64,000 bases of DNA from Nitrosopumilus adriaticus (lineage in GTDB: Archaea > Thermoproteota > Nitrososphaeria > Nitrososphaerales > Nitrosopumilaceae), in NCBI RefSeq assembly GCF_000956175.1, contig NZ_CP011070.1, forward strand, positions 744,001-808,000. The letters run 5' to 3'. The notes beneath the pieces were generated by a model. That model searched no databases. It was not told the origin of the DNA and saw only the letters and a list, made by a program, of their open reading frames with translations. The number at the start of each line of letters is the position of its first letter. Position 1 is the stretch's first letter. A program made the translations under genes and the position numbers. Positions 1-64,000 of the stretch are shown piece after piece.

Positions 1-59
1 TGCCACTGATTCAAAAAACTGAGTATCCTTTATAATGTATTTCAAAATTTTGTTACTTT

Positions 60-227
60 ATGGGCTTGTTCAAACGTAAGAAAGAAGATGAAAACCAAAC
101 AAAATGTGATGTATGTGGAACAGATCTGCATGATCCTGAACGCCTGAAAAGACACATGAAAAAAGCACATGGAAACGTACCTGCAAAGAAACTAGATCCA
201 AATTCAGGCGATGGTGGACTCTGGTAG
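60..227 (+). CDS. Small C2H2 zinc-finger protein (55 aa)
   Basis: A 55-residue basic protein too short for usual ORF cut-offs. It reads MGLFKRKKEDE, then one C2H2 finger: C16-x2-C19, then H32-x4-H37, with the usual hydrophobic and basic spacing. The ATG is preceded by an AT-rich stretch with TTTATAATG near 31-39 that could be its promoter. The stop is one base before the next start, so the two are probably co-transcribed. Single-finger proteins of this kind are common in archaea and usually bind nucleic acid or protein; the target cannot be read from the sequence. Confidence 0.75.
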   Translation: MGLFKRKKEDENQTKCDVCGTDLHDPERLKRHMKKAHGNVPAKKLDPNSGDGGLW

Positions 228-228
228 A

Positions 229-507
229 ATGGAGTTAAACTCTAGTCAAAAAACTAGTCTGGTCTTCATTGGTGCCTTTCTCACAGCAGGTATTGTTTTA
301 TCGACTATGGTCTTCCCGTTTTGGAATCTAATTCGTGAAGATGTTGTTGAAGAAGTTACGATTTTGACTAATGATGGTGGTGTCTGTTATGTTGAGGCCT
401 TGGATAATATACCTAAAACAATTGAGGATTGCACTGCTAATCCTGGGGATAAGGTTACCATCAAATTCGGTGACGGTCTTGCTTGGGCAACCATAGTAAC
501 TCCATAA
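229..507 (+). CDS. Small membrane-anchored extracytoplasmic protein, unknown function
   Basis: 92 residues from the ATG that follows the zinc-finger stop by one base; an in-frame ATG at 211 would overlap that gene and is less likely. One hydrophobic segment (about residues 10-32) is followed by a short beta-rich domain containing VEEVTILTNDGG and two cysteines, probably outside the membrane. It resembles the protein at 62863-63177 (similar helix, then TEDVTVIAVTDYGC and a Gly-Asp-x-Val segment), so the window holds two members of one family. Function not recognised. Confidence 0.7.
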   Translation: MELNSSQKTSLVFIGAFLTAGIVLSTMVFPFWNLIREDVVEEVTILTNDGGVCYVEALDNIPKTIEDCTANPGDKVTIKFGDGLAWATIVTP

Positions 508-545
508 TCGATGATTTAATATTTTAAAAAATTTATGGAAAAACT

Positions 546-953
546 ATGGATTGTATTTTTTGTAAAATTGTCACAGGGGAAATTCCTGCAAAACTTCTCA
601 AAGAGACTGATCATTCCATATCGTTTTTAGATGCATTCCCACTTGCAAAGGGCCATATCCTTGTGATTCCAAAGAATCATCATCAAAAAATACAAGACTT
701 GACTGAAAATGAAAACTCTGATTTATTTTCACTTGTACATACGATGATTTCAAAAGTTGATTCTATTTCTGGTTCAACTTTACTTGCAGTGCATAACGGC
801 AAAGATGCAGGACAAGAAGTTCCACATGTTCATGTGCATTTGGTTCCACGAAGTGCCGATGATTCTGCAGGTGCCATCCACTCTATGTTTAATGGAACTC
901 TAAAACTATCTGACTCTGAAATTGAAGAGATGTACAATAAATTAAAAATCTAA
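546..953 (+). CDS. HIT family nucleotide hydrolase/transferase
   Basis: 135 residues, full length for the family. It opens with the CIFCKI zinc-binding start typical of the Hint branch and has the histidine triad HVHVHLVP near residue 96. The family acts on nucleoside phosphoramidates or dinucleotides, with the central His as nucleophile, in the cytoplasm. The partner substrate cannot be told from sequence. It ends tail-to-tail with the DnaJ-ferredoxin gene, overlapping by 4 bases. Confidence 0.93.
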   Translation: MDCIFCKIVTGEIPAKLLKETDHSISFLDAFPLAKGHILVIPKNHHQKIQDLTENENSDLFSLVHTMISKVDSISGSTLLAVHNGKDAGQEVPHVHVHLVPRSADDSAGAIHSMFNGTLKLSDSEIEEMYNKLKI

Positions 954-1627
954 TAAGGGAATAATCTTTCTTTTGTATCTGAATTTTCTACAATAATTGC
1001 TTTAGTTGGGCATGTTTCAGCTGCATTCATTATTTTATTTACGCCTGCACCTTTCTGATTTATTACAGACGACTTTGGATTTGATTTGCTCTGCTTGTTT
1101 ATCTCAAAAACGTCTGGTGCAATTATCTCGCAACTACAACACCCAATACAACGACTTTCATCTACATCGACTGATAGATTTGGTTGTTTCTTTGGCTCTC
1201 TGGCTTTCTCGTATTCACCATTTCTTCCATCTGGACGTACTCGTGCATTGTAATCTTCCCAGAATTTTCTTTCATACTCTTTCCAAAAATCAGGGTCACC
1301 TTCTTCAAATTCGCGAGTGTATTTGCCCCAATCCTGCTCTGGTATGCTTCCATCATCAGGTGCTCCCCATTGCGGTTTTTTCTTGTATCTTTGTTGGGGG
1401 TTTGGCTTGGTTTCTGTTTGTTGATTTGGCGAATATCTTGTATTGCTGGGATTTTTCTTTAAAAAATTGTAAGCCTCTGTAATCTTTTTGAACTCTGTCT
1501 CTGACTGTGTGTTTTTGTTCTTATCTGGATGGTGCTCTAGTGCCAGCTTTCTGTATGCTGCCTTGATCTCATCTTGCGATGAATCTTGATCCACATTCAA
1601 AACTTTGATTGCCTGATATGCGTTCAC
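950..1627 (-). CDS. J-domain / ferredoxin fusion protein (DnaJ-Fer)
   Basis: 225 residues from a GTG at 1627. A longer reading frame to 1732 would run into the upstream cupin gene and adds no J-domain sequence. Residues about 3-65 are a J domain with HPD at 33-35, the motif that stimulates DnaK ATPase. A charged, aromatic linker follows, then a ferredoxin-like domain with C160-x2-C163-x2-C166 and a distal C206-P, a single 4Fe-4S pattern. A J-domain/ferredoxin fusion is known from plants/green algae and Thaumarchaeota. It may link an iron-sulfur or redox state to chaperone recruitment; that is inference. Confidence 0.88.
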   Translation of the reverse strand: MNAYQAIKVLNVDQDSSQDEIKAAYRKLALEHHPDKNKNTQSETEFKKITEAYNFLKKNPSNTRYSPNQQTETKPNPQQRYKKKPQWGAPDDGSIPEQDWGKYTREFEEGDPDFWKEYERKFWEDYNARVRPDGRNGEYEKAREPKKQPNLSVDVDESRCIGCCSCEIIAPDVFEINKQSKSNPKSSVINQKGAGVNKIMNAAETCPTKAIIVENSDTKERLFPY

Positions 1628-1680
1628 TGAAATTATAGATTTCTCATATGATAAAAATAATTGCCACTGTTTGATTGTGT

Positions 1681-2043
1681 TTATTCTAGTAAAACTTCGT
1701 TTTCTGCCTTCCATGCAGGCTCTACAATACACAAAAATCTCAAGTCACCGGATCCAACATTTTTTATGAATTGCTTGGAATTTGGAGAAATGTACAATGA
1801 ATCATCTTTTTCTATTTTGTGTGGTTCCTCATCCACGGTAAGTACTGCACTGCCTTCTAGGATGTAGTAAATTTCAGATGATTTTAGCTTGTGGGGTTTT
1901 GATTGCATTCCTGATTCCAAAGTAAATTGCGCAATGCTATAGTTTATTCCGTTTAGTGTATTGTGTGGGTGAAAATATTGTTTTATTTTTGTTCCTTCGT
2001 TTCCTTGGATTGATTTAATCTCAGAATTTCTTTGCACTGACAT
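1681..2043 (-). CDS. Cupin-domain protein
   Basis: 120 residues forming one small cupin barrel: the first motif carries QSKPHKLKSSEIYYILEG, where His and Glu would bind metal, and a second conserved part reads DDSLYISPNSKQFIKNVG. It lacks the His expected in the second motif, so metal binding may be incomplete. It lies 5 bases downstream of a second cupin gene, and the DnaJ-Fer gene follows after 53 bases on the same strand. Substrate unknown. Confidence 0.85.
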   Translation of the reverse strand: MSVQRNSEIKSIQGNEGTKIKQYFHPHNTLNGINYSIAQFTLESGMQSKPHKLKSSEIYYILEGSAVLTVDEEPHKIEKDDSLYISPNSKQFIKNVGSGDLRFLCIVEPAWKAENEVLLE

Positions 2044-2048
2044 TTCAT

Positions 2049-2504
2049 CTAAATGATTTCTGTTACACTTGATTTGAAATCTGATTCATACCATGTAGTT
2101 TTGTAGGGCTTGTTCTTTTTTGATAAAATGTTTATTGCGATATGGGAAAATGGTTTTTTCTTGTCAATTGAGCCATGAGTATGGAGTACTTTGGCTGGAA
2201 TGTGTACAATGTCTCCTTCGTTCAATACAATTCTTTCAGTACGTTTGATTTTGAAATTACTTTTTGATGTTCCATATTTTTTAAAAATCTCAAGGCTTCC
2301 TTTGCCCTTTACTCCAATTAACACTTGATTTCCATCGTGCTGATGAATTTTTGTTCTAGAACCTTTCTCAAAATGAACATGGTAGATGTCTTGATCTTTT
2401 GATTTTATCTTCTCAGATAGAACCTTCATCCATGTCTTTCCTGTAAACCAATCAGGGTTTACTTTACGTTGATCACCAGTACCGAAGATGTTAGTTTTTT
2501 TCAT
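2049..2504 (-). CDS. Cupin-like protein
   Basis: 151 residues with a cupin core: TKIHQHDGNQVLIGVKGKG supplies the first metal-binding motif (H-x-H), and EGDIVHIPAKVLHTHG the second. The N-terminal 30 residues (NPDWFTGKTWM) are like those of cupins linked to small-molecule or quinone metabolism, but no specific reaction can be named. It is followed 5 bases later by another cupin on the same strand, so they probably form an operon and may form a heteromer. Confidence 0.8.
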   Translation of the reverse strand: MKKTNIFGTGDQRKVNPDWFTGKTWMKVLSEKIKSKDQDIYHVHFEKGSRTKIHQHDGNQVLIGVKGKGSLEIFKKYGTSKSNFKIKRTERIVLNEGDIVHIPAKVLHTHGSIDKKKPFSHIAINILSKKNKPYKTTWYESDFKSSVTEII

Positions 2505-2505
2505 T

Positions 2506-2913
2506 TTAAATTCTACTCAGAATCTTTGTTTTCTTTTCTCGGAACTCTTTTTCAGTAAGAATTCCTGCCTTTCGTAACTCTGCTAGTTTTTCAAGCATGT
2601 TCAAATCTTCCCTGGAGTTTGCACCGATTTTCTTGGCTGATGCTAGTCCCTCGTTAATCTTTGCCAATCCTTTTTTCTGAAACTCTTCGCTTTCTTTCTT
2701 TGCCATGGTTGTGAGTTCTTTGCTTGCCTTTGATGCTTGTTTTGCAGTTAGTTCTCCTAATTCTACTGCTTCATCCAAAGCCTCATCTGCTTTCTTGATT
2801 CCTTCTTGGATTGCTTCGTCTGCTTTTTTAAGAAATTTATCGATATACCCGCCTTTTTCTGGCATTGTTTTTACTTTTTTTGGAACTGTTTTTGATTTTT
2901 TAGCTGTTGCCAT
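2506..2913 (-). CDS. Helical protein with C-terminal SHOCT domain
   Basis: 135 residues. The first 20 are lysine-rich, the middle is a long predicted helix rich in Ala, Glu and Lys (coiled-coil-like), and the last 30 are a SHOCT segment (LAELRKAGILTEKEF followed by KK). SHOCT is a short helical oligomerisation module found at the ends of many unrelated proteins. It ends one base before the cupin start at 2504 and probably heads that operon. No enzyme motif is present. Confidence 0.7.
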   Translation of the reverse strand: MATAKKSKTVPKKVKTMPEKGGYIDKFLKKADEAIQEGIKKADEALDEAVELGELTAKQASKASKELTTMAKKESEEFQKKGLAKINEGLASAKKIGANSREDLNMLEKLAELRKAGILTEKEFREKKTKILSRI

Positions 2914-2989
2914 AATTGACTAAACAATTTCAAATCTATTATTTCTTTCCTAGTAGAATTGGTTTAATAGCCTGATTTAACAAGATATA

Positions 2990-3703
2990 GTGATTTTGGA
3001 AAACGATGATTATGGTGTAAAGACCATTGTGATAAGAAAAAATATTGAGGAAGACGAGGCACTCAAAATCGTTGAACAAAAAAAGACAGATCCTTTCAAG
3101 TCATTACTGTCAAGACCCAAAAAAGAGGACATTCATCTTGACTCTCTGAAACTATACTATGAGGCATCACTGATAGTATCAGGCAAATATGCTGCAAATT
3201 ATTTTAGAAAAGCGTCACACACCATTGATGTTGATTCAAACGTCCATGGAGTAGTGATGGGTGATGCAGTATTTCCGGTTCGCTCAAAGTCAGGACTAGA
3301 GAAAGCATTTGTTGGGAAGAAGGGAAAGAACAAAGTTGACCTGAGTTTGGAGGAGCACGTCTTTGTTGAGGAAGAAGATGAACTGACATTTGATCATTTC
3401 GGATTGGAAGTTGAGTTGCCATTTAAAATTGATTCAAAGACAATAGAGAACTATCCTAAAAAAATCCTTGAAGACAATTCACTTACAATTAAAAAACCTG
3501 AATTCACATATGACTCTGCAATTGAGAAACTTCAAATTCATTTGAAAAAACCAATGGATCCTGACGTGCGAGATCTACAAGATGAATTTACTCTGCATGA
3601 TATTACCGAAGTATACATTCCAATTTTCGAAGCTAGGCTATCTGATCCTAAAAAGCGTGTAGAGATTATCAGAATTGATGCTGTAAGAAAAAAAGTTATC
3701 TGA
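2990..3703 (+). CDS. Conserved hypothetical archaeal protein (237 aa)
   Basis: Not recognised. The GTG at 2990 gives VILENDDYG; a TTG two codons on is the alternative. The protein is soluble, with an acidic and lysine-rich N-terminal part, a stretch SLKLYYEASLIVSGKYAANY, and a mixed alpha/beta C-terminal half ending in basic residues. There is no signal peptide, membrane helix or clear catalytic motif. Codon use and composition match the neighbours, so it is a real gene. It ends tail-to-tail with the TPR gene, 2 bases apart. Confidence 0.7.
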   Translation: MILENDDYGVKTIVIRKNIEEDEALKIVEQKKTDPFKSLLSRPKKEDIHLDSLKLYYEASLIVSGKYAANYFRKASHTIDVDSNVHGVVMGDAVFPVRSKSGLEKAFVGKKGKNKVDLSLEEHVFVEEEDELTFDHFGLEVELPFKIDSKTIENYPKKILEDNSLTIKKPEFTYDSAIEKLQIHLKKPMDPDVRDLQDEFTLHDITEVYIPIFEARLSDPKKRVEIIRIDAVRKKVI

Positions 3704-3705
3704 TT

Positions 3706-4527
3706 TTATATTTTAATTAGTTTTCTGAACTGCTCATTGCTGTGTAGTTTCTCAAAGATTGGCTCTTCTTTTGCCCATGACCGAATAACTTTGGGATTTT
3801 TTGCAACTGCTTGTCTTAGCAGCTCTAATGACTCGGGATATTTTTCCAGTGCGGCTTTACTTCTTGATTTTGCATAAATGACATTTACATTGTCTTTGAA
3901 TTTTCTTAAGATATCATCAAAGACATCAAGTGCCTTTTCATGCTGTCCCAACTCTGCAAGCTGAACTCCTTTTTGAAAAAACGCATCCTGATTGTTTGGA
4001 TATTTTTTGCAAACATTTGAAAAGCAATTTAGTGCTTCCTCATGTTTTTTCATTTTACCGAGAACAATTCCTTTGTAGACCATTGCGTTAGGTTTTCTTG
4101 GCTCTAGTGTGATTGCCTTCTCTAATGCCTGAAGTGCATCTTCGTGCTCTCTTAGTTTGTCAAGTAAGACGCCTTTGTTAAAAAATGCCGCAGCATATTT
4201 TGGGTCCGCTTCAATTGCCTTGTCATAGCATTCAGCAGCTCCCTGAATGTTTCCTAATTCAGCTGATGCGATTCCCTTGTTGTTGTAAGCTTGCGCGTCT
4301 TTTGGATTAATCTCTATTAATTTTTCAAAACACGTAATTGCATCGCTGTATTTTTTTATCTGATTTAGTGCCAATCCCTTGTTAAATAATGCTGATGTAT
4401 TTTCTGGCTCTTGCTTTAGGACTTTGCCAAATAGTGAGATTGCCCCCTTTGGTTGGTTCTTCTCCATTAGTGACATTGCATTGTATAGCAAATCTTCCAC
4501 GTTTTCTTTGCCTCCAAATAAGCCCAT
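3706..4527 (-). CDS. TPR-repeat protein
   Basis: 273 residues made almost entirely of tetratricopeptide repeats from about residue 13 to 240, with the usual 34-residue period and anchor residues (repeated ALFNKGLAL, AYNNKGIA and AAFFNKGVL type helices). It has no signal peptide and no other domain, so it is probably a cytoplasmic scaffold. The start MGLFGGKENVEDLL resembles the acidic cap of many archaeal TPR proteins. Partners are unknown. Confidence 0.88.
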   Translation of the reverse strand: MGLFGGKENVEDLLYNAMSLMEKNQPKGAISLFGKVLKQEPENTSALFNKGLALNQIKKYSDAITCFEKLIEINPKDAQAYNNKGIASAELGNIQGAAECYDKAIEADPKYAAAFFNKGVLLDKLREHEDALQALEKAITLEPRKPNAMVYKGIVLGKMKKHEEALNCFSNVCKKYPNNQDAFFQKGVQLAELGQHEKALDVFDDILRKFKDNVNVIYAKSRSKAALEKYPESLELLRQAVAKNPKVIRSWAKEEPIFEKLHSNEQFRKLIKI

Positions 4528-4656
4528 AATTTCTAGAAAATGATATTGCTAATTACTTTTGTTACTGGAAATTAGTTTGATTGATGTTTTGAATTATTTC
4601 TTGTAATGCTTGGAATTTGTGTTGGATTTTAGTACGTATACTTTTGGTTTCGCATT

Positions 4657-4815
4657 CTACTGAATCTCATATTCTAAGACATGATGTTTGCCATTTGGTT
4701 TTAGTTTTAGTGAGAACTTTGTGTTTTTATCAACATCTATCATGTCTGCAATGTCTTTTGGGATTAACAGATACGTACTTTGCTTGATTTGAGTTGGTGA
4801 AATTTTTACTGTCAT
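4657..4815 (-). CDS. Small AbrB/SpoVT-like DNA-binding protein (52 aa)
   Basis: 52 residues, MTVKISPTQIKQSTYLLIPK onward. The pattern 'beta strand, Tyr-Leu-Leu-Ile-Pro-Lys, short helix with DIADMIDV, then a strand and turn' is the swapped-hairpin AbrB fold, where Ile-Pro-Lys replaces the common Ile-Pro-x motif. Such proteins are dimeric DNA-binding or antitoxin-like regulators. It sits alone between the TPR gene and the giant adhesin gene, with no toxin partner beside it. Confidence 0.65.
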   Translation of the reverse strand: MTVKISPTQIKQSTYLLIPKDIADMIDVDKNTKFSLKLKPNGKHHVLEYEIQ

Positions 4816-4952
4816 TCTTAGATTTTTCTTAGGTAATATTTAGGAAATATTTAGTTGTGTGTATTTTTTGAACATAATTGATTTTGATTTTTTTGATCGC
4901 TTTACCATTCCCTAATTTGGGATGTCGTCATTAATGTTATATTAGATCAGGA

Positions 4953-7900
4953 TTGGCTCATTGTACTTTGCTATCAAAATTTCTTTTGATTCCAATAATT
5001 TTTAGCGTTTTACTTTTAGGATTTTCGTTTAATCAAGATGCATATGCAGCTACTATTACTTGGGATGGAGCTGGAGATGCAATTAATTGGTCCGATCCAT
5101 TAAATTGGGATTCTAATACTGTTCCAGTTCCTACAGATACTGTAATCATCCCAGTTGGATTTTCGCCACGTGTTAATTCTGATCAGACCATAGATACTAT
5201 TCAAAACTCTGGTATTGTTGGTATTAACAATGGGGTTACTCTTACAATTACTAATTCTTTAATTAATTCTGGAACTATCGACATCCATCCTGATTCTGGT
5301 GCATCTCAAACTACACTGGCATTCCAAGATGATGCAACACTTACCGGTGGCGGCATAGTTGACATGCTTGCAGCATCACCTGACAGAATTATTCAAACAG
5401 GTTCTCCAACAGGACCATTTGTCTTAGAATCAACTCACACACTAAACATTGACGGAACTGGCAATCACATCAAGAGACTGATGGATGATTCTGGTGACAT
5501 GAGAAACGAGGGAATCATCAATGTCGCAGGTAGCATAATTCTTGATATCGATCCTGGAACTGGTTCATCTAGCACTGGTGGTACATTTGATAATTTAGGA
5601 TCATTGAACTTACTTGGAACCCCATCACCAAGTTTGATAAGATTTGGAGCAGAATCTGGTGATGTATTCAATAATTTTAATTTGGTAGATAATAGTAATG
5701 GTGGTACATTTACCAATAATGAATTATTCATTAATCATTGTGGTGCTACAGTTCTAAATTCTATTTTAGATATTACGGGACCTGGGATTGAACAAACTAA
5801 TGTTTGTACTGTGTCCATAAGTGATATTTCTCAACTAGAAGGAAATTCTGGACCTTCTGACTTTATCTTTACAGTTAACATCAATGATACCTCTCAAATT
5901 CCAATATCTTTTCAATTTACAACTGTAGATGATTCTGCAACTGTTGCAAACAATGACTATGACCTAAATTCTGCACTAGTTACAATTAATCCTGGAGAAA
6001 CATCTGCTACTATTCCTGTAACTGTTAATGGTGATACTGATGTTGAATCTGATGAATCATTCTTTGTTAATTTACTCAACTTTGATAATCCTGCACAAAA
6101 TGTAGCATTTGCAGATACTCAGGGAATAGGAACAATAGAAAATGATGATTTTCTAACTGCTGACCTTGCAATTATCAAATCTGTAGATAACACAACACCA
6201 TTTGTTGGAGAACAAGTAACTTTCACTTTACAATTACAAAATCTAATTGGACCTGATGGTGCAACTGGAGTAGAGGTAACTGATTTACTCCCAGCAGGAC
6301 TATCATTTGTATCTGCAATTCCAACTGAAGGCGCATACGATGATATCACAGGAGTCTGGTCTGGCATTGATTTGTCCTTTGGTGAAGGGCAGCAACTTGC
6401 AATTACTGCAACAGTTGACTCTCCTGGTGTGATTGTTAACACTGCAGCAATTACTGCGTCTGATTCGATTGATCCAGATGTTGTGAATAATTCTAGCTCT
6501 GAAACAATTACTGCAACTATTCAAACAGCAGACCTTACAGTAAACAAATCCGTTAATAACACAGCACCATTTGTCGGTGATGCAATTGATTACACTATAC
6601 AAATTATCAACAATGGACCTGATGCAACAACTGGGGTAGAAGTAACTGACCTTCTACCCGTAGGAGTGTCCTTTGTATCTGCAACGCCAACTGAAGGTAT
6701 CTATGATAATATCACAGGAATATGGTCTGGTCTTGCACTAAATCCAACTGAAGGACAAAACCTAGTAATTACTGCAACAGTTGATTCAGCCGGGCTAATC
6801 ACTAACACAGCTGATGTCACAGCATCTGATGAATTTGATTCTGATAATACCAACAATTCTACATCTGCCGATATTACATCATCTGTTCAAACAGCAGACC
6901 TTGAATTATTCAAAACAGTCGACAACAACACTCCTTTGATTGGAGATACTGTGACATTTACTGTTCAAGTAGTAAATATAGGACCTGATGAGGCAACTGG
7001 AGTACAGATTTCTGATTTACTCCCAGCAGGATTAACTTTTGTCTCAGCAGCACCAACTGAAGGTACCTATGATGATGTCACAGGAATATGGTCTGGTCTT
7101 ACTCTTAGTCCAACTGAAGGACAAAATCTTCCAATTACTGTAACAGTTGATCAATCAAACACGTCTATAACAAATTATGCAGAAGTTTCTGCATCTGATG
7201 TTGTTGATTCTGATTCTACTCCAAACAACGGTGTACCACCAGCTCCTGTTGAAGATGATGAGTCAGCAGTTACAATTGATGTTGGTAACAGTCCACCATT
7301 ACTTGATCCAATTGGTGATCAATCCATTGATGAATTATCAACACTAGCATTCACTGTAACTGCAATTGATCCTGATGTTCCCTCTAACACATTGACCTTT
7401 AGCTTAGATGCAGCAGCAATACTAGCTGGAATGAGCATCTCTCCAACTGGTGACTTTACATGGACACCAACAGAACTACAAGGTCCGGGAACATTCACTG
7501 CAACAATTACAGTTACAGATGATGGTACGCCAAACCTTTCAGACTTTGAAACAATTACTATTACAGTAAATGAAGATGATATAGAGTCTCCCGTTCTTAC
7601 AGTACCAGCTGATGTCTTTTTAGAAGCACCATCTAATACCTCTCCTGCAACAACTGGAACTGCTACAGCTACAGACAATATTGATCCTACTCCAGTAGTT
7701 TCGTTTATTGATGTTAACCTACTAGATTCACAAGGTCTTGGAACAATTACTAGAACTTGGACTGCAACTGATGCATCAGGAAACTCTGCATCCTCTGATC
7801 AAATAATAATTACACAAGATACAACAGCTCCATCAATTACCACACCAGCTGATGTGACACTAGAAGCACCAGCTGATACTACTCCGACATCCACTGGAAC

Positions 7901-10541
7901 TGCTACTGCAACTGATGCAGTAGATCCAACACCGACAATTTCATTTGTTGATTCTGTAGTTGCTGGTACTCCGCCTCAAATTGATGTAATCACTAGAACT
8001 TGGACTGCAACTGATGCATCAGGTAACTCTGCATCCTCTGATCAAATAATAATTACACAAGATACAACAGCTCCATCAATTACCGCACCAGCTGATGTAC
8101 TCGTTGAAATTACTGGTCCTGCTGGACAAGCAGTTGTATTAGGTACTCCGACAGTTTCTGATACCGTTGATCCTTCTCCCTCCGTAACTAATGATGCTCC
8201 AACATTATTCTTCTTAGGCTCTACAACCGTAACTTGGACTGCAACTGATGCATCAAACAATGCTGATACTAGTTCTCAAACTGTGACTGTACAAGACACA
8301 ACTCCGCCTAGCATTACAGCTCCGGCAAACATTTCAGCAGGAAATGATCCTGGGCTTGCAACTGCAGTAATAACATTCCCAGATGCAACTGCAACTGACA
8401 ACTCTGGAAGTGTATCCGTAATTCAAACTGCTGGACTTCCTTCAGGTTCTGCATTCCCAATTGGCACTTCTACAGTTACCTGGACTGCAACTGATGCTGC
8501 AGGTAATACTGCATCTGCATCAACTGCCATAACTGTCAATGATGTTGAAGCCCCACTACTAGTTGTCCCATCTGATATTTCAGTCGGAAATGATCCTGGA
8601 GCTAGTACTGCAATTGTATCATATGCCGCACCAACTGCAACTGACAATGTAGATATTCCATCTGACATTACCCTATCTCAAACTGCTGGACTTCCTTCAG
8701 GTTCTGCATTCCCAATTGGCACTACAACAAACACATTTACTGCAACTGACTTAGCTGGCAATGTTGTAACTGAATCCTTTGATGTTATTGTAACTGATGC
8801 AGAAGATCCAACATTTACCGCATTAACTTCTAATGTAACAGTAGAAGTATCAGGACCATCTGGTTCTACTGCAACATTTAGTACTCCCTCTGCAAGTGAT
8901 CCTCAAGGACCAGTAACTGTAACTTGTGATGCAACATCAGACGTTACAATATTCCCATACACTTCCCCTAATCCAACACCTACATTAGTAACATGTACTG
9001 CTGAAGACTCTGCTGGAAACACTGCTAACACAAGTTTCAATGTAATAGTTGAGGATACAGCAGCTCCCTTCTTGACAACACCTTCTCCAATTAATATTGA
9101 AACCGTTGATCCTTTAGGAATTATAGTGTCATACACTGCAACGGCATCTGATGTGTTTGATGGCCCAGTCACTCCAACATGTAATCCTCCATCTGATACT
9201 TTCTTTGACTTAGGCACTACTACTGTTAATTGCACTGCAACTGACAGCTCAGGAAACACTGCAACTGAATCCTTTTTAGTTACCGTCACACTATCTAATC
9301 TTCCACCAACTGCAACTGATGACTCCTTTACACTAAACCAAGATACTATTGACAATCCACTTGATGTCTTGGCAAATGATACTGATGATGACAAACCAAC
9401 ACTATTCGTTTCTGCAGTTGGCCCAACTGATAATGGCGGAATTGTAACAAACTTGGGAGCCTCTTTGCAATATTCTCCAGCACCGGGATTCTACGGTGAT
9501 GAAGTTTTTACTTATACTATAGAAGATAATGGCGGATTAGAAGACATAGCTACTGTTACGATAACTGTAGTTTCTGTAGATACTGATGGTGATGGACTAA
9601 CTGATGAAGAAGAGGCTAATGCCGGAACTCATCCAAACAATCCTGATAGTGACTCTGACGGACTAACTGACGGTGATGAAATTAATGTTCACAACACAAA
9701 TCCATTACTAGCTGATACTGATGGTGACGGACTAACTGATGGTGAAGAAATCAACACCACCGGAACAGACCCATTACTTATTGATACTGACGGAGACGGA
9801 CTAACTGATGGTGATGAAATCAACACACACAACACAAATCCATTACTATCTGATACTGACAATGGTGGAGTAAACGATGGCGATGAAATTATCAACGGAA
9901 CTGATCCGCTAAACCCAGCAGATGATATTATTACTGAAGTCTCAGTACAGGATCAAAAATCTGGATTCATTGAAACATTGAATGATAAAATTAATGATGC
10001 AGAAGACAAAAAGACCAAAAAGAATTTAGAAAAAGCAATCAAAGACATTGAGAAAAGCCTTGAATCTAAAAACTGGCAAGATGAGAACACTCTAAGTGTA
10101 AAGCATGGTCATAAGGCAATTCATTCAGAAGAAAAAGCAGTAAAAGACTTGATGAAGATAACTAGTGCTAAAAAGAATTCTGAATCAAATGGATTCTTGG
10201 TGATGATACAGGGTGTAATTGATAGTATTGTAGTAATTGATAGAGACTTTGCACAGACTGCTCTAGATGATGCACAAGCATTTGCAGGTGACAAAAAATC
10301 TGACAAAGAAATTGACAAAGCAATTGAAGAAATGGCAAAAGGTGATGCCAAAGTAGCTGATGATAAATTCGATAAAGGAATTCATCATTATGAAAAAGCA
10401 TGGAAACATGCACAAAAAGCAATGAAACATGAGATGGAAGATGATGAAGAAGACGATGAAGAAGACGATGATGAAGACGATGATGAAGACGATGATGAAG
10501 ACGATGATGAAGACGATGAAGAAGAAGACGATGATGAATAG
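4953..10541 (+). CDS. Giant secreted modular adhesin-like protein (1862 aa)
   Basis: The TTG at 4953 (TTG at 4968 is possible) gives a signal peptide of about 32 residues ending QDAYA. Order by rough residue: beta-rich domain 33-285; Calx-beta 287-400; three DUF11 repeats from 403, 527 and 648; an Ig/cadherin-like domain near 779; about seven HYR-type Ig domains 877-1445; another cadherin-like domain 1448-1540; thrombospondin-type-3 repeats (DTDGDGLTD) 1543-1640, probably calcium-binding; a charged helical part 1650-1820; and a tail almost wholly Asp and Glu to the end. No C-terminal membrane helix is seen. It is probably a long surface or released adhesin; the binding target is unknown. Confidence 0.88.
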   Translation: MAHCTLLSKFLLIPIIFSVLLLGFSFNQDAYAATITWDGAGDAINWSDPLNWDSNTVPVPTDTVIIPVGFSPRVNSDQTIDTIQNSGIVGINNGVTLTITNSLINSGTIDIHPDSGASQTTLAFQDDATLTGGGIVDMLAASPDRIIQTGSPTGPFVLESTHTLNIDGTGNHIKRLMDDSGDMRNEGIINVAGSIILDIDPGTGSSSTGGTFDNLGSLNLLGTPSPSLIRFGAESGDVFNNFNLVDNSNGGTFTNNELFINHCGATVLNSILDITGPGIEQTNVCTVSISDISQLEGNSGPSDFIFTVNINDTSQIPISFQFTTVDDSATVANNDYDLNSALVTINPGETSATIPVTVNGDTDVESDESFFVNLLNFDNPAQNVAFADTQGIGTIENDDFLTADLAIIKSVDNTTPFVGEQVTFTLQLQNLIGPDGATGVEVTDLLPAGLSFVSAIPTEGAYDDITGVWSGIDLSFGEGQQLAITATVDSPGVIVNTAAITASDSIDPDVVNNSSSETITATIQTADLTVNKSVNNTAPFVGDAIDYTIQIINNGPDATTGVEVTDLLPVGVSFVSATPTEGIYDNITGIWSGLALNPTEGQNLVITATVDSAGLITNTADVTASDEFDSDNTNNSTSADITSSVQTADLELFKTVDNNTPLIGDTVTFTVQVVNIGPDEATGVQISDLLPAGLTFVSAAPTEGTYDDVTGIWSGLTLSPTEGQNLPITVTVDQSNTSITNYAEVSASDVVDSDSTPNNGVPPAPVEDDESAVTIDVGNSPPLLDPIGDQSIDELSTLAFTVTAIDPDVPSNTLTFSLDAAAILAGMSISPTGDFTWTPTELQGPGTFTATITVTDDGTPNLSDFETITITVNEDDIESPVLTVPADVFLEAPSNTSPATTGTATATDNIDPTPVVSFIDVNLLDSQGLGTITRTWTATDASGNSASSDQIIITQDTTAPSITTPADVTLEAPADTTPTSTGTATATDAVDPTPTISFVDSVVAGTPPQIDVITRTWTATDASGNSASSDQIIITQDTTAPSITAPADVLVEITGPAGQAVVLGTPTVSDTVDPSPSVTNDAPTLFFLGSTTVTWTATDASNNADTSSQTVTVQDTTPPSITAPANISAGNDPGLATAVITFPDATATDNSGSVSVIQTAGLPSGSAFPIGTSTVTWTATDAAGNTASASTAITVNDVEAPLLVVPSDISVGNDPGASTAIVSYAAPTATDNVDIPSDITLSQTAGLPSGSAFPIGTTTNTFTATDLAGNVVTESFDVIVTDAEDPTFTALTSNVTVEVSGPSGSTATFSTPSASDPQGPVTVTCDATSDVTIFPYTSPNPTPTLVTCTAEDSAGNTANTSFNVIVEDTAAPFLTTPSPINIETVDPLGIIVSYTATASDVFDGPVTPTCNPPSDTFFDLGTTTVNCTATDSSGNTATESFLVTVTLSNLPPTATDDSFTLNQDTIDNPLDVLANDTDDDKPTLFVSAVGPTDNGGIVTNLGASLQYSPAPGFYGDEVFTYTIEDNGGLEDIATVTITVVSVDTDGDGLTDEEEANAGTHPNNPDSDSDGLTDGDEINVHNTNPLLADTDGDGLTDGEEINTTGTDPLLIDTDGDGLTDGDEINTHNTNPLLSDTDNGGVNDGDEIINGTDPLNPADDIITEVSVQDQKSGFIETLNDKINDAEDKKTKKNLEKAIKDIEKSLESKNWQDENTLSVKHGHKAIHSEEKAVKDLMKITSAKKNSESNGFLVMIQGVIDSIVVIDRDFAQTALDDAQAFAGDKKSDKEIDKAIEEMAKGDAKVADDKFDKGIHHYEKAWKHAQKAMKHEMEDDEEDDEEDDDEDDDEDDDEDDDEDDEEEDDDE
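7749..8084 (+). repeat. Direct repeat inside adhesin HYR domains
   Basis: A 93-bp segment at 7749-7841 recurs at 7992-8084, 243 bases (81 codons) later, with one mismatch. It spans the end of one HYR domain and the start of the next, so it records a recent whole-domain duplication or conversion. Confidence 0.85.
10436..10538 (+). repeat. Acidic low-complexity tandem repeat (Asp/Glu tail)
   Basis: A degenerate 12-bp unit (GATGATGAAGAC and close variants) is repeated through the last 35 codons of the adhesin, giving runs of DDDE. Length variation by slippage is likely, in steps that keep frame. Confidence 0.85.
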
Positions 10542-10650
10542 CCTTTTCTAGAATGATCTAATTTCATTATTATTTATTCACAGAAAAGTTATTTCTAGTG
10601 AATTCCAATGTATCTAATATACCGATTTTTTTGTATGATTTGAAATGTAT

Positions 10651-11388
10651 CTAAATTGGATTTTCAGGAATTTTAACTTTAAAAATTGTTGGTGAATTGG
10701 ATACTGAAATAGTCCCTCTGTGAAATTCTACAATGGATTTTACGCTAGCTAGTCCAAGACCCGTCCCAATTTGTTTTGTAGTAAATAAAGGATCAAAAAT
10801 ATGTGGTAAATCATCATTTGGAATGCCTGGACCTGAATCTTGAATTTCAAAAATTACCCATTGCTCTTTCTTACTAACTTTGATGTTGATGATTCCCTCA
10901 TTTCCAATAGCTTGAATTGCATTTAAAATTAAATTATTTATTGCAACAGATAATTGATTTTTATCACAAATTACATCATAATTATTTTTTGAAATAGTAA
11001 TTTTAATGCCATCTGGAACCGTGACTGATTCGATAGAATTTGAAATAATTTCTGAAGTTTTAGTTTTTTCAATAATCCTTGGTCTTTCTTTTACATAGTC
11101 TAATACATTATCCACTTGTTGTGTAATCCGATCAATGGAATGTTTTATCCGCTCAATCTGTCTTTGTTTCCCATCATCAATTCCATAAAGCAGGATTAAA
11201 TTTTCAACTGATACTTGAATAACTGAAAGGGGATTTCTTAAGTCATGAGATAATCTAGATGCCAATTCCCCAATGTATGCCATCTTTTTCTGTTTAGCTA
11301 ATTCTTTTGATTGCATTTCAATAATTTCTCGTAATTCTTTTATAATTTCATGATGGGAATGATTCTGCATTACTGCATATTCATCCAT
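10651..11388 (-). CDS. Cytoplasmic sensor histidine kinase (HisKA + HATPase)
   Basis: 245 residues. A short coiled coil (14-38) leads into a HisKA helix with phospho-acceptor H48 in SRLSHDLRNPLS. A HATPase_c domain follows, with an N-box (NNLILNAIQAI), G1 (DSGPGIP) and G2 (GTGLGLASV). There is no membrane segment, PAS domain or receiver, so the signal must come from a partner protein. It resembles the kinase half of the PAS kinase at 24670. It is divergent from the secreted-protein gene at 11558, and a palindromic operator lies in its promoter at 11422. No response regulator is encoded nearby. Confidence 0.92.
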   Translation of the reverse strand: MDEYAVMQNHSHHEIIKELREIIEMQSKELAKQKKMAYIGELASRLSHDLRNPLSVIQVSVENLILLYGIDDGKQRQIERIKHSIDRITQQVDNVLDYVKERPRIIEKTKTSEIISNSIESVTVPDGIKITISKNNYDVICDKNQLSVAINNLILNAIQAIGNEGIINIKVSKKEQWVIFEIQDSGPGIPNDDLPHIFDPLFTTKQIGTGLGLASVKSIVEFHRGTISVSNSPTIFKVKIPENPI

Positions 11389-11409
11389 ATGTCAGTAGCA
11401 TAATACTAG

Positions 11410-11510
11410 TATTTAATATATTAGTGTGACACTATTTATACCAGTGTATATATTGATAAGTCTAATCATTAATGAGTTTATAACACTATATTTACAAGTG
11501 TATAACTACA
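11410..11510. promoter_or_regulatory. Divergent promoter region with palindromic operator
   Basis: Read on the minus strand towards the kinase, a box GTATAAAT is followed at once by TAGTGTCACACTA (11422-11434, perfect inverted repeat around one base). An ACACTG lies 20 bases upstream of the ACACTA. On the plus strand towards 11558, ACACTA-TATTTA-CAAGTGT (11483-11501) gives a weaker version. The same layout occurs at 12525, 15981 and 16430. Confidence 0.65.
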
Positions 11511-11557
11511 TTTAATAATGTGTGTAGCTTGTTTGAATAGTATTATGTATTGTATGC

Positions 11558-12445
11558 ATGATATGTTCATTTTTGTTGTCAGCATTGGTAAAAATATTGA
11601 AATTAATGATTGGGAGGTTGTTTCTTTTGCAAAATAGCATCTACAAATCACAGTTGTTTTTCTTGGGGATTGTGATCTTTACTGTATTTTTAATTTCATT
11701 ATCAGAACAAGTTCAAGTAATCAACGGGTTTTCTGCATCAGGCCTAAAACTTGTATTCGAAACAAATCCAGGTGAAACTGTATCTGGCACTTGGGCTGTA
11801 ATTAATGATGAACCCGAATCAATTGATTTAGAGTTTTATGCAGAAGGACCTGGTTCAGAATTACTAGTTTTTGAGGAATTTATGACGTTAGAACCAAAAA
11901 CAAGAAAGGCTGTAGATATTTTTGTAATTGTACCTGAAAATCATGAAAATAATGTTGAATACCGCCCTACCCTTTATGCTCTAAAAAGAGGATATATTGA
12001 TGAAAATGCGGGGGCAGCAATTGCAGTTAATCTTCAAATGAAAACTGTGCCAAGTATTAAGATTGGACCTGATGCTGTGTTTGTACCCGAAATTGCTGAA
12101 ACTGTCAATGTCGTTCCTTCCCAGTCAGCCATCACTAAAGAAAAGAATTCAGAATCAGTAAAAGAAGAAGAAACACTAGAAGAAAAACTTGCACGGATAC
12201 AAGCAGCTAATAAAGAAAATGTAAAAAATGAATCAGTTGTAATTTCCCCCCAATTTGATGAAAAAATAACTCCATCTGTTAATGAAGGATATGATCCTGA
12301 ACCCATGCCTGATCCTGAACCAATACCTGATCCTGAACCAATACCTGATCCTGAACCAATTGTCACTGAAGTTGCAGAAATGGATAAAAATAATTGTAAC
12401 TTTTTTGAAATGTTACTATATTGGTTTGGCATTGGTAAATGTTAG
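11558..12445 (+). CDS. Secreted/membrane protein with Ig-like domain and PEPIPD repeats
   Basis: Start is uncertain: 11558 gives 295 residues, and an ATG at 11606 gives MIGRLFLLQ and a better signal/anchor helix. The mature part starts FSASGLKLVF and forms a beta-sandwich-like domain of about 110 residues (GETVSGTWAVIN through YRPTLYALK). It recalls the DUF916/COG1470-type domains beside Gram-positive WxL surface proteins. A charged linker, a PDPEPI tandem repeat and a hydrophobic C-terminus with two Cys (FFEMLLYWFGIGKC) follow. It is first of three consecutive secreted-protein genes. Confidence 0.75.
   Translation: MICSFLLSALVKILKLMIGRLFLLQNSIYKSQLFFLGIVIFTVFLISLSEQVQVINGFSASGLKLVFETNPGETVSGTWAVINDEPESIDLEFYAEGPGSELLVFEEFMTLEPKTRKAVDIFVIVPENHENNVEYRPTLYALKRGYIDENAGAAIAVNLQMKTVPSIKIGPDAVFVPEIAETVNVVPSQSAITKEKNSESVKEEETLEEKLARIQAANKENVKNESVVISPQFDEKITPSVNEGYDPEPMPDPEPIPDPEPIPDPEPIVTEVAEMDKNNCNFFEMLLYWFGIGKC
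12293..12362 (+). repeat. 18-bp tandem repeat coding PDPEPI
   Basis: About four near-identical copies of an 18-bp unit (GATCCTGAACCAATACCT) encode a rigid proline/acid-rich stalk before the C-terminal segment of the secreted protein. Confidence 0.88.
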
Positions 12446-12524
12446 AATTTACTTCACAAAAAATTAGGATTAAGACATTATTTTAAATGGAATCATTTGC
12501 CCGCTGCCAAATCCTTTTTCATAT

Positions 12525-12551
12525 ACACTACTATTTATGGTGTCACACTAC
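12525..12551 (+). promoter_or_regulatory. Promoter with near-palindromic operator for 12595 gene
   Basis: ACACTA (12525-12530), a TATA-like TATTTAT, then TGGTGTCACACTA (12538-12550), one mismatch from TAGTGTnACACTA. The two ACACTA copies are 20 bases apart, as at 11422 and 16430. Confidence 0.6.
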
Positions 12552-12594
12552 TAATATCGATTATTTTATTAATCCCCACATGGATCAACCTTTA

Positions 12595-13455
12595 ATGACT
12601 CACAACACAAAAAATAGAATTGTTGTATTTGCATTTGCGACATTGTTAATGGCTCTGCCTTTAGCAAATTCCGCATTTGCAGATGGTGATGCGACATTAG
12701 ATCCCACCTGTGGCGTAACAATACCTGGAACAATCAGTTTAGGATCATTCTCTGCAGGAGCAGACGGTACTGAGGTAGAAAGTTCTATGGCTACAACTGG
12801 ATCACAAGCTGGTACATTAGAATTATCGGCAAGTGATTGGACAGGTGTTGGACAAAATGCAAGAGGATCTGTTCTTCTTGTTGGCGTAGTTGCTACAGAA
12901 ACCATTACAATTAATGGTCTAGTGTATACAGCAGTAGCTGGCGCTAAAGCAGACAATACACAATTCTCTATTGATACAAGTATGGTGGCAGCAGCAACAG
13001 ATCTTGCAGCTTCTATTAATGCAGATGTAAGAGCTGGAACTCTAAATGATGTTTCAGCAACATCTACTGAAAACCTTGTATTCCTAGAACAAACTGTTGT
13101 AGGAACTGGTGGTGATGCAACTACATTAGCTGAAGCAGTGGCAGATGCCGGTACACTAATTTCTGGTGCAACGTTCACTGGAGGTGAAAATAGTGGCGTA
13201 GTCCATATGCAAAGTGAAGTAACAAGATACGTAATCACAACTGATGGAACTGCAAGCACAGGTGTGGCATATGCTTCAAAAACCCCAATTGAAGTTGCAA
13301 GCACAAACAAGGTACTTACAATCCCAGCTGAACTAACTGATCCTGCACAAAATGTTAGATTGTCTTTACAAGTTTCAGGTGATGGAACTTTAGAAAATCT
13401 ACCATATGATGGAGTATTACAGCAAACACTAACTTTCACAGTTACGTGTCAATAG
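12595..13455 (+). CDS. Secreted beta-rich surface protein, possible fibre subunit
   Basis: 286 residues from the ATG giving MTHNTKNRIVV; an ATG at 12580 and a longer frame to 12487 are less likely because the promoter lies at 12525. The signal peptide ends NSAFA. The mature chain begins DGDATLDPTC and ends TLTFTVTC, so one Cys is near each end and they may pair. The middle contains ETITINGLVYTAVAG and ATDLAASINAD, a pattern common in phage tail and adhesin insert domains. It is small and Thr/Ala-rich, with few aromatics. A structural surface subunit is my best guess. Confidence 0.75.
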   Translation: MTHNTKNRIVVFAFATLLMALPLANSAFADGDATLDPTCGVTIPGTISLGSFSAGADGTEVESSMATTGSQAGTLELSASDWTGVGQNARGSVLLVGVVATETITINGLVYTAVAGAKADNTQFSIDTSMVAAATDLAASINADVRAGTLNDVSATSTENLVFLEQTVVGTGGDATTLAEAVADAGTLISGATFTGGENSGVVHMQSEVTRYVITTDGTASTGVAYASKTPIEVASTNKVLTIPAELTDPAQNVRLSLQVSGDGTLENLPYDGVLQQTLTFTVTCQ

Positions 13456-13456
13456 A

Positions 13457-14521
13457 TTGTATCCCTTCTTTTCTTTTTTATTGATTCCTTTGCTTGTGGC
13501 TACTGCCACATTATTACCATCTAATGAAGTGGCCTTTTCAAATAATGAAATTACTTTAGATGACACCCAAAACTTGGATTTATCAAGTAATGTTGCATCC
13601 GTAACTAGTTTTGAATCAAGTATTGGTGATACGACTACGACTTTAACAAAACAAGTTCAATTGGTTACTTCGCAAGCTGGTGGGAAAATTACACTAAAAA
13701 ATTCTGTATTGCCTACAGTTACTGTATCCCTACCAGATAGAATAAAAATTTCAGGACCTGCTACGTGGGACAATATCATTACTCCACCTAGACAAATTAG
13801 TACATCTGGAACGGTACCATCAGGTTTTCAAACACCTACTGTCTCAATACAAGTAGGAAGTCAGGATGTTGTTCTAGTATTTGACACATCAGTAACAATT
13901 CTATTAACGGGCACTACGGGCCAAACTGCTTACAAATTACCAGGACAAAATACATGGGCACTAATCTCAACTTGTCTTGGAACCTATGAAAATCCAACAG
14001 ATCCTCCTTTAAACGGAGAATGCTCAGTTAGTAATGGAGTAGACACAAAAATTGCCACTTTCCACTTTACAGAATTCACTGCGTTATCAACCATATCTGC
14101 AACTACATCCTCACCAGCAACGACTACGACCTCTTCTGGCACTGCTAGTTCATCAGGTGGTGGTGGGCGTACAGGTGTAGGTTCCTCGGGTGGTTCTGGA
14201 TCTAGCTCTAGTGCAGGATTTGCAGGTAGATTACTCCCAGAAGGTGAATCTCAAATTCGTGTTTTTCCAAATTGGTTCCAAACATCTCTTGTTACATATT
14301 GGATAGAGGACTCTATTACGGATGATGAATTTAAAAATGCAATAAATTACCTTTTGAATAAAAATATAATCAAGATTAATGTTCCTAGCGAACAAAATGT
14401 ACAATTATTAGATTTGGCCCCGTCCATTAAAAATTTGTTCAAATTGTGGACGATGGATAAACTAACGGATTCTGCAATAATAAAAATTATTACATATTAC
14501 AGAGCAGTTGGAGTTTGGTAG
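13457..14521 (+). CDS. Secreted protein with Ser/Gly linker and W-module
   Basis: 354 residues from a TTG one base after the previous stop, so co-transcribed with it. Signal peptide about 1-28. A beta-rich domain of about 190 residues follows, then a Thr/Ser stretch and a Ser/Gly linker (SSGGGGRTGVGSSGGSGSSS) near 230-260. The end is a degenerate form of the W-module (FPNWFQTSLVTYWIEDSI) also seen in five other secreted proteins here. The domain before the linker is similar in layout to thaumarchaeal cell-surface proteins, but I cannot name it. Confidence 0.75.
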   Translation: MYPFFSFLLIPLLVATATLLPSNEVAFSNNEITLDDTQNLDLSSNVASVTSFESSIGDTTTTLTKQVQLVTSQAGGKITLKNSVLPTVTVSLPDRIKISGPATWDNIITPPRQISTSGTVPSGFQTPTVSIQVGSQDVVLVFDTSVTILLTGTTGQTAYKLPGQNTWALISTCLGTYENPTDPPLNGECSVSNGVDTKIATFHFTEFTALSTISATTSSPATTTTSSGTASSSGGGGRTGVGSSGGSGSSSSAGFAGRLLPEGESQIRVFPNWFQTSLVTYWIEDSITDDEFKNAINYLLNKNIIKINVPSEQNVQLLDLAPSIKNLFKLWTMDKLTDSAIIKIITYYRAVGVW

Positions 14522-14619
14522 CATTCGTTAAAACTCAATGTCTTACTGAAATATTTTTTTGAATTCTTTTTCTGTGTATTTCTTAATCTACCCTGCTGTT
14601 CAAAAAGAACGTCAAAACA

Positions 14620-14895
14620 CTATTTTATTTTTAATAAAAATTTCTTAATGTCTTTGTTGCTTGTAAATTCTTCTAAATTATCTTCTATGGCTTTGACAAT
14701 TTCTCTATGTTTTTTCTCATATGATTGTTTTAAAACTTGACTGATATAGTTTGGAGTTTCAAAGCAGTTTTCTAATTTGCAACTGTATTTGTGATTTAAA
14801 TCCTCAGATACTTTCTTTATCATTTTTGCTCCTCCATTACCTAACAGTGCTTGCTCTACGGCATAACTTACAAGAGCTTTTTTGACTCCAGACAA
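14620..14895 (-). CDS. Small helical protein, paralog of 16501-16800
   Basis: 91 residues from a TTG at 14895. All-helical, lysine-rich, with MSGVKKALVSYAVEQALL then C39, C43 and a Pro-Asn-Tyr turn. The same plan occurs in the protein at 16501 (KKALISFVIEQSLI, one Cys, HPDYL, then KKTREQI), so the two are paralogs flanking the metalloprotease and winged-helix genes. Function not recognised. Its upstream region has CACTATAAAT on the minus strand at about 14960-14975. Confidence 0.6.
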   Translation of the reverse strand: MSGVKKALVSYAVEQALLGNGGAKMIKKVSEDLNHKYSCKLENCFETPNYISQVLKQSYEKKHREIVKAIEDNLEEFTSNKDIKKFLLKIK

Positions 14896-15112
14896 ATAAT
14901 TTCTCCTCTTGACAATCTCATGATTTCTTTACCATCTTATATGGAAGAATATTTGATTTATAGTGACATGTTTGTTTATCTTGAACATAATATCTTTGTC
15001 TTATGGTGATTTTGTAATATGTGCGCATAATCTTATAATTCATATATATAATTATATGAGCTTATGATTAATAACACTTTTGTTAATGGTGTATAATGAA
15101 ATTACTGGTGTA

Positions 15113-15976
15113 TCACTTTTTACATATAAATTCAGACATTTTTTTACCCTTGTAAAGTGATTCTAATGCATTCAAATTACATTCTGAAATATATGGGTTG
15201 TCTGTTTGAATTTTTTGATACATGATATCATCAGGATCTGTGGAATGCTGTAACCCTAGTGCATGACCCATTTCATGTCGTACTATGTTTGCCATTTTAC
15301 TCCCATCCAACTTGTTTGCCTCATAAATTATAATGTAAGATTTTAGTATCTGCCCCTTTTCTTGGTCAACCATTGAACGAGTATATCCTGAATAACCTTC
15401 TAGATTCCTTTCGTCTACTAGCATTATTGTCACGTCTCCTTCATCACTCATTGATTCATGTACGTGAAACCTTGTCGGTAATTGATGTTTTAATTCTCTT
15501 GAGGATATCTCGTTTATTGCCCCATTCCATCCTATGTAGAATTTTGATGAATTTGTTGCTGGTCCTTTGTGTAGCTGCAAATCATTAACCTCGATAATTT
15601 TTTTAGACATTATGGAATCTTTGATCATATCTAATGACTGCTCTGAAACCTGTGCGTGATTTTTAATATGGATGTGAAAAACTCTTTCTTTATCATATAG
15701 GTGCCACGTAAATCCTGTCTTTATTGAATCCCCTATCAGAGGTTGAGTGACAAAATGACCTCCTTCTATGAAAGTTTGATTTTGATTAAAAATGTAAAGA
15801 AAAATCACTCCTGATACAGTTAAAATTATCAAAAATACAACAAAGTATTTTTTTATATTATGTAATTCTGTATCGAGTTTTTTGTTTGTGGTGATGATCT
15901 CATTTGTTAATTGTATCAGTCTATGCTCTAAATTCTCTTGATTCTGGTTCTGTTTGTTCAAATAAATATACACCAT
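15113..15976 (-). CDS. Membrane-anchored matrixin-like zinc metalloprotease
   Basis: 287 residues. A cytoplasmic N-terminal coiled coil (about 1-42) leads to one membrane helix (about 45-65, FVVFLIILTVSGVIFLYIF). The outer part ends in a metzincin site HEMGHALGLQH with a Met-turn-like DDIMY downstream, the pattern of matrixins and archaemetzincin-like enzymes. The catalytic domain would be outside the cell. It lies among secreted surface proteins and shares their promoter palindrome, so it may process or remodel them; that is inference. Confidence 0.85.
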   Translation of the reverse strand: MVYIYLNKQNQNQENLEHRLIQLTNEIITTNKKLDTELHNIKKYFVVFLIILTVSGVIFLYIFNQNQTFIEGGHFVTQPLIGDSIKTGFTWHLYDKERVFHIHIKNHAQVSEQSLDMIKDSIMSKKIIEVNDLQLHKGPATNSSKFYIGWNGAINEISSRELKHQLPTRFHVHESMSDEGDVTIMLVDERNLEGYSGYTRSMVDQEKGQILKSYIIIYEANKLDGSKMANIVRHEMGHALGLQHSTDPDDIMYQKIQTDNPYISECNLNALESLYKGKKMSEFICKK

Positions 15977-15980
15977 GATT

Positions 15981-16006
15981 AATAGTGTTACACTATTAAA
16001 TAAATT
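15981..16006 (-). promoter_or_regulatory. Promoter with 17-bp perfect palindrome for metalloprotease
   Basis: AATAGTGTTACACTATT (15981-15997) is a perfect inverted repeat around one central base. On the minus strand it follows directly after a TTTATTTAA box (15998-16006) and ends 5 bases before the ATG at 15976, so a bound protein would cover the start site. The core is identical to 11422-11434 apart from the central base. Confidence 0.7.
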
Positions 16007-16106
16007 ATGATCTGGCTTGACAGTGTACCTGAATTATGTATAAAAAACACCGATGTTCATAGTTTAAATAAAAATCCATTTAACCTAGGAATGGAGGATA
16101 GGTATT

Positions 16107-16406
16107 ATGGATGATGGTGATTTTGTAATATTTCTACGTATGCTGTCTAAAAAGGGGTTTTTGGAAACATTATTTCACATAAATGATAAAAAAGATGTTC
16201 ATTACAATGAACTGCAAAAGTACTTGATGAAGAAAAAAATTGTTAGCAGTCAGGCATCCGTTACTATAATTCTGAATGGTCTGACAAACCTTGGATTGCT
16301 TGATAGGTTCATTATTGATGGAAAACCTCCTAGAACTAGTTATTCGATAAGCAAAGCTGGTAAATCTGTTCTTACTCAACTAAGCAATTTGAAAAAAACC
16401 CTTTAA
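16107..16406 (+). CDS. Winged-helix DNA-binding protein
   Basis: 99 residues, MDDGDFVIFLRMLSKKGFLE onward. Helix, HYNELQKYLMKKKI, a recognition-helix region (SSQASVTIILNGLTNLGLLDR), then a wing (GKPPRTSYSISKAGKSVL). This is the small ArsR/HxlR/PadR-like archaeal wHTH layout. No ligand domain or cysteine pair is present. It is the only dedicated DNA-binding gene in the 10.6-16.8 kb cluster and so the best candidate to bind the shared palindrome, although its own promoter shows only a weak CAGTGTACCTG. Confidence 0.85.
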   Translation: MDDGDFVIFLRMLSKKGFLETLFHINDKKDVHYNELQKYLMKKKIVSSQASVTIILNGLTNLGLLDRFIIDGKPPRTSYSISKAGKSVLTQLSNLKKTL

Positions 16407-16429
16407 AAATACTAAACTGTTTTTAATAT

Positions 16430-16456
16430 AACACTATATTTATTAGTCCTACACTA
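16430..16456 (+). promoter_or_regulatory. Promoter with operator-like element for 16501 gene
   Basis: ACACTA (16431-16436), TATTTAT, then TAGTCCTACACTA (16444-16456), two mismatches from the palindrome. The two ACACTA copies are 20 bases apart. Another GGTGTT and a GTTAACAC lie before the ATG. Confidence 0.55.
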
Positions 16457-16500
16457 CTATTAATGGTGTTCATTATGTTAACACAGGAGACTGAGTAAAC

Positions 16501-16800
16501 ATGAAAAATGAAGAATTTAAAAAAAGTCAAATGAAAAAGGCTCTGATCTCATTTGTTATAGAGCAAAGTCTCATAGATGCTGGCGATGAAATATTTGAAA
16601 AAACTCTAAAAAATTTAAAAAAGTTTGATTCCGACGTAAATGATTGTAACCAACATCCTGACTACTTGATAAAATCCATTACAGAATTTCCCAAAAAAAC
16701 ACGTGAACAAATACTTTTGTCTATTGCAAAAAAACTTGAAGAATTTGCTTATCAGCCTGAAATTAATGAATTTATAAAAATTATTTGTTGCAAACAATAA
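16501..16800 (+). CDS. Small helical protein, paralog of 14620-14895
   Basis: 99 residues, lysine/glutamate-rich and all-helical, no membrane segment. It shares with the 14620 protein the opening KKALISFVIEQSL, the turn HPDYL and the spacing to a C-terminal helix. It ends with a Cys pair (IICCKQ). A short purine-rich sequence (ACACAGGAGACTGAG) precedes the ATG and could act as ribosome binding site. It shares the cluster's promoter layout. No function recognised. Confidence 0.65.
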   Translation: MKNEEFKKSQMKKALISFVIEQSLIDAGDEIFEKTLKNLKKFDSDVNDCNQHPDYLIKSITEFPKKTREQILLSIAKKLEEFAYQPEINEFIKIICCKQ

Positions 16801-16924
16801 CATCGGTTGTTTTTTGTGGAAAAATTCTGATGATATCGAATTTAAATAGACCATCAAATGGGTCTCAAAACTAATTTTTGCATAATTAGGATAAGCTTAA
16901 TTTGAATTAGAAAATAATCTAATC

Positions 16925-17287
16925 GTGACTAGTTTTGAATTAACATGCATGGCAGACAAGGTCCATATTCATAGATGGCCTAAAGACTCTCCTGATTGGG
17001 ATGAGGCAATCATTGAAGAGTTGGATAAAACTATCAACAAAAATCCTGGCAAAAAACAGATTACCGTTGGAGAATCCACTGTAAAAATACAGCATGTAAA
17101 GTTCTACTCTCTGAAAAAGGTTGGAGTTACTGTGCCTCTATTCAAAGATGAATGTACTATTATCTTTGAGGCTAAATTTGGGGAATTGTTTGCGCATGTC
17201 CACATTACAATAAAGAATGAAAACTATCTGGAGATATTCAACCAATTAATTGATTGGAGAAAGAAATTCTTTCCAGATTACAAATAA
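16925..17287 (+). CDS. Conserved hypothetical protein (120 aa)
   Basis: Not recognised. The GTG at 16925 gives [19 protein letters not shown]; an ATG eight codons later is a possible start. It is a single small alpha/beta domain with several histidines (HIHRW, AHVHI) and a C-terminal amphipathic helix ([13 protein letters not shown]). No signal peptide. It overlaps tail-to-tail with the aminotransferase gene by 10 bases. Confidence 0.65.
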
Positions 17288-18582
17288 TCATTTGTAGCTA
17301 AAATCATCTTCTTAATGTCTGCCTTGCTATGGGCATATGATATTGCACCTAGTTTTCCAGGCAAAAAGAATATTCCGTCATGGGCTATCATCTTAAAGTG
17401 ATAATCATGCAATGTTTTGGTGTCACATTTTGAGGCTTGAGATGCATTAATGACTTGTGAAATTCCATCTTTTACAAAATGCGTCATAAACAAAGAGCCC
17501 TTACCAGTAACTATGACTTTGCCATCAAAGACTTTGGTTAACTCTTTTCTTGCATAATGGCCTAACTCATTAATTGTAGAATGAATTGACTTGTTGTTTT
17601 TCAAAACAGAAAGCGTTGCAAAGCCTGATGTCATTGATGTGGGGTTTGCAGAAAATGTCCCTCCCCCAACATAACTGCGTTCAGATTTTTTCTTTCCAGT
17701 GGTATCGGCATACTCCATGATCTCTTTTTTCCCACACATCACGCCAATTGCCATGCCGCCGCCAACAATCTTTCCTAATGTAACAATGTCAGGATCAAGC
17801 TTCATTGTAGGGTACAGGCATCCAAAGCGAAATCTAAACCCTGTAACTATCTCATCTAAAATAAACAATGAATTGTTTTTCTTGCAAAACTCTTGCACTC
17901 CTTTAAGATAATCTGCATCAGCTGGAATGCATCCGCCACCACCTAACACTGGTTCAATAATCACACCAGCTAAATCTTTAGAATGCTCTTTCAAAATGGA
18001 CAGAGACTTTTCCAAATCATTGTAAGGAATTGATACAATTTTTTCTTCGTTTACAACACCTGAACTTTCAGATTCTGTAAATGGCCAGTTAACTGACTTT
18101 AACAAGTCAGATGTGTATCCATGCCATCCGCCATCTATTTTGGCAATTATTTTTTTTCCAGTAACAGAGCGTGCAAGTCTTACTGCATACATTGTAGCTT
18201 CAGTACCTGATGTGACATAACGAATCTTCTCAGCCACTGGAACTGCTTTTGAGATTATTTCCGATAGTGACACCGTCTGCTCATTAACTGTTCCATACAT
18301 CCAGCTTTTCTCAATCTGTTTTTTTATGGAATCTTTGACATTTTTTTGTCCGTGCCCTAAAATCAGACTCCAGTGACCCATCCAGTAATCAGTATACTTG
18401 TTGGAATCAACATCTACCAAATTTTTTCCAGCAGATGATTTTACGACAAATGGATATGGCTCATAATATCTTATATTATGACTGACACCATTCACGTGAA
18501 GCTTTGCTGACTTTGCAAAAACTTTGGCAGACTGGGTAGTCTTTTTCTTGTATTCTTTAGTATAATCCAAAACCAAATTCAC
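17278..18582 (-). CDS. Class III PLP aminotransferase, glutamate-1-semialdehyde-aminomutase-like
   Basis: 434 residues from a GTG at 18582. The fold-type I pattern is complete: [16 protein letters not shown] (PLP phosphate cup), [20 protein letters not shown] (the Asp that contacts the PLP ring) and [10 protein letters not shown] with the Schiff-base Lys, then GGGTFSANP. The motifs are closest to the HemL/aspartate-aminotransferase-family group. No tetrapyrrole gene is adjacent, so another acceptor substrate is as likely. Cytoplasmic. It lies upstream of the rRNA operon on the opposite strand. Confidence 0.88.
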
Positions 18583-18713
18583 GTAATCTATCTGCCATTT
18601 TAACCCTCAAAATGGCCCAATTTTACGACTAGGAGGTGCCTAGGGGGGGGTCAAAAATAAAAGTTGTAATTTTTACAAAAAATAGCCCCGATCAGGCACA
18701 AATTCACGTATGG

Positions 18714-18722
18714 TTTATATGG
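18714..18722 (+). promoter_or_regulatory. Probable rRNA operon TATA box
   Basis: TTTATATGG in otherwise mixed sequence about 225 bases before the 16S start, with no reading frame between. It is the best TATA-like box in the 18583-18941 gap. A G8 run lies further upstream at 18643-18650. Confidence 0.5.
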
Positions 18723-18862
18723 ATTCTACATACTTCACCATCTGCATACGTAACGCAATAGGCGGCGCTTGTGATGAAGTTTGGCAATATGCCATTTTGT
18801 GATTCATGGGCCTCCAGTTACGCATACAAGAATGAGGATTTGATTGAAAGATCAATATCTGA

Positions 18863-18886
18863 GATGTGAAGATTATGTGCATCCGT
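18863..18886 (+). other. 16S processing stem, 5' arm
   Basis: GATGTGAAGATTAT then GTGCATCCGT pairs with 20430-20454 (ACGGATGCAC then TATAATCTTCACATC), with one bulged base. It brackets the 16S gene, as expected for archaeal pre-16S processing stems. Confidence 0.75.
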
Positions 18887-18941
18887 CAATTCCAATTAAA
18901 GTACAAATGTACTTCAATAATCAAAATACAAAATATATTCA

Positions 18942-20415
<1,474 letters not shown>

Positions 20416-20429
20416 GACATGGAAAGTGT

Positions 20430-20454
20430 ACGGATGCACTATAATCTTCACATC
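20430..20454 (+). other. 16S processing stem, 3' arm
   Basis: Complementary to 18863-18886 with one extra base. It lies in the 16S-23S spacer 15 bases after the 16S end. Confidence 0.75.
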
Positions 20455-20536
20455 AAATCATCGATGCAATGCATCACGAAAGTGATGTATGAAGGATGTA
20501 GCAGGTCTCTGCCAGGAGGCATGCAATGATCGTCGT

Positions 20537-20553
20537 GCATAGTCGTGTAATAT

Positions 20554-20562
<9 letters not shown>
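20537..20562 (+). other. 23S processing stem, 5' arm (pairs with 23549-23574)
   Basis: GCATAGTC, TGTAA and GTGGCTGAA pair in order with GACTATGC, TTACA and TTCAGCCAC at 23549-23574. The unpaired bases between the helices give a bulge-helix-bulge-like shape, the usual substrate of archaeal splicing endonuclease. Confidence 0.7.
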
Positions 20563-23557
<2,995 letters not shown>

Positions 23558-23576
23558 TTACATAGAGACTATGCGC

Positions 23577-23640
23577 GATGAATCATTTTCATTCATCAAG
23601 TGGAAAAATATACACGACTTGTACGATGATTATATTTTTA
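23577..23640 (+). terminator. Possible rRNA terminator
   Basis: A hairpin GATGAAT-CATTTTC-ATTCATC (23577-23597) follows the 23S stem, then T-rich stretches near 23630 and 23660. Archaeal termination mainly needs the T-rich part, so the exact point is uncertain. Confidence 0.4.
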
Positions 23641-23764
23641 ATCACTCTATATCTAATGCTATGCATTTTTTTGTGATTTGAAATTCTCTAGTGAATACTA
23701 TACACGACAAAAAAAAATTCCTGGCAATATTTTATCTAATTTTAATTTGATGACATAAAGAAAT

Positions 23765-23956
23765 TCAATTTTTGTGATGGTCACCAACAAAACATTGTTT
23801 ACAAATTTCACTTCCGACTCTTGTCTTTAAGAATGAAATTTGATCAGAATTTAATCGTCCGTGCTGAATTAGGTTAATCAATTCTTCAGTTTCAATAATT
23901 TCAAATGTCTTTTGACACTTACATTGTGTACATTTACAATTAATTTTTGTGCCCAT
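23765..23956 (-). CDS. Small Cys-rich zinc-binding protein (63 aa)
   Basis: 63 residues with CKCTQCKC near the start and CKQCFVGDHH at the end, so two likely zinc knuckles separated by a helical spacer. First of three small Cys-rich genes on this strand between 23.7 and 24.4 kb. Function unknown. Confidence 0.65.
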   Translation of the reverse strand: MGTKINCKCTQCKCQKTFEIIETEELINLIQHGRLNSDQISFLKTRVGSEICKQCFVGDHHKN

Positions 23957-24011
23957 TACTCAACTCTCCTAAATCATTTTAAAAACAATCTTTGCATTAT
24001 GTGATGATTCT

Positions 24012-24221
24012 TTAGATGTGACTCTTCCCTTCCTTTTCAACCTGTTTCTCTATTGCTTTGATGCAAACATGGCATATTACTGATCTATCACCCAAATCTC
24101 GTATTATCTCATTATTTTGAAATTCTGAATTGTATGTCGCACCTATGACAATCTTGTTAGTCCAAACCTCATAATCTTTTTTCTTTTTCCCACAAACAAA
24201 ACAATTCACAATTTTTCTCAA
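24012..24221 (-). CDS. Small zinc-ribbon protein (69 aa)
   Basis: 69 residues. CFVCGKKKK near the start and CHVCIKAIEKQVEKEG near the end form a treble-clef-like pair of CxxC motifs with about 40 residues between. Basic C-terminal helix. Separated by 55 bases from the next small zinc protein downstream. No function recognised. Confidence 0.65.
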   Translation of the reverse strand: MRKIVNCFVCGKKKKDYEVWTNKIVIGATYNSEFQNNEIIRDLGDRSVICHVCIKAIEKQVEKEGKSHI

Positions 24222-24245
24222 ACTAGAACAAACTTAAGGTTATTG

Positions 24246-24371
24246 CTAGAGTTTAGGCAAATTTCCGGATTTGTCTAAATTTGATTTACAAACTTTACAA
24301 TAGAGTCTAACTTCTGTTGATGGAAATTCTGTTCCGCAATTTTTACAAATGTAAAATTTCGTTTCAACCAT
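24246..24371 (-). CDS. Zinc-ribbon microprotein (41 aa)
   Basis: 41 residues, MVETKFYICKNCGTEFPSTE onward, with two CxxC knuckles (CKNC and CKVC) 13 residues apart, a rubredoxin/zinc-ribbon spacing. It is below normal annotation cut-offs, but the two knuckles and its place beside similar genes support it. The 298 bases upstream (24372-24669) hold no other gene that I can see. Confidence 0.6.
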   Translation of the reverse strand: MVETKFYICKNCGTEFPSTEVRLYCKVCKSNLDKSGNLPKL

Positions 24372-24669
24372 AAATTTCTTAAAAAATATGTGAACTTAAG
24401 CTTATGGTTAGAGTTTGAAATGGGGGGATGCTTTAATCATTAAATTAGATTGCCAAAGAATAATTGAATCATTTTCTAGGATGAGTGTGATACACCAGAA
24501 TTTGATCAAATAATAAAATTATCCATGTTTATTGATGATATTTATCCGAAATAGATCTCAAAAGGCATTTTGGAATTTGATTTGTGCCTGAAATACTTGA
24601 TAATTTACTTTGTTATCGAAAAATACACACTAGAGCTTGTATTATATCGAAATATAAAATCAAATCATC

Positions 24670-25794
24670 ATGGGGCTTGTCTCGTCATTAAAAAATCTAA
24701 ATTTGAATTTGTCTGACTTGGAAGAAATACTTGCAGAACACTCCATTGCTTCAGTAACTGATGAACAGGGGACTATTGTATATGCAAATAAAAAATTCTG
24801 TGAAATCTCAAAATATCCTCAAGAAGAATTATTGGGACAAAATCATAGAATTTTAAAATCTGATGAGCATAATTCTGACTTTTTTACTGATATATGGGAA
24901 AAAATAACTTCGGGCAATATTTGGGTTGGTGAAATAAAAAATCGTGCAAAAGATGGAACATTTTATTGGGTTAAAACTACAATTATTCCCGTTAAAGATT
25001 CTCAAGGGCGTATAAAATATTTTGTTGCAATTAGGACTGATGTCACTAAAGAAAAACAAATGTATGAAAAACTCTTGCAAGTTGAACAAGAACTTATCCA
25101 ACAAAATTTGTCGCTAGCAGCTAAAGTTGCAACAAAAAGCTCTGATATTGTAAAAAATGAACGACTTGCTACAATTGGAACTATGGCCAGTAGGATAGCT
25201 CATGATTTGAAAAACCCTTTGACTATTTTACACACTTATGCTGACATGCTGACCCCTGAAATTCTTTCAAAATTAGATTCTAAGGATAAAGAAAAATGGT
25301 TCAGACTACAAAACTCAATTTTTGATATGCACAGAATAGTTGACGACGTTTTAGATTTTGCACGTACTAGTGAACTCAATAAGAAAAAAACATCGTTTAT
25401 GAGAATTTTACGATTGTCTCTGAATAATGTTCGCTCTACTTATGGCATTGTAATTAAACTGCCTGAGAATGATATTACTTTGAATTGTGATCCTAGAAAA
25501 ATTGAAGGAGTGATGTCTAATTTGATTAATAATGCTGTTCATGCATTGGATGGACAAGGTGAAATTGAAATTACGCTCTCATTTGATTCAAACAACATAA
25601 TCATACTAGTAAAGGATTCTGGTCCTGGAATTCCTGATGAAAACATGGAGAAAATTTTTGAGCCTATGTTTACAACAAAAAATACTGGTACCGGTCTGGG
25701 ATTAGTAATTTGTAAAAGCATTATTGAACAACACGGTGGGACTATCTCTGTAGATAATAATCCTACAACTTTTACAATCAAGTTGCCTGCTTGA
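24670..25794 (+). CDS. PAS-domain sensor histidine kinase
   Basis: 374 residues, no membrane segment. A PAS domain with PAC (about 22-133) includes the heme/flavin-type VNxLW-like context ANKKFCEISKYPQEELLGQNHR and DGTFYWVKTTIIPV. A coiled linker (135-165) leads to HisKA with H178 in SRIAHDLKNPLT. HATPase_c follows, with NNAVHALD, DSGPGIP and GTGLGLVICK. Cytoplasmic sensing of redox state or a small ligand is likely for this architecture. A TATATCG box lies about 26 bases before the ATG. There is no adjacent response regulator; thaumarchaeal kinases are often orphans. Confidence 0.93.
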   Translation: MGLVSSLKNLNLNLSDLEEILAEHSIASVTDEQGTIVYANKKFCEISKYPQEELLGQNHRILKSDEHNSDFFTDIWEKITSGNIWVGEIKNRAKDGTFYWVKTTIIPVKDSQGRIKYFVAIRTDVTKEKQMYEKLLQVEQELIQQNLSLAAKVATKSSDIVKNERLATIGTMASRIAHDLKNPLTILHTYADMLTPEILSKLDSKDKEKWFRLQNSIFDMHRIVDDVLDFARTSELNKKKTSFMRILRLSLNNVRSTYGIVIKLPENDITLNCDPRKIEGVMSNLINNAVHALDGQGEIEITLSFDSNNIIILVKDSGPGIPDENMEKIFEPMFTTKNTGTGLGLVICKSIIEQHGGTISVDNNPTTFTIKLPA

Positions 25795-25807
25795 TTAATT
25801 GTTGATT

Positions 25808-25945
25808 TTACTCTTCTAGTTCTATGTCTTTTTGTAGTTCGTTAGGTAATCCAATCCACCATTCTTTCTGATTCTCAGACATTGTGCTAATTGATCTAAA
25901 GTTGCTAATAGATCTGTTGGTTAATTCTTCACAGTAATTATTCAA
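25808..25945 (-). CDS. Possible microprotein (45 aa)
   Basis: A frame of 45 codons from a TTG at 25945, or 24 from an ATG at 25882 (MSENQKEWWIGLPNELQ, ending LEE). It begins 17 bases after the stop of the RDD gene on the same strand. The acidic, Trp-containing end looks protein-like, but no family is recognised and chance cannot be excluded. Confidence 0.35.
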   Translation of the reverse strand: MNNYCEELTNRSISNFRSISTMSENQKEWWIGLPNELQKDIELEE

Positions 25946-25961
25946 GAAAATATGACAAAAT

Positions 25962-26462
25962 CTAGTCTTTTAAAAATTTGATATCTGAAACACTATCTTG
26001 CCCCTTGGTTTTTACAACCACAGTGTCACCTAGTTTGTTGAAAATTCTTTGGCGTTTTTCATTTGTTAAAATCCAGCCCAAAATTACATCGATTGGTAAA
26101 AGAAAAGCTTTGCCAAAACTGCTAATCATAATTCCTTTCAAACTTGGTTTTTTCCCATTAATGTTAATTATTTTCAAATTCATAATTTTCTTCCCAACTG
26201 TTTGGCCAATTTTATATTCTAAAACAGTCCAATAAACGAAAAATAAAACACTAGTTGGAATGTAGTGTATATTCTCTACCCAAAATGAATTTCCTTCAAG
26301 CTCATAATCTAATGAACCAAATGATGCAAAAATTATTGCTGTTGATACACTTGAAATGATGATAAAATCTACTAGCCATGCAAAGAATCTATCCGTCCAT
26401 TTTGCTAAAACTAACTTTGATGATATGTCTGAATTTGGAGGTTTCATGAGGTGTCTTTTCAT
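25962..26462 (-). CDS. RDD family membrane protein
   Basis: 166 residues with three hydrophobic segments. The RDD-type signature is visible: WTDRFFAWLVDFIIIS near the start (Arg and Asp of the family name), then EYKIGQTVGKKIMNLKI, the conserved Gly-Lys segment after helix two. RDD proteins are of uncertain role; some act in sodium or proton exchange. Stands alone, with a possible microprotein downstream. Confidence 0.85.
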   Translation of the reverse strand: MKRHLMKPPNSDISSKLVLAKWTDRFFAWLVDFIIISSVSTAIIFASFGSLDYELEGNSFWVENIHYIPTSVLFFVYWTVLEYKIGQTVGKKIMNLKIININGKKPSLKGIMISSFGKAFLLPIDVILGWILTNEKRQRIFNKLGDTVVVKTKGQDSVSDIKFLKD

Positions 26463-26544
26463 TTCAAATTAATAAAATGTGTTAATCTTTAGCTAATGAT
26501 CATTCAAACACAGATGATTTATTCGGTAAGAATTATGGCCTAAC

Positions 26545-26676
26545 ATGAAAGCAAAATTTGCAACATCCTGCATTTCCTGCGGGGATAAAATCCAACCAGG
26601 AAAAGAGATCTCAAAAAATAAGGATGAAGTTTGGGTCCATAAGCATTGTGCTGAGGATTCAGAAGGATTACCCTAG
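26545..26676 (+). CDS. Small zinc-binding protein (43 aa)
   Basis: 43 residues with CISCGDKIQPGKEIS and then VHKHC: a CxxC plus HxxC set that fits one zinc site, like short PARP-finger or LIM-like knuckles. Stands 29 bases before the methyltransferase gene on the same strand. Function unknown. Confidence 0.6.
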   Translation: MKAKFATSCISCGDKIQPGKEISKNKDEVWVHKHCAEDSEGLP

Positions 26677-26705
26677 AGATTAATATCCCTCATTTTTAAA
26701 TAAAT

Positions 26706-27551
26706 TTGAAATTATTTTTGGTATCGATTAATCCTATCCAATTATTACTGTGGACATTTCGTAGAAACGAAAAAGATGTAGTTAATCTTTACAGTGCTTT
26801 ATCTCCTGTTATGCAGATTGCTACAGGTGGCTCAATGCTGAATTTTGGTTATTGGTCATCGAACCACACTGATCCTATTTCTGCTCAAAATAATTTATGT
26901 GTGATATTTGCAGACATGGCCGAATTATCTTCTGCAAAATGTGTAGTTGATGTTGGGAGTGGATTGTCTGCCCCTTCTAAACTATGGCGAGATAATTTTC
27001 CAAATGTTGTTTTCTATGATGTAAATATCAATTTCAAGCAATTGCTTTTTTCTGGACTTCAGAAAAATATAGAATTCGTAAACGCGACTTCTACCAAATT
27101 ACCAATAGCTAGTGAGAGTGTTGATCGTGTACTGGCATTAGAGTCTGCACAACATTTCAAACCTTTATCTGATTTTATTTTAGAATCAAAAAGAATACTG
27201 AAAAAATCTGGATTACTTGTAATTGCAATTCCTATTACTACTGAAAAATCCTCTTTTGGGAAGTTAGGTGTTTTGAAATTTACTTGGTCGTCTGAGCATT
27301 ATACTCTGGATTACTTGAAACATATTCTAACCACTGCGGGTTTTACTATTTCTGATGAACGATTAATTGGTCCAAATGTTTATCCTCCTCTGGCCAATTA
27401 TTATATTGAAAATAGATCTAAACTAAAAAAATTAATTTTATCTGAATATTCTCAATATGTCGAAAAAATTCTTCTCAAATCTCTTTTGAAAATGAAAAAA
27501 ACATCTGAAGAAAAAATAATTGATTATGTTTTGTTAAAATGTAAACTTTAG
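26706..27551 (+). CDS. SAM-dependent class I methyltransferase
   Basis: 281 residues from a TTG at 26706. Motif I is VVDVGSGLSAPS (about 79-90); the acidic loop after strand two is FYDVNINF; motif III-like RVLALESAQHFKPL and RILKKSGLLVIAIPI follow. The aromatic AQHF segment is typical of methyltransferases acting on lipids, quinones or sterol-like substrates. The N-terminal part (NLYSALSPVMQIATGGSMLN) is helical and could bind the membrane surface. Substrate not determinable. Confidence 0.85.
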   Translation: MKLFLVSINPIQLLLWTFRRNEKDVVNLYSALSPVMQIATGGSMLNFGYWSSNHTDPISAQNNLCVIFADMAELSSAKCVVDVGSGLSAPSKLWRDNFPNVVFYDVNINFKQLLFSGLQKNIEFVNATSTKLPIASESVDRVLALESAQHFKPLSDFILESKRILKKSGLLVIAIPITTEKSSFGKLGVLKFTWSSEHYTLDYLKHILTTAGFTISDERLIGPNVYPPLANYYIENRSKLKKLILSEYSQYVEKILLKSLLKMKKTSEEKIIDYVLLKCKL

Positions 27552-28633
27552 TTATACTTTGATGACTCCTCTGGAAATTAAATTCTCCATTGCCCGTAAA
27601 TATTCAGAGTCTGAAATTCTTTCATTTAACATCCACATTGTTGTTTTTTTCCACCACTCTGGGATTTCTATGTCAAATTTTTTCATATCGTATTTTGAAT
27701 CAAAAAAATTGGAATCTGTAATTTTTGTTTTTTCTCCAACTGATAATACCTCTGTTTCATGATGCTCATGTAGGAATACTAGTCCCGTGTTTTTATCAAT
27801 GATTTTAGTATTTTGACCTGTGCTGTCAGTTGCAAACCATGATTGCTTATGTTGATCTTCAAAAGTATATGTTGTCTCACTAACAATTTTAATTTTTTCT
27901 GAGATGTTATCCCCTAAATTTTTTGGAGTTGGTATTAAAAATTCATAATACTCACAGCAATCTTTTGATTTAACAAGTCCATCGTGTTCCAAAACTATCT
28001 CCTCGTTAATTTTACCCTCTGAGGATGTTTTCTCTTCCTTCAAAATAATTTCATTTTTGTCAATTGATTCTACAGTGTGTTTTATTGTTGAAATATTTCC
28101 AAATTTATCAAAATGAGAATATTTTATAAAATCTCCTTCTTGGAGACAAATCTTATTTTCTTCACAATTTTTTTCAATAAAATCTAATTTTAAAATTCCT
28201 GATTCTAACATTGTTCTTACTACATAAGCAAATCCTGCATCTTGATTTTCATCATTGATCCATAATTTTGCTTCTCTTTTTGCCCATTCAGGAATGATAT
28301 CTGGAATTACGATATGTCTTTCTTTGATGTAGCTTGAATCGCCCAAATATTTTTCAATTTCATTAATCAGTACAATGTCTCTTGCTTCATGGGTACTATT
28401 CCATGCTACATGATTATACAAAATTCCACATGCCCTCAAATTTGGAAACTGTGGATGTTGTAAAGTTAAATCATATATTCCAAGTAATTGATATTCTTCA
28501 TAAAAAACTCACAAAACTCTAGAATGTCTTCATTTGTACTAATTTTAAAATCAGGGCTGTGGGCAAAAACGCTTTGAGCACTAAAACCCGCAATTAGAAC
28601 AATTACAAAGAATCCAAAAATTGCTCTTTTCAA
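27552..28633 (-). pseudogene. Secreted protein with two W-modules, frameshifted
   Basis: The main frame (27552-28439) lacks a signal peptide. The missing N-terminus is present upstream in another frame: TTG at 28633 gives MKRAIFGFFVIVLIAGFSAQ ending VFAHS, in frame up to DILEFCEFF. A run of six A (28502-28507; T on the coding strand) must be seven to join it to EEYQLLGIYDLT and the rest, giving about 360 residues. It has two W-modules, one near IPEWAKREAKLW and one at the C-terminus (IPEWWKKTTMW). Sequencing error or real mutation cannot be told apart here. Confidence 0.75.
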
Positions 28634-28768
28634 TATTGAACTATCTCTCGTTTTTGCTTATTAATTCAATGTAAAAAATTCTTAAACATTAAGACCGATT
28701 TGGAATTTAATCATAAACGTCATCTTGAAATTGACTAGGTTTTTATTTTTGATATCTTAACTAATACT

Positions 28769-29152
28769 ATGTCTAGTCCTGAAACTGCTCTGAAACTATA
28801 TGGTGAAAAATGTAATGAATTACTTGGTGAAGAAGAGATACGTTTTGCAGGTATCGTTGATAAGGATGGCCAACTAATAGCCGGTGGTTTTAAGGAAGGT
28901 CTTGTACCTCATGAAGGGGATGAGACTAGATTGCAGTCTTTTTTGGAGTTTGTATCTAAAGCATCTATACGAAAAGAATACGATGAGAGTTTGGGACCAA
29001 TTAATTACCTTGCAGCAAGACGAGACAAGGCAGTTTTGGTGAGTTTTCCATTCCCTATTACACAAATCCTATTGTTAATATCTGCAGAGCCAACTGCAAA
29101 TATTGAAACTCTGGCAAAAAAAGTTGTTGAAATATTCACCGATGTCACTTAG
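28769..29152 (+). CDS. DUF6659-like thaumarchaeal protein
   Basis: 127 residues, single alpha/beta domain: IRFAGIVDKDGQLIAGGFKE, helix, then REYD-like KEYDESLGPINYLAARRDKAV and a strand with VSFPFPITQILLLIS. The order (strand, turn, strand, helix, strands) recalls Roadblock/LC7 or small sensor folds. Three more members are in this window (34519, 45874, 46408). The family name is from memory and the role is unknown. Confidence 0.7.
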   Translation: MSSPETALKLYGEKCNELLGEEEIRFAGIVDKDGQLIAGGFKEGLVPHEGDETRLQSFLEFVSKASIRKEYDESLGPINYLAARRDKAVLVSFPFPITQILLLISAEPTANIETLAKKVVEIFTDVT

Positions 29153-29211
29153 ATCTTTCAGAACTGTTTGTAGAATTGTTTAATTATATCTGATCAAATT
29201 AGCATTCAAAC

Positions 29212-30261
29212 ATGAATCACTATTTTATTCTTTTTTTGATGTTAGCTCTAATTTCATTTTCTTTTAATTCCTCTTTTGCAGACGTTACAAATTTCACAAC
29301 TGATAAATCATTATATCGTCTTGGTGACTCGATCAAAATTACTGGTAATGTTGTGTATGATTCTGCAATTCCAACAATAATTATTCAAATCATTACTCCT
29401 AGTGGCAGTGGATTGGCCCATATTGATAGTGCGATTCCAAAGAATGATGGCACTTTTACTAAAACCATTCATGCTGGTGGTCCTACTTGGAATGAGGATG
29501 GAAAATATACTATCAAAATCTCTTATGCTGGAAATCTTGAAAAATTAATCGATTATGAAGAAATATCGTCTGATTCAGAATCAAACAGTGCCGAATCAAA
29601 CAACTCAGAATCAAATAATCCTAACCCAACTTCTTCGTTACCTGAAACAACTATTCCAAAAACTCCTTCATTGACTGAGATGGAATCTGAAATTTCTTTT
29701 ACAGAAAATCCTAAAATGAGAATTTTAGGCTTTCCATCCTTCGATAAATCACCACAGTATTACATCGACCGATATTATACTGAACCTGAATACAAATCAT
29801 GGTTTGATTCACAATTCCCATTATATTCTATTGATGATGTTGTGGGGTATAGAACTACTACAATTGAAAACTTTCCTTCCTTCGATAAATCACCACAGTA
29901 TTACATCGACCGATATTATACTGAACCTGAATACAAATCATGGTTTGATTCACAATTTCTAGATAAAACAATTTATGATGTCTTGGGATTTTCTACAGAT
30001 ATTCCTGATTGGATAAAAACTCATGCAAAAAATTGGGCAACAGGCGATATCTCTGATTCTGAATTTATGTCTGGATTGGATTTTATGATAGAAAACAAGA
30101 TAATTGTAATACCTGGTATTGATTATGTTGATTCAAGTATAGATGACGTTCCATCATGGTTTAGAAATACTTCTCATTGGTGGGCTAATGATTTAATTTC
30201 TCAACAAGAATTTATTAATTCTCTTAAATTTCTTATTCAAAAAGATATCATTTTAATTTAA
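29212..30261 (+). CDS. Secreted protein with duplicated segment and two W-modules
   Basis: 349 residues with a signal peptide (MNHYFILFLMLALISFSFNS, cut near FA-D). The first domain (25-115) is a beta-sandwich of the kind found in archaeal surface proteins (SLYRLGDSIKITGNVV). A Ser/Asn/Glu linker follows, then two copies of a 47-residue unit with FDKSPQYYIDRYYTEPEY. Last are two W-modules starting IPDWIKTHAKNW and VPSWFRNTSHWW. Probably attached to or released from the cell surface; function unknown. Confidence 0.78.
   Translation: MNHYFILFLMLALISFSFNSSFADVTNFTTDKSLYRLGDSIKITGNVVYDSAIPTIIIQIITPSGSGLAHIDSAIPKNDGTFTKTIHAGGPTWNEDGKYTIKISYAGNLEKLIDYEEISSDSESNSAESNNSESNNPNPTSSLPETTIPKTPSLTEMESEISFTENPKMRILGFPSFDKSPQYYIDRYYTEPEYKSWFDSQFPLYSIDDVVGYRTTTIENFPSFDKSPQYYIDRYYTEPEYKSWFDSQFLDKTIYDVLGFSTDIPDWIKTHAKNWATGDISDSEFMSGLDFMIENKIIVIPGIDYVDSSIDDVPSWFRNTSHWWANDLISQQEFINSLKFLIQKDIILI
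29737..29957 (+). repeat. 80-bp perfect direct repeat
   Basis: 29737-29816 is identical to 29878-29957, 141 bases (47 codons) apart, in frame within the secreted protein. The flanking parts of the unit are diverged, which points to recent duplication or conversion. Confidence 0.9.
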
Positions 30262-30303
30262 TAATTTAGAATGGTTTTAATTCTATAATTAGTAAATAAT
30301 TTT

Positions 30304-30759
30304 ATGAAAGCAACATTTGGCGCAGGATGCTTTTGGCATGTTGAGGATTTACTAAATAAAACTAAGGGTGTAAAATCAACACAAGTGGGATACATTGGTG
30401 GTCAACTTCCAAATCCCACTTATGAAGAAGTATGTACTGATAAAACCGGTCATGCAGAAGCTGTAGAAGTAGAATATGATCCTAATGAGGTATCCTATGA
30501 GGAACTTTTGGATGTGTTTTGGAATAATCATAATCCTACAACTTTGAATCGCCAAGGGCCTGATATTGGAAATCAATACCGTTCTGCAATTTTTATTCAT
30601 GATGAAGAACAAAAAAAAATTGCAGAAAAATCAAAACAAGAACTTGAAAAATCAGGTAAATTTGATAAACCTATAGTAACTGAAATAGTTCCTGCTCCAA
30701 CCTTCTACAAAGCTGAGGAATATCATCAAAAATATTTCAAAAAACACGGATTCTCTTAA
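30304..30759 (+). CDS. msrA: Peptide methionine sulfoxide reductase A
   Basis: 151 residues, close to the minimal family length. The catalytic motif is GAGCFWHVE with nucleophile C9 (GCFW), followed by [12 protein letters not shown], and the later [14 protein letters not shown]-like and GNQYRSAIF segments are intact. It reduces the S form of methionine sulfoxide, free or in protein, in the cytoplasm. Only one other Cys is present, and no clear C-terminal resolving Cys pair, so recycling may depend on thioredoxin or a small thiol directly. No msrB is adjacent. Confidence 0.95.
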
Positions 30760-30762
30760 AAA

Positions 30763-30990
30763 TTATTTAACAATAACTACTGGAATTTTGGATGTGTGTA
30801 CCACATAGTTTGATGTGCTTCCAAAAAACATCTCTTTTCCTAACTTCTACCTCGTGAACCAATTACTGTCATATCAAATTTTTCTTTTACGTGAGCCATC
30901 TTGATGATGTTATATCTGACTTCATCTCTCCTTATGGGATTTTTTGAACCATCCATGGAACTAAAATTTTGCAGATTTTCTTTTGTATCT
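30763..30990 (-). pseudogene. Universal stress protein (UspA-like) remnant
   Basis: On the minus strand the last third of a Usp domain can be read: FDMTVIGSRGR in one frame, then, after a one-base shift near 30840, LGKEMFFGSTSNYVVHTS and VVIVK before the stop at 30763. The GSRGR and GSTSNYV parts match the ATP-binding end of the family. The N-terminal part is missing; upstream sequence has stops. Both truncation and frameshift suggest true decay. Confidence 0.65.
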
Positions 30991-31112
30991 ACAGATCTCG
31001 TATTTTAGAACTTAAAAAAGAAATCTGTTTATTAATTTAGAAATTAAACACTGTTGTTTTCTTGATCGATATTTTCATTAAATTTATCTAGTGATTTAAT
31101 GGTGCATCAACA

Positions 31113-31904
31113 GTGGAAGAAAAATTTCTTCAGATCGATGAAAATAAGATCCGATACTTAGAATCTGGAAATTCTCAAAAAACACTGGTACTTATTCATG
31201 GTTTGGGAGCTTCTGCTGAACGATGGGATAAAGTGATTCCTATTTTTGCAAAAAACTATCGCGTATTGGTTCCTGATCTTATTGGGTTTGGGTATAGTGA
31301 CAAACCTCTAGTGGATTATACACCTGAATACTTTTCAGATTTTTTAAGTAAATTCTTCTCTTTGACCAATACTGAGAGTGCAAGTGTAATTGGCTCTTCT
31401 TTAGGGGGACAAGTTTCTGCTGAATTCACATTATCTAATCCTGAGAAAGTTAAGAAATTGATTCTTACATCTCCAGCTGGAGTTATGGAGCATTCAACTC
31501 CTGCCCTTGATGCATACATTATGGCAGCTTTGTACCCAAATGAGATAAATGCAAAAAAAGCATTTGAACTAATGGAAGGTTCAGGAGAAGAAGTTCCTGA
31601 AGATATTGTTAATGGTTTTGTCGAGCGAATGAAATTGCCTAATGCAAAACTTGCATTCATGTCTACTATCTTGGGATTGAAAAACTCAAAACTTGGTTCA
31701 TCAAAACTTGAATCGATTGTCACCCCAACTTTAGTACTTTGGGGCGCCAATGATCCTGTAATCCCAATTGAAAATGCTGATATATTTATCTCTAAAATCC
31801 CTGACTGCCAACTTTGTATAATGGAGGGATGTGGCCATACTCCGTATGTACAAGATCCGCAGACTTTTGCCAATAAATCCTTAGAGTTTCTAGGCGACTC
31901 TTAG
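31113..31904 (+). CDS. Alpha/beta hydrolase, possible PHA depolymerase or esterase
   Basis: 263 residues from a GTG at 31113. Oxyanion segment HGLGAS (29-34), nucleophile elbow G94-S-S96-L-G98, acid in WGANDPVIP and catalytic His in GCGHTPYVQ. A cap insertion lies between 118 and 195. The gene runs directly into two phasin-like genes and faces phaC/phaE, so a role in polyhydroxyalkanoate turnover is plausible, but the fold is used for many esters. Confidence 0.85.
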   Translation: MEEKFLQIDENKIRYLESGNSQKTLVLIHGLGASAERWDKVIPIFAKNYRVLVPDLIGFGYSDKPLVDYTPEYFSDFLSKFFSLTNTESASVIGSSLGGQVSAEFTLSNPEKVKKLILTSPAGVMEHSTPALDAYIMAALYPNEINAKKAFELMEGSGEEVPEDIVNGFVERMKLPNAKLAFMSTILGLKNSKLGSSKLESIVTPTLVLWGANDPVIPIENADIFISKIPDCQLCIMEGCGHTPYVQDPQTFANKSLEFLGDS

Positions 31905-31932
31905 ATCATTTAAATACAACTATTTCCTATGA

Positions 31933-32364
31933 TTGCCAATGAATGGTAATCAAAACCTATACGATCCTAGTGAAATGTTCAAATCTTGGATTAAAAAAAG
32001 TGGTCAAGCTCAAGCAGAATTTATGAAAAATTTTGGAGCTTTGATGACAAATCAACCTGGTAAAACATTTGATCCATTAGAAACACTCAAAGGAGTTTCT
32101 GACAGTACTCGAAAAGCCCAATCAAACATTATGGAGAATGTTGCATCTATGCAAAACAAAAGCATGGATACCATGTTTAACATTGGACAAATGCTTCCAT
32201 CTTTCATGAATTGGGGTGCATACAAAACTACCATTAGTAGTAATGGGCGAATCTCAATTCCTGAAGCTGAACGTAATGCACTTGGCTTGAGTGACGGTGA
32301 CTTGGTTCAAGTTATCATCCTACCAATTGCAAAAAAATCAAAAACTAAGGAGGTGAAACAATGA
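31933..32364 (+). CDS. Phasin-like protein with C-terminal AbrB domain
   Basis: 143 residues. The N-terminal 95 are an amphipathic helical part (EMFKSWIKKSGQAQAEFMKN), like granule-associated phasins. The C-terminal 45 are an AbrB/SpoVT hairpin (YKTTISSNGRISIPEAERNA followed by LGLSDGDLVQV). It overlaps the next phasin-like start by 4 bases. AbrB-like proteins act as PHA regulators in haloarchaea; here granule and DNA or oligomerisation parts seem fused in one chain. That it senses granules is inference. Confidence 0.75.
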   Translation: MPMNGNQNLYDPSEMFKSWIKKSGQAQAEFMKNFGALMTNQPGKTFDPLETLKGVSDSTRKAQSNIMENVASMQNKSMDTMFNIGQMLPSFMNWGAYKTTISSNGRISIPEAERNALGLSDGDLVQVIILPIAKKSKTKEVKQ

Positions 32365-32786
32365 GTAAGAACGAAACAACCAGTAATCCAAAAGATCTAT
32401 TTTCTACATATCAAGAAAATATAGACAAAATCTTCAATGGTATCAAACAATCAGTACCTCAGTATCATCAATCAATTACTAACGTACAACAAGAATACCT
32501 ACAAGCATATGAAAATGTCGTAGATTCAACTATCACATTACAAAAAGAATATGCAAAGAAATCAGGTATTGCAGCAAATATTCCTGAAACTGCACTTAAA
32601 GTAATTCATGATACAACAGAAGAAATTGTAAAGGCAGCTTCTATACAAAATCAAGTAGCACTTGCAACTATCGATGCAACACAACAAAATATCAAAACAT
32701 TCAACGATAATGCAAAGTCATTTGCTGACCTAAACAGAAACATTCTACAATCTTGGATTTCTGTATTCACTACAAAAACTAATTAG
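32361..32786 (+). CDS. Phasin-like granule protein
   Basis: 141 residues, nearly all amphipathic helix with few Gly or Pro, no signal peptide. It starts within the previous stop (ATGA overlap), with a strong ribosome binding site AAGGAGGTG at 32347-32355. Repeated Gln/Tyr/Ala-rich helices (YHQSITNVQQEYLQAYENVV) are as in phasins that coat polyhydroxyalkanoate granules. It converges on phaC, 25 bases away. Confidence 0.75.
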   Translation: MSKNETTSNPKDLFSTYQENIDKIFNGIKQSVPQYHQSITNVQQEYLQAYENVVDSTITLQKEYAKKSGIAANIPETALKVIHDTTEEIVKAASIQNQVALATIDATQQNIKTFNDNAKSFADLNRNILQSWISVFTTKTN

Positions 32787-32811
32787 AAAGAATTTTTTTC
32801 TTTTTCTTTTT

Positions 32812-33876
32812 TTATGATCTTTCAGCTAACCATTTTCCCAACTCTGGTAGTACCTTCTTTTGTGATAATGAGCTGGCAATCATCCCTACATGCCCTGTTG
32901 GATACATTCTCAATGTTTTATCCTCACTTCCAATGGCATAATGTAACGGCATGCTGCATTCTGGTGATACTAGGTGATCTCCTACTGCCACTTGCGTAAA
33001 TACAGGCATGTCAATTTTCTTCAAATCAATTCTTTGCCCTTCTATGTGCATCTTATTTTGAATCAATAAATTATCTTGATAGATATCTTTAATCCATTGT
33101 TTGAATAATTCTCCTGGGATTGGAGGTGTATCTCCTAACCATTTTTCTACTCTTAGGAAATTATCTACAAATTTTTTATTATCAATATTTTTGAAAAATT
33201 TAACGTATTTTTCAATTCCTTGCTCAAATGGTTTGAGCACTGAAAAACAATAGTACATGAATTCAGGAGGCATATTTCCAATTATTTCAACCATTTTATC
33301 CACATCCATGTGTTTTGCAAGATTACTTATCACAGTAGTATCTCGCCATCCATCTATTACTGGTGCAGTTGCAATGTAATTTTTTACACTTTCAGGATGT
33401 AAAGATGCGTAAGCTGTTGCTATAGTTGCACCCGTGCAATATCCTTGTAATGAAATTTTTTCATTTGATGATTCATTTTTGATATATTCAACATACGAAT
33501 CTAAATACCCATTAACATAGTCATCAAAATCAAGATATTTGTCCATGCTAGTGGGTGTTCCCCAATCTAACATATAGACATCAAATCCTTGTTGTAGTAA
33601 ATTCCTCACCCAACTTTTTTCTGGTTGGATATCTAGAATATGGTATCTGTTTATCAGTGCATATGAAATCAATAATGGTGTTTTGTGTTGTTTTTCAGTA
33701 AGAGATCTATAGTGTATCAATCTAGTTTTATCCATCATTTGTACCGTATCGTGTGGGGTTACTTCCAAAACAATCTCGTCAGGTGCTGAAACTAATTTTG
33801 GAGCATTAATTACATTTTTACTAAATTTCAAAATTTCTTCAATGATTTTTGGATCTACTTTGGACTCACTTTGCAT
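32812..33876 (-). CDS. phaC: Class III polyhydroxyalkanoate synthase catalytic subunit PhaC
   Basis: 354 residues, right for class III/IV PhaC. Lipase-like box G145-Y-C147-T-G149 holds the catalytic Cys; D300 (VGDHLVSP) and H329 (TGHVG) complete the triad. Other signatures: YMLDWGTPT and the W-rich segment DNLLIQNKM. It polymerises hydroxyacyl-CoA to a storage polyester on granules. It overlaps phaE by 11 bases. Together with the phasin-like genes it indicates that the cell stores PHA. Confidence 0.95.
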   Translation of the reverse strand: MQSESKVDPKIIEEILKFSKNVINAPKLVSAPDEIVLEVTPHDTVQMMDKTRLIHYRSLTEKQHKTPLLISYALINRYHILDIQPEKSWVRNLLQQGFDVYMLDWGTPTSMDKYLDFDDYVNGYLDSYVEYIKNESSNEKISLQGYCTGATIATAYASLHPESVKNYIATAPVIDGWRDTTVISNLAKHMDVDKMVEIIGNMPPEFMYYCFSVLKPFEQGIEKYVKFFKNIDNKKFVDNFLRVEKWLGDTPPIPGELFKQWIKDIYQDNLLIQNKMHIEGQRIDLKKIDMPVFTQVAVGDHLVSPECSMPLHYAIGSEDKTLRMYPTGHVGMIASSLSQKKVLPELGKWLAERS

Positions 33877-34474
33877 TTTTCTTCATCTCTCTTTTCTTTA
33901 ATTCTAATTCTAACTTCCCAACTCTTTTTTTTAATGAATGCATCTCTTTGTAAACTTCATCTATCTCTTCCTTACTTGGAAGATTTACTGATTGTAAAAT
34001 TACATTAGCTATGTTATTCCAATGCTTTGTCAATTCAAGTTCTTTTGAAACTAGTTTTCCATAATTGTCTCCAAAATTTTCAGAATCAAATAATTCTGTA
34101 AAATCGTTATCAAAAATGTCAATCCAAATTCTTTTGAATGCCTCTATTTGCTCAACATCCTGAGGTACTTCAGGAGCTTTTAGATTCACTTTCTTTTGAG
34201 CAACACCCCAAGCTTCTGAGAGCTGCTTGTAGTATTGAGTGAGATATTTGTTGAATTCCATCAAATCTTCATTAATTTCTATTAACTCTGTTGAAATTTT
34301 CTTAGAGTTTGCAGCAAATGCTCGCATGGGACCAATTGAAGTGAGTGCCTGGGGCTTGCTTGCCATCAAATGCATAATATCTGTCCAAAATAATGAAAGA
34401 TGTTTGAATTGATCTGCAATCTCTTTAGTTGGTTCTACCTTTTCTTTAGTTTGCTCTGGCTGCACAGATATCAT
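33866..34474 (-). CDS. phaE: Class III PHA synthase subunit PhaE
   Basis: 202 residues, helical, with the segments ESWG-like SEAWGVAQKKVNLKAPEVP and IWIDIFDNDFTELF typical of PhaE, and a C-terminal coiled coil (HSLKKRVGKLELELKK) that would contact the granule or PhaC. It has no catalytic residues of its own. First gene of the phaEC pair; the ATG lies 44 bases from the divergent gene at 34519. Confidence 0.88.
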   Translation of the reverse strand: MISVQPEQTKEKVEPTKEIADQFKHLSLFWTDIMHLMASKPQALTSIGPMRAFAANSKKISTELIEINEDLMEFNKYLTQYYKQLSEAWGVAQKKVNLKAPEVPQDVEQIEAFKRIWIDIFDNDFTELFDSENFGDNYGKLVSKELELTKHWNNIANVILQSVNLPSKEEIDEVYKEMHSLKKRVGKLELELKKREMKKNAK

Positions 34475-34518
34475 TTATCACAGCTCGCAATAAATAGATC
34501 GCTTGTAAAGTTAGACTA

Positions 34519-34911
34519 ATGGAGAATGCTGAAGAGCTAGAAAAAATATGCCAAAAAATCATTAAACTTGATCCTAAAATGCGCTCTGCAAGAATTATCA
34601 ACAGCCGTGGGCACCTTACAGCGGGTGGAATGAAAAAAGGTCTACTGTCACTTGAAGCCCAAAAACAAGATGAGATGATGTTCATGGAATTGGCCTTACG
34701 TGTTAGAATGAGACGTGAATTTGATCATGAATTTGGTAAAGTTCATTTTTCAATGTCTTACAGAGATAAGGTCATTGTAATGAGCTTTCCACTAAATAAC
34801 GATGATGTACTACTTTTATCATCTGAAAAAGATCTAGACTTTGGAAAATTACCATTCAAAGTTCTAAAAATCCTCGAGCCTTTGAAAAAATCTCCAACAA
34901 AAACTTTCTGA
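34519..34911 (+). CDS. DUF6659-like thaumarchaeal protein
   Basis: 130 residues with the same domain as 28769: MRSARIINSRGHLTAGGMKK, helix with FMELALRVRMRREFD, then HFSMSYRDKVIVMSFPL and a final strand VLLLSS. Divergent from phaE, so it may share regulation with PHA synthesis, but no direct evidence. Function unknown. Confidence 0.7.
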   Translation: MENAEELEKICQKIIKLDPKMRSARIINSRGHLTAGGMKKGLLSLEAQKQDEMMFMELALRVRMRREFDHEFGKVHFSMSYRDKVIVMSFPLNNDDVLLLSSEKDLDFGKLPFKVLKILEPLKKSPTKTF

Positions 34912-34947
34912 GCAAACTACTAAATCACCTTTTTTCAAATCAAAACT

Positions 34948-35357
34948 ATGATATCAAGTCAGAATGTCAATTGGAGTGAGATAGAATCACTGGTGAAAAT
35001 ACTTTCAAAAACTATTTCAAAATTACCTAGAACATTTACAAGCATTTCAACTGTTAGTAGAGGTGGGTTAATCCCATCGCGTTTACTTGCAGATCATCTT
35101 GGAATTGAAAAAATTTTAGTTGACAAAAAAAGATACCCTCAGATTCCTTATTTGTTGATGATATTTTTGATACCGGTGATGTGTTTAAGAAAATTATTTC
35201 AAAAGTTGATGAACCATCAAAACTTGTCTTTGTTACTTTGTTTGCAAGATGTGGTAAGAAATACCCCAAACAATTAATCTATGCTGCAAAAACAAAAAGT
35301 TCTGGATATGTTGTTTTCCCATGGGATAAATTAGAATTTCAAAGATCTAGAGATTAA
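34948..35357 (+). pseudogene. Phosphoribosyltransferase, frameshifted
   Basis: The first frame reads to IEKILVDKK, with SRGGLIPSRLLADHLG, the PRTase dimer-flank region. The PRPP-binding loop LFVDDIFDTGDVFKK and the C-terminus (ARCGKKYPKQLIYAA, to FQRSRD) are in another frame. The run of seven A at 35125-35131 must be eight to join them, which gives about 136 residues, a normal size for the GPT/xanthine-type archaeal enzyme. Artefact or true mutation not resolvable from this copy. Confidence 0.75.
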
Positions 35358-35650
35358 CTCATGCATTGAGGAAAATTGCCCTCATGTCTTTTTTTGTAGT
35401 CTGAAAGCAACTTATTTTTTATTTGATCATAATTCGCCTCTTCACAAAATCTAATTCTCGTTGAATTTGAAACACATTTCTCCATCAGTGCTTCATTAAT
35501 TGATTTTTTCATGTTTTGAGAGCCTTCAATTAGCAATATTTTCATTGATTCATGCATCATATACACCCCGGGTTTTTCAGGGATTTGTGAAATAATTTCT
35601 TGATTGTTATCTAACCATTCAGACCATTTGCTTTCTAGCATTTCAATCAT
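35354..35650 (-). CDS. GIY-YIG-like small protein, likely inactive
   Basis: 98 residues. IPEKPGVYMMHESMKILLIEG has the shape of the GIY-YIG opening (GVY then xIxG), and the end THRIRF-like STRIRFCEEANYD with YKKRHEGNFPQC resembles small archaeal GIY-YIG proteins. The second motif Tyr is replaced by Leu (LIEG instead of YIG), so nuclease activity is doubtful. It overlaps the tfb gene by 8 bases and is translated after it. Confidence 0.6.
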   Translation of the reverse strand: MIEMLESKWSEWLDNNQEIISQIPEKPGVYMMHESMKILLIEGSQNMKKSINEALMEKCVSNSTRIRFCEEANYDQIKNKLLSDYKKRHEGNFPQCMS

Positions 35651-36554
35651 TGAGCATTTTTCTTAATCCCGCACATCTGTTTCTAATCGTAACTTCTGTT
35701 ACTCCTGATGCAATTGAGATGTCCTTTTGAGATTTTATTTCTCCTGTACTGATACATGCTAGGTATAATGCAGCTGCTGCAATACCCATGGGATCTTTTC
35801 CTGCAACTATGCCAATTGTTTTTGCCTGATTTAGAATCTCAATTGCTTTTCGTTTGCTTTTTTCACTTAGCTCTGCAATACTTGCAATTCTTGAGATCCC
35901 TTTGACAGGATCAACTACTGGCATTTTTAATTCTAATTCTCTGAAAATCAATCTATAACATCTTGCAACATCTTTTCTTCTGATGTTGATTCCTTTTGCA
36001 ATGTCATCTAGTGTTCTGGGAGTCTCTGTGTTTCTGCATGATGCATAAAGACATGCTGCAACTAATCCTTGAATTGATCTACCTCTGACTAATTTTCTCT
36101 CCATTGCTTTTCTGTAAATGTAAGCTGCTTTCTCTACTACTGCATCAGTTAACGCAAGTTTATCTTTTAATTTATCCATCTCATTTAGTGCTTGTCTTAG
36201 ATTCCTGTCTGCAGATGAATGTGCTTGCGTTCTACTATCCCAAGTTCTTAGTCTTTCAATGGAACTTTTTACACTGGCAGATAATGGCTTTCCAGTAGAG
36301 TCTTTGTTGGCAGCTCCTATTACAGTTGATAATCCCATGTCATGCATTGTTAATGATGTTCCAGCTCCTACTCTTGTTCTGTTTGTTTCATCATTTGAAA
36401 AAGAGCGCCACTCTGCACCTGTATCTGCAACTTTGTCTGTAACTACAAACCCACATTTTCCACAAAACAATTCTCCGGTGTCCTGATCTGTCACAATCTT
36501 TTGATTTCCACATGATGGGCACTTTGGACCTGAGATCATTGTATTTTTAAGCAT
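35643..36554 (-). CDS. tfb: Transcription initiation factor TFB
   Basis: 303 residues, full length. Zinc ribbon with C12, C15, C31 and C34 (CPSCG, CGKCG), B-finger region EWRSFSNDETNRTRVGAG, then two cyclin-like repeats (about 105-200 and 205-300) including RGRSIQGLVAACLYASCR. TFB binds TBP and the BRE next to the TATA box and recruits RNA polymerase. A second, frameshifted TFB lies at 48971. Followed by an overlapping small gene. Confidence 0.96.
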   Translation of the reverse strand: MLKNTMISGPKCPSCGNQKIVTDQDTGELFCGKCGFVVTDKVADTGAEWRSFSNDETNRTRVGAGTSLTMHDMGLSTVIGAANKDSTGKPLSASVKSSIERLRTWDSRTQAHSSADRNLRQALNEMDKLKDKLALTDAVVEKAAYIYRKAMERKLVRGRSIQGLVAACLYASCRNTETPRTLDDIAKGINIRRKDVARCYRLIFRELELKMPVVDPVKGISRIASIAELSEKSKRKAIEILNQAKTIGIVAGKDPMGIAAAALYLACISTGEIKSQKDISIASGVTEVTIRNRCAGLRKMLND

Positions 36555-36676
36555 AATATTTCATTATCGTTCAATTACCTTATTATTCATTTTACCTAAT
36601 TTCTGCAGGTTAATTGTGTGTAGGTTAAGCTAATACTTGTTCTCAATTTTTAGAATATGATTGTATATTTTTGAAA

Positions 36677-38113
36677 TTAGCTCAATAAGCAATAAGCATA
36701 TGATGGTGTGTATGATGGATACATTATATTCATTTGATCTTCTACGTGCTTCAATCCTATTGAATGCCCTAATTCATGTGTCATGATTGTCTCTACACTT
36801 TTTACATCATACAATTGAAAACTTCCGTCACAATTGTAATCTCCTAATGTCACTTCGACTACTCCCTTTCCAAGATGTGCATGGCCTAAAACTCCTTCTC
36901 CGATATCTCGAACTACCCATGTTACCCATACGTTTGCTTCATGTTTTTGATTTGTTATTTCAAATTTTATCTTGGCCTTTTGATCATTTGTATTCAATTC
37001 TTGCTTCTCCCAAAATTCTAAGGAGTTTTGCAGCGTGTTTACATGATCCAAAGGAAGCCCTGTTGGCTGCTCATTGATGAATACTTTGTAAAAAATATTG
37101 TACGTTCCATCGACTATCTCATACGTAGGATCTGGAAAACTACTGGATGCTTTAGATACTTCTGCCTCAAAATTCCATTTAATGTAATCTCTTAGAAATT
37201 TCTTTATTACATCTTGGCTGGGATTAGGGAATTCAATGTATCTTTTTTCTTTAGCAATATTGTTTGAAACATCTCTTAGATATTTTCCAAACAAGTAAAA
37301 CTCATGTTCTAACTCTTCTTGTGATTTTTTATCTGAACTTTGAGTATTTACCGTTATGATTCCTTGTTCAATCATGTACTGAATTCCTGATACAAACGAA
37401 TCATCGTCAATTTCTCCATCTGCCCACCATCCTGCATTGTTTTTTATCCATGGGGGTATTTCATTTGAAACATTTTGTGTTTTTACAGGTGGAATCTGGA
37501 TTATTTGATTATCAATAAGATACAGTAATGCTGAAACAAACTCTGTATCGTCAATTTTTTCTTCAGACCACCATTTGGCTATTGGCTTTACCCATTCAGG
37601 AATTGTGGTAATGAATTCTTTTTCTAAACCTTTTGGCTTTTCTGTTGGTGTGTATGGGTATTTTGAAATAACTTTTTCGATAAATTCTTTATAATTATTA
37701 ATTACTACACTATTGGGCTTTTCATCATGTGCTCTTTGAATATATGCAATGGCTTCTTGATATTCTCCAAGATTACCAAATCCTACCCCCATACCAGTTA
37801 ATGCTAATGGATCATTTGGAGAATATTGCAAAACTTTGAAAAATTGTTTTAATGAATTTGTATGATCTTCGAGATTACTTTGTGCTATTCCTTTCATTTT
37901 GAGAGTTGAAATATTGTTAGGTGCAATCTCCAAAATTTCGTCATAAATGGTAATTGCTTGATTGTAGTTTCCATTTACAAACAAATCTGTGGCTTGGTTA
38001 AACATCTCTTCAGCCTCTTTTTCTGTTTGGGCAAAAACAGGTGTTGTAAGAATAAATGAACTAAACAAAACTATGGCTAGAAAATGATTATGTTGCATTG
38101 TATCATTTTTCAT
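36677..38113 (-). CDS. Secreted TPR / W-module / matrixin-like protease fusion
   Basis: 478 residues. Signal peptide (to TTPVFA); three TPRs (about 30-135); two W-modules (IPEWVKPIAKWW and IPPWIKNNAGWW, about 165-250); then a domain that ends in the metzincin site HELGHSIGLKH followed by MNIMYPSY (Met-turn). The protease half matches the 15113 enzyme in plan. A secreted protease with protein-binding repeats suggests action on surface proteins or extracellular peptides; substrate unknown. Confidence 0.85.
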   Translation of the reverse strand: MKNDTMQHNHFLAIVLFSSFILTTPVFAQTEKEAEEMFNQATDLFVNGNYNQAITIYDEILEIAPNNISTLKMKGIAQSNLEDHTNSLKQFFKVLQYSPNDPLALTGMGVGFGNLGEYQEAIAYIQRAHDEKPNSVVINNYKEFIEKVISKYPYTPTEKPKGLEKEFITTIPEWVKPIAKWWSEEKIDDTEFVSALLYLIDNQIIQIPPVKTQNVSNEIPPWIKNNAGWWADGEIDDDSFVSGIQYMIEQGIITVNTQSSDKKSQEELEHEFYLFGKYLRDVSNNIAKEKRYIEFPNPSQDVIKKFLRDYIKWNFEAEVSKASSSFPDPTYEIVDGTYNIFYKVFINEQPTGLPLDHVNTLQNSLEFWEKQELNTNDQKAKIKFEITNQKHEANVWVTWVVRDIGEGVLGHAHLGKGVVEVTLGDYNCDGSFQLYDVKSVETIMTHELGHSIGLKHVEDQMNIMYPSYTPSYAYCLLS

Positions 38114-38234
38114 ATTCTTCGTTTTAGATATAATCTATTTCTATTTTGTACCAAGTAAGGCCTTGTTATTTTACATAGCCGGTCCTTGGCACTATTAGAA
38201 AATCTTTAATTTATTCATCAATACGTCTTTTGTA

Positions 38235-38567
38235 TTGGCAAAAGTTGGAGCGGGTGAAATAATCTATGATTTACGAAAAAAAATACAAGAAATCACGTAT
38301 GATTTGAACCAATTAGGTGATTTACCGACTGATATCCGAGAAATGATCACTTCTGCAAATTTGGTGCGTTCAAACGAATTTCTATCAAAATCAAATGATA
38401 AGAAAACTGAATTAATTTCTGCATATGCAAAGTATTCTGAGGCTCTAGAGGAAATGCTTTCATCTGTTTTTGAGATACAAAAAGATCTAAAAGAGATTCT
38501 TAAAACACAATCCTCCATGATCGAATCGAAAAAGAAACCATCAAAAACCAAAAGAACTAGAAAATAA
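38235..38567 (+). CDS. Small coiled-coil protein (110 aa)
   Basis: 110 residues from a TTG, almost all helix with heptad-like spacing (IYDLRKKIQEITYDLNQLG) and a strongly basic tail (KKKPSKTKRTRK), which could bind nucleic acid or ribosomes. A single TTGGCACTAT (38186-38195) lies before its TATA-like box. It ends one base before the birA stop on the opposite strand. Confidence 0.65.
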   Translation: MAKVGAGEIIYDLRKKIQEITYDLNQLGDLPTDIREMITSANLVRSNEFLSKSNDKKTELISAYAKYSEALEEMLSSVFEIQKDLKEILKTQSSMIESKKKPSKTKRTRK

Positions 38568-38568
38568 T

Positions 38569-39576
38569 CTATTTTGATAAATGAATTATATCCCCTGCAA
38601 TAACCCTGCTTGTTTTATTTTTCTCTGATATAATTAATGCACCGTCATCATCAATTTTAATCGCATCGCCTTTTATTTTGCCATCTGCTGTATTGAGTTC
38701 TACTTTCTTCCCAATAGTGGATGATCTTTCTGTCCAGTTGGAAATAATGTTCTTTGTTTGTTTTTTATTTAATGATTCATAAATTTTTTCTAATTCTAAT
38801 AAAAATGTCTGAACTAACATTTTTGGCTTTATTTTTATTTTTTGCTCACTTAGTGACGCAACTCCATAAAAATTAGGTGTATCCTTTAGAATTCTTTCAA
38901 TCTGTTTGACATCTACATTAAAATTTATTCCCACTCCTAAAACTAAACTTTCAATCTTGTTTGACTCTAGTGATACGTCAACTAGCATTCCTGCAACTTT
39001 TTTCCCTTTAACTGTCAAATCATTTGGCCATTTCAACTCTGGTTTAATCTTGAATGTTTTCTCTATTGCATATGATAATGCAAGTGATGACGCAATTGGA
39101 AATAGTGTGGTGATTGAAATATCGAATTTTGGTTGTAACATTATTGAAAACCATATGCCTCCTTTGGGAGAGAGCCATTTTCTTCCTGATCTTCCTTTAC
39201 CTCCAGTCTGTTTTGCTGCAATTATTATGGTTCCGTCATTTGAAGAGTCTTCAGACATTTTAAGCGCCTGTTTTTGAGTGGAATCTATTGAATCAAAATA
39301 ATATGCTTTCTTGCCAATTTTTTTTGTTTTTAATCCAGATGTAATCTCCCATGGTAAAAGCGCATCAGAATTTGATGTAAGCTTGTATCCTAACTTTTGT
39401 TTTGATTCAACTGTGTATCCTAATTCTTGAATTTTTTTTATGTGCTTCCATATTGCCACTCTGCTAATTCTGAGAACATCACTCAAATCTTGGCCTGACA
39501 AATACTCTGTGTTATGTGTCTGCAAAAACGTTAGAACTTTAACTAACCCTGGACTGTCAAATGAATTGTAAATCAA
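38569..39576 (-). CDS. birA: Biotin-protein ligase with N-terminal HTH (BirA)
   Basis: 335 residues from a TTG at 39576. N-terminal winged helix (about 10-65, SGQDLSDVLRISRVAIWKHI), then the ligase core with GGKGRSGRKWLSPKGG (biotinoyl-AMP loop), KWPNDLTVKGKKVAGML and a C-terminal SH3-like domain. It joins biotin to carboxylase carrier protein and may repress biotin genes. In ammonia-oxidising archaea the likely target is the acetyl/propionyl-CoA carboxylase of the CO2-fixation cycle. Confidence 0.93.
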   Translation of the reverse strand: MIYNSFDSPGLVKVLTFLQTHNTEYLSGQDLSDVLRISRVAIWKHIKKIQELGYTVESKQKLGYKLTSNSDALLPWEITSGLKTKKIGKKAYYFDSIDSTQKQALKMSEDSSNDGTIIIAAKQTGGKGRSGRKWLSPKGGIWFSIMLQPKFDISITTLFPIASSLALSYAIEKTFKIKPELKWPNDLTVKGKKVAGMLVDVSLESNKIESLVLGVGINFNVDVKQIERILKDTPNFYGVASLSEQKIKIKPKMLVQTFLLELEKIYESLNKKQTKNIISNWTERSSTIGKKVELNTADGKIKGDAIKIDDDGALIISEKNKTSRVIAGDIIHLSK

Positions 39577-39612
39577 TCAAGTTCTGTTTTAATTTCGAGT
39601 ATAAAATATGAA

Positions 39613-40131
39613 CTAGAATCCAATATCTATATCAAATCCGCCGTCATCCATACCGGCATCCGTGCCGCCATCATCCATAGCTGCGTCCCCTCCATCTGGC
39701 ATACTTTCTGCTGGTACATAATCTGACATTGCCATTCCCATCATGCTGAACATCATTGAAAACATCATCATATCCATTACTCCGAAAAACATCATCATAG
39801 GTAAAAATGACTTGTTATCATCCATACTTTGTTTCATTTTTTCCTTATCGCCTGTTTTGTAAATTTGGGACATTTCGTTCCATCTTGTTTGCAATTCGTG
39901 TACTCTTTCATCTACTTCCTTGGACCCCTTTTCAGTAACATTCATCTCTATTTTCTTTCCCAACCATCCTTTTTTCTCCACAACCTCAATTAACCCTCTA
40001 TTTTCTAATTGCTCTAAAATTTTATTCAATTCTTCGGCTTCAATTTGAGTAGTTTTTTGAATTTTTTCAAATTTATTGATTCCGTGCTTGATTGCTCCCA
40101 ACACTATGACGTCTTTAGGTTCTTCTTCCAT
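39613..40131 (-). CDS. Winged-helix protein with Met-rich and acidic C-terminus
   Basis: 172 residues from the ATG giving MEEEPKDVIVLG; a frame upstream to 40185 adds only non-conserved residues. A wHTH fills 5-75 (FEKIQKTTQIEAEELNKIL then a wing). A Met-rich hydrophobic stretch (MMMFFGVMDMMMFSMMFSMM) follows, which may insert in a membrane or bind metal, then an Asp/Gly tail. The mix suggests a membrane-associated transcription regulator; the signal is unknown. Confidence 0.75.
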   Translation of the reverse strand: MEEEPKDVIVLGAIKHGINKFEKIQKTTQIEAEELNKILEQLENRGLIEVVEKKGWLGKKIEMNVTEKGSKEVDERVHELQTRWNEMSQIYKTGDKEKMKQSMDDNKSFLPMMMFFGVMDMMMFSMMFSMMGMAMSDYVPAESMPDGGDAAMDDGGTDAGMDDGGFDIDIGF

Positions 40132-40216
40132 GCGATTTTTAGTTTTTTCTGGGTAAAAAATTCTTTGTTTTAAGCAAAACTTCAAAAATTATATTCTCCA
40201 ACTATATCTTTCTTTT

Positions 40217-40630
40217 ATGGAACAAGACAAACACACTGATGATCAAATACGTCAAATCCTTACTATGCAAAAAGTTGCAGTTATTGGAATGTCTAAAAAC
40301 TCTTCAAAAGCAGCACACTATGTGCCCAAATACCTCTCTGATAACGGATATGACATAAAGCCTGTCAATCCAACAACTGATAAAATACTGGGAAAAAAAT
40401 GCTATACTTCTGTTTCAGAAATTGAGGAAGACGTTGAAATCATTGATATCTTTCGACCTTCAGAACAAGTTTTATCCGTAATACATGACGCAATCAAGAA
40501 AAAACCCAAAGTAATTTGGCTCCAAGAAGGAATACATAATTCTGAAGCTGAGGAACTTGCTAGAAAAGAAGGAATCGACGTTGTATTCAATAGATGCATG
40601 TTGGCAGAGCATCAGAGATTGATGAAATAA
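40217..40630 (+). CDS. CoA-binding domain protein
   Basis: 137 residues with a Rossmann CoA-binding fold: VAVIGMSKNSSKAAHYVPKY, then YDIKPVNPTTDKILGKKCY and WLQEGIHNSEAEELARKEGI. This is the YccU-type stand-alone domain related to the N-terminus of succinyl-CoA synthetase alpha. Binds CoA or a nucleotide; enzyme activity is not known for the stand-alone form. Its stop overlaps the next start. Confidence 0.9.
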   Translation: MEQDKHTDDQIRQILTMQKVAVIGMSKNSSKAAHYVPKYLSDNGYDIKPVNPTTDKILGKKCYTSVSEIEEDVEIIDIFRPSEQVLSVIHDAIKKKPKVIWLQEGIHNSEAEELARKEGIDVVFNRCMLAEHQRLMK

Positions 40631-40992
40631 TGACGTTTGAAAATTTTTATCATGATTTACTTGATTTGGCAAAAAAATATGAGAAACAAAACATCCCTTT
40701 AAAGATTGAACAGGATCTTGAAAATAACATCATCAAAATCTTTGGTGAGAATATTACCTCTCTTTCAAGAGCAAAAAATGGTCTTAATGATGTAACTGAA
40801 CTGGCATATGCTACAGCTGAGCATCATCCCTATTGGAACTTACTTTACAATTCTTCTGAAATAGCAAATAATGTCTTGGATAAATGGAAAAGTAATCTAT
40901 CTGACGATGATATATCTGATATTGATTGGGCATTAAAAGAACTTAAACAGGCAATTGATAAAATCAAAAATAAAAAATCTGTTAACTCCTAG
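40630..40992 (+). CDS. Conserved hypothetical helical protein (120 aa)
   Basis: 120 residues starting at the ATG that overlaps the previous TAA (TAATG). Two segments stand out: ENNIIKIFGENITSLSRAKN and AYATAEHHPYWNLLYN, the latter with a His pair. C-terminal helix with Asp/Lys. It is translationally coupled to the CoA-binding gene. Function not recognised. Confidence 0.65.
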   Translation: MTFENFYHDLLDLAKKYEKQNIPLKIEQDLENNIIKIFGENITSLSRAKNGLNDVTELAYATAEHHPYWNLLYNSSEIANNVLDKWKSNLSDDDISDIDWALKELKQAIDKIKNKKSVNS

Positions 40993-41026
40993 GCAGAGAT
41001 AAATATTCTGGACTGAAAATTATTCT

Positions 41027-42241
41027 ATGCCTATCAAACTTGGTTTAATTGGTAAAACCAATACTGGAAAAACTACTTTCTTTAATTCTGCAACATTATC
41101 CTCTGAAGAAATCTCATCTTACCCATTTACTACAAAAGCACCCGTATCTGGAATTGCTCATGCTATTACCTTGTGTGTCCACCCTGAATTCAAAATTCAG
41201 GATAACCCAAACAATTCAAAATGTCTTGATGGATGGCGCTACATTCCAATAGAATTGATAGACTTGCCAGGATTGATCAAAGATGCCTGGAAAGGAAAAG
41301 GATTGGGAAATCAATTCTTGTCCATTGCTGCTCAATCTGATGCATTACTTCACGTTGTTGATGCATCTGGTGGAATTGATTCTACAGGAAAAATTACTGA
41401 AGCTGGAACTGGTGATCCGATATCTGATTTTGCAGATATTGAAGAAGAGTTGATCATGTGGTATCATAAAATTTTGGAAGGAAATAGGGAGAAGGTATCC
41501 AAATTAATCCGCACAGGAACTGATGTTTCTGATGCAATTACTGATTTGTATCGTGGCATTGGTGTGAACAAGAATCATGTAAAAGAAACATTTGTCGCAA
41601 CAGGATTGGAAGAAAAAGACTTTGATAATTTTGATATGGTTGATAGCAAGAAATTTGCCTCTTATCTGAGAAAAATTTCAAAACCTACATTGATAGTTGC
41701 AAACAAAGTTGATGTTGATGGTGCAGACAAAAATTTTGCAAGACTCAGAGAGCGCTATAATGATTCCATAGTTATTCCGGTAAGTGGAGACAGTGAATTT
41801 AGCCTAAGACGCGCTGAGCAGAAAGGATTGATAAAATACTCTCCTGGTTCTGAGCAATTTGAAATTATTAAATCTGAAGATCTAAATGAGAAACAAATTA
41901 GCGCCCTCAATTTTATCAAAAAGGGAATAATGGGCGAATACATGCGAACTGGCGTTCAATTTGCAATTAATGTTGCAGTATTCAAACTACTCAAAATGAA
42001 CTCCATCTACCCTGTTGCTGATGAGACAAATCTTACTGATAAAAAAGGACGAATACTTCCTGATTTAATATTGCTAAAGGATGGAGCAACAATAAATGAT
42101 CTTGCAAAAGAAATACACACAGATCTTACTAAGGGATTACTATATGGAAAAGATTTACGATACAATCTAAGATTGCCTGTTGATTACCAACTAAGAGATA
42201 GGGATGTAGTATCTCTAGTTAGTGCAGGAAAAAATAATTAG
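41027..42241 (+). CDS. YchF/OBG-type GTPase with TGS domain
   Basis: 404 residues, archaeal YchF-like form. P-loop GKTNTGKTT (10-18), switch and G3 in LIDLPGLIKDA, G4 as ANKVD near 225 (the canonical YchF uses NxxE; here the GTP-type NKxD is present). A C-terminal TGS domain (about 325-400) binds RNA or the ribosome. Role in ribosome function or stress is known for the family; specific role here not known. Ends 4 bases over the next gene, tail to tail. Confidence 0.92.
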   Translation: MPIKLGLIGKTNTGKTTFFNSATLSSEEISSYPFTTKAPVSGIAHAITLCVHPEFKIQDNPNNSKCLDGWRYIPIELIDLPGLIKDAWKGKGLGNQFLSIAAQSDALLHVVDASGGIDSTGKITEAGTGDPISDFADIEEELIMWYHKILEGNREKVSKLIRTGTDVSDAITDLYRGIGVNKNHVKETFVATGLEEKDFDNFDMVDSKKFASYLRKISKPTLIVANKVDVDGADKNFARLRERYNDSIVIPVSGDSEFSLRRAEQKGLIKYSPGSEQFEIIKSEDLNEKQISALNFIKKGIMGEYMRTGVQFAINVAVFKLLKMNSIYPVADETNLTDKKGRILPDLILLKDGATINDLAKEIHTDLTKGLLYGKDLRYNLRLPVDYQLRDRDVVSLVSAGKNN

Positions 42242-42423
42242 TCTTTTTTCTTGCTTCTCGGTTTTGTTCTCAAAACTGCCTTACAGCAAATACATCTGGT
42301 GTCATCAATTGACAAAAATATTCCACAAAATGTGCATCTCTTCTGTCCAATCTCATATCTGATTTTATTTGGAACTGCTTCTGCCCTATGCATTGTACAA
42401 ATTCCTCTACATATTCTACCCAT
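42238..42423 (-). CDS. Zinc-ribbon protein, conserved small (61 aa)
   Basis: 61 residues, MGRICRGICTMHRAEAVPNK onward, with CTFC and CICC knuckles plus two more Cys near the start. The start is set by GGAGGTGA five bases before the ATG at 42423, within the end of the upstream gene; ATGs at 42438 and 42513 are further upstream but the strong site is inside that sequence. Basic C-terminus. Function unknown. Confidence 0.75.
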   Translation of the reverse strand: MGRICRGICTMHRAEAVPNKIRYEIGQKRCTFCGIFLSIDDTRCICCKAVLRTKPRSKKKD

Positions 42424-42601
42424 CCATCTCACCTCCATTGTGTTTTTTCCTGCCAAATGATGTGCCACATTCCTCACATGACATTCCAAACTCAAAAGAT
42501 TCAATTTTATCATATCCGCAAACGATGCAAATTTTAATTTCTGGATTAACTATTTGTAAAAATTCTTCTTCTATCATTTCCTGAATTATTTCTTGTCTCA
42601 T
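42416..42601 (-). CDS. Zinc-ribbon protein (61 aa)
   Basis: 61 residues, acidic helix (MRQEIIQEMIEEEFLQ) then a zinc ribbon with CIVCGYD and CEECGTSF. It overlaps the downstream zinc-ribbon gene by 8 bases (translational coupling). A CACTAG-type element precedes its promoter at 42648-42658. Function unknown. Confidence 0.72.
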   Translation of the reverse strand: MRQEIIQEMIEEEFLQIVNPEIKICIVCGYDKIESFEFGMSCEECGTSFGRKKHNGGEMDG

Positions 42602-42647
42602 GGTTCTACTATGACTTTAGAATATATAAAATCCAGAAAATTTCTTA

Positions 42648-42701
42648 ACTAGTGCTAATTCATGCCCAAAACCCCTGAAAAAATGTTATAATTAGGCACT
42701 A
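42648..42701. promoter_or_regulatory. CACTAG-type elements in divergent promoter
   Basis: ACTAGTGCTAA (42648-42658; TTAGCACTAGT on the minus strand) precedes TATATA for the zinc-ribbon pair. TTAGGCACTA (42692-42701) precedes the TATA-like ACATAAATA for 42751. Both belong to the element set spanning 42.6-62.8 kb. Confidence 0.65.
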
Positions 42702-42750
42702 TGAACTATTTTCTTTTTTACATAAATATCAAAAACTCTTTTGATAAATT

Positions 42751-43113
42751 ATGCCACATATCGTATTTGGTGAAAGAATTGATCTTGAAGATTTTTCAAA
42801 AAAATTTACAGAGATATTTCAGAAAGAGCCATTTTTGATTAAAATAACGAATATCTTTATTGATAATGAGAAACTAACTGCTCTGTTACCAACTATTGTT
42901 ATATCTGAAATTCATCAACAATTTTTGATAGAAATTTCAACACGAAAATCAAAAACTACAATTAGACTATACCCAAACACCGATCCTGAAAAAACTGATG
43001 GTGTGAAAACTTCAATGGCATTACTAGCACAACAAATAATGAACCATTATCCTGGATTTGAGATTACAAAAACAAATCTATCTGATTATCTATCTATGGT
43101 GATTAAAAATTGA
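42751..43113 (+). CDS. Hypothetical protein in CACTAG regulon (120 aa)
   Basis: 120 residues, small soluble alpha/beta domain (MPHIVFGERIDLEDFSKKFT; QQFLIEISTRKSKTTIRLYP). No motif recognised. Overlaps the SRPBCC gene start by 4 bases, so the two are one operon with translational coupling. Promoter element at 42692. Confidence 0.65.
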   Translation: MPHIVFGERIDLEDFSKKFTEIFQKEPFLIKITNIFIDNEKLTALLPTIVISEIHQQFLIEISTRKSKTTIRLYPNTDPEKTDGVKTSMALLAQQIMNHYPGFEITKTNLSDYLSMVIKN

Positions 43114-43565
43114 ATACTTTTACTATGGAGCGCTGCTCTTCTCTACCCCAAAACAAACTTTTTCAATTAAGCACTGATATAGAAAATTTTCATAATATAA
43201 TGCCTGAGAATTTCAAATCCCTTGAAATCATAAAGGAAAATGATTATGGGAAGATTGTAATTGAAAAAATAAATTTTTTAGGAATTCCTTTAAAAATTAA
43301 AACAAAACATGTTATTGCCAAACCCAATGTGCATGAGATCCATATTTTAAGTGGACCAACTAAAGGGACTGTCTTTACTGAAACATATGTTCCATCTGGA
43401 GATGGAACCATAGTCTCTATTGAGGTAAAATTAATTCTTAGTGGATTTTTTCGTATGTTTGGTTTTTTAGAGGGCTATATCAAAAATAAAATGAGTGCTA
43501 CCATGGATGAATTCATTATCTGTGCTGAGAAATTCGATGATTCTCTTAGCCCCAATCAGAATTAG
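43110..43565 (+). CDS. SRPBCC/START-like lipid-binding protein
   Basis: 151 residues from a TTG overlapping the previous TGA; an ATG at 43125 (MERCSSLPQNKL) is possible. The START-like pattern is seen: ERCSSLPQNKLFQLSTDIEN near the start, then GPTKGTVFTETYVPSGDGTI and a long C-terminal helix over residues 120-145. This superfamily binds lipids, quinones or pigments. It precedes the phytoene-desaturase-like gene. Similar proteins occur in bacterial light-response clusters. Confidence 0.78.
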   Translation: MNTFTMERCSSLPQNKLFQLSTDIENFHNIMPENFKSLEIIKENDYGKIVIEKINFLGIPLKIKTKHVIAKPNVHEIHILSGPTKGTVFTETYVPSGDGTIVSIEVKLILSGFFRMFGFLEGYIKNKMSATMDEFIICAEKFDDSLSPNQN

Positions 43566-43600
43566 CACTATGCAAATTTGTTAGCACTTGCATAAATAGT
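43562..43600 (+). promoter_or_regulatory. Two direct-repeat elements, FAD enzyme promoter
   Basis: TTAGCACTA (43562) and TTAGCACTT (43581) are 19 bases apart. The second runs into GCATAAATAG, so it lies at the BRE position of the TATA box. Confidence 0.72.
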
Positions 43601-43619
43601 AAATTTTCAGAATGAACTT

Positions 43620-44954
43620 ATGGGTAAAACTACTGTGATTATTGGTGCCGGCGTTGGTGGTTTGACTACAGGGGCCCTATTATCAAAACAAGGCCATATA
43701 GTCAGAATTTTAGAAAAATTATCCAAACTTGGTGGCAGAACAGCCTCTATGAAATACCGAAATCACATTCTTGACAATGGATTTCACATAATGCCTTTTT
43801 ACAAAAAATCTGCTATTTTTAGCGTTTTAAAAGAAATTGGAATACAAGATAGACTGAAACTGGCCAAAGTAGATGATATTGCATTTCATTCTGATTCTGG
43901 ATTTCACAAATACCCAAAAGGGATGATTGATCTATTACAGCTCTCTTTAATTCCTTTTAAAAGTAGAATAATATTACTCAAGCTTTTACTTCCTATGGCA
44001 TTTTCATCTATTGAAAAAACAGAAGAGTGGGATGACAAATCCTTAACTGAAATTACAAAAAATCTTGATCCTGACACAAATGCATTTTTTGAGGCAGTCT
44101 GCATGCTGGCATTTGCAGATACTGCAGATCACATTTCGTTGGGTGAATTTGCAAGAACCATCATTCGGGCTAACCCCTTCAAAGGAGGCACAAGTGAATT
44201 TGCCTATCCTGATGATGGTGGCTATGATTCTATTTCGAGAGTTTTAGGAGATTATATTATTGAGAATAATGGTACCATTGAAACAAATCATTCTGTGCAA
44301 AAAATTATCATAGAAAATTCTAAAGTTATTGGAATTATTGAAAATGATGGTACTTTTTTTAAATCTGACTGCGTTGTGGTGTCATATCCTGCATATGTCG
44401 CTCTCAATCAATTATTTGATGAAAACACCATAGATAGAAAATTTATTGAAAAAATAAATCGTTTAGATAAGAAAACTGCCGTAGTAGAGGTTCATTTTGC
44501 ACTAAGCTCTAAAATTGATTCTCGTCAGGTTGTTTTTCCAGTTGGTGATAATTATACAACAAAAGGAATTTTCTTTATTTCAAATATTACCCCATCTGTT
44601 TCCCCTGATGGGGAGCACTTGATCATAGCTGGTACTCCTGTTGAGCCATCTGTAGCAGATGACTCTGTAAAAATTAAAGAAATTGTGGAAAAAATGAAAG
44701 ATGAAATTTCATCTATTTATCCTGAATTTAATTCATCTTTGCTTTGGGAAAGACCTATGGCTTGGAAACTTGTAGAATCCGTTGTAAAAGAGCCTGGAAT
44801 GGTTTGGAAATCAAAAATGCCTCACGAAATTCCTGGAATTGAGGGCTTGTTTTTTGTCGGCGATTCTACTATTAGTTATGGTATAGGTACAGACTCTGCA
44901 GCGCACAGTTCAATTTTATGTACTCCTAAAATTCAATCATTTTTGAAATCTTGA
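43620..44954 (+). CDS. FAD-dependent oxidoreductase, phytoene-desaturase-like
   Basis: 444 residues. N-terminal dinucleotide site IIGAGVGGLTTGALLSK with an acid and ILEKLSKLGGRTAS, then the C-terminal FAD segment LFFVGDSTISYGIGTDSAAHS. This is the CrtI/amine-oxidase-like fold. The chain is shorter than CrtI (about 490-510), and no phytoene synthase or lycopene gene is adjacent, so a carotenoid substrate is not proven. Its regulon mates make a pigment- or isoprenoid-related reaction attractive. Confidence 0.88.
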   Translation: MGKTTVIIGAGVGGLTTGALLSKQGHIVRILEKLSKLGGRTASMKYRNHILDNGFHIMPFYKKSAIFSVLKEIGIQDRLKLAKVDDIAFHSDSGFHKYPKGMIDLLQLSLIPFKSRIILLKLLLPMAFSSIEKTEEWDDKSLTEITKNLDPDTNAFFEAVCMLAFADTADHISLGEFARTIIRANPFKGGTSEFAYPDDGGYDSISRVLGDYIIENNGTIETNHSVQKIIIENSKVIGIIENDGTFFKSDCVVVSYPAYVALNQLFDENTIDRKFIEKINRLDKKTAVVEVHFALSSKIDSRQVVFPVGDNYTTKGIFFISNITPSVSPDGEHLIIAGTPVEPSVADDSVKIKEIVEKMKDEISSIYPEFNSSLLWERPMAWKLVESVVKEPGMVWKSKMPHEIPGIEGLFFVGDSTISYGIGTDSAAHSSILCTPKIQSFLKS

Positions 44955-44962
44955 TTTTTTAG

Positions 44963-45805
44963 TTATAATTTTCTTAGAATTTTTGGAATGTCTTCAAGAT
45001 TAATGTCTGAGACTACTTGGGCATCAAACTTTGGAATTTTTTCTGACTGGACTGCTCTTCCTCCAACTAATATCGGAATTTCATACTCACTCTTGATTTT
45101 TTTAATTAGTCTTTGAGCTGCTGGCAGGTTATCATCTATAGTGATTGAAATCATCACTGCATCTGGTTTATCATTTTCAATGAATGTTAGAATCGATTCA
45201 GTTGGGATTGATGTTCCTATATTGAATATTTTATACCCTTTAATCGTTAGATATGTTTCCAGCACATCACATCCTAAATGATGTTCCTCTCCCAACGGAA
45301 CACAAATGAGAACTTTTTTCTTATTTCCAGAACCTGATACTCTATCCATAATTATTTTTACCAGCGTAAGAGCTATGTTGCTTGCAACATGCTCTGTGGC
45401 AATGCTAATTTTATTACTTGCCCAATCTTCTCCAACTTGATACATTACTGGTTTGAGAATTTTATCGAAAAAATCTGATGTGCTAAATATTTTTTCATAT
45501 TCTTCATAAATTTTAATGCAATCTTGAATGTTGCCGTCAGTTAATTTTTTGTATAATTGCTTCTTTGATTTTTTAGATGCGTCTTCTCTTTTTTTGATGT
45601 CTTTTGGATTAAATGATGCAAGAACTGACAACACTTTAGGATCATTTCTATAGTCCACTGGAATGTCATCTTTTACAACTTCTGATGCTTTACCGAGATA
45701 TTTTACAATCTCTTGTTTTGACGTGCTTTTCTTTGAATCCCATACGCTCTTTACAAGATATAGGTATTGATCAGATTTTACTTTTTTAGCCCTAATGTAC
45801 ACCAT
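44963..45805 (-). CDS. CarH-like B12-binding putative photoreceptor
   Basis: 280 residues. A four-helix bundle (about 80-155) contains W128 followed by nine residues and E138-H139, the Wx9EH motif that marks light-sensing adenosylcobalamin proteins of the CarH/LitR type. The Rossmann part (163-280) has E173-x-H175-x2-G178, whose His would bind cobalt, and VGGR near 247. The N-terminus is not MerR: residues 1-45 (VKSDQYLYLVKSVWDSKK; IVKYLG) match a small domain seen at the start of some transposases. It has its own repeat elements upstream, so autoregulation is likely. Confidence 0.82.
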   Translation of the reverse strand: MVYIRAKKVKSDQYLYLVKSVWDSKKSTSKQEIVKYLGKASEVVKDDIPVDYRNDPKVLSVLASFNPKDIKKREDASKKSKKQLYKKLTDGNIQDCIKIYEEYEKIFSTSDFFDKILKPVMYQVGEDWASNKISIATEHVASNIALTLVKIIMDRVSGSGNKKKVLICVPLGEEHHLGCDVLETYLTIKGYKIFNIGTSIPTESILTFIENDKPDAVMISITIDDNLPAAQRLIKKIKSEYEIPILVGGRAVQSEKIPKFDAQVVSDINLEDIPKILRKL

Positions 45806-45834
45806 TACTTTATTCGTAAATATTTGGCATATAA

Positions 45835-45863
45835 CTAATGCTAATCATGTTAACTAGTGCTAA
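45835..45863 (-). promoter_or_regulatory. Two direct-repeat elements, CarH-like gene promoter
   Basis: On the minus strand TTAGCACTAG (45854-45863) is followed 19 bases later by TTAGCATTAG (45835-45844), which runs into TTATATGCC. Same 19-base spacing and TATA contact as at 43562 and 52094. Confidence 0.75.
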
Positions 45864-45873
45864 GTAATCTGAT

Positions 45874-46272
45874 CTATTTTTTTGCCTTGATAAAATCAAC
45901 AATTGATAAAATTTCGCCCATTTCTGCCAAATGACCATAGCTTTTACCTTTAGCATTGGACATGGGTTTGTTATTAACACTGATGAATAGCATATTATCG
46001 CCATCTAGCGGAACTGTTATTCTTTTAATTTTGTCATATGATGCTATGGTATACAATCCTGAGCCAACAATTCCTGTAATGCGTGAATTTTCATTCCATG
46101 CCTCTATGGCTCTTGAAATAGTATGTTTAGTTTCTTCAAGAGGGACGATGTTTTTTACTCCTTTTCGCTGACTGTTCCAAAGAAATTCCCCCTTTTTATT
46201 GCAAACAGCTGCAAATCTAATGGACTCATTAAAATCCATTAGCATGTTGAGAAGTTTTTCGTATTTATCCAC
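45874..46272 (-). CDS. DUF6659-like protein
   Basis: 132 residues: YEKLLNMLMDFNESIRFAAV, then EETKHTISRAIEAW, SYDKIKRITVPLDGDNMLFI and a final helix. Close paralog of the next upstream gene (46408; shared KSYGHLAEMG/KSYGRLVEMG segment) and more distant from 28769 and 34519. Possible small sensor or adaptor; not known. It has its own CACTAG-type promoter. Confidence 0.7.
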   Translation of the reverse strand: MDKYEKLLNMLMDFNESIRFAAVCNKKGEFLWNSQRKGVKNIVPLEETKHTISRAIEAWNENSRITGIVGSGLYTIASYDKIKRITVPLDGDNMLFISVNNKPMSNAKGKSYGHLAEMGEILSIVDFIKAKK

Positions 46273-46318
46273 ATGTATTGTACAGCAATTCTGTTAATAA
46301 ATATTCTAAATTAGTAAA

Positions 46319-46328
46319 CTAGTGGTAA
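46319..46328 (-). promoter_or_regulatory. CACTAG element upstream of 45874 gene
   Basis: TTACCACTAG on the minus strand, about 20 bases before AATATTTATT. Single clear copy; a degenerate TTAG lies 19 bases downstream. Confidence 0.6.
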
Positions 46329-46407
46329 ATGAATGAGTTCATTAAAAATTTTGAGTTTTTAATTTCTTATAACATGAATAAAATATTCTTAAAAAAAATT
46401 CTGTTAC

Positions 46408-46815
46408 TTATTCTTCAAATGTGTTGACAAAATCTACTATGGACATTATTTTTCCCATCTCTACTAATCTACCATAACTCTTTCTTTTAGTTTTAGCTAG
46501 TGGCTCATTATCTACGCTTACAAACAAAAGATGAAACGCATCTATTGGGATGGTGATTCTTTTAATTTTTTCAAAAGATGTAATGTGATACATTGCCCTT
46601 CCTAGATCATTTCTATCTTCAAATTTTGAGCGATCTATCCAATCTTCGGCTTCACGTTTCATTGCTTTTTTTGTCTCTGCTAATGGGACCTTTAGTTTAA
46701 CATCATTTCTTTTACTGTGCCACAATATCTTTCCATCTGTATCGCTAATTGCTGCAAATCTGATGGAATTATTGTAATCCATCAACATGTCTAAAAGTTT
46801 TTCATAACGCCCCAT
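46408..46815 (-). CDS. DUF6659-like protein
   Basis: 135 residues from the ATG at 46815 (MGRYEKLLDMLMDYNNSIRF); ATGs at 46830 and 46848 are also in frame. Same domain as 45874, about half identical by eye. Divergent from the DICT-photolyase operon and shares its upstream element region. Role unknown. Confidence 0.7.
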   Translation of the reverse strand: MGRYEKLLDMLMDYNNSIRFAAISDTDGKILWHSKRNDVKLKVPLAETKKAMKREAEDWIDRSKFEDRNDLGRAMYHITSFEKIKRITIPIDAFHLLFVSVDNEPLAKTKRKSYGRLVEMGKIMSIVDFVNTFEE

Positions 46816-46853
46816 TATTTCTAGTCCCATCTTAAAGAATAAAAACAATTGGA

Positions 46854-46892
46854 TTATGGCACTATGCGAATTTTAAAAGGATAACTTATATC
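46854..46892. promoter_or_regulatory. CACTA element and TATA box of DICT-photolyase operon
   Basis: TTATGGCACTATG (46854-46866) lies about 26 bases before TTATATC, the position of the distal copy in the two-copy promoters. It lies between the divergent 46408 and 46914 genes and could serve both. Confidence 0.6.
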
Positions 46893-46913
46893 TCATTTTA
46901 AAATTAGTCAATC

Positions 46914-47459
46914 ATGGATAGTCCATATACAGATTTTGTCGGTCAAGTTTGGGCAGAATTCCCACAACTTGCAGAATGGCATAATTTGGATAAATCTATT
47001 CTGCCTCTCTGGAAACTAGATAAATTCATCGAAGCCGGATATCATAATTTTTCGTCTGACCGAAAGTCCTTATTTCATCTTAGTAAGTTAATTGAGGCGT
47101 ATGCACAAGAAAATAGTCAGCCCCTTTTGGCCTCTTTTGAAGAGGTAAAACGATACAAATTTGTTGAAAAAAGATATCAGGAGATGATTAAAACAATTCC
47201 AAAAATATGGGTTATCGCCAATTTTGGAAAAACAGAATTAAAGACACCTCCAAAAATACAAGTGTTGAATTGTGGAAACACCAATTTGGCAAAGGTATGG
47301 ACTGTAATTACTAGAGGACCTTATGGCCCATTTGGTCTAATTGCTGAAGAATTTGAAGATGGAATGTTTAGAGGATTTTTTACACTAAATCCCAATGTTT
47401 GCAGATATGCCCTAAAGGTAATGGGCAAAACACTTGGTGCAAAATTTACAATCCAATAA
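46914..47459 (+). CDS. DICT-like sensor domain protein
   Basis: 181 residues with a paralog at 52168. After a helical N-terminal half (1-70), the second half reads LLASFEEVKRYKFVEKRYQE, then WVIANFG, a central strand-rich part, VWTVITRGPYGPFGLIAEEF and GMFRGFFTLNP. That order (F-x-EV-x-RY, then Leu-x-AEE) matches my recollection of DICT sensor domains, which are linked to light responses in cyanobacteria and haloarchaea. The name needs a profile search. The gene is 23 bases before photolyase in one operon. Confidence 0.6.
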   Translation: MDSPYTDFVGQVWAEFPQLAEWHNLDKSILPLWKLDKFIEAGYHNFSSDRKSLFHLSKLIEAYAQENSQPLLASFEEVKRYKFVEKRYQEMIKTIPKIWVIANFGKTELKTPPKIQVLNCGNTNLAKVWTVITRGPYGPFGLIAEEFEDGMFRGFFTLNPNVCRYALKVMGKTLGAKFTIQ

Positions 47460-47482
47460 CTGATTAAAGTTTTAAACTAACG

Positions 47483-48829
47483 ATGTATGAAAAATCATTA
47501 TTTATTTTTCGAAGAGATTTAAGATTAAATGATAATACTGGATTGATTAAATCTCTTGCAAATTCAAAAAATGTTATCCCATGTTTTATTTATGATGATA
47601 ATTTACTAAAAAATTCAACCATTTCTGAATTTAGATGGAATTTTCTTAACGAATCATTGTTTGATTTAGATTTGGAATTGAAAAAGAAAAAAAGCACTCT
47701 TCATCAATTCCGAGGAGATTCGTCATTGATTGTAGATGAAATAATTCAAAAATTTAATGTAGATGCAATATTTACAAATACTGATTTTTCAGAATATTCA
47801 AAATCACGTGATTCCAAGATTAATGAAATTTGTAAGAAAAATAAAATTGATTTTCATTTGTCCCTTGATTATCTTTTACATAATCCTTATGACATCAAGA
47901 CCAATGATGAAAAACCATACATGATTTACTCTCATTTTTACAAAAAGGCACGTCAACTTGCAGTTAGACTTCCTTCAAAAAATTCTAAAAACAATTACTC
48001 TAATGCAAAAATTTCTAAAGTTAAAATAAAAATGCCCGAAATTAAAAATCCTATAATTCCAGGTGGTAGAAATGAAGGTCTAAAAATCCTGAAAAATTTA
48101 GAAAAATTCATAGACTATGATAAATTTCGAGATTTTCCAAGTCTCTGTCATACTACAACATTATCTGCTCATAACAAATTTGGAACTTTGTCTATTAGGG
48201 AGATTTATCATGCAATTGAGCAAAAATTAGGCTTAGATCATGTATTGATGGGTGAAATCTATTGGAGGGAGTTTTTTAACCATATTTTGTTTAATTTTCC
48301 GTGGTCTCAAACAAAATCTTTTAGAAAAAAATTCCAAAAAATCAAATGGACTAAATCTAAAGAAAATTTTTCTGCTTGGTGCGATGGTGAAACTGGGTTT
48401 CCAATTGTTGATGCAGGTATGAGACAGCTTAATCAAACTGGATTTATGCATAATCGAGTTAGAATGATTGTGGCTTCCTTTTTGACAAAAGATCTTCATA
48501 TTGATTGGCGATTGGGGGAGCGATATTTTGCAAAAAAACTAGTTGATTATGATCCTGCCGTAAATGTTGGAAATTGGCAATGGACTGCATCCACCGGATG
48601 TGACTCTGTTCCGTATTTTCGAATTTTCAATCCTTGGCTGCAACAAGAAAAATTTGATTGTGATTGTTTGTATATTAAAAAATGGGTTACAGAATTAAAT
48701 AAATTGTCTCCAAAAATTATTCATAATTTATGGAAATGTTTTCCTGAAGATTTGAATTACGTACGTCCTATAGTAAACCACAAAATTGAATCTGAAAAAA
48801 CTAAATTGATATTCAAATCACAAAAATAA
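47483..48829 (+). CDS. phr: Deoxyribodipyrimidine photolyase (class I CPD-type)
   Basis: 448 residues. N-terminal alpha/beta antenna domain (FIFRRDLRLNDNTGLIKSL), linker, then FAD domain with GEIYWREFFNHILFN, TGFPIVDAGMRQLNQTGFMH, NRVRMIVASFLTKDLHIDWR and DYDPAVNVGNWQWTAS. Residues for FAD binding and the electron-transfer Trp region are present. It repairs cyclobutane pyrimidine dimers with blue light. Second gene of the DICT operon. The tail beyond the catalytic core is short and Cys-rich (FDCDCLYI). Confidence 0.95.
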   Translation: MYEKSLFIFRRDLRLNDNTGLIKSLANSKNVIPCFIYDDNLLKNSTISEFRWNFLNESLFDLDLELKKKKSTLHQFRGDSSLIVDEIIQKFNVDAIFTNTDFSEYSKSRDSKINEICKKNKIDFHLSLDYLLHNPYDIKTNDEKPYMIYSHFYKKARQLAVRLPSKNSKNNYSNAKISKVKIKMPEIKNPIIPGGRNEGLKILKNLEKFIDYDKFRDFPSLCHTTTLSAHNKFGTLSIREIYHAIEQKLGLDHVLMGEIYWREFFNHILFNFPWSQTKSFRKKFQKIKWTKSKENFSAWCDGETGFPIVDAGMRQLNQTGFMHNRVRMIVASFLTKDLHIDWRLGERYFAKKLVDYDPAVNVGNWQWTASTGCDSVPYFRIFNPWLQQEKFDCDCLYIKKWVTELNKLSPKIIHNLWKCFPEDLNYVRPIVNHKIESEKTKLIFKSQK

Positions 48830-48970
48830 AAATGGATTTGTATTTATGAAAATTTCATAATGCTTCTTCTCTTGAAAAATTAAATTGAAATGTAAGTCAA
48901 TGCTATGTGATTTTATTTATATAAAAATGGGCTTTGACTAATTCATATTTTTTTGAAAGTAAATCTGCCC

Positions 48971-49880
48971 CTATTGTATTTTATTTTTAGTTTGAGCTAT
49001 TTGAACTTCTTTGACTCTGTTTCGAATTGTAACCGCACTTATTCCTGATATTTGAGAAAGCCGAGTTTGTGAAATTCTCTCATCGTTTTTCTTTACTGCA
49101 AGATATACTGCAGCTGCTGCCATCGACATTGGATGTTTTCCAGAATTTATGCCTGCTTTTTCACTAAATTCCAAAATTTTCCTTGCATCACGAATAGTCT
49201 TTTCAGAAATCTGTGCCTCACTTGATATACGTGATACAAATTCACATGGGTTATAAGATTCAGAATGAACTTCTAGATTCCTATAAAGAAGACGGTATGT
49301 TCTTTGAATTACTTTCTTTTTTATTCCTGATGCATTTGCAATATCATCTAAAGTTCGTGGTGTGTCTGTCATTCTACAAGCCATGTATACAACTGCACAA
49401 AGAATGGAATGATTTGAACGACCTGCAAGTAAATTTTTTTTGCTCAGCCTTTCTAAACAAGTATGCTGATTTTTCAACAACATATTCAGGTAAGGCAATC
49501 TTTGATCTAATGCCATCAAGAAATGTGAATGCCTTGATGAATGACTGTTTTGTAATTGCTGATTTACTATTTCTATCCCACATTCTTAATCTATGAAATG
49601 ATTGCTTGTTTTTGGTGGAGAGAATTTTTCCTGAAGAATCTTTATTTTGAGATTGAATTGATGTGGATAATCCCATATCTGCCATCTTTAATGATATTTT
49701 TTGTCCAGTCCTTGATGAATTTTGATAATCCTCCATAGTACTGTTTTGACTCTCTGGGCCAAAATCCATAATTTTTTCAGTTAACACTTGTGCACAATTT
49801 CTACATGCAATTTCTCCGGTAACAACGTCCGTGATCTTAAAAAAATGTTGACAAGATTTTTCTAAATTCTTTTGTTTCAT
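48971..49880 (-). pseudogene. Second TFB, interrupted by A8 frameshift
   Basis: The N-terminal part (from 49880) reads to LFRKAEQKK and the C-terminal part (to 48971) continues from NLLAGRSNHSILCAVVYMACR in another frame. Eight T at 49434-49441 (A on the coding strand) must be seven to join them; the joined chain is 302 residues, like the tfb at 35643. Its zinc ribbon is degenerate: C10 and H12 near the start, then C26 and C29. It has its own CACTA promoter. It could be an error, a decaying gene, or one read by slippage on the A run. Confidence 0.82.
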
Positions 49881-49927
49881 AATTGGTATGTGTTTTTATT
49901 GAATTTTAACCACAAACTAATTTGAAA

Positions 49928-50034
49928 ATAGTGCTAAAATCACTTTGGATGAATTCTATATTTGATTGCTAACTTTTTTGGAAAATATGTCCTAAATTTT
50001 GGCACTAGTGATAAAATTATCACTAGATTATATA
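49928..50034. promoter_or_regulatory. Divergent promoter with CACTA elements
   Basis: Towards the TFB (minus strand): TTAGCACTAT at 49928-49937. Towards 50056 (plus): TTGGCACTAG (49999-50008) and TTATCACTAG (50017-50026) are 18 bases apart, the second touching TTATATACT. Confidence 0.72.
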
Positions 50035-50055
50035 CTATAATCACAAAAAATGTTT

Positions 50056-50241
50056 ATGGCTGAAGAACAAGAATGGGCAAATTTGCTAGCAGAAATTTTT
50101 GAAAAACTCACTCAAAAACATGCCTCAATCACATATGACTTTGAGGATCTTGCTATGAATGGAAGAGTAGAAAAAGATGGCAAAGTAATCCCAACAGGCA
50201 CAGTTGCCTTAACTGGTAAACTGACTATTACTGCAAAGTGA
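50056..50241 (+). CDS. Small hypothetical protein (61 aa)
   Basis: 61 residues from the second ATG (MAEEQEWANLLAEIFEKLTQ), which follows an acidic helix-then-strand plan (ASITYDFEDLAMNGRV; TGTVALTGKLTITAK). The first ATG, two codons upstream, is also possible. First gene of an operon with 50252 and the SDR gene. No family recognised. Confidence 0.65.
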   Translation: MAEEQEWANLLAEIFEKLTQKHASITYDFEDLAMNGRVEKDGKVIPTGTVALTGKLTITAK

Positions 50242-50251
50242 GGTAAATGAG

Positions 50252-50617
50252 ATGAAAGACTTTCAATTACCTGCTTATTTTTTATCCTATTTGGAGCATG
50301 GCTCCGTTAAAGTCACCTGTAATGGTGATCCTTCTATAGATTTTATCGTTAAAGATGATTTAAGAATCATCGATGTAATTGACATTCCTATAGAAATAAC
50401 AAAAAGACCTGGTTTAATTAAACAATTATCTGAAGCTAAAGATCTTGCAAGAAATCTTGACGATCAAAACATCACTTTGGAAATTAGATTAAAAGGAGAA
50501 CTAGTTTTAAAACTAGGTCAAAGGGCAAATCCAAAACTTGCAAAAATCATTACACTCAGCAATCATATTGAAATTACTGATATCAAAAAATTAAAAAAAT
50601 TGAGTGATGTATTTTAA
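50252..50617 (+). CDS. Hypothetical protein (121 aa) in SDR operon
   Basis: 121 residues, MKDFQLPAYFLSYLEHGSVK onward, with a beta-rich half and then helix and strand (SEAKDLARNLDDQNITLEIR; LKGELVLKLGQRANPK). Ten bases after the 50056 gene and adjoining the next start. Soluble, no catalytic motif recognised. Confidence 0.65.
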   Translation: MKDFQLPAYFLSYLEHGSVKVTCNGDPSIDFIVKDDLRIIDVIDIPIEITKRPGLIKQLSEAKDLARNLDDQNITLEIRLKGELVLKLGQRANPKLAKIITLSNHIEITDIKKLKKLSDVF

Positions 50618-52039
50618 TTGAGTGATACTTTGATGGGATCTATGTCTACTGAAAAAACTGTATCCAGTCAATCTCCCTCTGCTATGAATTTAAAAAACAC
50701 CCCCTACAAAATTATGGTTACAGGGTCTACTGGATTTATCGGTTCCAGATTAATATCTAATCTTACAAAAAACGGATATTTAGTCAAAGGAATGTCAAGA
50801 AAAAAAATACTCTCAACATCTAAAGTGAAATATGTTCAGGCTGATGTCTTTAATCCTCAAGAGATTGAACGTGCACTAAGTGGTGTTGATGTTGCATACT
50901 ACTTACTCCATTCCATGGAGGGAAATAAAGAAGAGTGGAAAGAATTTGCTAATCGTGAAAAAATTCAGGCTCAAAATTTCTTAAAAGCTGCTACAAATGC
51001 TGGTGTTAAACGGATTATCTATCTTGGGGGTCTTGTAAATGATAGTTTATCGCTATCTCCTCACATGAAGAGTAGGAAGGAAGTGGGCGAGATTCTTGCT
51101 TCGGGTAATATTCCTGTAACTGAATTACGTGCATCATTGATTATTGGAGCCCAAGGCGGTTCATATGCAATGCTGCGATATCTTGTGGAGCGATTACCTG
51201 TAATGGTTTGTCCATCTTGGGTTAAATCTTTGGCACAACCTATAGCTGTAGATGATGTTATAGAATATCTTAGAGGTTGCATGGAAAAACCTGAAACATC
51301 TGGAAACATTTACGAAATTGGAGGACCTGATAAAATTACTTATGAGGAATTAATGAGAGTCTATGCCAAATATTTGGGGAAGAAACTCTTTGTAATACAA
51401 ATTCCTTTTTTGACTACTCGCTTATCTTCATACTGGGTTGATCTAATAACGCCTGTAAAGGCATCTCTTGCAAGGCCATTAATTGATAGTCTAGTTCATG
51501 ACACTGTAGTAACAGATGACAAAATATCAAAAATAATTCCTTTATCTCTAAAATCTGTAATTGAATCAATAGATGTTGCAACTAAAGAAATTAGAGAAAA
51601 TCCTCCCCCAACACCACTTAAGGAAGAACGGACTGGGTTTATAATTAATCAAAAACTTTTGATGGCTTCATTAATTGCAATGGCTATACTTGGTACAACA
51701 TACTACTGGTTAGATGATAGATCTGAACTTTTTGAACCTGTCTGGATGATTGCTGGTATTCTATGGTATGTTGCAATTATTTTTGCTATAATTTTTATCA
51801 AAAGCAAGACTCGATTAGGATTTCTAATTGGGGGTCTTGTATCTTGGATTACTTTGGCTTTTTGGTTATTTGATAACTTCTATGTTTTGTTTGATGTGTC
51901 TTTAATTGTGGATCAGCCTAACGAATTGATTACTATACGAAATTTCATTTGGACTGGCTTATCTGCAATAGCAGTTTTTGCCTCTCATAATACTTTCCAT
52001 AAAGTAATTGATTATCAATTTAAAGGAAAACCCATTTGA
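50618..52039 (+). CDS. Extended SDR (NAD-dependent epimerase-like) with C-terminal membrane domain
   Basis: 473 residues from a TTG directly after the previous stop; ATGs at 50633 and 50642 are alternatives. Nucleotide site VTGSTGFIGSRL (34-45), then AYYLLHSMEG, RIIYLGGLV and ELRASLIIG, the atypical/complex I-type SDR group (YbjT-like). Residues about 343-470 form four hydrophobic segments (LIAMAILGTTYYWLDD; IIFAIIFIKSK). SDRs of this type recur in bacterial LitR/CarH clusters. Substrate unknown; the membrane part suggests a lipid-like one. Confidence 0.85.
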   Translation: MSDTLMGSMSTEKTVSSQSPSAMNLKNTPYKIMVTGSTGFIGSRLISNLTKNGYLVKGMSRKKILSTSKVKYVQADVFNPQEIERALSGVDVAYYLLHSMEGNKEEWKEFANREKIQAQNFLKAATNAGVKRIIYLGGLVNDSLSLSPHMKSRKEVGEILASGNIPVTELRASLIIGAQGGSYAMLRYLVERLPVMVCPSWVKSLAQPIAVDDVIEYLRGCMEKPETSGNIYEIGGPDKITYEELMRVYAKYLGKKLFVIQIPFLTTRLSSYWVDLITPVKASLARPLIDSLVHDTVVTDDKISKIIPLSLKSVIESIDVATKEIRENPPPTPLKEERTGFIINQKLLMASLIAMAILGTTYYWLDDRSELFEPVWMIAGILWYVAIIFAIIFIKSKTRLGFLIGGLVSWITLAFWLFDNFYVLFDVSLIVDQPNELITIRNFIWTGLSAIAVFASHNTFHKVIDYQFKGKPI

Positions 52040-52086
52040 TATTTAACATTCATTCAGTGTACTAAAATCTTGAATGTGTGTAATAC

Positions 52087-52146
52087 ATTATGTCACTAGA
52101 TTATGTTATTACCACTAGGATATTTTATTACCACTAGTTTTATATG
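52087..52146 (+). promoter_or_regulatory. Three direct repeats, exactly 19 bp apart
   Basis: CACTA cores begin at 52094, 52113 and 52132, each in the frame TTAT(T)nnCACTAG. The last is followed directly by TTTTATATG. This is the clearest example of the element in the window. Confidence 0.8.
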
Positions 52147-52167
52147 CTAAAGGAACATAATACATTC

Positions 52168-52719
52168 ATGTCTGTGCAATACAACAGTTTTCTAGATGAA
52201 CTATGGAATGAGTTTCCTGGATTGTCAGAAAAAGAAATAACTGATATTACTGATCATAATCTCCTTTGGACTCTTGAAGAGTATATCAAGGCAGGGTATG
52301 TAAATTTCAAGACAGATAGAAAAGAGCTATATCGACTCAGCATTCTATTAGAAAATTTTGCTGTAAAAAATAATTCCCCCCTGTTAGCAACTTTTGAGAC
52401 TGAAAAAAGATACAAGTACGTTGAAGACAGGTATATTGAAATTCTTCAAAAAATTCCTAAATCTTGGATTATAGGAAATTTCAATAATCCATTTTTAGCT
52501 AAGCAACCACCAAAAAATGCTCAAGTTGTGAGTTGTGATGGAACAAATATCTCTGATATGTGGATTGTAGTTACAAAAAATTCTACAGGCCCTTTTGGAT
52601 TGTTAGCTGAAAATATGGGTGATGGTCAATACCGAGGATTTTTTTCAATCAGTCCGCCACTTATTCAAAAAGCGATTGAGAAAATTTCAAAATCTCTAAG
52701 AATTTCAATTGAAATTTAA
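52168..52719 (+). CDS. DICT-like sensor domain protein, paralog of 46914
   Basis: 183 residues from the ATG at 52168 (MSVQYNSFLDELWNEFPG); an ATG at 52144 overlaps the TATA region. It aligns throughout with the 46914 protein: AGYVNFKTDRKELYRLS, LLATFETEKRYKYVEDRYIE, then FGLLAENMGDGQYRGFFSIS. One Cys is shared, in the strand before VVT. A second copy under the strongest repeat promoter suggests both are core members of the regulon. Confidence 0.6.
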   Translation: MSVQYNSFLDELWNEFPGLSEKEITDITDHNLLWTLEEYIKAGYVNFKTDRKELYRLSILLENFAVKNNSPLLATFETEKRYKYVEDRYIEILQKIPKSWIIGNFNNPFLAKQPPKNAQVVSCDGTNISDMWIVVTKNSTGPFGLLAENMGDGQYRGFFSISPPLIQKAIEKISKSLRISIEI

Positions 52720-52819
52720 TTCCTGTTGATTTTTTAGCATTTCTCAAATTTTGATTTTGTGTCTTAATTGTTTTTAAAAGGCAGTTTTATGATTGACTCG
52801 ATCTATATTGGGATAATCC

Positions 52820-52841
52820 CTAGTGCCAAACTAATTTTTTA
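52820..52841. promoter_or_regulatory. Inverted CACTAG element before 52880 gene
   Basis: CTAGTGCCAA (52820-52829), reverse orientation, just before the T-rich TTTTTTAAAG box. The gene at 52856/52880 follows. Confidence 0.5.
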
Positions 52842-52879
52842 AAGAAATACAATAAATGTTAATTCATTTTAAACAAATT

Positions 52880-53167
52880 ATGGTTGATATTATTTGGGGT
52901 AATGGGAATGCTGTTTTTTCAAGTAATTCATTCGTTCTTAATGTAACCCATAGAAAGGATGGAAACAAATCTGAATACAAAGACCAAGAAAAAATTTTAA
53001 TAAAATCTGCTGACATTCCTGGATTGTCCAATGGATCTGATCATTGGGATGAGGAACTTCTTAAAAATTCTGTAATTGGGGCTTTTCTAAAATGTGAAAT
53101 AGAATCTAGAGGTGATGATGATGTGCTTATTGCCAAAGTTTCTCATTCTGGTGTAGGTGGATACTAG
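52880..53167 (+). CDS. Hypothetical protein (95 aa)
   Basis: 95 residues from the ATG at 52880 (MVDIIWGNGNAVFSSNSFVL); 52856 is an upstream alternative. Small, mixed fold with a Gly-rich end (SHSGVGGY). Its stop overlaps the GTG of the oxygenase gene (TAGTG), so they are coupled. No family recognised. Confidence 0.6.
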   Translation: MVDIIWGNGNAVFSSNSFVLNVTHRKDGNKSEYKDQEKILIKSADIPGLSNGSDHWDEELLKNSVIGAFLKCEIESRGDDDVLIAKVSHSGVGGY

Positions 53168-53943
53168 TGTGGAATGCAGAAATTTTTGACATTTCTGAAA
53201 TTCATTCTATAAATATTGAATCTTTGATACATGGTAAAGTTCCTGCAATAATAATCCGGAATCTTTATGATAAAAAAATATGTGAAAAAATAGTTGAGAG
53301 ATTAAAAAATTTTGAAAAATCTCCATTCCTAAATAATGAATCTAACCACATAGGGCCTTTTTTAATGTCATACACTACAAGAAAAGATGAGTATTTTACT
53401 GCTGCCAAAAAAAATGAAAAAATATTTGAATCTGTTTTCTCTCAATTACCATCTCCTATAATTAAAATACGTCACGCGATTGGATGTATTTTTCCTGATT
53501 ACTCTGTATGCTCTGCAAGGGAATTAGAGAAATTATACTCTTCATGTATTATTAGAATTCATGAAAAAGGAAAATTCATTCCACTTCACAAAGATGATGT
53601 AAAATACGAAGGGAAAGAATACGGTATATCCAAAATTGATCATCAAATTTCATGTGTGCTTCACTTACAAGAATCTGAAAGTGGGGGGGATGTAATAATT
53701 TTCAAGAAAAAATGGATTAAAGAAAATGAGAAATTTCGAAATATTGACTTTGGGTATTCTCCAAAACTAGTAGACTCGGCTGAATCATTTCAAATCTCCA
53801 ATATTGAATCTGGAGATCTGGTAATTATCAATCCGAATTATTATCATATGGTCACAAAAATTACTGGAAATTTACCCCGGATCACTCTTGGGATGTTTTT
53901 TGGAATTTTTAGGCATAACAATAGAATTTTTGCATGGGCGTAA
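53167..53943 (+). CDS. 2-oxoglutarate/Fe(II) oxygenase-like protein
   Basis: 258 residues from a GTG. The facial triad is visible: H141-K-D143 in IPLHKDDVKY and H227 in NPNYYHMVTKI, with R238 after it to hold 2-oxoglutarate. A strand LHLQESESGGDVIIF lies between. It has a prolyl-4-hydroxylase-like layout. Likely cytoplasmic; the substrate may be protein or a small molecule. It shares an operon with the 52880 protein. Confidence 0.75.
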   Translation: MWNAEIFDISEIHSINIESLIHGKVPAIIIRNLYDKKICEKIVERLKNFEKSPFLNNESNHIGPFLMSYTTRKDEYFTAAKKNEKIFESVFSQLPSPIIKIRHAIGCIFPDYSVCSARELEKLYSSCIIRIHEKGKFIPLHKDDVKYEGKEYGISKIDHQISCVLHLQESESGGDVIIFKKKWIKENEKFRNIDFGYSPKLVDSAESFQISNIESGDLVIINPNYYHMVTKITGNLPRITLGMFFGIFRHNNRIFAWA

Positions 53944-53972
53944 AATTCCCAACTGCGCAATTGAATGCCTAT

Positions 53973-54890
53973 TTACAATTGTGAAAATGAATCATTGGGT
54001 AATCTGAGATTGTGAAATTTTTCAGGATTGATTATCTTGGCTAAAATTTCTAATCCCTCTACAGTTCTTATGCTCGGCTTACTGAAAAATGAATTTGCAT
54101 CAACTGCATAAATTTGATTATCGTTTACGGCCTTGAGAGAATTCCACGTTTCATCTTTTTTTAGAATCTTGTTGTATTCATGTACTGTTCGTTTTGTGTC
54201 AAAACCACATGGCATCATAATTATGATATCTGGGTCAGACCCAATAACTTCTTGAATATCTAGACGTCTTGAATGCTCTCCTATCTTGCTAATCATATTG
54301 ATTCCTCCTGCCATCTCTATCATTTCAGGTATCCAGTGACCTGCTGTAAAAAATGGTTCAATCCATTCTATTGCTAATACTTTTGGTTTTTTACCACGCT
54401 GCTCTTTTTTGATATGGTGAATTCTTTTTTCGAGAGATTCTCTAATCTCTTTGGCCTTAGTCTCTTCAGATAATATTTTGCCCAACTCTGTAACTGATTG
54501 CATAATTTCATACATGTTGTGAGGATCCATTGAATGTAGCAGTGGCTTTGTTTGAAGAATTTCCAGAGCTTTGTTTATTTGATTTGTATATGCCGCACAC
54601 ACCTCACATGTTTCCTGAGATATAATTAGATCTGGATTTGCTTTTTTCAGATTGGTCTCATTAATTGTAAAGATGTCTTTTCCGTCATTTAGTAATTGAC
54701 ATGTTTTAGTATCAATTTCATTACTTGTTAATTCTTCTGAGTTGATCACTGAATTGATAATTATTGGTTTTGTTAATGCATCTGGGGGAAATGTACATTC
54801 ATGTGTTACACCATAGAGATCATCTTGCACTCCGAACTCGTAAAGTAATTCAGTTGCACTGGGTAAAAATGAGACTATTCTTCTTGCCAA
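53973..54890 (-). CDS. BtuF/TroA-like cobalamin-binding protein without signal peptide
   Basis: 305 residues from a TTG. Two-lobed periplasmic-type fold: IVSFLPSATELLYEFGVQDD, GVTHECTFPPDAL, then VLAIEWIEPFFTAGHWIPEM and GSDPDIIIMMPCGFD. These are the B12-binding-protein signatures. It has no signal peptide or lipobox, so it may be cytoplasmic or exported by another route. No transporter genes are adjacent. It lies in the same region as the B12 photoreceptor, which may be a functional link. Confidence 0.85.
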   Translation of the reverse strand: MARRIVSFLPSATELLYEFGVQDDLYGVTHECTFPPDALTKPIIINSVINSEELTSNEIDTKTCQLLNDGKDIFTINETNLKKANPDLIISQETCEVCAAYTNQINKALEILQTKPLLHSMDPHNMYEIMQSVTELGKILSEETKAKEIRESLEKRIHHIKKEQRGKKPKVLAIEWIEPFFTAGHWIPEMIEMAGGINMISKIGEHSRRLDIQEVIGSDPDIIIMMPCGFDTKRTVHEYNKILKKDETWNSLKAVNDNQIYAVDANSFFSKPSIRTVEGLEILAKIINPEKFHNLRLPNDSFSQL

Positions 54891-54943
54891 TAATTATACA
54901 ATAATTTGGAAGTTCTTAAATCCAATTATGTGCTATGCACATT

Positions 54944-55045
54944 ATGAAACCCCAGTCTTGTAGAAATTGCGGAAAGGAATTGTGGCAAAATCAAAATGCC
55001 TGCCCAAATTGTGGACGTGAACGTGAACAAGAAGATCCAGAATAG
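54944..55045 (+). CDS. Zinc-ribbon microprotein (33 aa)
   Basis: 33 residues, MKPQSCRNCGKELWQNQNAC then PNCGREREQEDPE: two CxxC knuckles in a compact ribbon. It lies directly before the Nre gene. Below normal cut-offs; supported by the four spaced cysteines. Confidence 0.55.
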   Translation: MKPQSCRNCGKELWQNQNACPNCGREREQEDPE

Positions 55046-55110
55046 CACTGTTTACTATCTGTCAATTCTCACTATCAGGCAAGTTAATAGGCTCATTTTG
55101 AGCATAAATT

Positions 55111-56271
55111 TTGTTGCAATCGAATTCTCAGGATATTAGACGTGCAATTTTAGCCAAATGGCATGAGACTCTTTCAAAACATGGAAATCTCTTTTCATCT
55201 GATTCAATAAGTGGAACTAGTCCTCCTTCTGTCTTTGTAGGCTCTTATAATTATCCCAAAGTCTTTGTTGGTCCAATGATCCCACCAGTTCATGGTGATA
55301 CTAGTCTACTTGATAGCCCTGAAAGATGGGGAGGAAAATCATTAGAAGATATTGTAAATTTTAGATTAAATCTAGTCCGTGGAATACAAAAAGTCTCCAT
55401 TGAACAAACAGAAGGAAAATACATTGAAAACCTTCAGGAAGTTGCAATGTCTTCAAAACCCATTGATACTGATTTGACATTTGAGAAACCTACCTCTGCT
55501 AACATTTCTCTTGATGGGGAGAGTGCACCATTTGGGCCAGTCGGGATTATTAATTCTGCAAAATTCTCTGGAAGCACTTCTGAAAAATCTATTGAAAAAA
55601 CTTTCTATGACAAAGATTTGAAAGCACAAGATGCCGTATTGAATCTATATAATTCTGGAATTGAAATTTCAAAGATTCAAAAATGTTTTAGCATTGGAAT
55701 GCTTGGTCAAAAAAGAAAACTGGTTCCCACTAAATGGAGTATCACTGCAACTGACGATATAATTTCCAAATCGCTTGTTGATGAAATTTTGGATTTTGGA
55801 ATTATTGATTCCTATAGGGTTTTCTTCTTTGAGCATTTGGGAAATGTTTTCACTGTAATTTTATTCCCTCATAGATGGATCTATGAAATGATTGAGGCGT
55901 GGTATTCTAATGGCATCTTGGGTTTTGGCTCTGATTATGAGGATGCAAGAGGCATTGATCATCCCCCTGCAATAGCTGGGGCCTATTTTGCAGCCAAACT
56001 TGGAGTTTTAGAATATCTAATAAAAAATCAAATTCAATCTGGAGTGATAATTCTGCGAGAAATTCGACCTGAATATGCAATTCCTGTGGGTGTATGGCAA
56101 GTTAGAGAAGGAATACGTACAGCAATGAAACAAAACCCGATTATTTCAGACAGTCTTGATAATGCTTTAACAACTGCATCAAATAAAATGAGTATTAGTA
56201 AATCTGAATGGCTATCACATGGAAATATTTCCAAATTGCTGAGACAAAAAACAATGTCTGATTATTTTTAA
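55111..56271 (+). CDS. Nre family DNA-repair protein with PCNA-binding tail
   Basis: 386 residues from a TTG (a second TTG follows). Conserved Nre segments: VFVGSYNYPKVFVGPMIPPV, WGGKSLEDIVNFRLNLVRG and FGSDYEDARGIDHPPAIAGA. The last eight residues QKTMSDYF match a PIP box (Q-x2-M-x2-Y-F) for PCNA binding, as known for archaeal Nre proteins. No N-terminal zinc site is present. It ends with a 4-base overlap with the YbgA gene on the opposite strand. Confidence 0.9.
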   Translation: MLQSNSQDIRRAILAKWHETLSKHGNLFSSDSISGTSPPSVFVGSYNYPKVFVGPMIPPVHGDTSLLDSPERWGGKSLEDIVNFRLNLVRGIQKVSIEQTEGKYIENLQEVAMSSKPIDTDLTFEKPTSANISLDGESAPFGPVGIINSAKFSGSTSEKSIEKTFYDKDLKAQDAVLNLYNSGIEISKIQKCFSIGMLGQKRKLVPTKWSITATDDIISKSLVDEILDFGIIDSYRVFFFEHLGNVFTVILFPHRWIYEMIEAWYSNGILGFGSDYEDARGIDHPPAIAGAYFAAKLGVLEYLIKNQIQSGVIILREIRPEYAIPVGVWQVREGIRTAMKQNPIISDSLDNALTTASNKMSISKSEWLSHGNISKLLRQKTMSDYF

Positions 56272-56816
56272 TTTTTAGAATTGCTTTTTGCTAAAATTTT
56301 AAACAAATTCCCTTCTTCCTGATTTGAATACAGTAAGAAATACGTCTGACTGGCAAGATATGTGGAATTGAATCTGTATATTATTGGATTTATCTCCGAT
56401 AACAATCTTCCAAGTGTGATCTTTTCTTCCTGAAATTGTTTTAATAAATCAAAAAACATTTCTTTTTCTGACTGGCTGAAATTCTTTGAAAAAAATCCAA
56501 AAACATGTAGTATAACATTACAATGTGTTTTGATTGTAGGCTCTTTTTCTAATGCGATTATTAGATGTTTTTCGTATTCTGCAACTGTTTCTGATAATTG
56601 CCCTTTTTCATAATTTGCAACAATATGTCCTAATTTTTTCAATTCTTCTTGATCATGTGACATTATCATGAATTTGTTATTGGTTTGAAATGAAATAAGA
56701 TCATTTATCTTGTTTGATTTTTTTACCTCTTCAAATTTGTCTAAAACAAATTCCTTTGCATCTTTTTCAGAAATATTATTACTGACTGAGTCTCTTACTT
56801 CTAATTTCTTACTCAT
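56268..56816 (-). CDS. YbgA (DUF1722) family protein
   Basis: 182 residues from the ATG at 56816 (MSKKLEVRDSV); ATGs at 56825 and 56834 are also in frame. The DUF1722 pattern is clear: NKFMIMSHDQEELKKLGHIV (family: YHKFLLMAHSP...LGR), HCNVILHVFGFFSKNFS and FNSTYLASQTYFL. In E. coli ybgA is adjacent to phr, and the domain recurs in bacterial light-response clusters. Molecular function is not known. Its promoter abuts a CACTA element at 56868. Confidence 0.85.
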   Translation of the reverse strand: MSKKLEVRDSVSNNISEKDAKEFVLDKFEEVKKSNKINDLISFQTNNKFMIMSHDQEELKKLGHIVANYEKGQLSETVAEYEKHLIIALEKEPTIKTHCNVILHVFGFFSKNFSQSEKEMFFDLLKQFQEEKITLGRLLSEINPIIYRFNSTYLASQTYFLLYSNQEEGNLFKILAKSNSKN

Positions 56817-56867
56817 TCTTAACATTCTATTCAATTTACATATAAGCAGGAATCATTGAATTTTGAA

Positions 56868-56937
56868 TTACCACTATGATTTTCAATTTTTTTGAATTAA
56901 TTACCACTAGAATATACTTTGGCACTAGCTTAAATAT
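56868..56937. promoter_or_regulatory. Three CACTA elements between YbgA and 56959 genes
   Basis: TTACCACTATG (CACTA at 56872), TTACCACTAG (56905) and TTGGCACTAG (56923). The last two are 18 bases apart and the last touches CTTAAATATC for the plus-strand gene. The first, inverted, is about 25 bases from the minus-strand CTTATATG. Confidence 0.72.
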
Positions 56938-56958
56938 CATTAATTGAATTAATGAATA

Positions 56959-57864
56959 ATGAAAAGCGCAATAACTGCAATCACATCTATTCTACTCATA
57001 AGTTCAGTTGCATCCTTTGCTTATGCCGAAGGTGTTCCTGCTTGGGTAAAGAACAATGCTGGCTGGTGGGCAGATGGCACTATAGCCGAATCAGACTTTA
57101 TCTCCGGCATAGAATTCCTAATTAAAGATGGAATTATCGTAATTCCCCCAACAACCGTATCTTCTGAATCATCAGAAGGTGTTCCTGCTTGGGTAAAGAA
57201 CAATGCTGGCTGGTGGGCAGATGGCACAATTTCTGATGGTGAATTTGTAAATGGTATTCAACATTTGATAAAGACTGGATTAATTTCAGTCTCCTCAAAT
57301 ACTGAGACTACACAAATGGTATCTGAAAAACCAAAGAGTGATGATTCTAAATTAGCTTCACTTGAAGCTGAATTAGAGAAATGCTCTGAAATCAAAAAAG
57401 CATATGATAGACTAAACTGTGAAAGATCTGCAAAACATGAGATATTGGCATATGAATACATGCTAATTTCTCAACCTTATCCAGTTGGACCAGTTACCTT
57501 CTATTGGCCAGGTTTTGGTGTTGAAGGAAATACCTTTGAAATCACTTCTTCAGGTCAGGCATTACTTAGTCTTAGGATGCTAGTTGAGAATACTGGTTCA
57601 AATACTGAGGCATTGTTTTGTACAGGACCTGCCGTGTGCAACTATGATGTTACAAATGGTGATAGAAATTTCAAGTATTCCGGAATGGATTTCACTAATG
57701 GTCAAGTTGTAATCAAACCTGGAGAGACTCAGATATTCAATATGTTCTTTGGACCAAATATTGGTGGCGGTGGAACTACATTTGAGTATGATTCTGGAAA
57801 AGAGTACTACTTTAGAATCATGGAATCCTTTGGAAGTGCTTCTATCCCATTAAATCTGGGATGA
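56959..57864 (+). CDS. Secreted W-module protein, 2 modules
   Basis: 301 residues. Signal peptide to SFAYA; two W-modules (VPAWVKNNAGWWADGTIAES and a near-identical one, about 23-110); a coiled-coil-like link with one Cys pair; then a beta-sandwich domain (YPVGPVTFYWPGFGVEGNTF; GETQIFNMFFGPNIGGGGTT). Its first half is identical at DNA level to part of the next gene. Function unknown; under the light-type promoter element. Confidence 0.78.
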   Translation: MKSAITAITSILLISSVASFAYAEGVPAWVKNNAGWWADGTIAESDFISGIEFLIKDGIIVIPPTTVSSESSEGVPAWVKNNAGWWADGTISDGEFVNGIQHLIKTGLISVSSNTETTQMVSEKPKSDDSKLASLEAELEKCSEIKKAYDRLNCERSAKHEILAYEYMLISQPYPVGPVTFYWPGFGVEGNTFEITSSGQALLSLRMLVENTGSNTEALFCTGPAVCNYDVTNGDRNFKYSGMDFTNGQVVIKPGETQIFNMFFGPNIGGGGTTFEYDSGKEYYFRIMESFGSASIPLNLG

Positions 57865-58801
57865 CCACTTTTTTATTTTCTCTTATTTTTTACCACTAGT
57901 TTGAAATAATTACTTGTTTAAATATTCTCGGCGATAAGAAAACACGATGGATAAATTCCTAATAATATTTCCATTGATTGTTCTAAGTGCACCTTTGGCA
58001 TTTGCTGAATCCTCAAATGTTGGTATAATTTATTGGGAAAAGGAAATTGTATCAATTAACTCATTTGCTGATATTATTGTAAAAGATAATGATATGAATA
58101 AAAAAGAATATCCGAACTTTGCCGATAAATTCACGATAACTGTTTGGTCTGACACTTCTCCTGATGGTCTGGAAATTCAAGTTGTTGAAAATGGTGTCTA
58201 TAGCGGAATTTTTAAGGGAAGTGTTTACATTGCAGATTCTGGGGAGCCTACAAAAAATCGTCTCATCTCATCCCCTGGTGATGTCTTGTATGCAAAATAT
58301 GTTGATTCGACTTTACCTGACGGAGGGTCTTCTGAAATTATTTCAGCTGCAGTTGTAAAAATTTCTGGTGAGGATATGAGTCCCATTTTAAATAAAATCG
58401 ATCCTAGTATGCGTCATTTGAAAACCCCTCAAAGTGAAATACCTGCTTGGGTAAAGAACAATGCTGGCTGGTGGGCAGATGGCACTATAGCCGAATCAGA
58501 CTTTATCTCCGGCATAGAATTCCTAATTAAAGATGGAATTATCGTAATTCCCCCAACAACCGTATCTTCTGAATCATCAGAAGGTGTTCCTGCTTGGGTA
58601 AAGAACAATGCTGGCTGGTGGGCAGATGGCACAATTTCTGATGGTGAATTTGTAAATGGTATTCAACATTTGATAAAGACTGGATTAATTTCAGTCTCCT
58701 CAAATACTGAGACTACACAAATGGTATCTGAAAAACCAAAGAGTGATGATTCTAAATTAGCTTCACTTGAAGCTGAATTAGAGAAATGCTCTGAAATCAA
58801 A
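57037..58801 (+). repeat. 360-bp identical direct repeat between two genes
   Basis: 57037-57396 and 58442-58801 match base for base on my reading, 1405 bases apart, covering both W-modules and the coiled link. The regions before and after it in the two genes are clearly diverged, which fits recent gene conversion. Confidence 0.9.
57891..57925 (+). promoter_or_regulatory. CACTAG element upstream of 57947 gene
   Basis: TTACCACTAG (57890-57899) lies about 25 bases before TTTAAATATT. Single clear copy, at the distal position. Confidence 0.6.
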
Positions 58802-59269
58802 GTGGGCTACAAGAGAATTGATTGTGAAAAGCCGCTCAAAAAAGCAATCGCTCTTTACAAATACCAAACAAATGCACAAAAATTTGAGATAGGGCCAATC
58901 ACATATTATTGGTTTGGAGTAGGTTCTGAAGGAAATGGATTTGAGATTAGTCCTACTGGTCAAGCTATTTTATCAATTCGAATGCTTGCTGAAAACACTA
59001 GTTCTGAGATTACTGCACTACATTGTACAAGTCCTTCAATATGCAGTTATGATGTTTGGGATGGGACTAACGCCTTCAAGTATTCCGGGATGGATTTCAC
59101 GAGTGGTGAAATTGTATTGAACCCTAATGATTCAAGAGAGTTTAACATTCTCTTTGGTCCGAACATTGGATATGGTGGAACTGAGTTCAAGTATGATCCT
59201 TCAAAGACATACTATTTTAGAATAAATGAGAATTTTGGCAGTGTGGATATTCCTCTAGAATTAAAATAG
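57947..59269 (+). CDS. Secreted W-module protein with extra N-terminal domain
   Basis: 440 residues. Signal peptide to AFA; a beta-rich domain (about 22-160, VGIIYWEKEIVSINSFADII); then two W-modules and coiled link identical to 56959's; then a C-terminal sandwich about 60% like that protein's (FEIGPITYYWFGVGSEGNGF). A Cys pair recurs near the end. Probably a partner or surface paralog of the 56959 protein. Function unknown. Confidence 0.78.
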   Translation: MDKFLIIFPLIVLSAPLAFAESSNVGIIYWEKEIVSINSFADIIVKDNDMNKKEYPNFADKFTITVWSDTSPDGLEIQVVENGVYSGIFKGSVYIADSGEPTKNRLISSPGDVLYAKYVDSTLPDGGSSEIISAAVVKISGEDMSPILNKIDPSMRHLKTPQSEIPAWVKNNAGWWADGTIAESDFISGIEFLIKDGIIVIPPTTVSSESSEGVPAWVKNNAGWWADGTISDGEFVNGIQHLIKTGLISVSSNTETTQMVSEKPKSDDSKLASLEAELEKCSEIKVGYKRIDCEKPLKKAIALYKYQTNAQKFEIGPITYYWFGVGSEGNGFEISPTGQAILSIRMLAENTSSEITALHCTSPSICSYDVWDGTNAFKYSGMDFTSGEIVLNPNDSREFNILFGPNIGYGGTEFKYDPSKTYYFRINENFGSVDIPLELK

Positions 59270-59352
59270 TATTTCTAATCTTAATTCGAACTATTGATGA
59301 TTAGTTGCTTTGATGATAGAGATTAAATGCAGGATTTTAGTAATTACTGATT

Positions 59353-60102
59353 GTGAGTGATTCTGAAAATAATTTTTCTGCTTATGGGATTTACACCATC
59401 GAAGATAAAGCTGAGTTTTCATTTAATGGCGTTACTATAAAAATTGAAAAAATTGGCGAACATGTTTTCTCGTACCTTCGAAAAGACACTGAAGATAACC
59501 TACTAAAAAAAGTCATCCCTGTTTCTTCTTCTGAACTTACTTTAGAAATTTCGCCGATAAGGCCACTAAATTATCCTGCTAGACGAGCTTCACATGTATA
59601 TCTTGATTTTGAAACTCCTATTTTTTTATCTGAAGGTTCTGCAGCAAGTGTTTTTGTTAGATGTCCTGTTGAAATAGGCGTTTTTCTAGTTCATGATGGG
59701 CGTAAGGATTCTTTGGATTGGGTTGATTGTGAACCACAAAATGCTAGATTTTGTCTTTATGGTTCTCCCGAATCTGGAACCCTTTGTAAATATGCACCAT
59801 CAGAAATAGTGGATTCTTATGATGATTCAACTGCATATACAGATGGAATATTAAAAGTAGATCTGAAAAATGATTTGGATAAAGGATTGACTATATCTAA
59901 AATTGTTTTTGCAGCAAATGATGTTTCCGTATATTATAAAAATTCAAAAGCAAAGTTTGATTCATTAAAAGTTGTGTTAAAGAAAAAACTCACTATTGAA
60001 ATTCTAGATGTTACAACAGAACCGATTCAAACAGATTGGGTAAAATCACCAACATTTGAAAAAGTTGAAAACATTAAACGTGTGGATATGGGAATTGAAT
60101 AA
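59353..60102 (+). CDS. DUF432 family protein (MscS neighbour)
   Basis: 249 residues from a GTG. Beta-rich, soluble. The family segment RRASHVYLDFETPIFLSEGS and EIGVFLV are visible. In many archaea DUF432 genes lie directly before an MscS-type channel gene, as here (TAATG overlap). No membrane helix. Likely a cytoplasmic accessory factor for the channel; that is from context. Confidence 0.8.
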   Translation: MSDSENNFSAYGIYTIEDKAEFSFNGVTIKIEKIGEHVFSYLRKDTEDNLLKKVIPVSSSELTLEISPIRPLNYPARRASHVYLDFETPIFLSEGSAASVFVRCPVEIGVFLVHDGRKDSLDWVDCEPQNARFCLYGSPESGTLCKYAPSEIVDSYDDSTAYTDGILKVDLKNDLDKGLTISKIVFAANDVSVYYKNSKAKFDSLKVVLKKKLTIEILDVTTEPIQTDWVKSPTFEKVENIKRVDMGIE

Positions 60103-60926
60103 TGCCATTTGAATTTTTACAAAATTTAGATACAATTGAAATTGTTGGTGGTTTAACTTTACTTTCCTTACTCATTGGTGGAATAATAATGGGTGTTGGA
60201 ATAATTATTGCGAGAACTTTTAGATTATTATTTACAAAATATTATGCACCAAAACTTGCACAAGATTCTGCAAAAAACCTTGGGAAATTAATTTACTTTG
60301 GAATTATCATATTGGCATTTTTAGTTTTTACCTCTACCACCGGTGTTGATTTTTCAGGATTGCTTGTTGCAGGTGGAATCTTTGGAATTGTAATTGGATT
60401 TGCAACACAGTCTGTTGTTTCAAATTTAATTTCTGGTATTTTCTTGATGGTTGAAAAGCCTGTAAAACAAGGAGATAAAATTGAGATTCCCGGTGCTGAT
60501 GTGTCTGGAACCTTATTGGATATCAGTACATTCTCTGTACGGGTAAGGCGATTTGATGGTACGATTATTCGAGTGCCCAATGAGGTATTTTTTACATCCA
60601 ATATTCGTTCTCTCTCCTCTACTCCAGTTAGAAGATCTGAGGCAATAATTGGAATTGCTTACAAAGAAGATATTGATGGAGCAATTTCTGTAATGGGGAA
60701 GGAAATTCGAAAGTCTATGCCTTTTGTTTTAACATTACCTGAGCCTGAATTTAGAATTAAAGAGTTGGCTGATTCAAGTGTGAATATTGAAATTCTTGTT
60801 TGGCATCCTAGAGATGATTGGGATAAAGTGGGCCCATCTTTACTTAAAGTTGCCAAAAAAGCTCTTGATAATGCTGGAATTGAAATTCCTTTCCCTCAGC
60901 GTGTAATATGGCAAGCAAAGCAATAA
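60102..60926 (+). CDS. mscS: MscS-type mechanosensitive ion channel
   Basis: 274 residues. Three membrane helices (about 15-38, 62-82, 85-110); TM3 is Gly/Ala-rich (AGGIFGIVIGFATQSVVSNL), the pore-lining pattern. The beta domain EKPVKQGDKIEIPGADVSGT and DGTIIRVPNE, and a C-terminal alpha/beta part, follow. It releases solutes on sudden osmotic downshift. Coupled to DUF432. No CACTAG element precedes this operon. Confidence 0.94.
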   Translation: MPFEFLQNLDTIEIVGGLTLLSLLIGGIIMGVGIIIARTFRLLFTKYYAPKLAQDSAKNLGKLIYFGIIILAFLVFTSTTGVDFSGLLVAGGIFGIVIGFATQSVVSNLISGIFLMVEKPVKQGDKIEIPGADVSGTLLDISTFSVRVRRFDGTIIRVPNEVFFTSNIRSLSSTPVRRSEAIIGIAYKEDIDGAISVMGKEIRKSMPFVLTLPEPEFRIKELADSSVNIEILVWHPRDDWDKVGPSLLKVAKKALDNAGIEIPFPQRVIWQAKQ

Positions 60927-60931
60927 AAAAT

Positions 60932-61216
60932 TTATTTTTCAATAATGCCTAACTGATTTTTCTTTGCTCTTCGTTTCTTGATTAGGGCAAACATAATCAT
61001 TCCAACATTAATGATGGAAATTATTTCAATTAAATCCACTCCATACAGAAACCAATCAATAACTGGATGTACTCTTGATACAATCCCTGCCTCTAACATA
61101 ATATCTGCATTCCATATCATATGTGGAACTTGAATAAATTGAATAATTGCAATTAAGATTACACTACCGAGTATTTTATTTTCATACCAATTCCAAAACT
61201 TATTCCATGCGTTCAT
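60932..61216 (-). CDS. Small two-helix membrane protein
   Basis: 94 residues with two hydrophobic helices (about 16-33 and 62-82), a Trp-rich N-terminus (MNAWNKFWNWYENK) and a lysine-rich end. Similar to small archaeal proteins of unknown role. It converges on mscS. Confidence 0.65.
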   Translation of the reverse strand: MNAWNKFWNWYENKILGSVILIAIIQFIQVPHMIWNADIMLEAGIVSRVHPVIDWFLYGVDLIEIISIINVGMIMFALIKKRRAKKNQLGIIEK

Positions 61217-61270
61217 AAATTAAATTAGTATTTTATTGTAATAAACACTGTGAAAATTAGATTGAACTAA

Positions 61271-61996
61271 TTAGACTGAACTAATTTTTTTACGCACAGA
61301 TTTCTCTTCGATTAGCTTGAGCTTTTTTCTTTTTATTTTTTTGATAACAAGTAATGTTGGAATTATTATCAATCCAATTAAAATTAAAATTGATATTGCA
61401 ATTGATGTGTAATCATTAACAAACAATTTTGTTTCAAGCCATGATTTTGGTAAAATTATAAATATATTTTCACCTGAAAAGTCTTCAATCGTCCCAATGG
61501 CTAAACTATATTTTCCAGCCTGATTTTTTTCATCTGACACTACGATGAAATATTTGCCATCCTCGGGAATCTCTTTTGTAATTTCTTGTCTTTCCCAATA
61601 TGTTACTTGACCAAATGGCTCATAAAATTCTCTTCCAGGAAAATCACCTTCATAGAAAAATTTTTCTGTAGTTTGTAATTCTGATTGTGACATGTCAATT
61701 TGTGTCGTTTTGGGATTGACAAAAAATAATGTTGGTGCATACTCTTCTAATCCTGAAACTTTTGGAATAACGATGCTTGCATAAAATGAATCTCCCTTTT
61801 TTGCATCAAAAACATAAAATTTTGCTTCATTTATGCCTAAATTCTCATAAATTGCCCATGAAATTTTGTGATCCGGGATGACTAGTGCTGAATCAAAATC
61901 TCTGTGGGAATCATCGTGTGAAATTAATTTGTGCCCATAAGCTGGACTTGATGCTACCGCAATAAGGAAAAGTATTGAAATAATAATTTTTTTCAC
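61271..61996 (-). CDS. Membrane-anchored secreted protein
   Basis: 241 residues from the GTG at 61996 that starts the signal peptide (MKKIIISILFLIAVASSPAY); a longer frame reaches 62059. A beta-rich outer domain (about 25-185; YFIVVSDEKNQAGKYSLAIG) is followed by a C-terminal membrane helix (about 197-220) and a lysine/arginine tail. A single-pass surface protein. An element at 62047, inverted, lies about 25 bases before its TATA-like TTAATATAG. Confidence 0.75.
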   Translation of the reverse strand: MKKIIISILFLIAVASSPAYGHKLISHDDSHRDFDSALVIPDHKISWAIYENLGINEAKFYVFDAKKGDSFYASIVIPKVSGLEEYAPTLFFVNPKTTQIDMSQSELQTTEKFFYEGDFPGREFYEPFGQVTYWERQEITKEIPEDGKYFIVVSDEKNQAGKYSLAIGTIEDFSGENIFIILPKSWLETKLFVNDYTSIAISILILIGLIIIPTLLVIKKIKRKKLKLIEEKSVRKKISSV

Positions 61997-62046
61997 AAGC
62001 AAATTATGTAAAATCACTATATTAAGAGGAATAAAAAAATTTAAGG

Positions 62047-62080
62047 TTAGCACTAGCAAAGACTTTGAGCACTATTAATA
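62047..62080. promoter_or_regulatory. Two elements 19 bp apart, divergent promoter
   Basis: TTAGCACTAG (62047-62056) and TTGAGCACTA (CACTA core at 62070) are 19 bases apart; the second runs into TTAATATGCATAAA for the plus-strand genes. The first may also serve 61271 in reverse. Confidence 0.72.
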
Positions 62081-62091
62081 TGCATAAAATG

Positions 62092-62211
62092 ATGAAACAA
62101 ATCATGAGTTTAGAGAGTATTCAAAAATCCAACAAGTGTGGAAAAGAATTCCAAGAGTGGTCATGCGACTTTTGTTATTCCAAATCCGTATTAGTGGGCC
62201 GATTGAGGTGA
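62092..62211 (+). CDS. Small Cys-containing protein (39 aa)
   Basis: 39 residues, MKQIMSLESIQKSNKCGKEF then WSCDFCYSKSVLVG: three cysteines (C16, C25, C28) with a possible zinc site. The ATG follows the TATA box closely. Four bases separate it from the next ATG. It may simply be a leader; its role is unknown. Confidence 0.5.
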   Translation: MKQIMSLESIQKSNKCGKEFQEWSCDFCYSKSVLVGRLR

Positions 62212-62215
62212 ACAT

Positions 62216-62650
62216 ATGCAGAAGTTATCTCCTCATAAATTAGATAGTATGGTTCATGATAAGAAAATACCTATAAGACTTGCTTTTATCAAACCTGATG
62301 GGACACCAAATGTTATTTCATTGTGGTATGAAATTGAAAATGAAAAAATTTTTTGTGCAACTCAGAAGACTGCAAAAATAGTTTCATACCTAAAGAACAA
62401 TCCAAAATGTGGATTTGAAATAGCTGCTGATAAACCTCCTTACAAAGGAGTTCGTGGGGATGGTGCTGTCAAAATTATTGAAGAGAAAGGTGCTGAAATA
62501 CTTGAAACACTAATGAAAAAATACTTGGGTGAAAAAGAATCTACACTCTCAAAATTTTTACGAGATAATTCTAAATCTGAAGTAGCAATTGAAATCACTC
62601 CTAACAAATTATTCAACTATGATTACTCTAAAAGGATGAAGGATGCCTAG
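62216..62650 (+). CDS. FMN-binding split-barrel (PPOX-like) protein
   Basis: 144 residues. Split-barrel pattern: PIRLAFIKPDGTPNVISLWY, KIFCATQKTAKIVSYLKNN and GVRGDGAVKIIEEKG. The family binds FMN, F420 or heme; the specific activity cannot be told. It lies behind the 62047 elements, and its end overlaps the next gene by 8 bases. Confidence 0.85.
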   Translation: MQKLSPHKLDSMVHDKKIPIRLAFIKPDGTPNVISLWYEIENEKIFCATQKTAKIVSYLKNNPKCGFEIAADKPPYKGVRGDGAVKIIEEKGAEILETLMKKYLGEKESTLSKFLRDNSKSEVAIEITPNKLFNYDYSKRMKDA

Positions 62651-62786
62651 GAATTTGATCGATGAAGATAGATGCCCAACTTGTGGGTCAAAAAATTTTC
62701 AAAGCACAGACTCGGAAAAAAATCCTGATGGCACACAAATTCTGAAAAATCAATGTGATAATTGCAAAAAATTTTGGTATTCATGA
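62643..62786 (+). CDS. Zinc-ribbon microprotein (47 aa)
   Basis: 47 residues with CPTCGSKNF and CDNCKKFWYS, a classic ribbon with 23 residues between the CxxC pairs. It overlaps the PPOX gene end by 8 bases, so the two are co-translated. Confidence 0.6.
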   Translation: MPRNLIDEDRCPTCGSKNFQSTDSEKNPDGTQILKNQCDNCKKFWYS

Positions 62787-62796
62787 GTAATTTTAG

Positions 62797-62832
62797 TTAG
62801 CACTAGTAGAAAAGTTACCTCTAGATTATATC
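62797..62832 (+). promoter_or_regulatory. Two elements 18 bp apart, promoter of 62863 gene
   Basis: TTAGCACTAG (62797-62806) and TTACCTCTAG (62815-62824, one mismatch) are 18 bases apart; the second is followed by ATTATATC. Confidence 0.68.
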
Positions 62833-62862
62833 TAAGAATCACCTAAAGGGTATTGAGGAGAA

Positions 62863-63177
62863 ATGCAACAAACAACAAACAAAAAAACACCACAGCTAAA
62901 GTTTCTAGCGATCTTGGCTGTTGCCACTTCAGTCATACTAGTTTTGACTATTACTCCTTGGAACATAATTCCAACCCTAGTAACTGAAGATGTCACAGTA
63001 ATTGCTGTAACTGACTACGGTTGTGTTGGAGAGTCCACTTTTGGACATTCCGTTGTTGTTTCTGCATGTGATGTAGGTGTTGGAGATACAGTCTCTGCAA
63101 CATTTTATGTCCCTGCAATGGAACAAAACGGATACTATGATAGAATTGAGGACAAGCTAGAAATGGTTATTCCTTAA
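62863..63177 (+). CDS. Small membrane-anchored extracytoplasmic protein, paralog of 229-507
   Basis: 104 residues. A membrane helix (about 13-33, FLAILAVATSVILVLTITPW) then an outer domain (VTEDVTVIAVTDYGCVGEST; CDVGVGDTVSATFYV), with two Cys that may pair. A site TGAGGAG lies 5 bases before the ATG. Same plan as the protein at 229. Under the light-type element; function unknown. Confidence 0.7.
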   Translation: MQQTTNKKTPQLKFLAILAVATSVILVLTITPWNIIPTLVTEDVTVIAVTDYGCVGESTFGHSVVVSACDVGVGDTVSATFYVPAMEQNGYYDRIEDKLEMVIP

Positions 63178-63189
63178 TCACTATCTTTT

Positions 63190-64000
63190 TTATTTTTTAT
63201 TCTCAGCTTTAATCTTTTCTTTTTTCATCCAAATTGTTTTTTCTTTATGATCAATTAATTCCACGTTCATCTCATTTAATTTATCCCGAATTTTATCTGC
63301 TTCTACAAATTGTTTTTCTTTTCTAAATGTCTCCCTTGATAGAATTAGACTATCAATTTCTTGCTTATTCTTTTCAGTCATTTGTGGAATTTGTAATCCT
63401 AAAATTTCAAGCATTCTTTCAAGTTCCTTTTTGATGGTGTGTGCATCTTCTTTGCCCAGAATTTCATCAGCTGCCATTCTGTTGGTCTCTTTTACTAGTT
63501 GAAAAAATGCCGATAGTGCTAGATGTGTATTGAGATCATCGTTTAGAGCATTATCAAAATCTTTACATGTCTTATCAATTATTGAATTGACTTTTTGATT
63601 ATTTTCACTATTTGCATGAATCAATTCATAGTAACACGTTTCTACTTGTCTCCATTTGATGAGATTCTCTTTTAGTAATTCTTCAGAGTAGTCAATTGGC
63701 TTTGAGTAGTGTCCTGAAAGACAAAATAGTCTGATAATGTTAGGACCCCAGTTCTCAAGGACATGCTTGATTGATTTGATATTTCCCAGTGATTTTGACA
63801 TTTTCTCACCATTAATTGTAACCATTCCTACATGCATCCATATCTTTGCAAATTGTGCACCAGTACATGATTCTGATTGTGCTATTTCATTTTCATGATG
63901 TGGAAAAATCAAATCCCTTCCTCCACCATGAATGTCAAAATTTTCTCCTAGATACTTTATGCTCATAGCAGAGCATTCGATGTGCCATCCAGGGCGACCT
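63190..64000 (-). CDS. cysS: Cysteinyl-tRNA synthetase, C-terminal part (runs off window)
   Basis: At least 270 residues; the frame is open to the window edge (WHIECSAMSIKYLGE). HGGGRDLIFPHHENEIAQSE is the Cys/zinc-site region, and KMSKSLGN the ATP-binding KMSKS loop. The anticodon-binding helical part follows. It charges tRNA-Cys. The N-terminal HIGH region and the start lie beyond base 64000. Confidence 0.96.
   Translation of the reverse strand, partial: GRPGWHIECSAMSIKYLGENFDIHGGGRDLIFPHHENEIAQSESCTGAQFAKIWMHVGMVTINGEKMSKSLGNIKSIKHVLENWGPNIIRLFCLSGHYSKPIDYSEELLKENLIKWRQVETCYYELIHANSENNQKVNSIIDKTCKDFDNALNDDLNTHLALSAFFQLVKETNRMAADEILGKEDAHTIKKELERMLEILGLQIPQMTEKNKQEIDSLILSRETFRKEKQFVEADKIRDKLNEMNVELIDHKEKTIWMKKEKIKAENKK

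Follow-up and report, generated by a model that had tools for sequence, protein, structure and literature searches.

The stretch of DNA analysed here, referred to as the window, comprises 64,000 nucleotides and sits in a complete genome of 1,803,090 bases. An open reading frame encoding a putative B12-binding regulator was found on its minus strand, exactly where the original prediction had placed it. The assignment is based on the reading frame, Pfam, NCBIfam, motifs, fold and tree; gene and domains are located as follows.

44963..45805, minus strand: B12 photoreceptor-like transcription regulator, 280 aa
45668..45805, minus strand: N-terminal domain, residues 1-46; three-stranded antiparallel sheet, basic; proposed DNA-binding domain
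45353..45562, minus strand: B12-binding_2 helical bundle, residues 82-151, containing W128 and E138-H139
45047..45316, minus strand: B12-binding Rossmann domain, residues 164-253, containing H175 (proposed cobalt ligand) and GxxxP201

We identified 39 homologues of the B12 protein spanning three families of ammonia-oxidizing archaea. Among 398 Nitrososphaerota genomes, full-length relatives were confined to the order of the window, Nitrososphaerales. In GTDB genomes, 164 relatives were confirmed, and the best 80 of these were ammonia-oxidizer or Thaumarchaeota records except for a few labelled only 'archaeon'. A search for a viral copy found none.

The B12 gene lies in a cluster with genes for an SRPBCC protein, a FAD oxidoreductase of the phytoene-desaturase kind, two DUF6659-like proteins, DICT proteins, a photolyase, a TFB paralogue and an NmrA-type SDR; a stand-alone DUF1722 gene is located farther away.

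42751..43565, plus strand: DUF4108-like 120-aa gene and SRPBCC gene, overlapping; proposed regulon members with single sites
43620..44954, plus strand: FAD-dependent amine-oxidase/phytoene-desaturase-like oxidoreductase; proposed regulon member
46914..48829, plus strand: operon of a DICT-domain gene and a photolyase (8-HDF type); cluster neighbours
50618..52039, plus strand: NmrA-type SDR oxidoreductase (Pfam, context in relatives)
56268..56834, minus strand: stand-alone DUF1722 protein; proposed regulon member

In relatives, genes of these kinds again surround the B12 gene, in varying order, with the NmrA-type SDR as its commonest divergent neighbour. In T. thermophilus, the TtCarH cluster holds phr, an NDUFA9-type SDR and a FAD oxidoreductase; bacterial clusters controlled by LitR contain photolyase, SDR and FAD oxidoreductase (PMC9758184), and RudS (TudS-DUF1722) sits in light-responsive operons of bacteria (PMC11417400). 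Within the family of the window, the FAD oxidoreductase was present in 20/39 genomes bearing the B12 gene and in 0/24 lacking it, DUF1722 in 30/39 and 1/24, respectively. Loss of the B12 gene is therefore accompanied by loss of the regulon as a whole. Neither in the window nor at the loci of relatives was a methyltransferase partner seen in the vicinity of the B12 gene. Several other genes were observed in the region. A 2OG-Fe(II) enzyme (53167-53943, plus strand) matched the WelO5 halogenase model with 89 bits and is linked to DICT genes in several relatives. A 104-aa protein that looks membrane-anchored (62863-63177) and WWADG-repeat secreted proteins (56959-57864 and 57947-59269) have TTANCACTA upstream in most relatives.

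The original prediction had recognized a light-sensing B12 protein by W128, E138-H139 and E173-x-H175-x2-G178. This numbering proved exact; furthermore, the protein has GxxW (G125), GxxH (G172) and GxxxP (G197/P201). By the published definition, light-responsive B12 domains are marked by GxxW, EH, GxxH and GxxxP (PMC11796333); with all four motifs present, the window protein meets this test of membership. W, E and H were kept in 38/39 family sequences and G172, H175 and P201 in 39/39; the motif set therefore cannot be attributed to chance. The residues of TtCarH contacting AdoCbl, namely W131, E141, H142 and H177, correspond in register to W128, E138, H139 and H175. The one exception to the conservation of W, E and H was a second, divergent copy of the B12 protein in a single genome (L046:8902-9765). 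It has lost W and EH, keeps GxxH and lacks a paired promoter element upstream; this copy is a candidate for a light-independent paralogue comparable to CarA.

The Pfam models B12-binding (50.4 bits) and B12-binding_2 (39.6 bits) both scored above cut-off. Among NCBIfam models, CarH (62.5 bits) ranked ahead of corrinoid (46.8) and MetH (39.0) models; membership in the CarH equivalog was not met at 62.5 bits vs a cut-off of 400 bits. A sequence search of the PDB returned photocobilins on top (8j2w/8j2x, E 2e-14), and CarH, MetH and corrinoid proteins ranked lower. The AlphaFold model of the full protein reached a mean pLDDT of 86.7, and its best 50 Foldseek matches in the PDB were all CarH, CarH-like MerR or photocobilin light sensors. 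Full-model TM-scores to these sensors were modest (0.3-0.5), probably due to a differing orientation of the two B12 subdomains. A maximum-likelihood tree was calculated for two Thermus CarH, three MerR-type LitR, four other light-type domains, four MetH and twelve corrinoid proteins together with the B12-protein family. A branch with 100/100 support parted corrinoid and MetH proteins from the light-type domains including the family of the window; the order among the light-type clades was left unresolved (53/31). A grouping with corrinoid methyltransferases, which would have refuted the original prediction, was thus not observed; the B12 half resembles the green-light sensors of bacteria. The genome encodes another B12-binding protein, of the kind found as small subunit of mutases, which we take to use AdoCbl; hence, this cofactor should be available in the cell.

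The position of TtCarH His132, which makes the bis-His light state (PMC10442372), is occupied by A129 in the window protein, and this column is variable in the family. CtMerR and SasPcob are light-responsive homologues that also lack His132; the light state of the window protein would therefore have to resemble that of CtMerR and photocobilins, not that of TtCarH (PMC11796333).

Neither the whole protein nor any of 18 N-domains matched MerR or HTH models, and the N-terminus was modelled as a β-sheet, which agrees with the claimed absence of a MerR domain. Structure prediction of the isolated N-domain yielded three strands and a helix with a pLDDT of 90.7. No solved structure was found for it by sequence and none significant by fold (PDB, best E 0.58); none of the curated families covers it. 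The claimed resemblance of the N-terminus to transposases was borne out by profile searches and hhalign. Outside the B12 family, the N-domain profile matched proteins of the genome G255, one of them a DDE transposase (DDE_Tnp_1, 1.5e-6), and the N-domains of Fic proteins from the genus g8 (4.5e-24). Comparison with the transposase N-domains by hhalign gave E 6e-13, the profile-profile probabilities being 97.9% on the transposase side and 95.6% for Fic. Bit scores of real sequences ranged from 20.8 to 37.2 vs a maximum of 15.2 over about 14,000 shuffles. The homologous stretch is a 40-residue sheet, Yx[YF]LVxSxWD...KYLG, and a direct count of residues 1-40 gave ten K/R and three D/E. A DDE catalytic domain, as expected of an IS1634/IS4-like transposase, is absent from the window protein; the DDE_Tnp_1 match belongs to the transposase (L107). 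That the N-domain binds DNA is inferred from homology, charge and co-occurrence, without binding data. A search of plasmids with the N-domain had zero matches. A free-standing N-domain of 74 aa (L053:9253-9477) is encoded beside an NmrA-type SDR, with TTAGCACTA upstream. The genomes encoding the g8 Fic proteins with this domain (L108-L111) lack the B12 protein.

A repeated element was first noticed by reading the promoters of the window and hence tested afterwards in other genomes.

45836..45863, minus strand: TTAGCACTA-N10-TTAGCATTA, proposed autoregulatory operator immediately preceding the TATA-like TTATAT in the promoter of the B12 gene
43562..43589, plus strand: paired TTAGCACTA upstream of the FAD oxidoreductase gene
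42650..42658, minus strand: TTAGCACTA upstream of the DUF4108-like/SRPBCC pair
46320..46328, minus strand: TTACCACTA upstream of a 132-aa DUF6659-like gene
50006..50025, no strand assigned: inverted TTATCACTA pair upstream of the linked TFB gene
49929-49937: further TTAGCACTA near this inverted pair
52090..52136, plus strand: three tandem copies in 19-bp steps upstream of the second DICT-type gene (52144)
56868..56909, plus strand: two TTACCACTA in the divergent promoter between DUF1722 and the gene at 56959

No exact element precedes the DICT-photolyase operon in the genome of the window. A further element pair was seen at 62047-62074, in the promoter region shared by two divergent genes for a 262-aa protein and a PNPOx-like protein (62216). 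The 11.5 kb cluster contains nine TTANCACTA sites vs 91 genome-wide. As a direct repeat, TTAGCACTA-N10-TTAGCACTA with a 19-bp period, the element lies right against the TATA box of the B12 promoter in each of the three families; the consensus of this promoter reads TTAGCACTAg-N9-TTAGCAttAg-TTAtatA, the second half-site touching the TATA box. Pair and TATA box are likewise found in the outgroup families f2 and f3, where the protein is only 30-42% identical. Same-strand pairs with the 19-bp step accounted for 70 of about 86 listed pair distances at B12 genes; this step also occurred 14 times for DICT2 and 11 times for the FAD oxidoreductase. In a set of 118 orthologous loci, TTANCACTA was located upstream of the B12 gene in 99/117 cases, and the element upstream of DUF1722 in 66/68, FAD oxidoreductase in 50/57, DUF4108-like genes in 41/54 and DICT2 in 18/21. 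For the unrelated neighbours OBG, BirA, CoAbd, HTH190, Peripla_BP_2 (btuF-like) and Nre, TTANCACTA was found in 0-1 of about 25 each. An unselected survey of these loci covered 65 gene families for a pair with 19/18-bp spacing upstream, allowing up to 2 mismatches. Eight families had the pair in at least 30% of their members, namely the 104-aa protein, B12 protein, WWADG-repeat protein, DUF1722, a small copper-protein-like family, DICT, FAD oxidoreductase and SDR, while 50 stayed below 5%. The NmrA-type SDR had paired elements upstream in 27/85 cases and photolyase promoters in 0/21. Off-cluster pairs precede the same genes (SDR, DICT, 104-aa protein) and a uracil-DNA glycosylase. A literature search returned no paper with TTAGCACTA.

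Genome-wide counting of pairs separated genomes cleanly at ≤1 mismatch and became too noisy at up to 2 mismatches. Pairs (≤1 mismatch) were present in 36/39 gene-bearing vs 1/24 gene-less genomes of the family (Fisher p about 6e-13) and, within the genus of the window, in 19/19 vs 0/9. A reversed control pattern gave low, even counts in both groups. Co-occurrence alone cannot prove which protein reads the element, because genomes that have lost the B12 gene have lost the regulon genes as well. The linked TFB was absent, at a cut-off of E 1e-80, from 15 gene-bearing genomes, of which 13 keep pairs; outside the genus of the window, this cut-off could hide very divergent orthologues. Within the genus, where TFB orthologues are 52-58% identical, two genomes without TFB (G126, which is complete, and G303) have kept their pairs. 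The opposite case is G397, in 120 contigs, which has TFB and three paired sites and in which no B12 gene was found. In the window itself, the linked TFB paralogue (48971-49880, minus strand) is split by a frameshift at an A-run, and the orthologue in L054 is intact (302 aa); the split may be either a real loss or a sequencing error.

Taken together, we consider it probable (roughly 0.7) that this protein of ammonia-oxidizing archaea is an AdoCbl-dependent, light-responsive transcription regulator resembling CarH/LitR, in which a non-MerR domain with a three-stranded sheet binds DNA. We also favour, with some reserve, the wider proposal that a light/UV-stress regulon in ammonia oxidizers of sea and soil is under the control of an archaeal B12 photoreceptor, which would act by way of a non-HTH domain derived from transposases and a dedicated TTAGCACTA repeat operator. 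The ligand signature, the light-type grouping, the homology of the N-domain and the conservation of the repeat, as well as the joint presence of repeat and B12 gene, are demonstrated at the level of sequence. AdoCbl binding, photolysis, the oligomer, the N-domain as binder and the sign of regulation are inferred, no light or binding experiment being available. In the dark, AdoCbl would be enclosed by the helical bundle (W128, E138) on one side and the Rossmann domain on the other, with His175 on cobalt, and it may fix an oligomer that uses its N-domains to grip tandem TTAGCACTA half-sites spaced by 19 bp. In the promoter of the B12 gene itself, the downstream half-site borders on the TATA box, at the place expected for contact between TFB and the BRE. 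Given this position at the TATA/BRE edge, binding most likely represses; we infer repression with only a modest preference over activation. Light would break the Co-C bond, the adenosyl group would leave and the oligomer or its grip on DNA would change, allowing expression of the regulon, i.e. its own gene, DUF1722, the FAD oxidoreductase, the NmrA-type SDR and DICT proteins; the photolyase may be a member in some genomes. The genes behind the element are a set of the kind controlled by bacterial LitR, which suggests a light switch.

The reading as a CarH-like photoreceptor is thus supported, with photochemistry and DNA binding unproven, and genome context and the conserved operator-like element add support that the original prediction did not have. 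The protein is not a member of CarH/MerR, as tests for a MerR domain and for the CarH operator failed. The predicted new output domain on a light-type B12 sensor was upheld as regards the missing MerR domain and the transposase-like N-domain; its DNA binding remains an inference.

A different factor, such as the linked TFB paralogue, may read TTAGCACTA, in which case the B12 protein would act by protein-protein contact and its N-domain would not bind DNA. We regard this as unlikely. The downstream half-site lies where a BRE would be, the TFB paralogue is linked in many relatives with elements upstream of it, TFB and paired sites are both present in G397, where no B12 gene was detected, and the Fic proteins demonstrate that the N-domain is not restricted to DNA enzymes. 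However, pairs persist in the 13/15 B12-gene genomes without a close TFB paralogue, including the complete G126, the TFB gene of the window is frameshifted, and even the 74-aa stand-alone N-domain gene has the element upstream. Moreover, a second half-site 19 bp upstream and the reversed sites before DUF1722 do not fit a BRE; the element as BRE of the linked TFB is hence disfavoured.

It is also conceivable, if rather improbable, that the B12 protein senses the level of AdoCbl instead of light and signals cofactor availability or the oxygen/oxidative state to this regulon. AdoCbl is bound by these residues irrespective of the signal, the protein has no counterpart of His132, and a Peripla_BP_2 (btuF-like) gene is located close to the cluster (53973-54890); TtCarH, too, responds to oxygen in addition to light (PMC10442372). 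Yet the btuF-like gene lacks any element in 26 relatives, and the regulon consists of light-damage genes (DUF1722, SDR, FAD oxidoreductase, with photolyase nearby), not of genes for cobalamin uptake or synthesis; loss of His132 is shared with CtMerR and SasPcob, for which light response is published (PMC11796333). Hardly any weight can be given to a corrinoid carrier of a methyltransferase system with a coincidental light-type motif. Corrinoid and MetH models do match, but these domains lack W and EH and have DxHxxG where the window protein has ExHxxG, and no methyltransferase partner was seen nearby. An origin from corrinoid methyltransferases is rejected by the 100/100 branch of the tree; the window protein does not group with MtaC/MtbC/MttC.

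Ammonia-oxidizing archaea rank with the most abundant marine organisms, and light inhibits them. We found neither a report of an archaeal light-type B12 domain nor a described light-sensing regulator of these organisms in the literature, subscription papers being outside the search. If the proposed light-responsive regulator is real, a specific sensor, target genes and a DNA site would be at hand, and the light response of nitrification could be tested by simple experiments in vitro and on transcripts. A B12 photoreceptor with a new DNA-binding module would also be a useful optogenetic part for archaea. Known fusions of light-type B12 domains comprise HTH, GGDEF, biliverdin-binding, GAF and MEDS domains (PMC11796333).

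Compared with CarH/LitR (TtCarH, class I/II LitR), the window protein has the same order of DNA-binding domain (proposed here), helical bundle and Rossmann domain, the same motifs GxxW, EH, GxxH and GxxxP, a gene beside photolyase, SDR and FAD oxidoreductase genes (PMC9758184) and a tandem direct-repeat operator overlapping the core promoter. Unlike these, it occurs in archaea, which have TATA promoters, and has neither the MerR winged-helix domain nor His132; the CarH operator is a tandem nnnnTnnACAn at 11 bp (PMC9304148), whereas the one proposed for the window protein is TTAGCACTA at a 19-bp period. With photocobilins and stand-alone light-type domains (SasPcob, AbDPcob) it shares the light ligand residues without His132, and 8j2w/8j2x were its best PDB sequence match, but it has no biliverdin-binding half and instead carries the N-terminal sheet domain and a proposed DNA operator. 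Archaeal DDE transposases (DDE_Tnp_1) and Fic proteins possess the homologous 40-residue sheet N-domain, which in the window protein is fused to a light-type B12 sensor without a catalytic domain. The LitR regulons of Pseudomonas (RudS/DUF1722, phrB, SDR, FAD oxidoreductase) overlap with the archaeal genes (PMC11417400, PMC9758184); in contrast to them, the archaeal DUF1722 is a stand-alone protein without the TudS part, the operator differs, and the archaeal set adds DICT, WWADG-repeat and 104-aa proteins.
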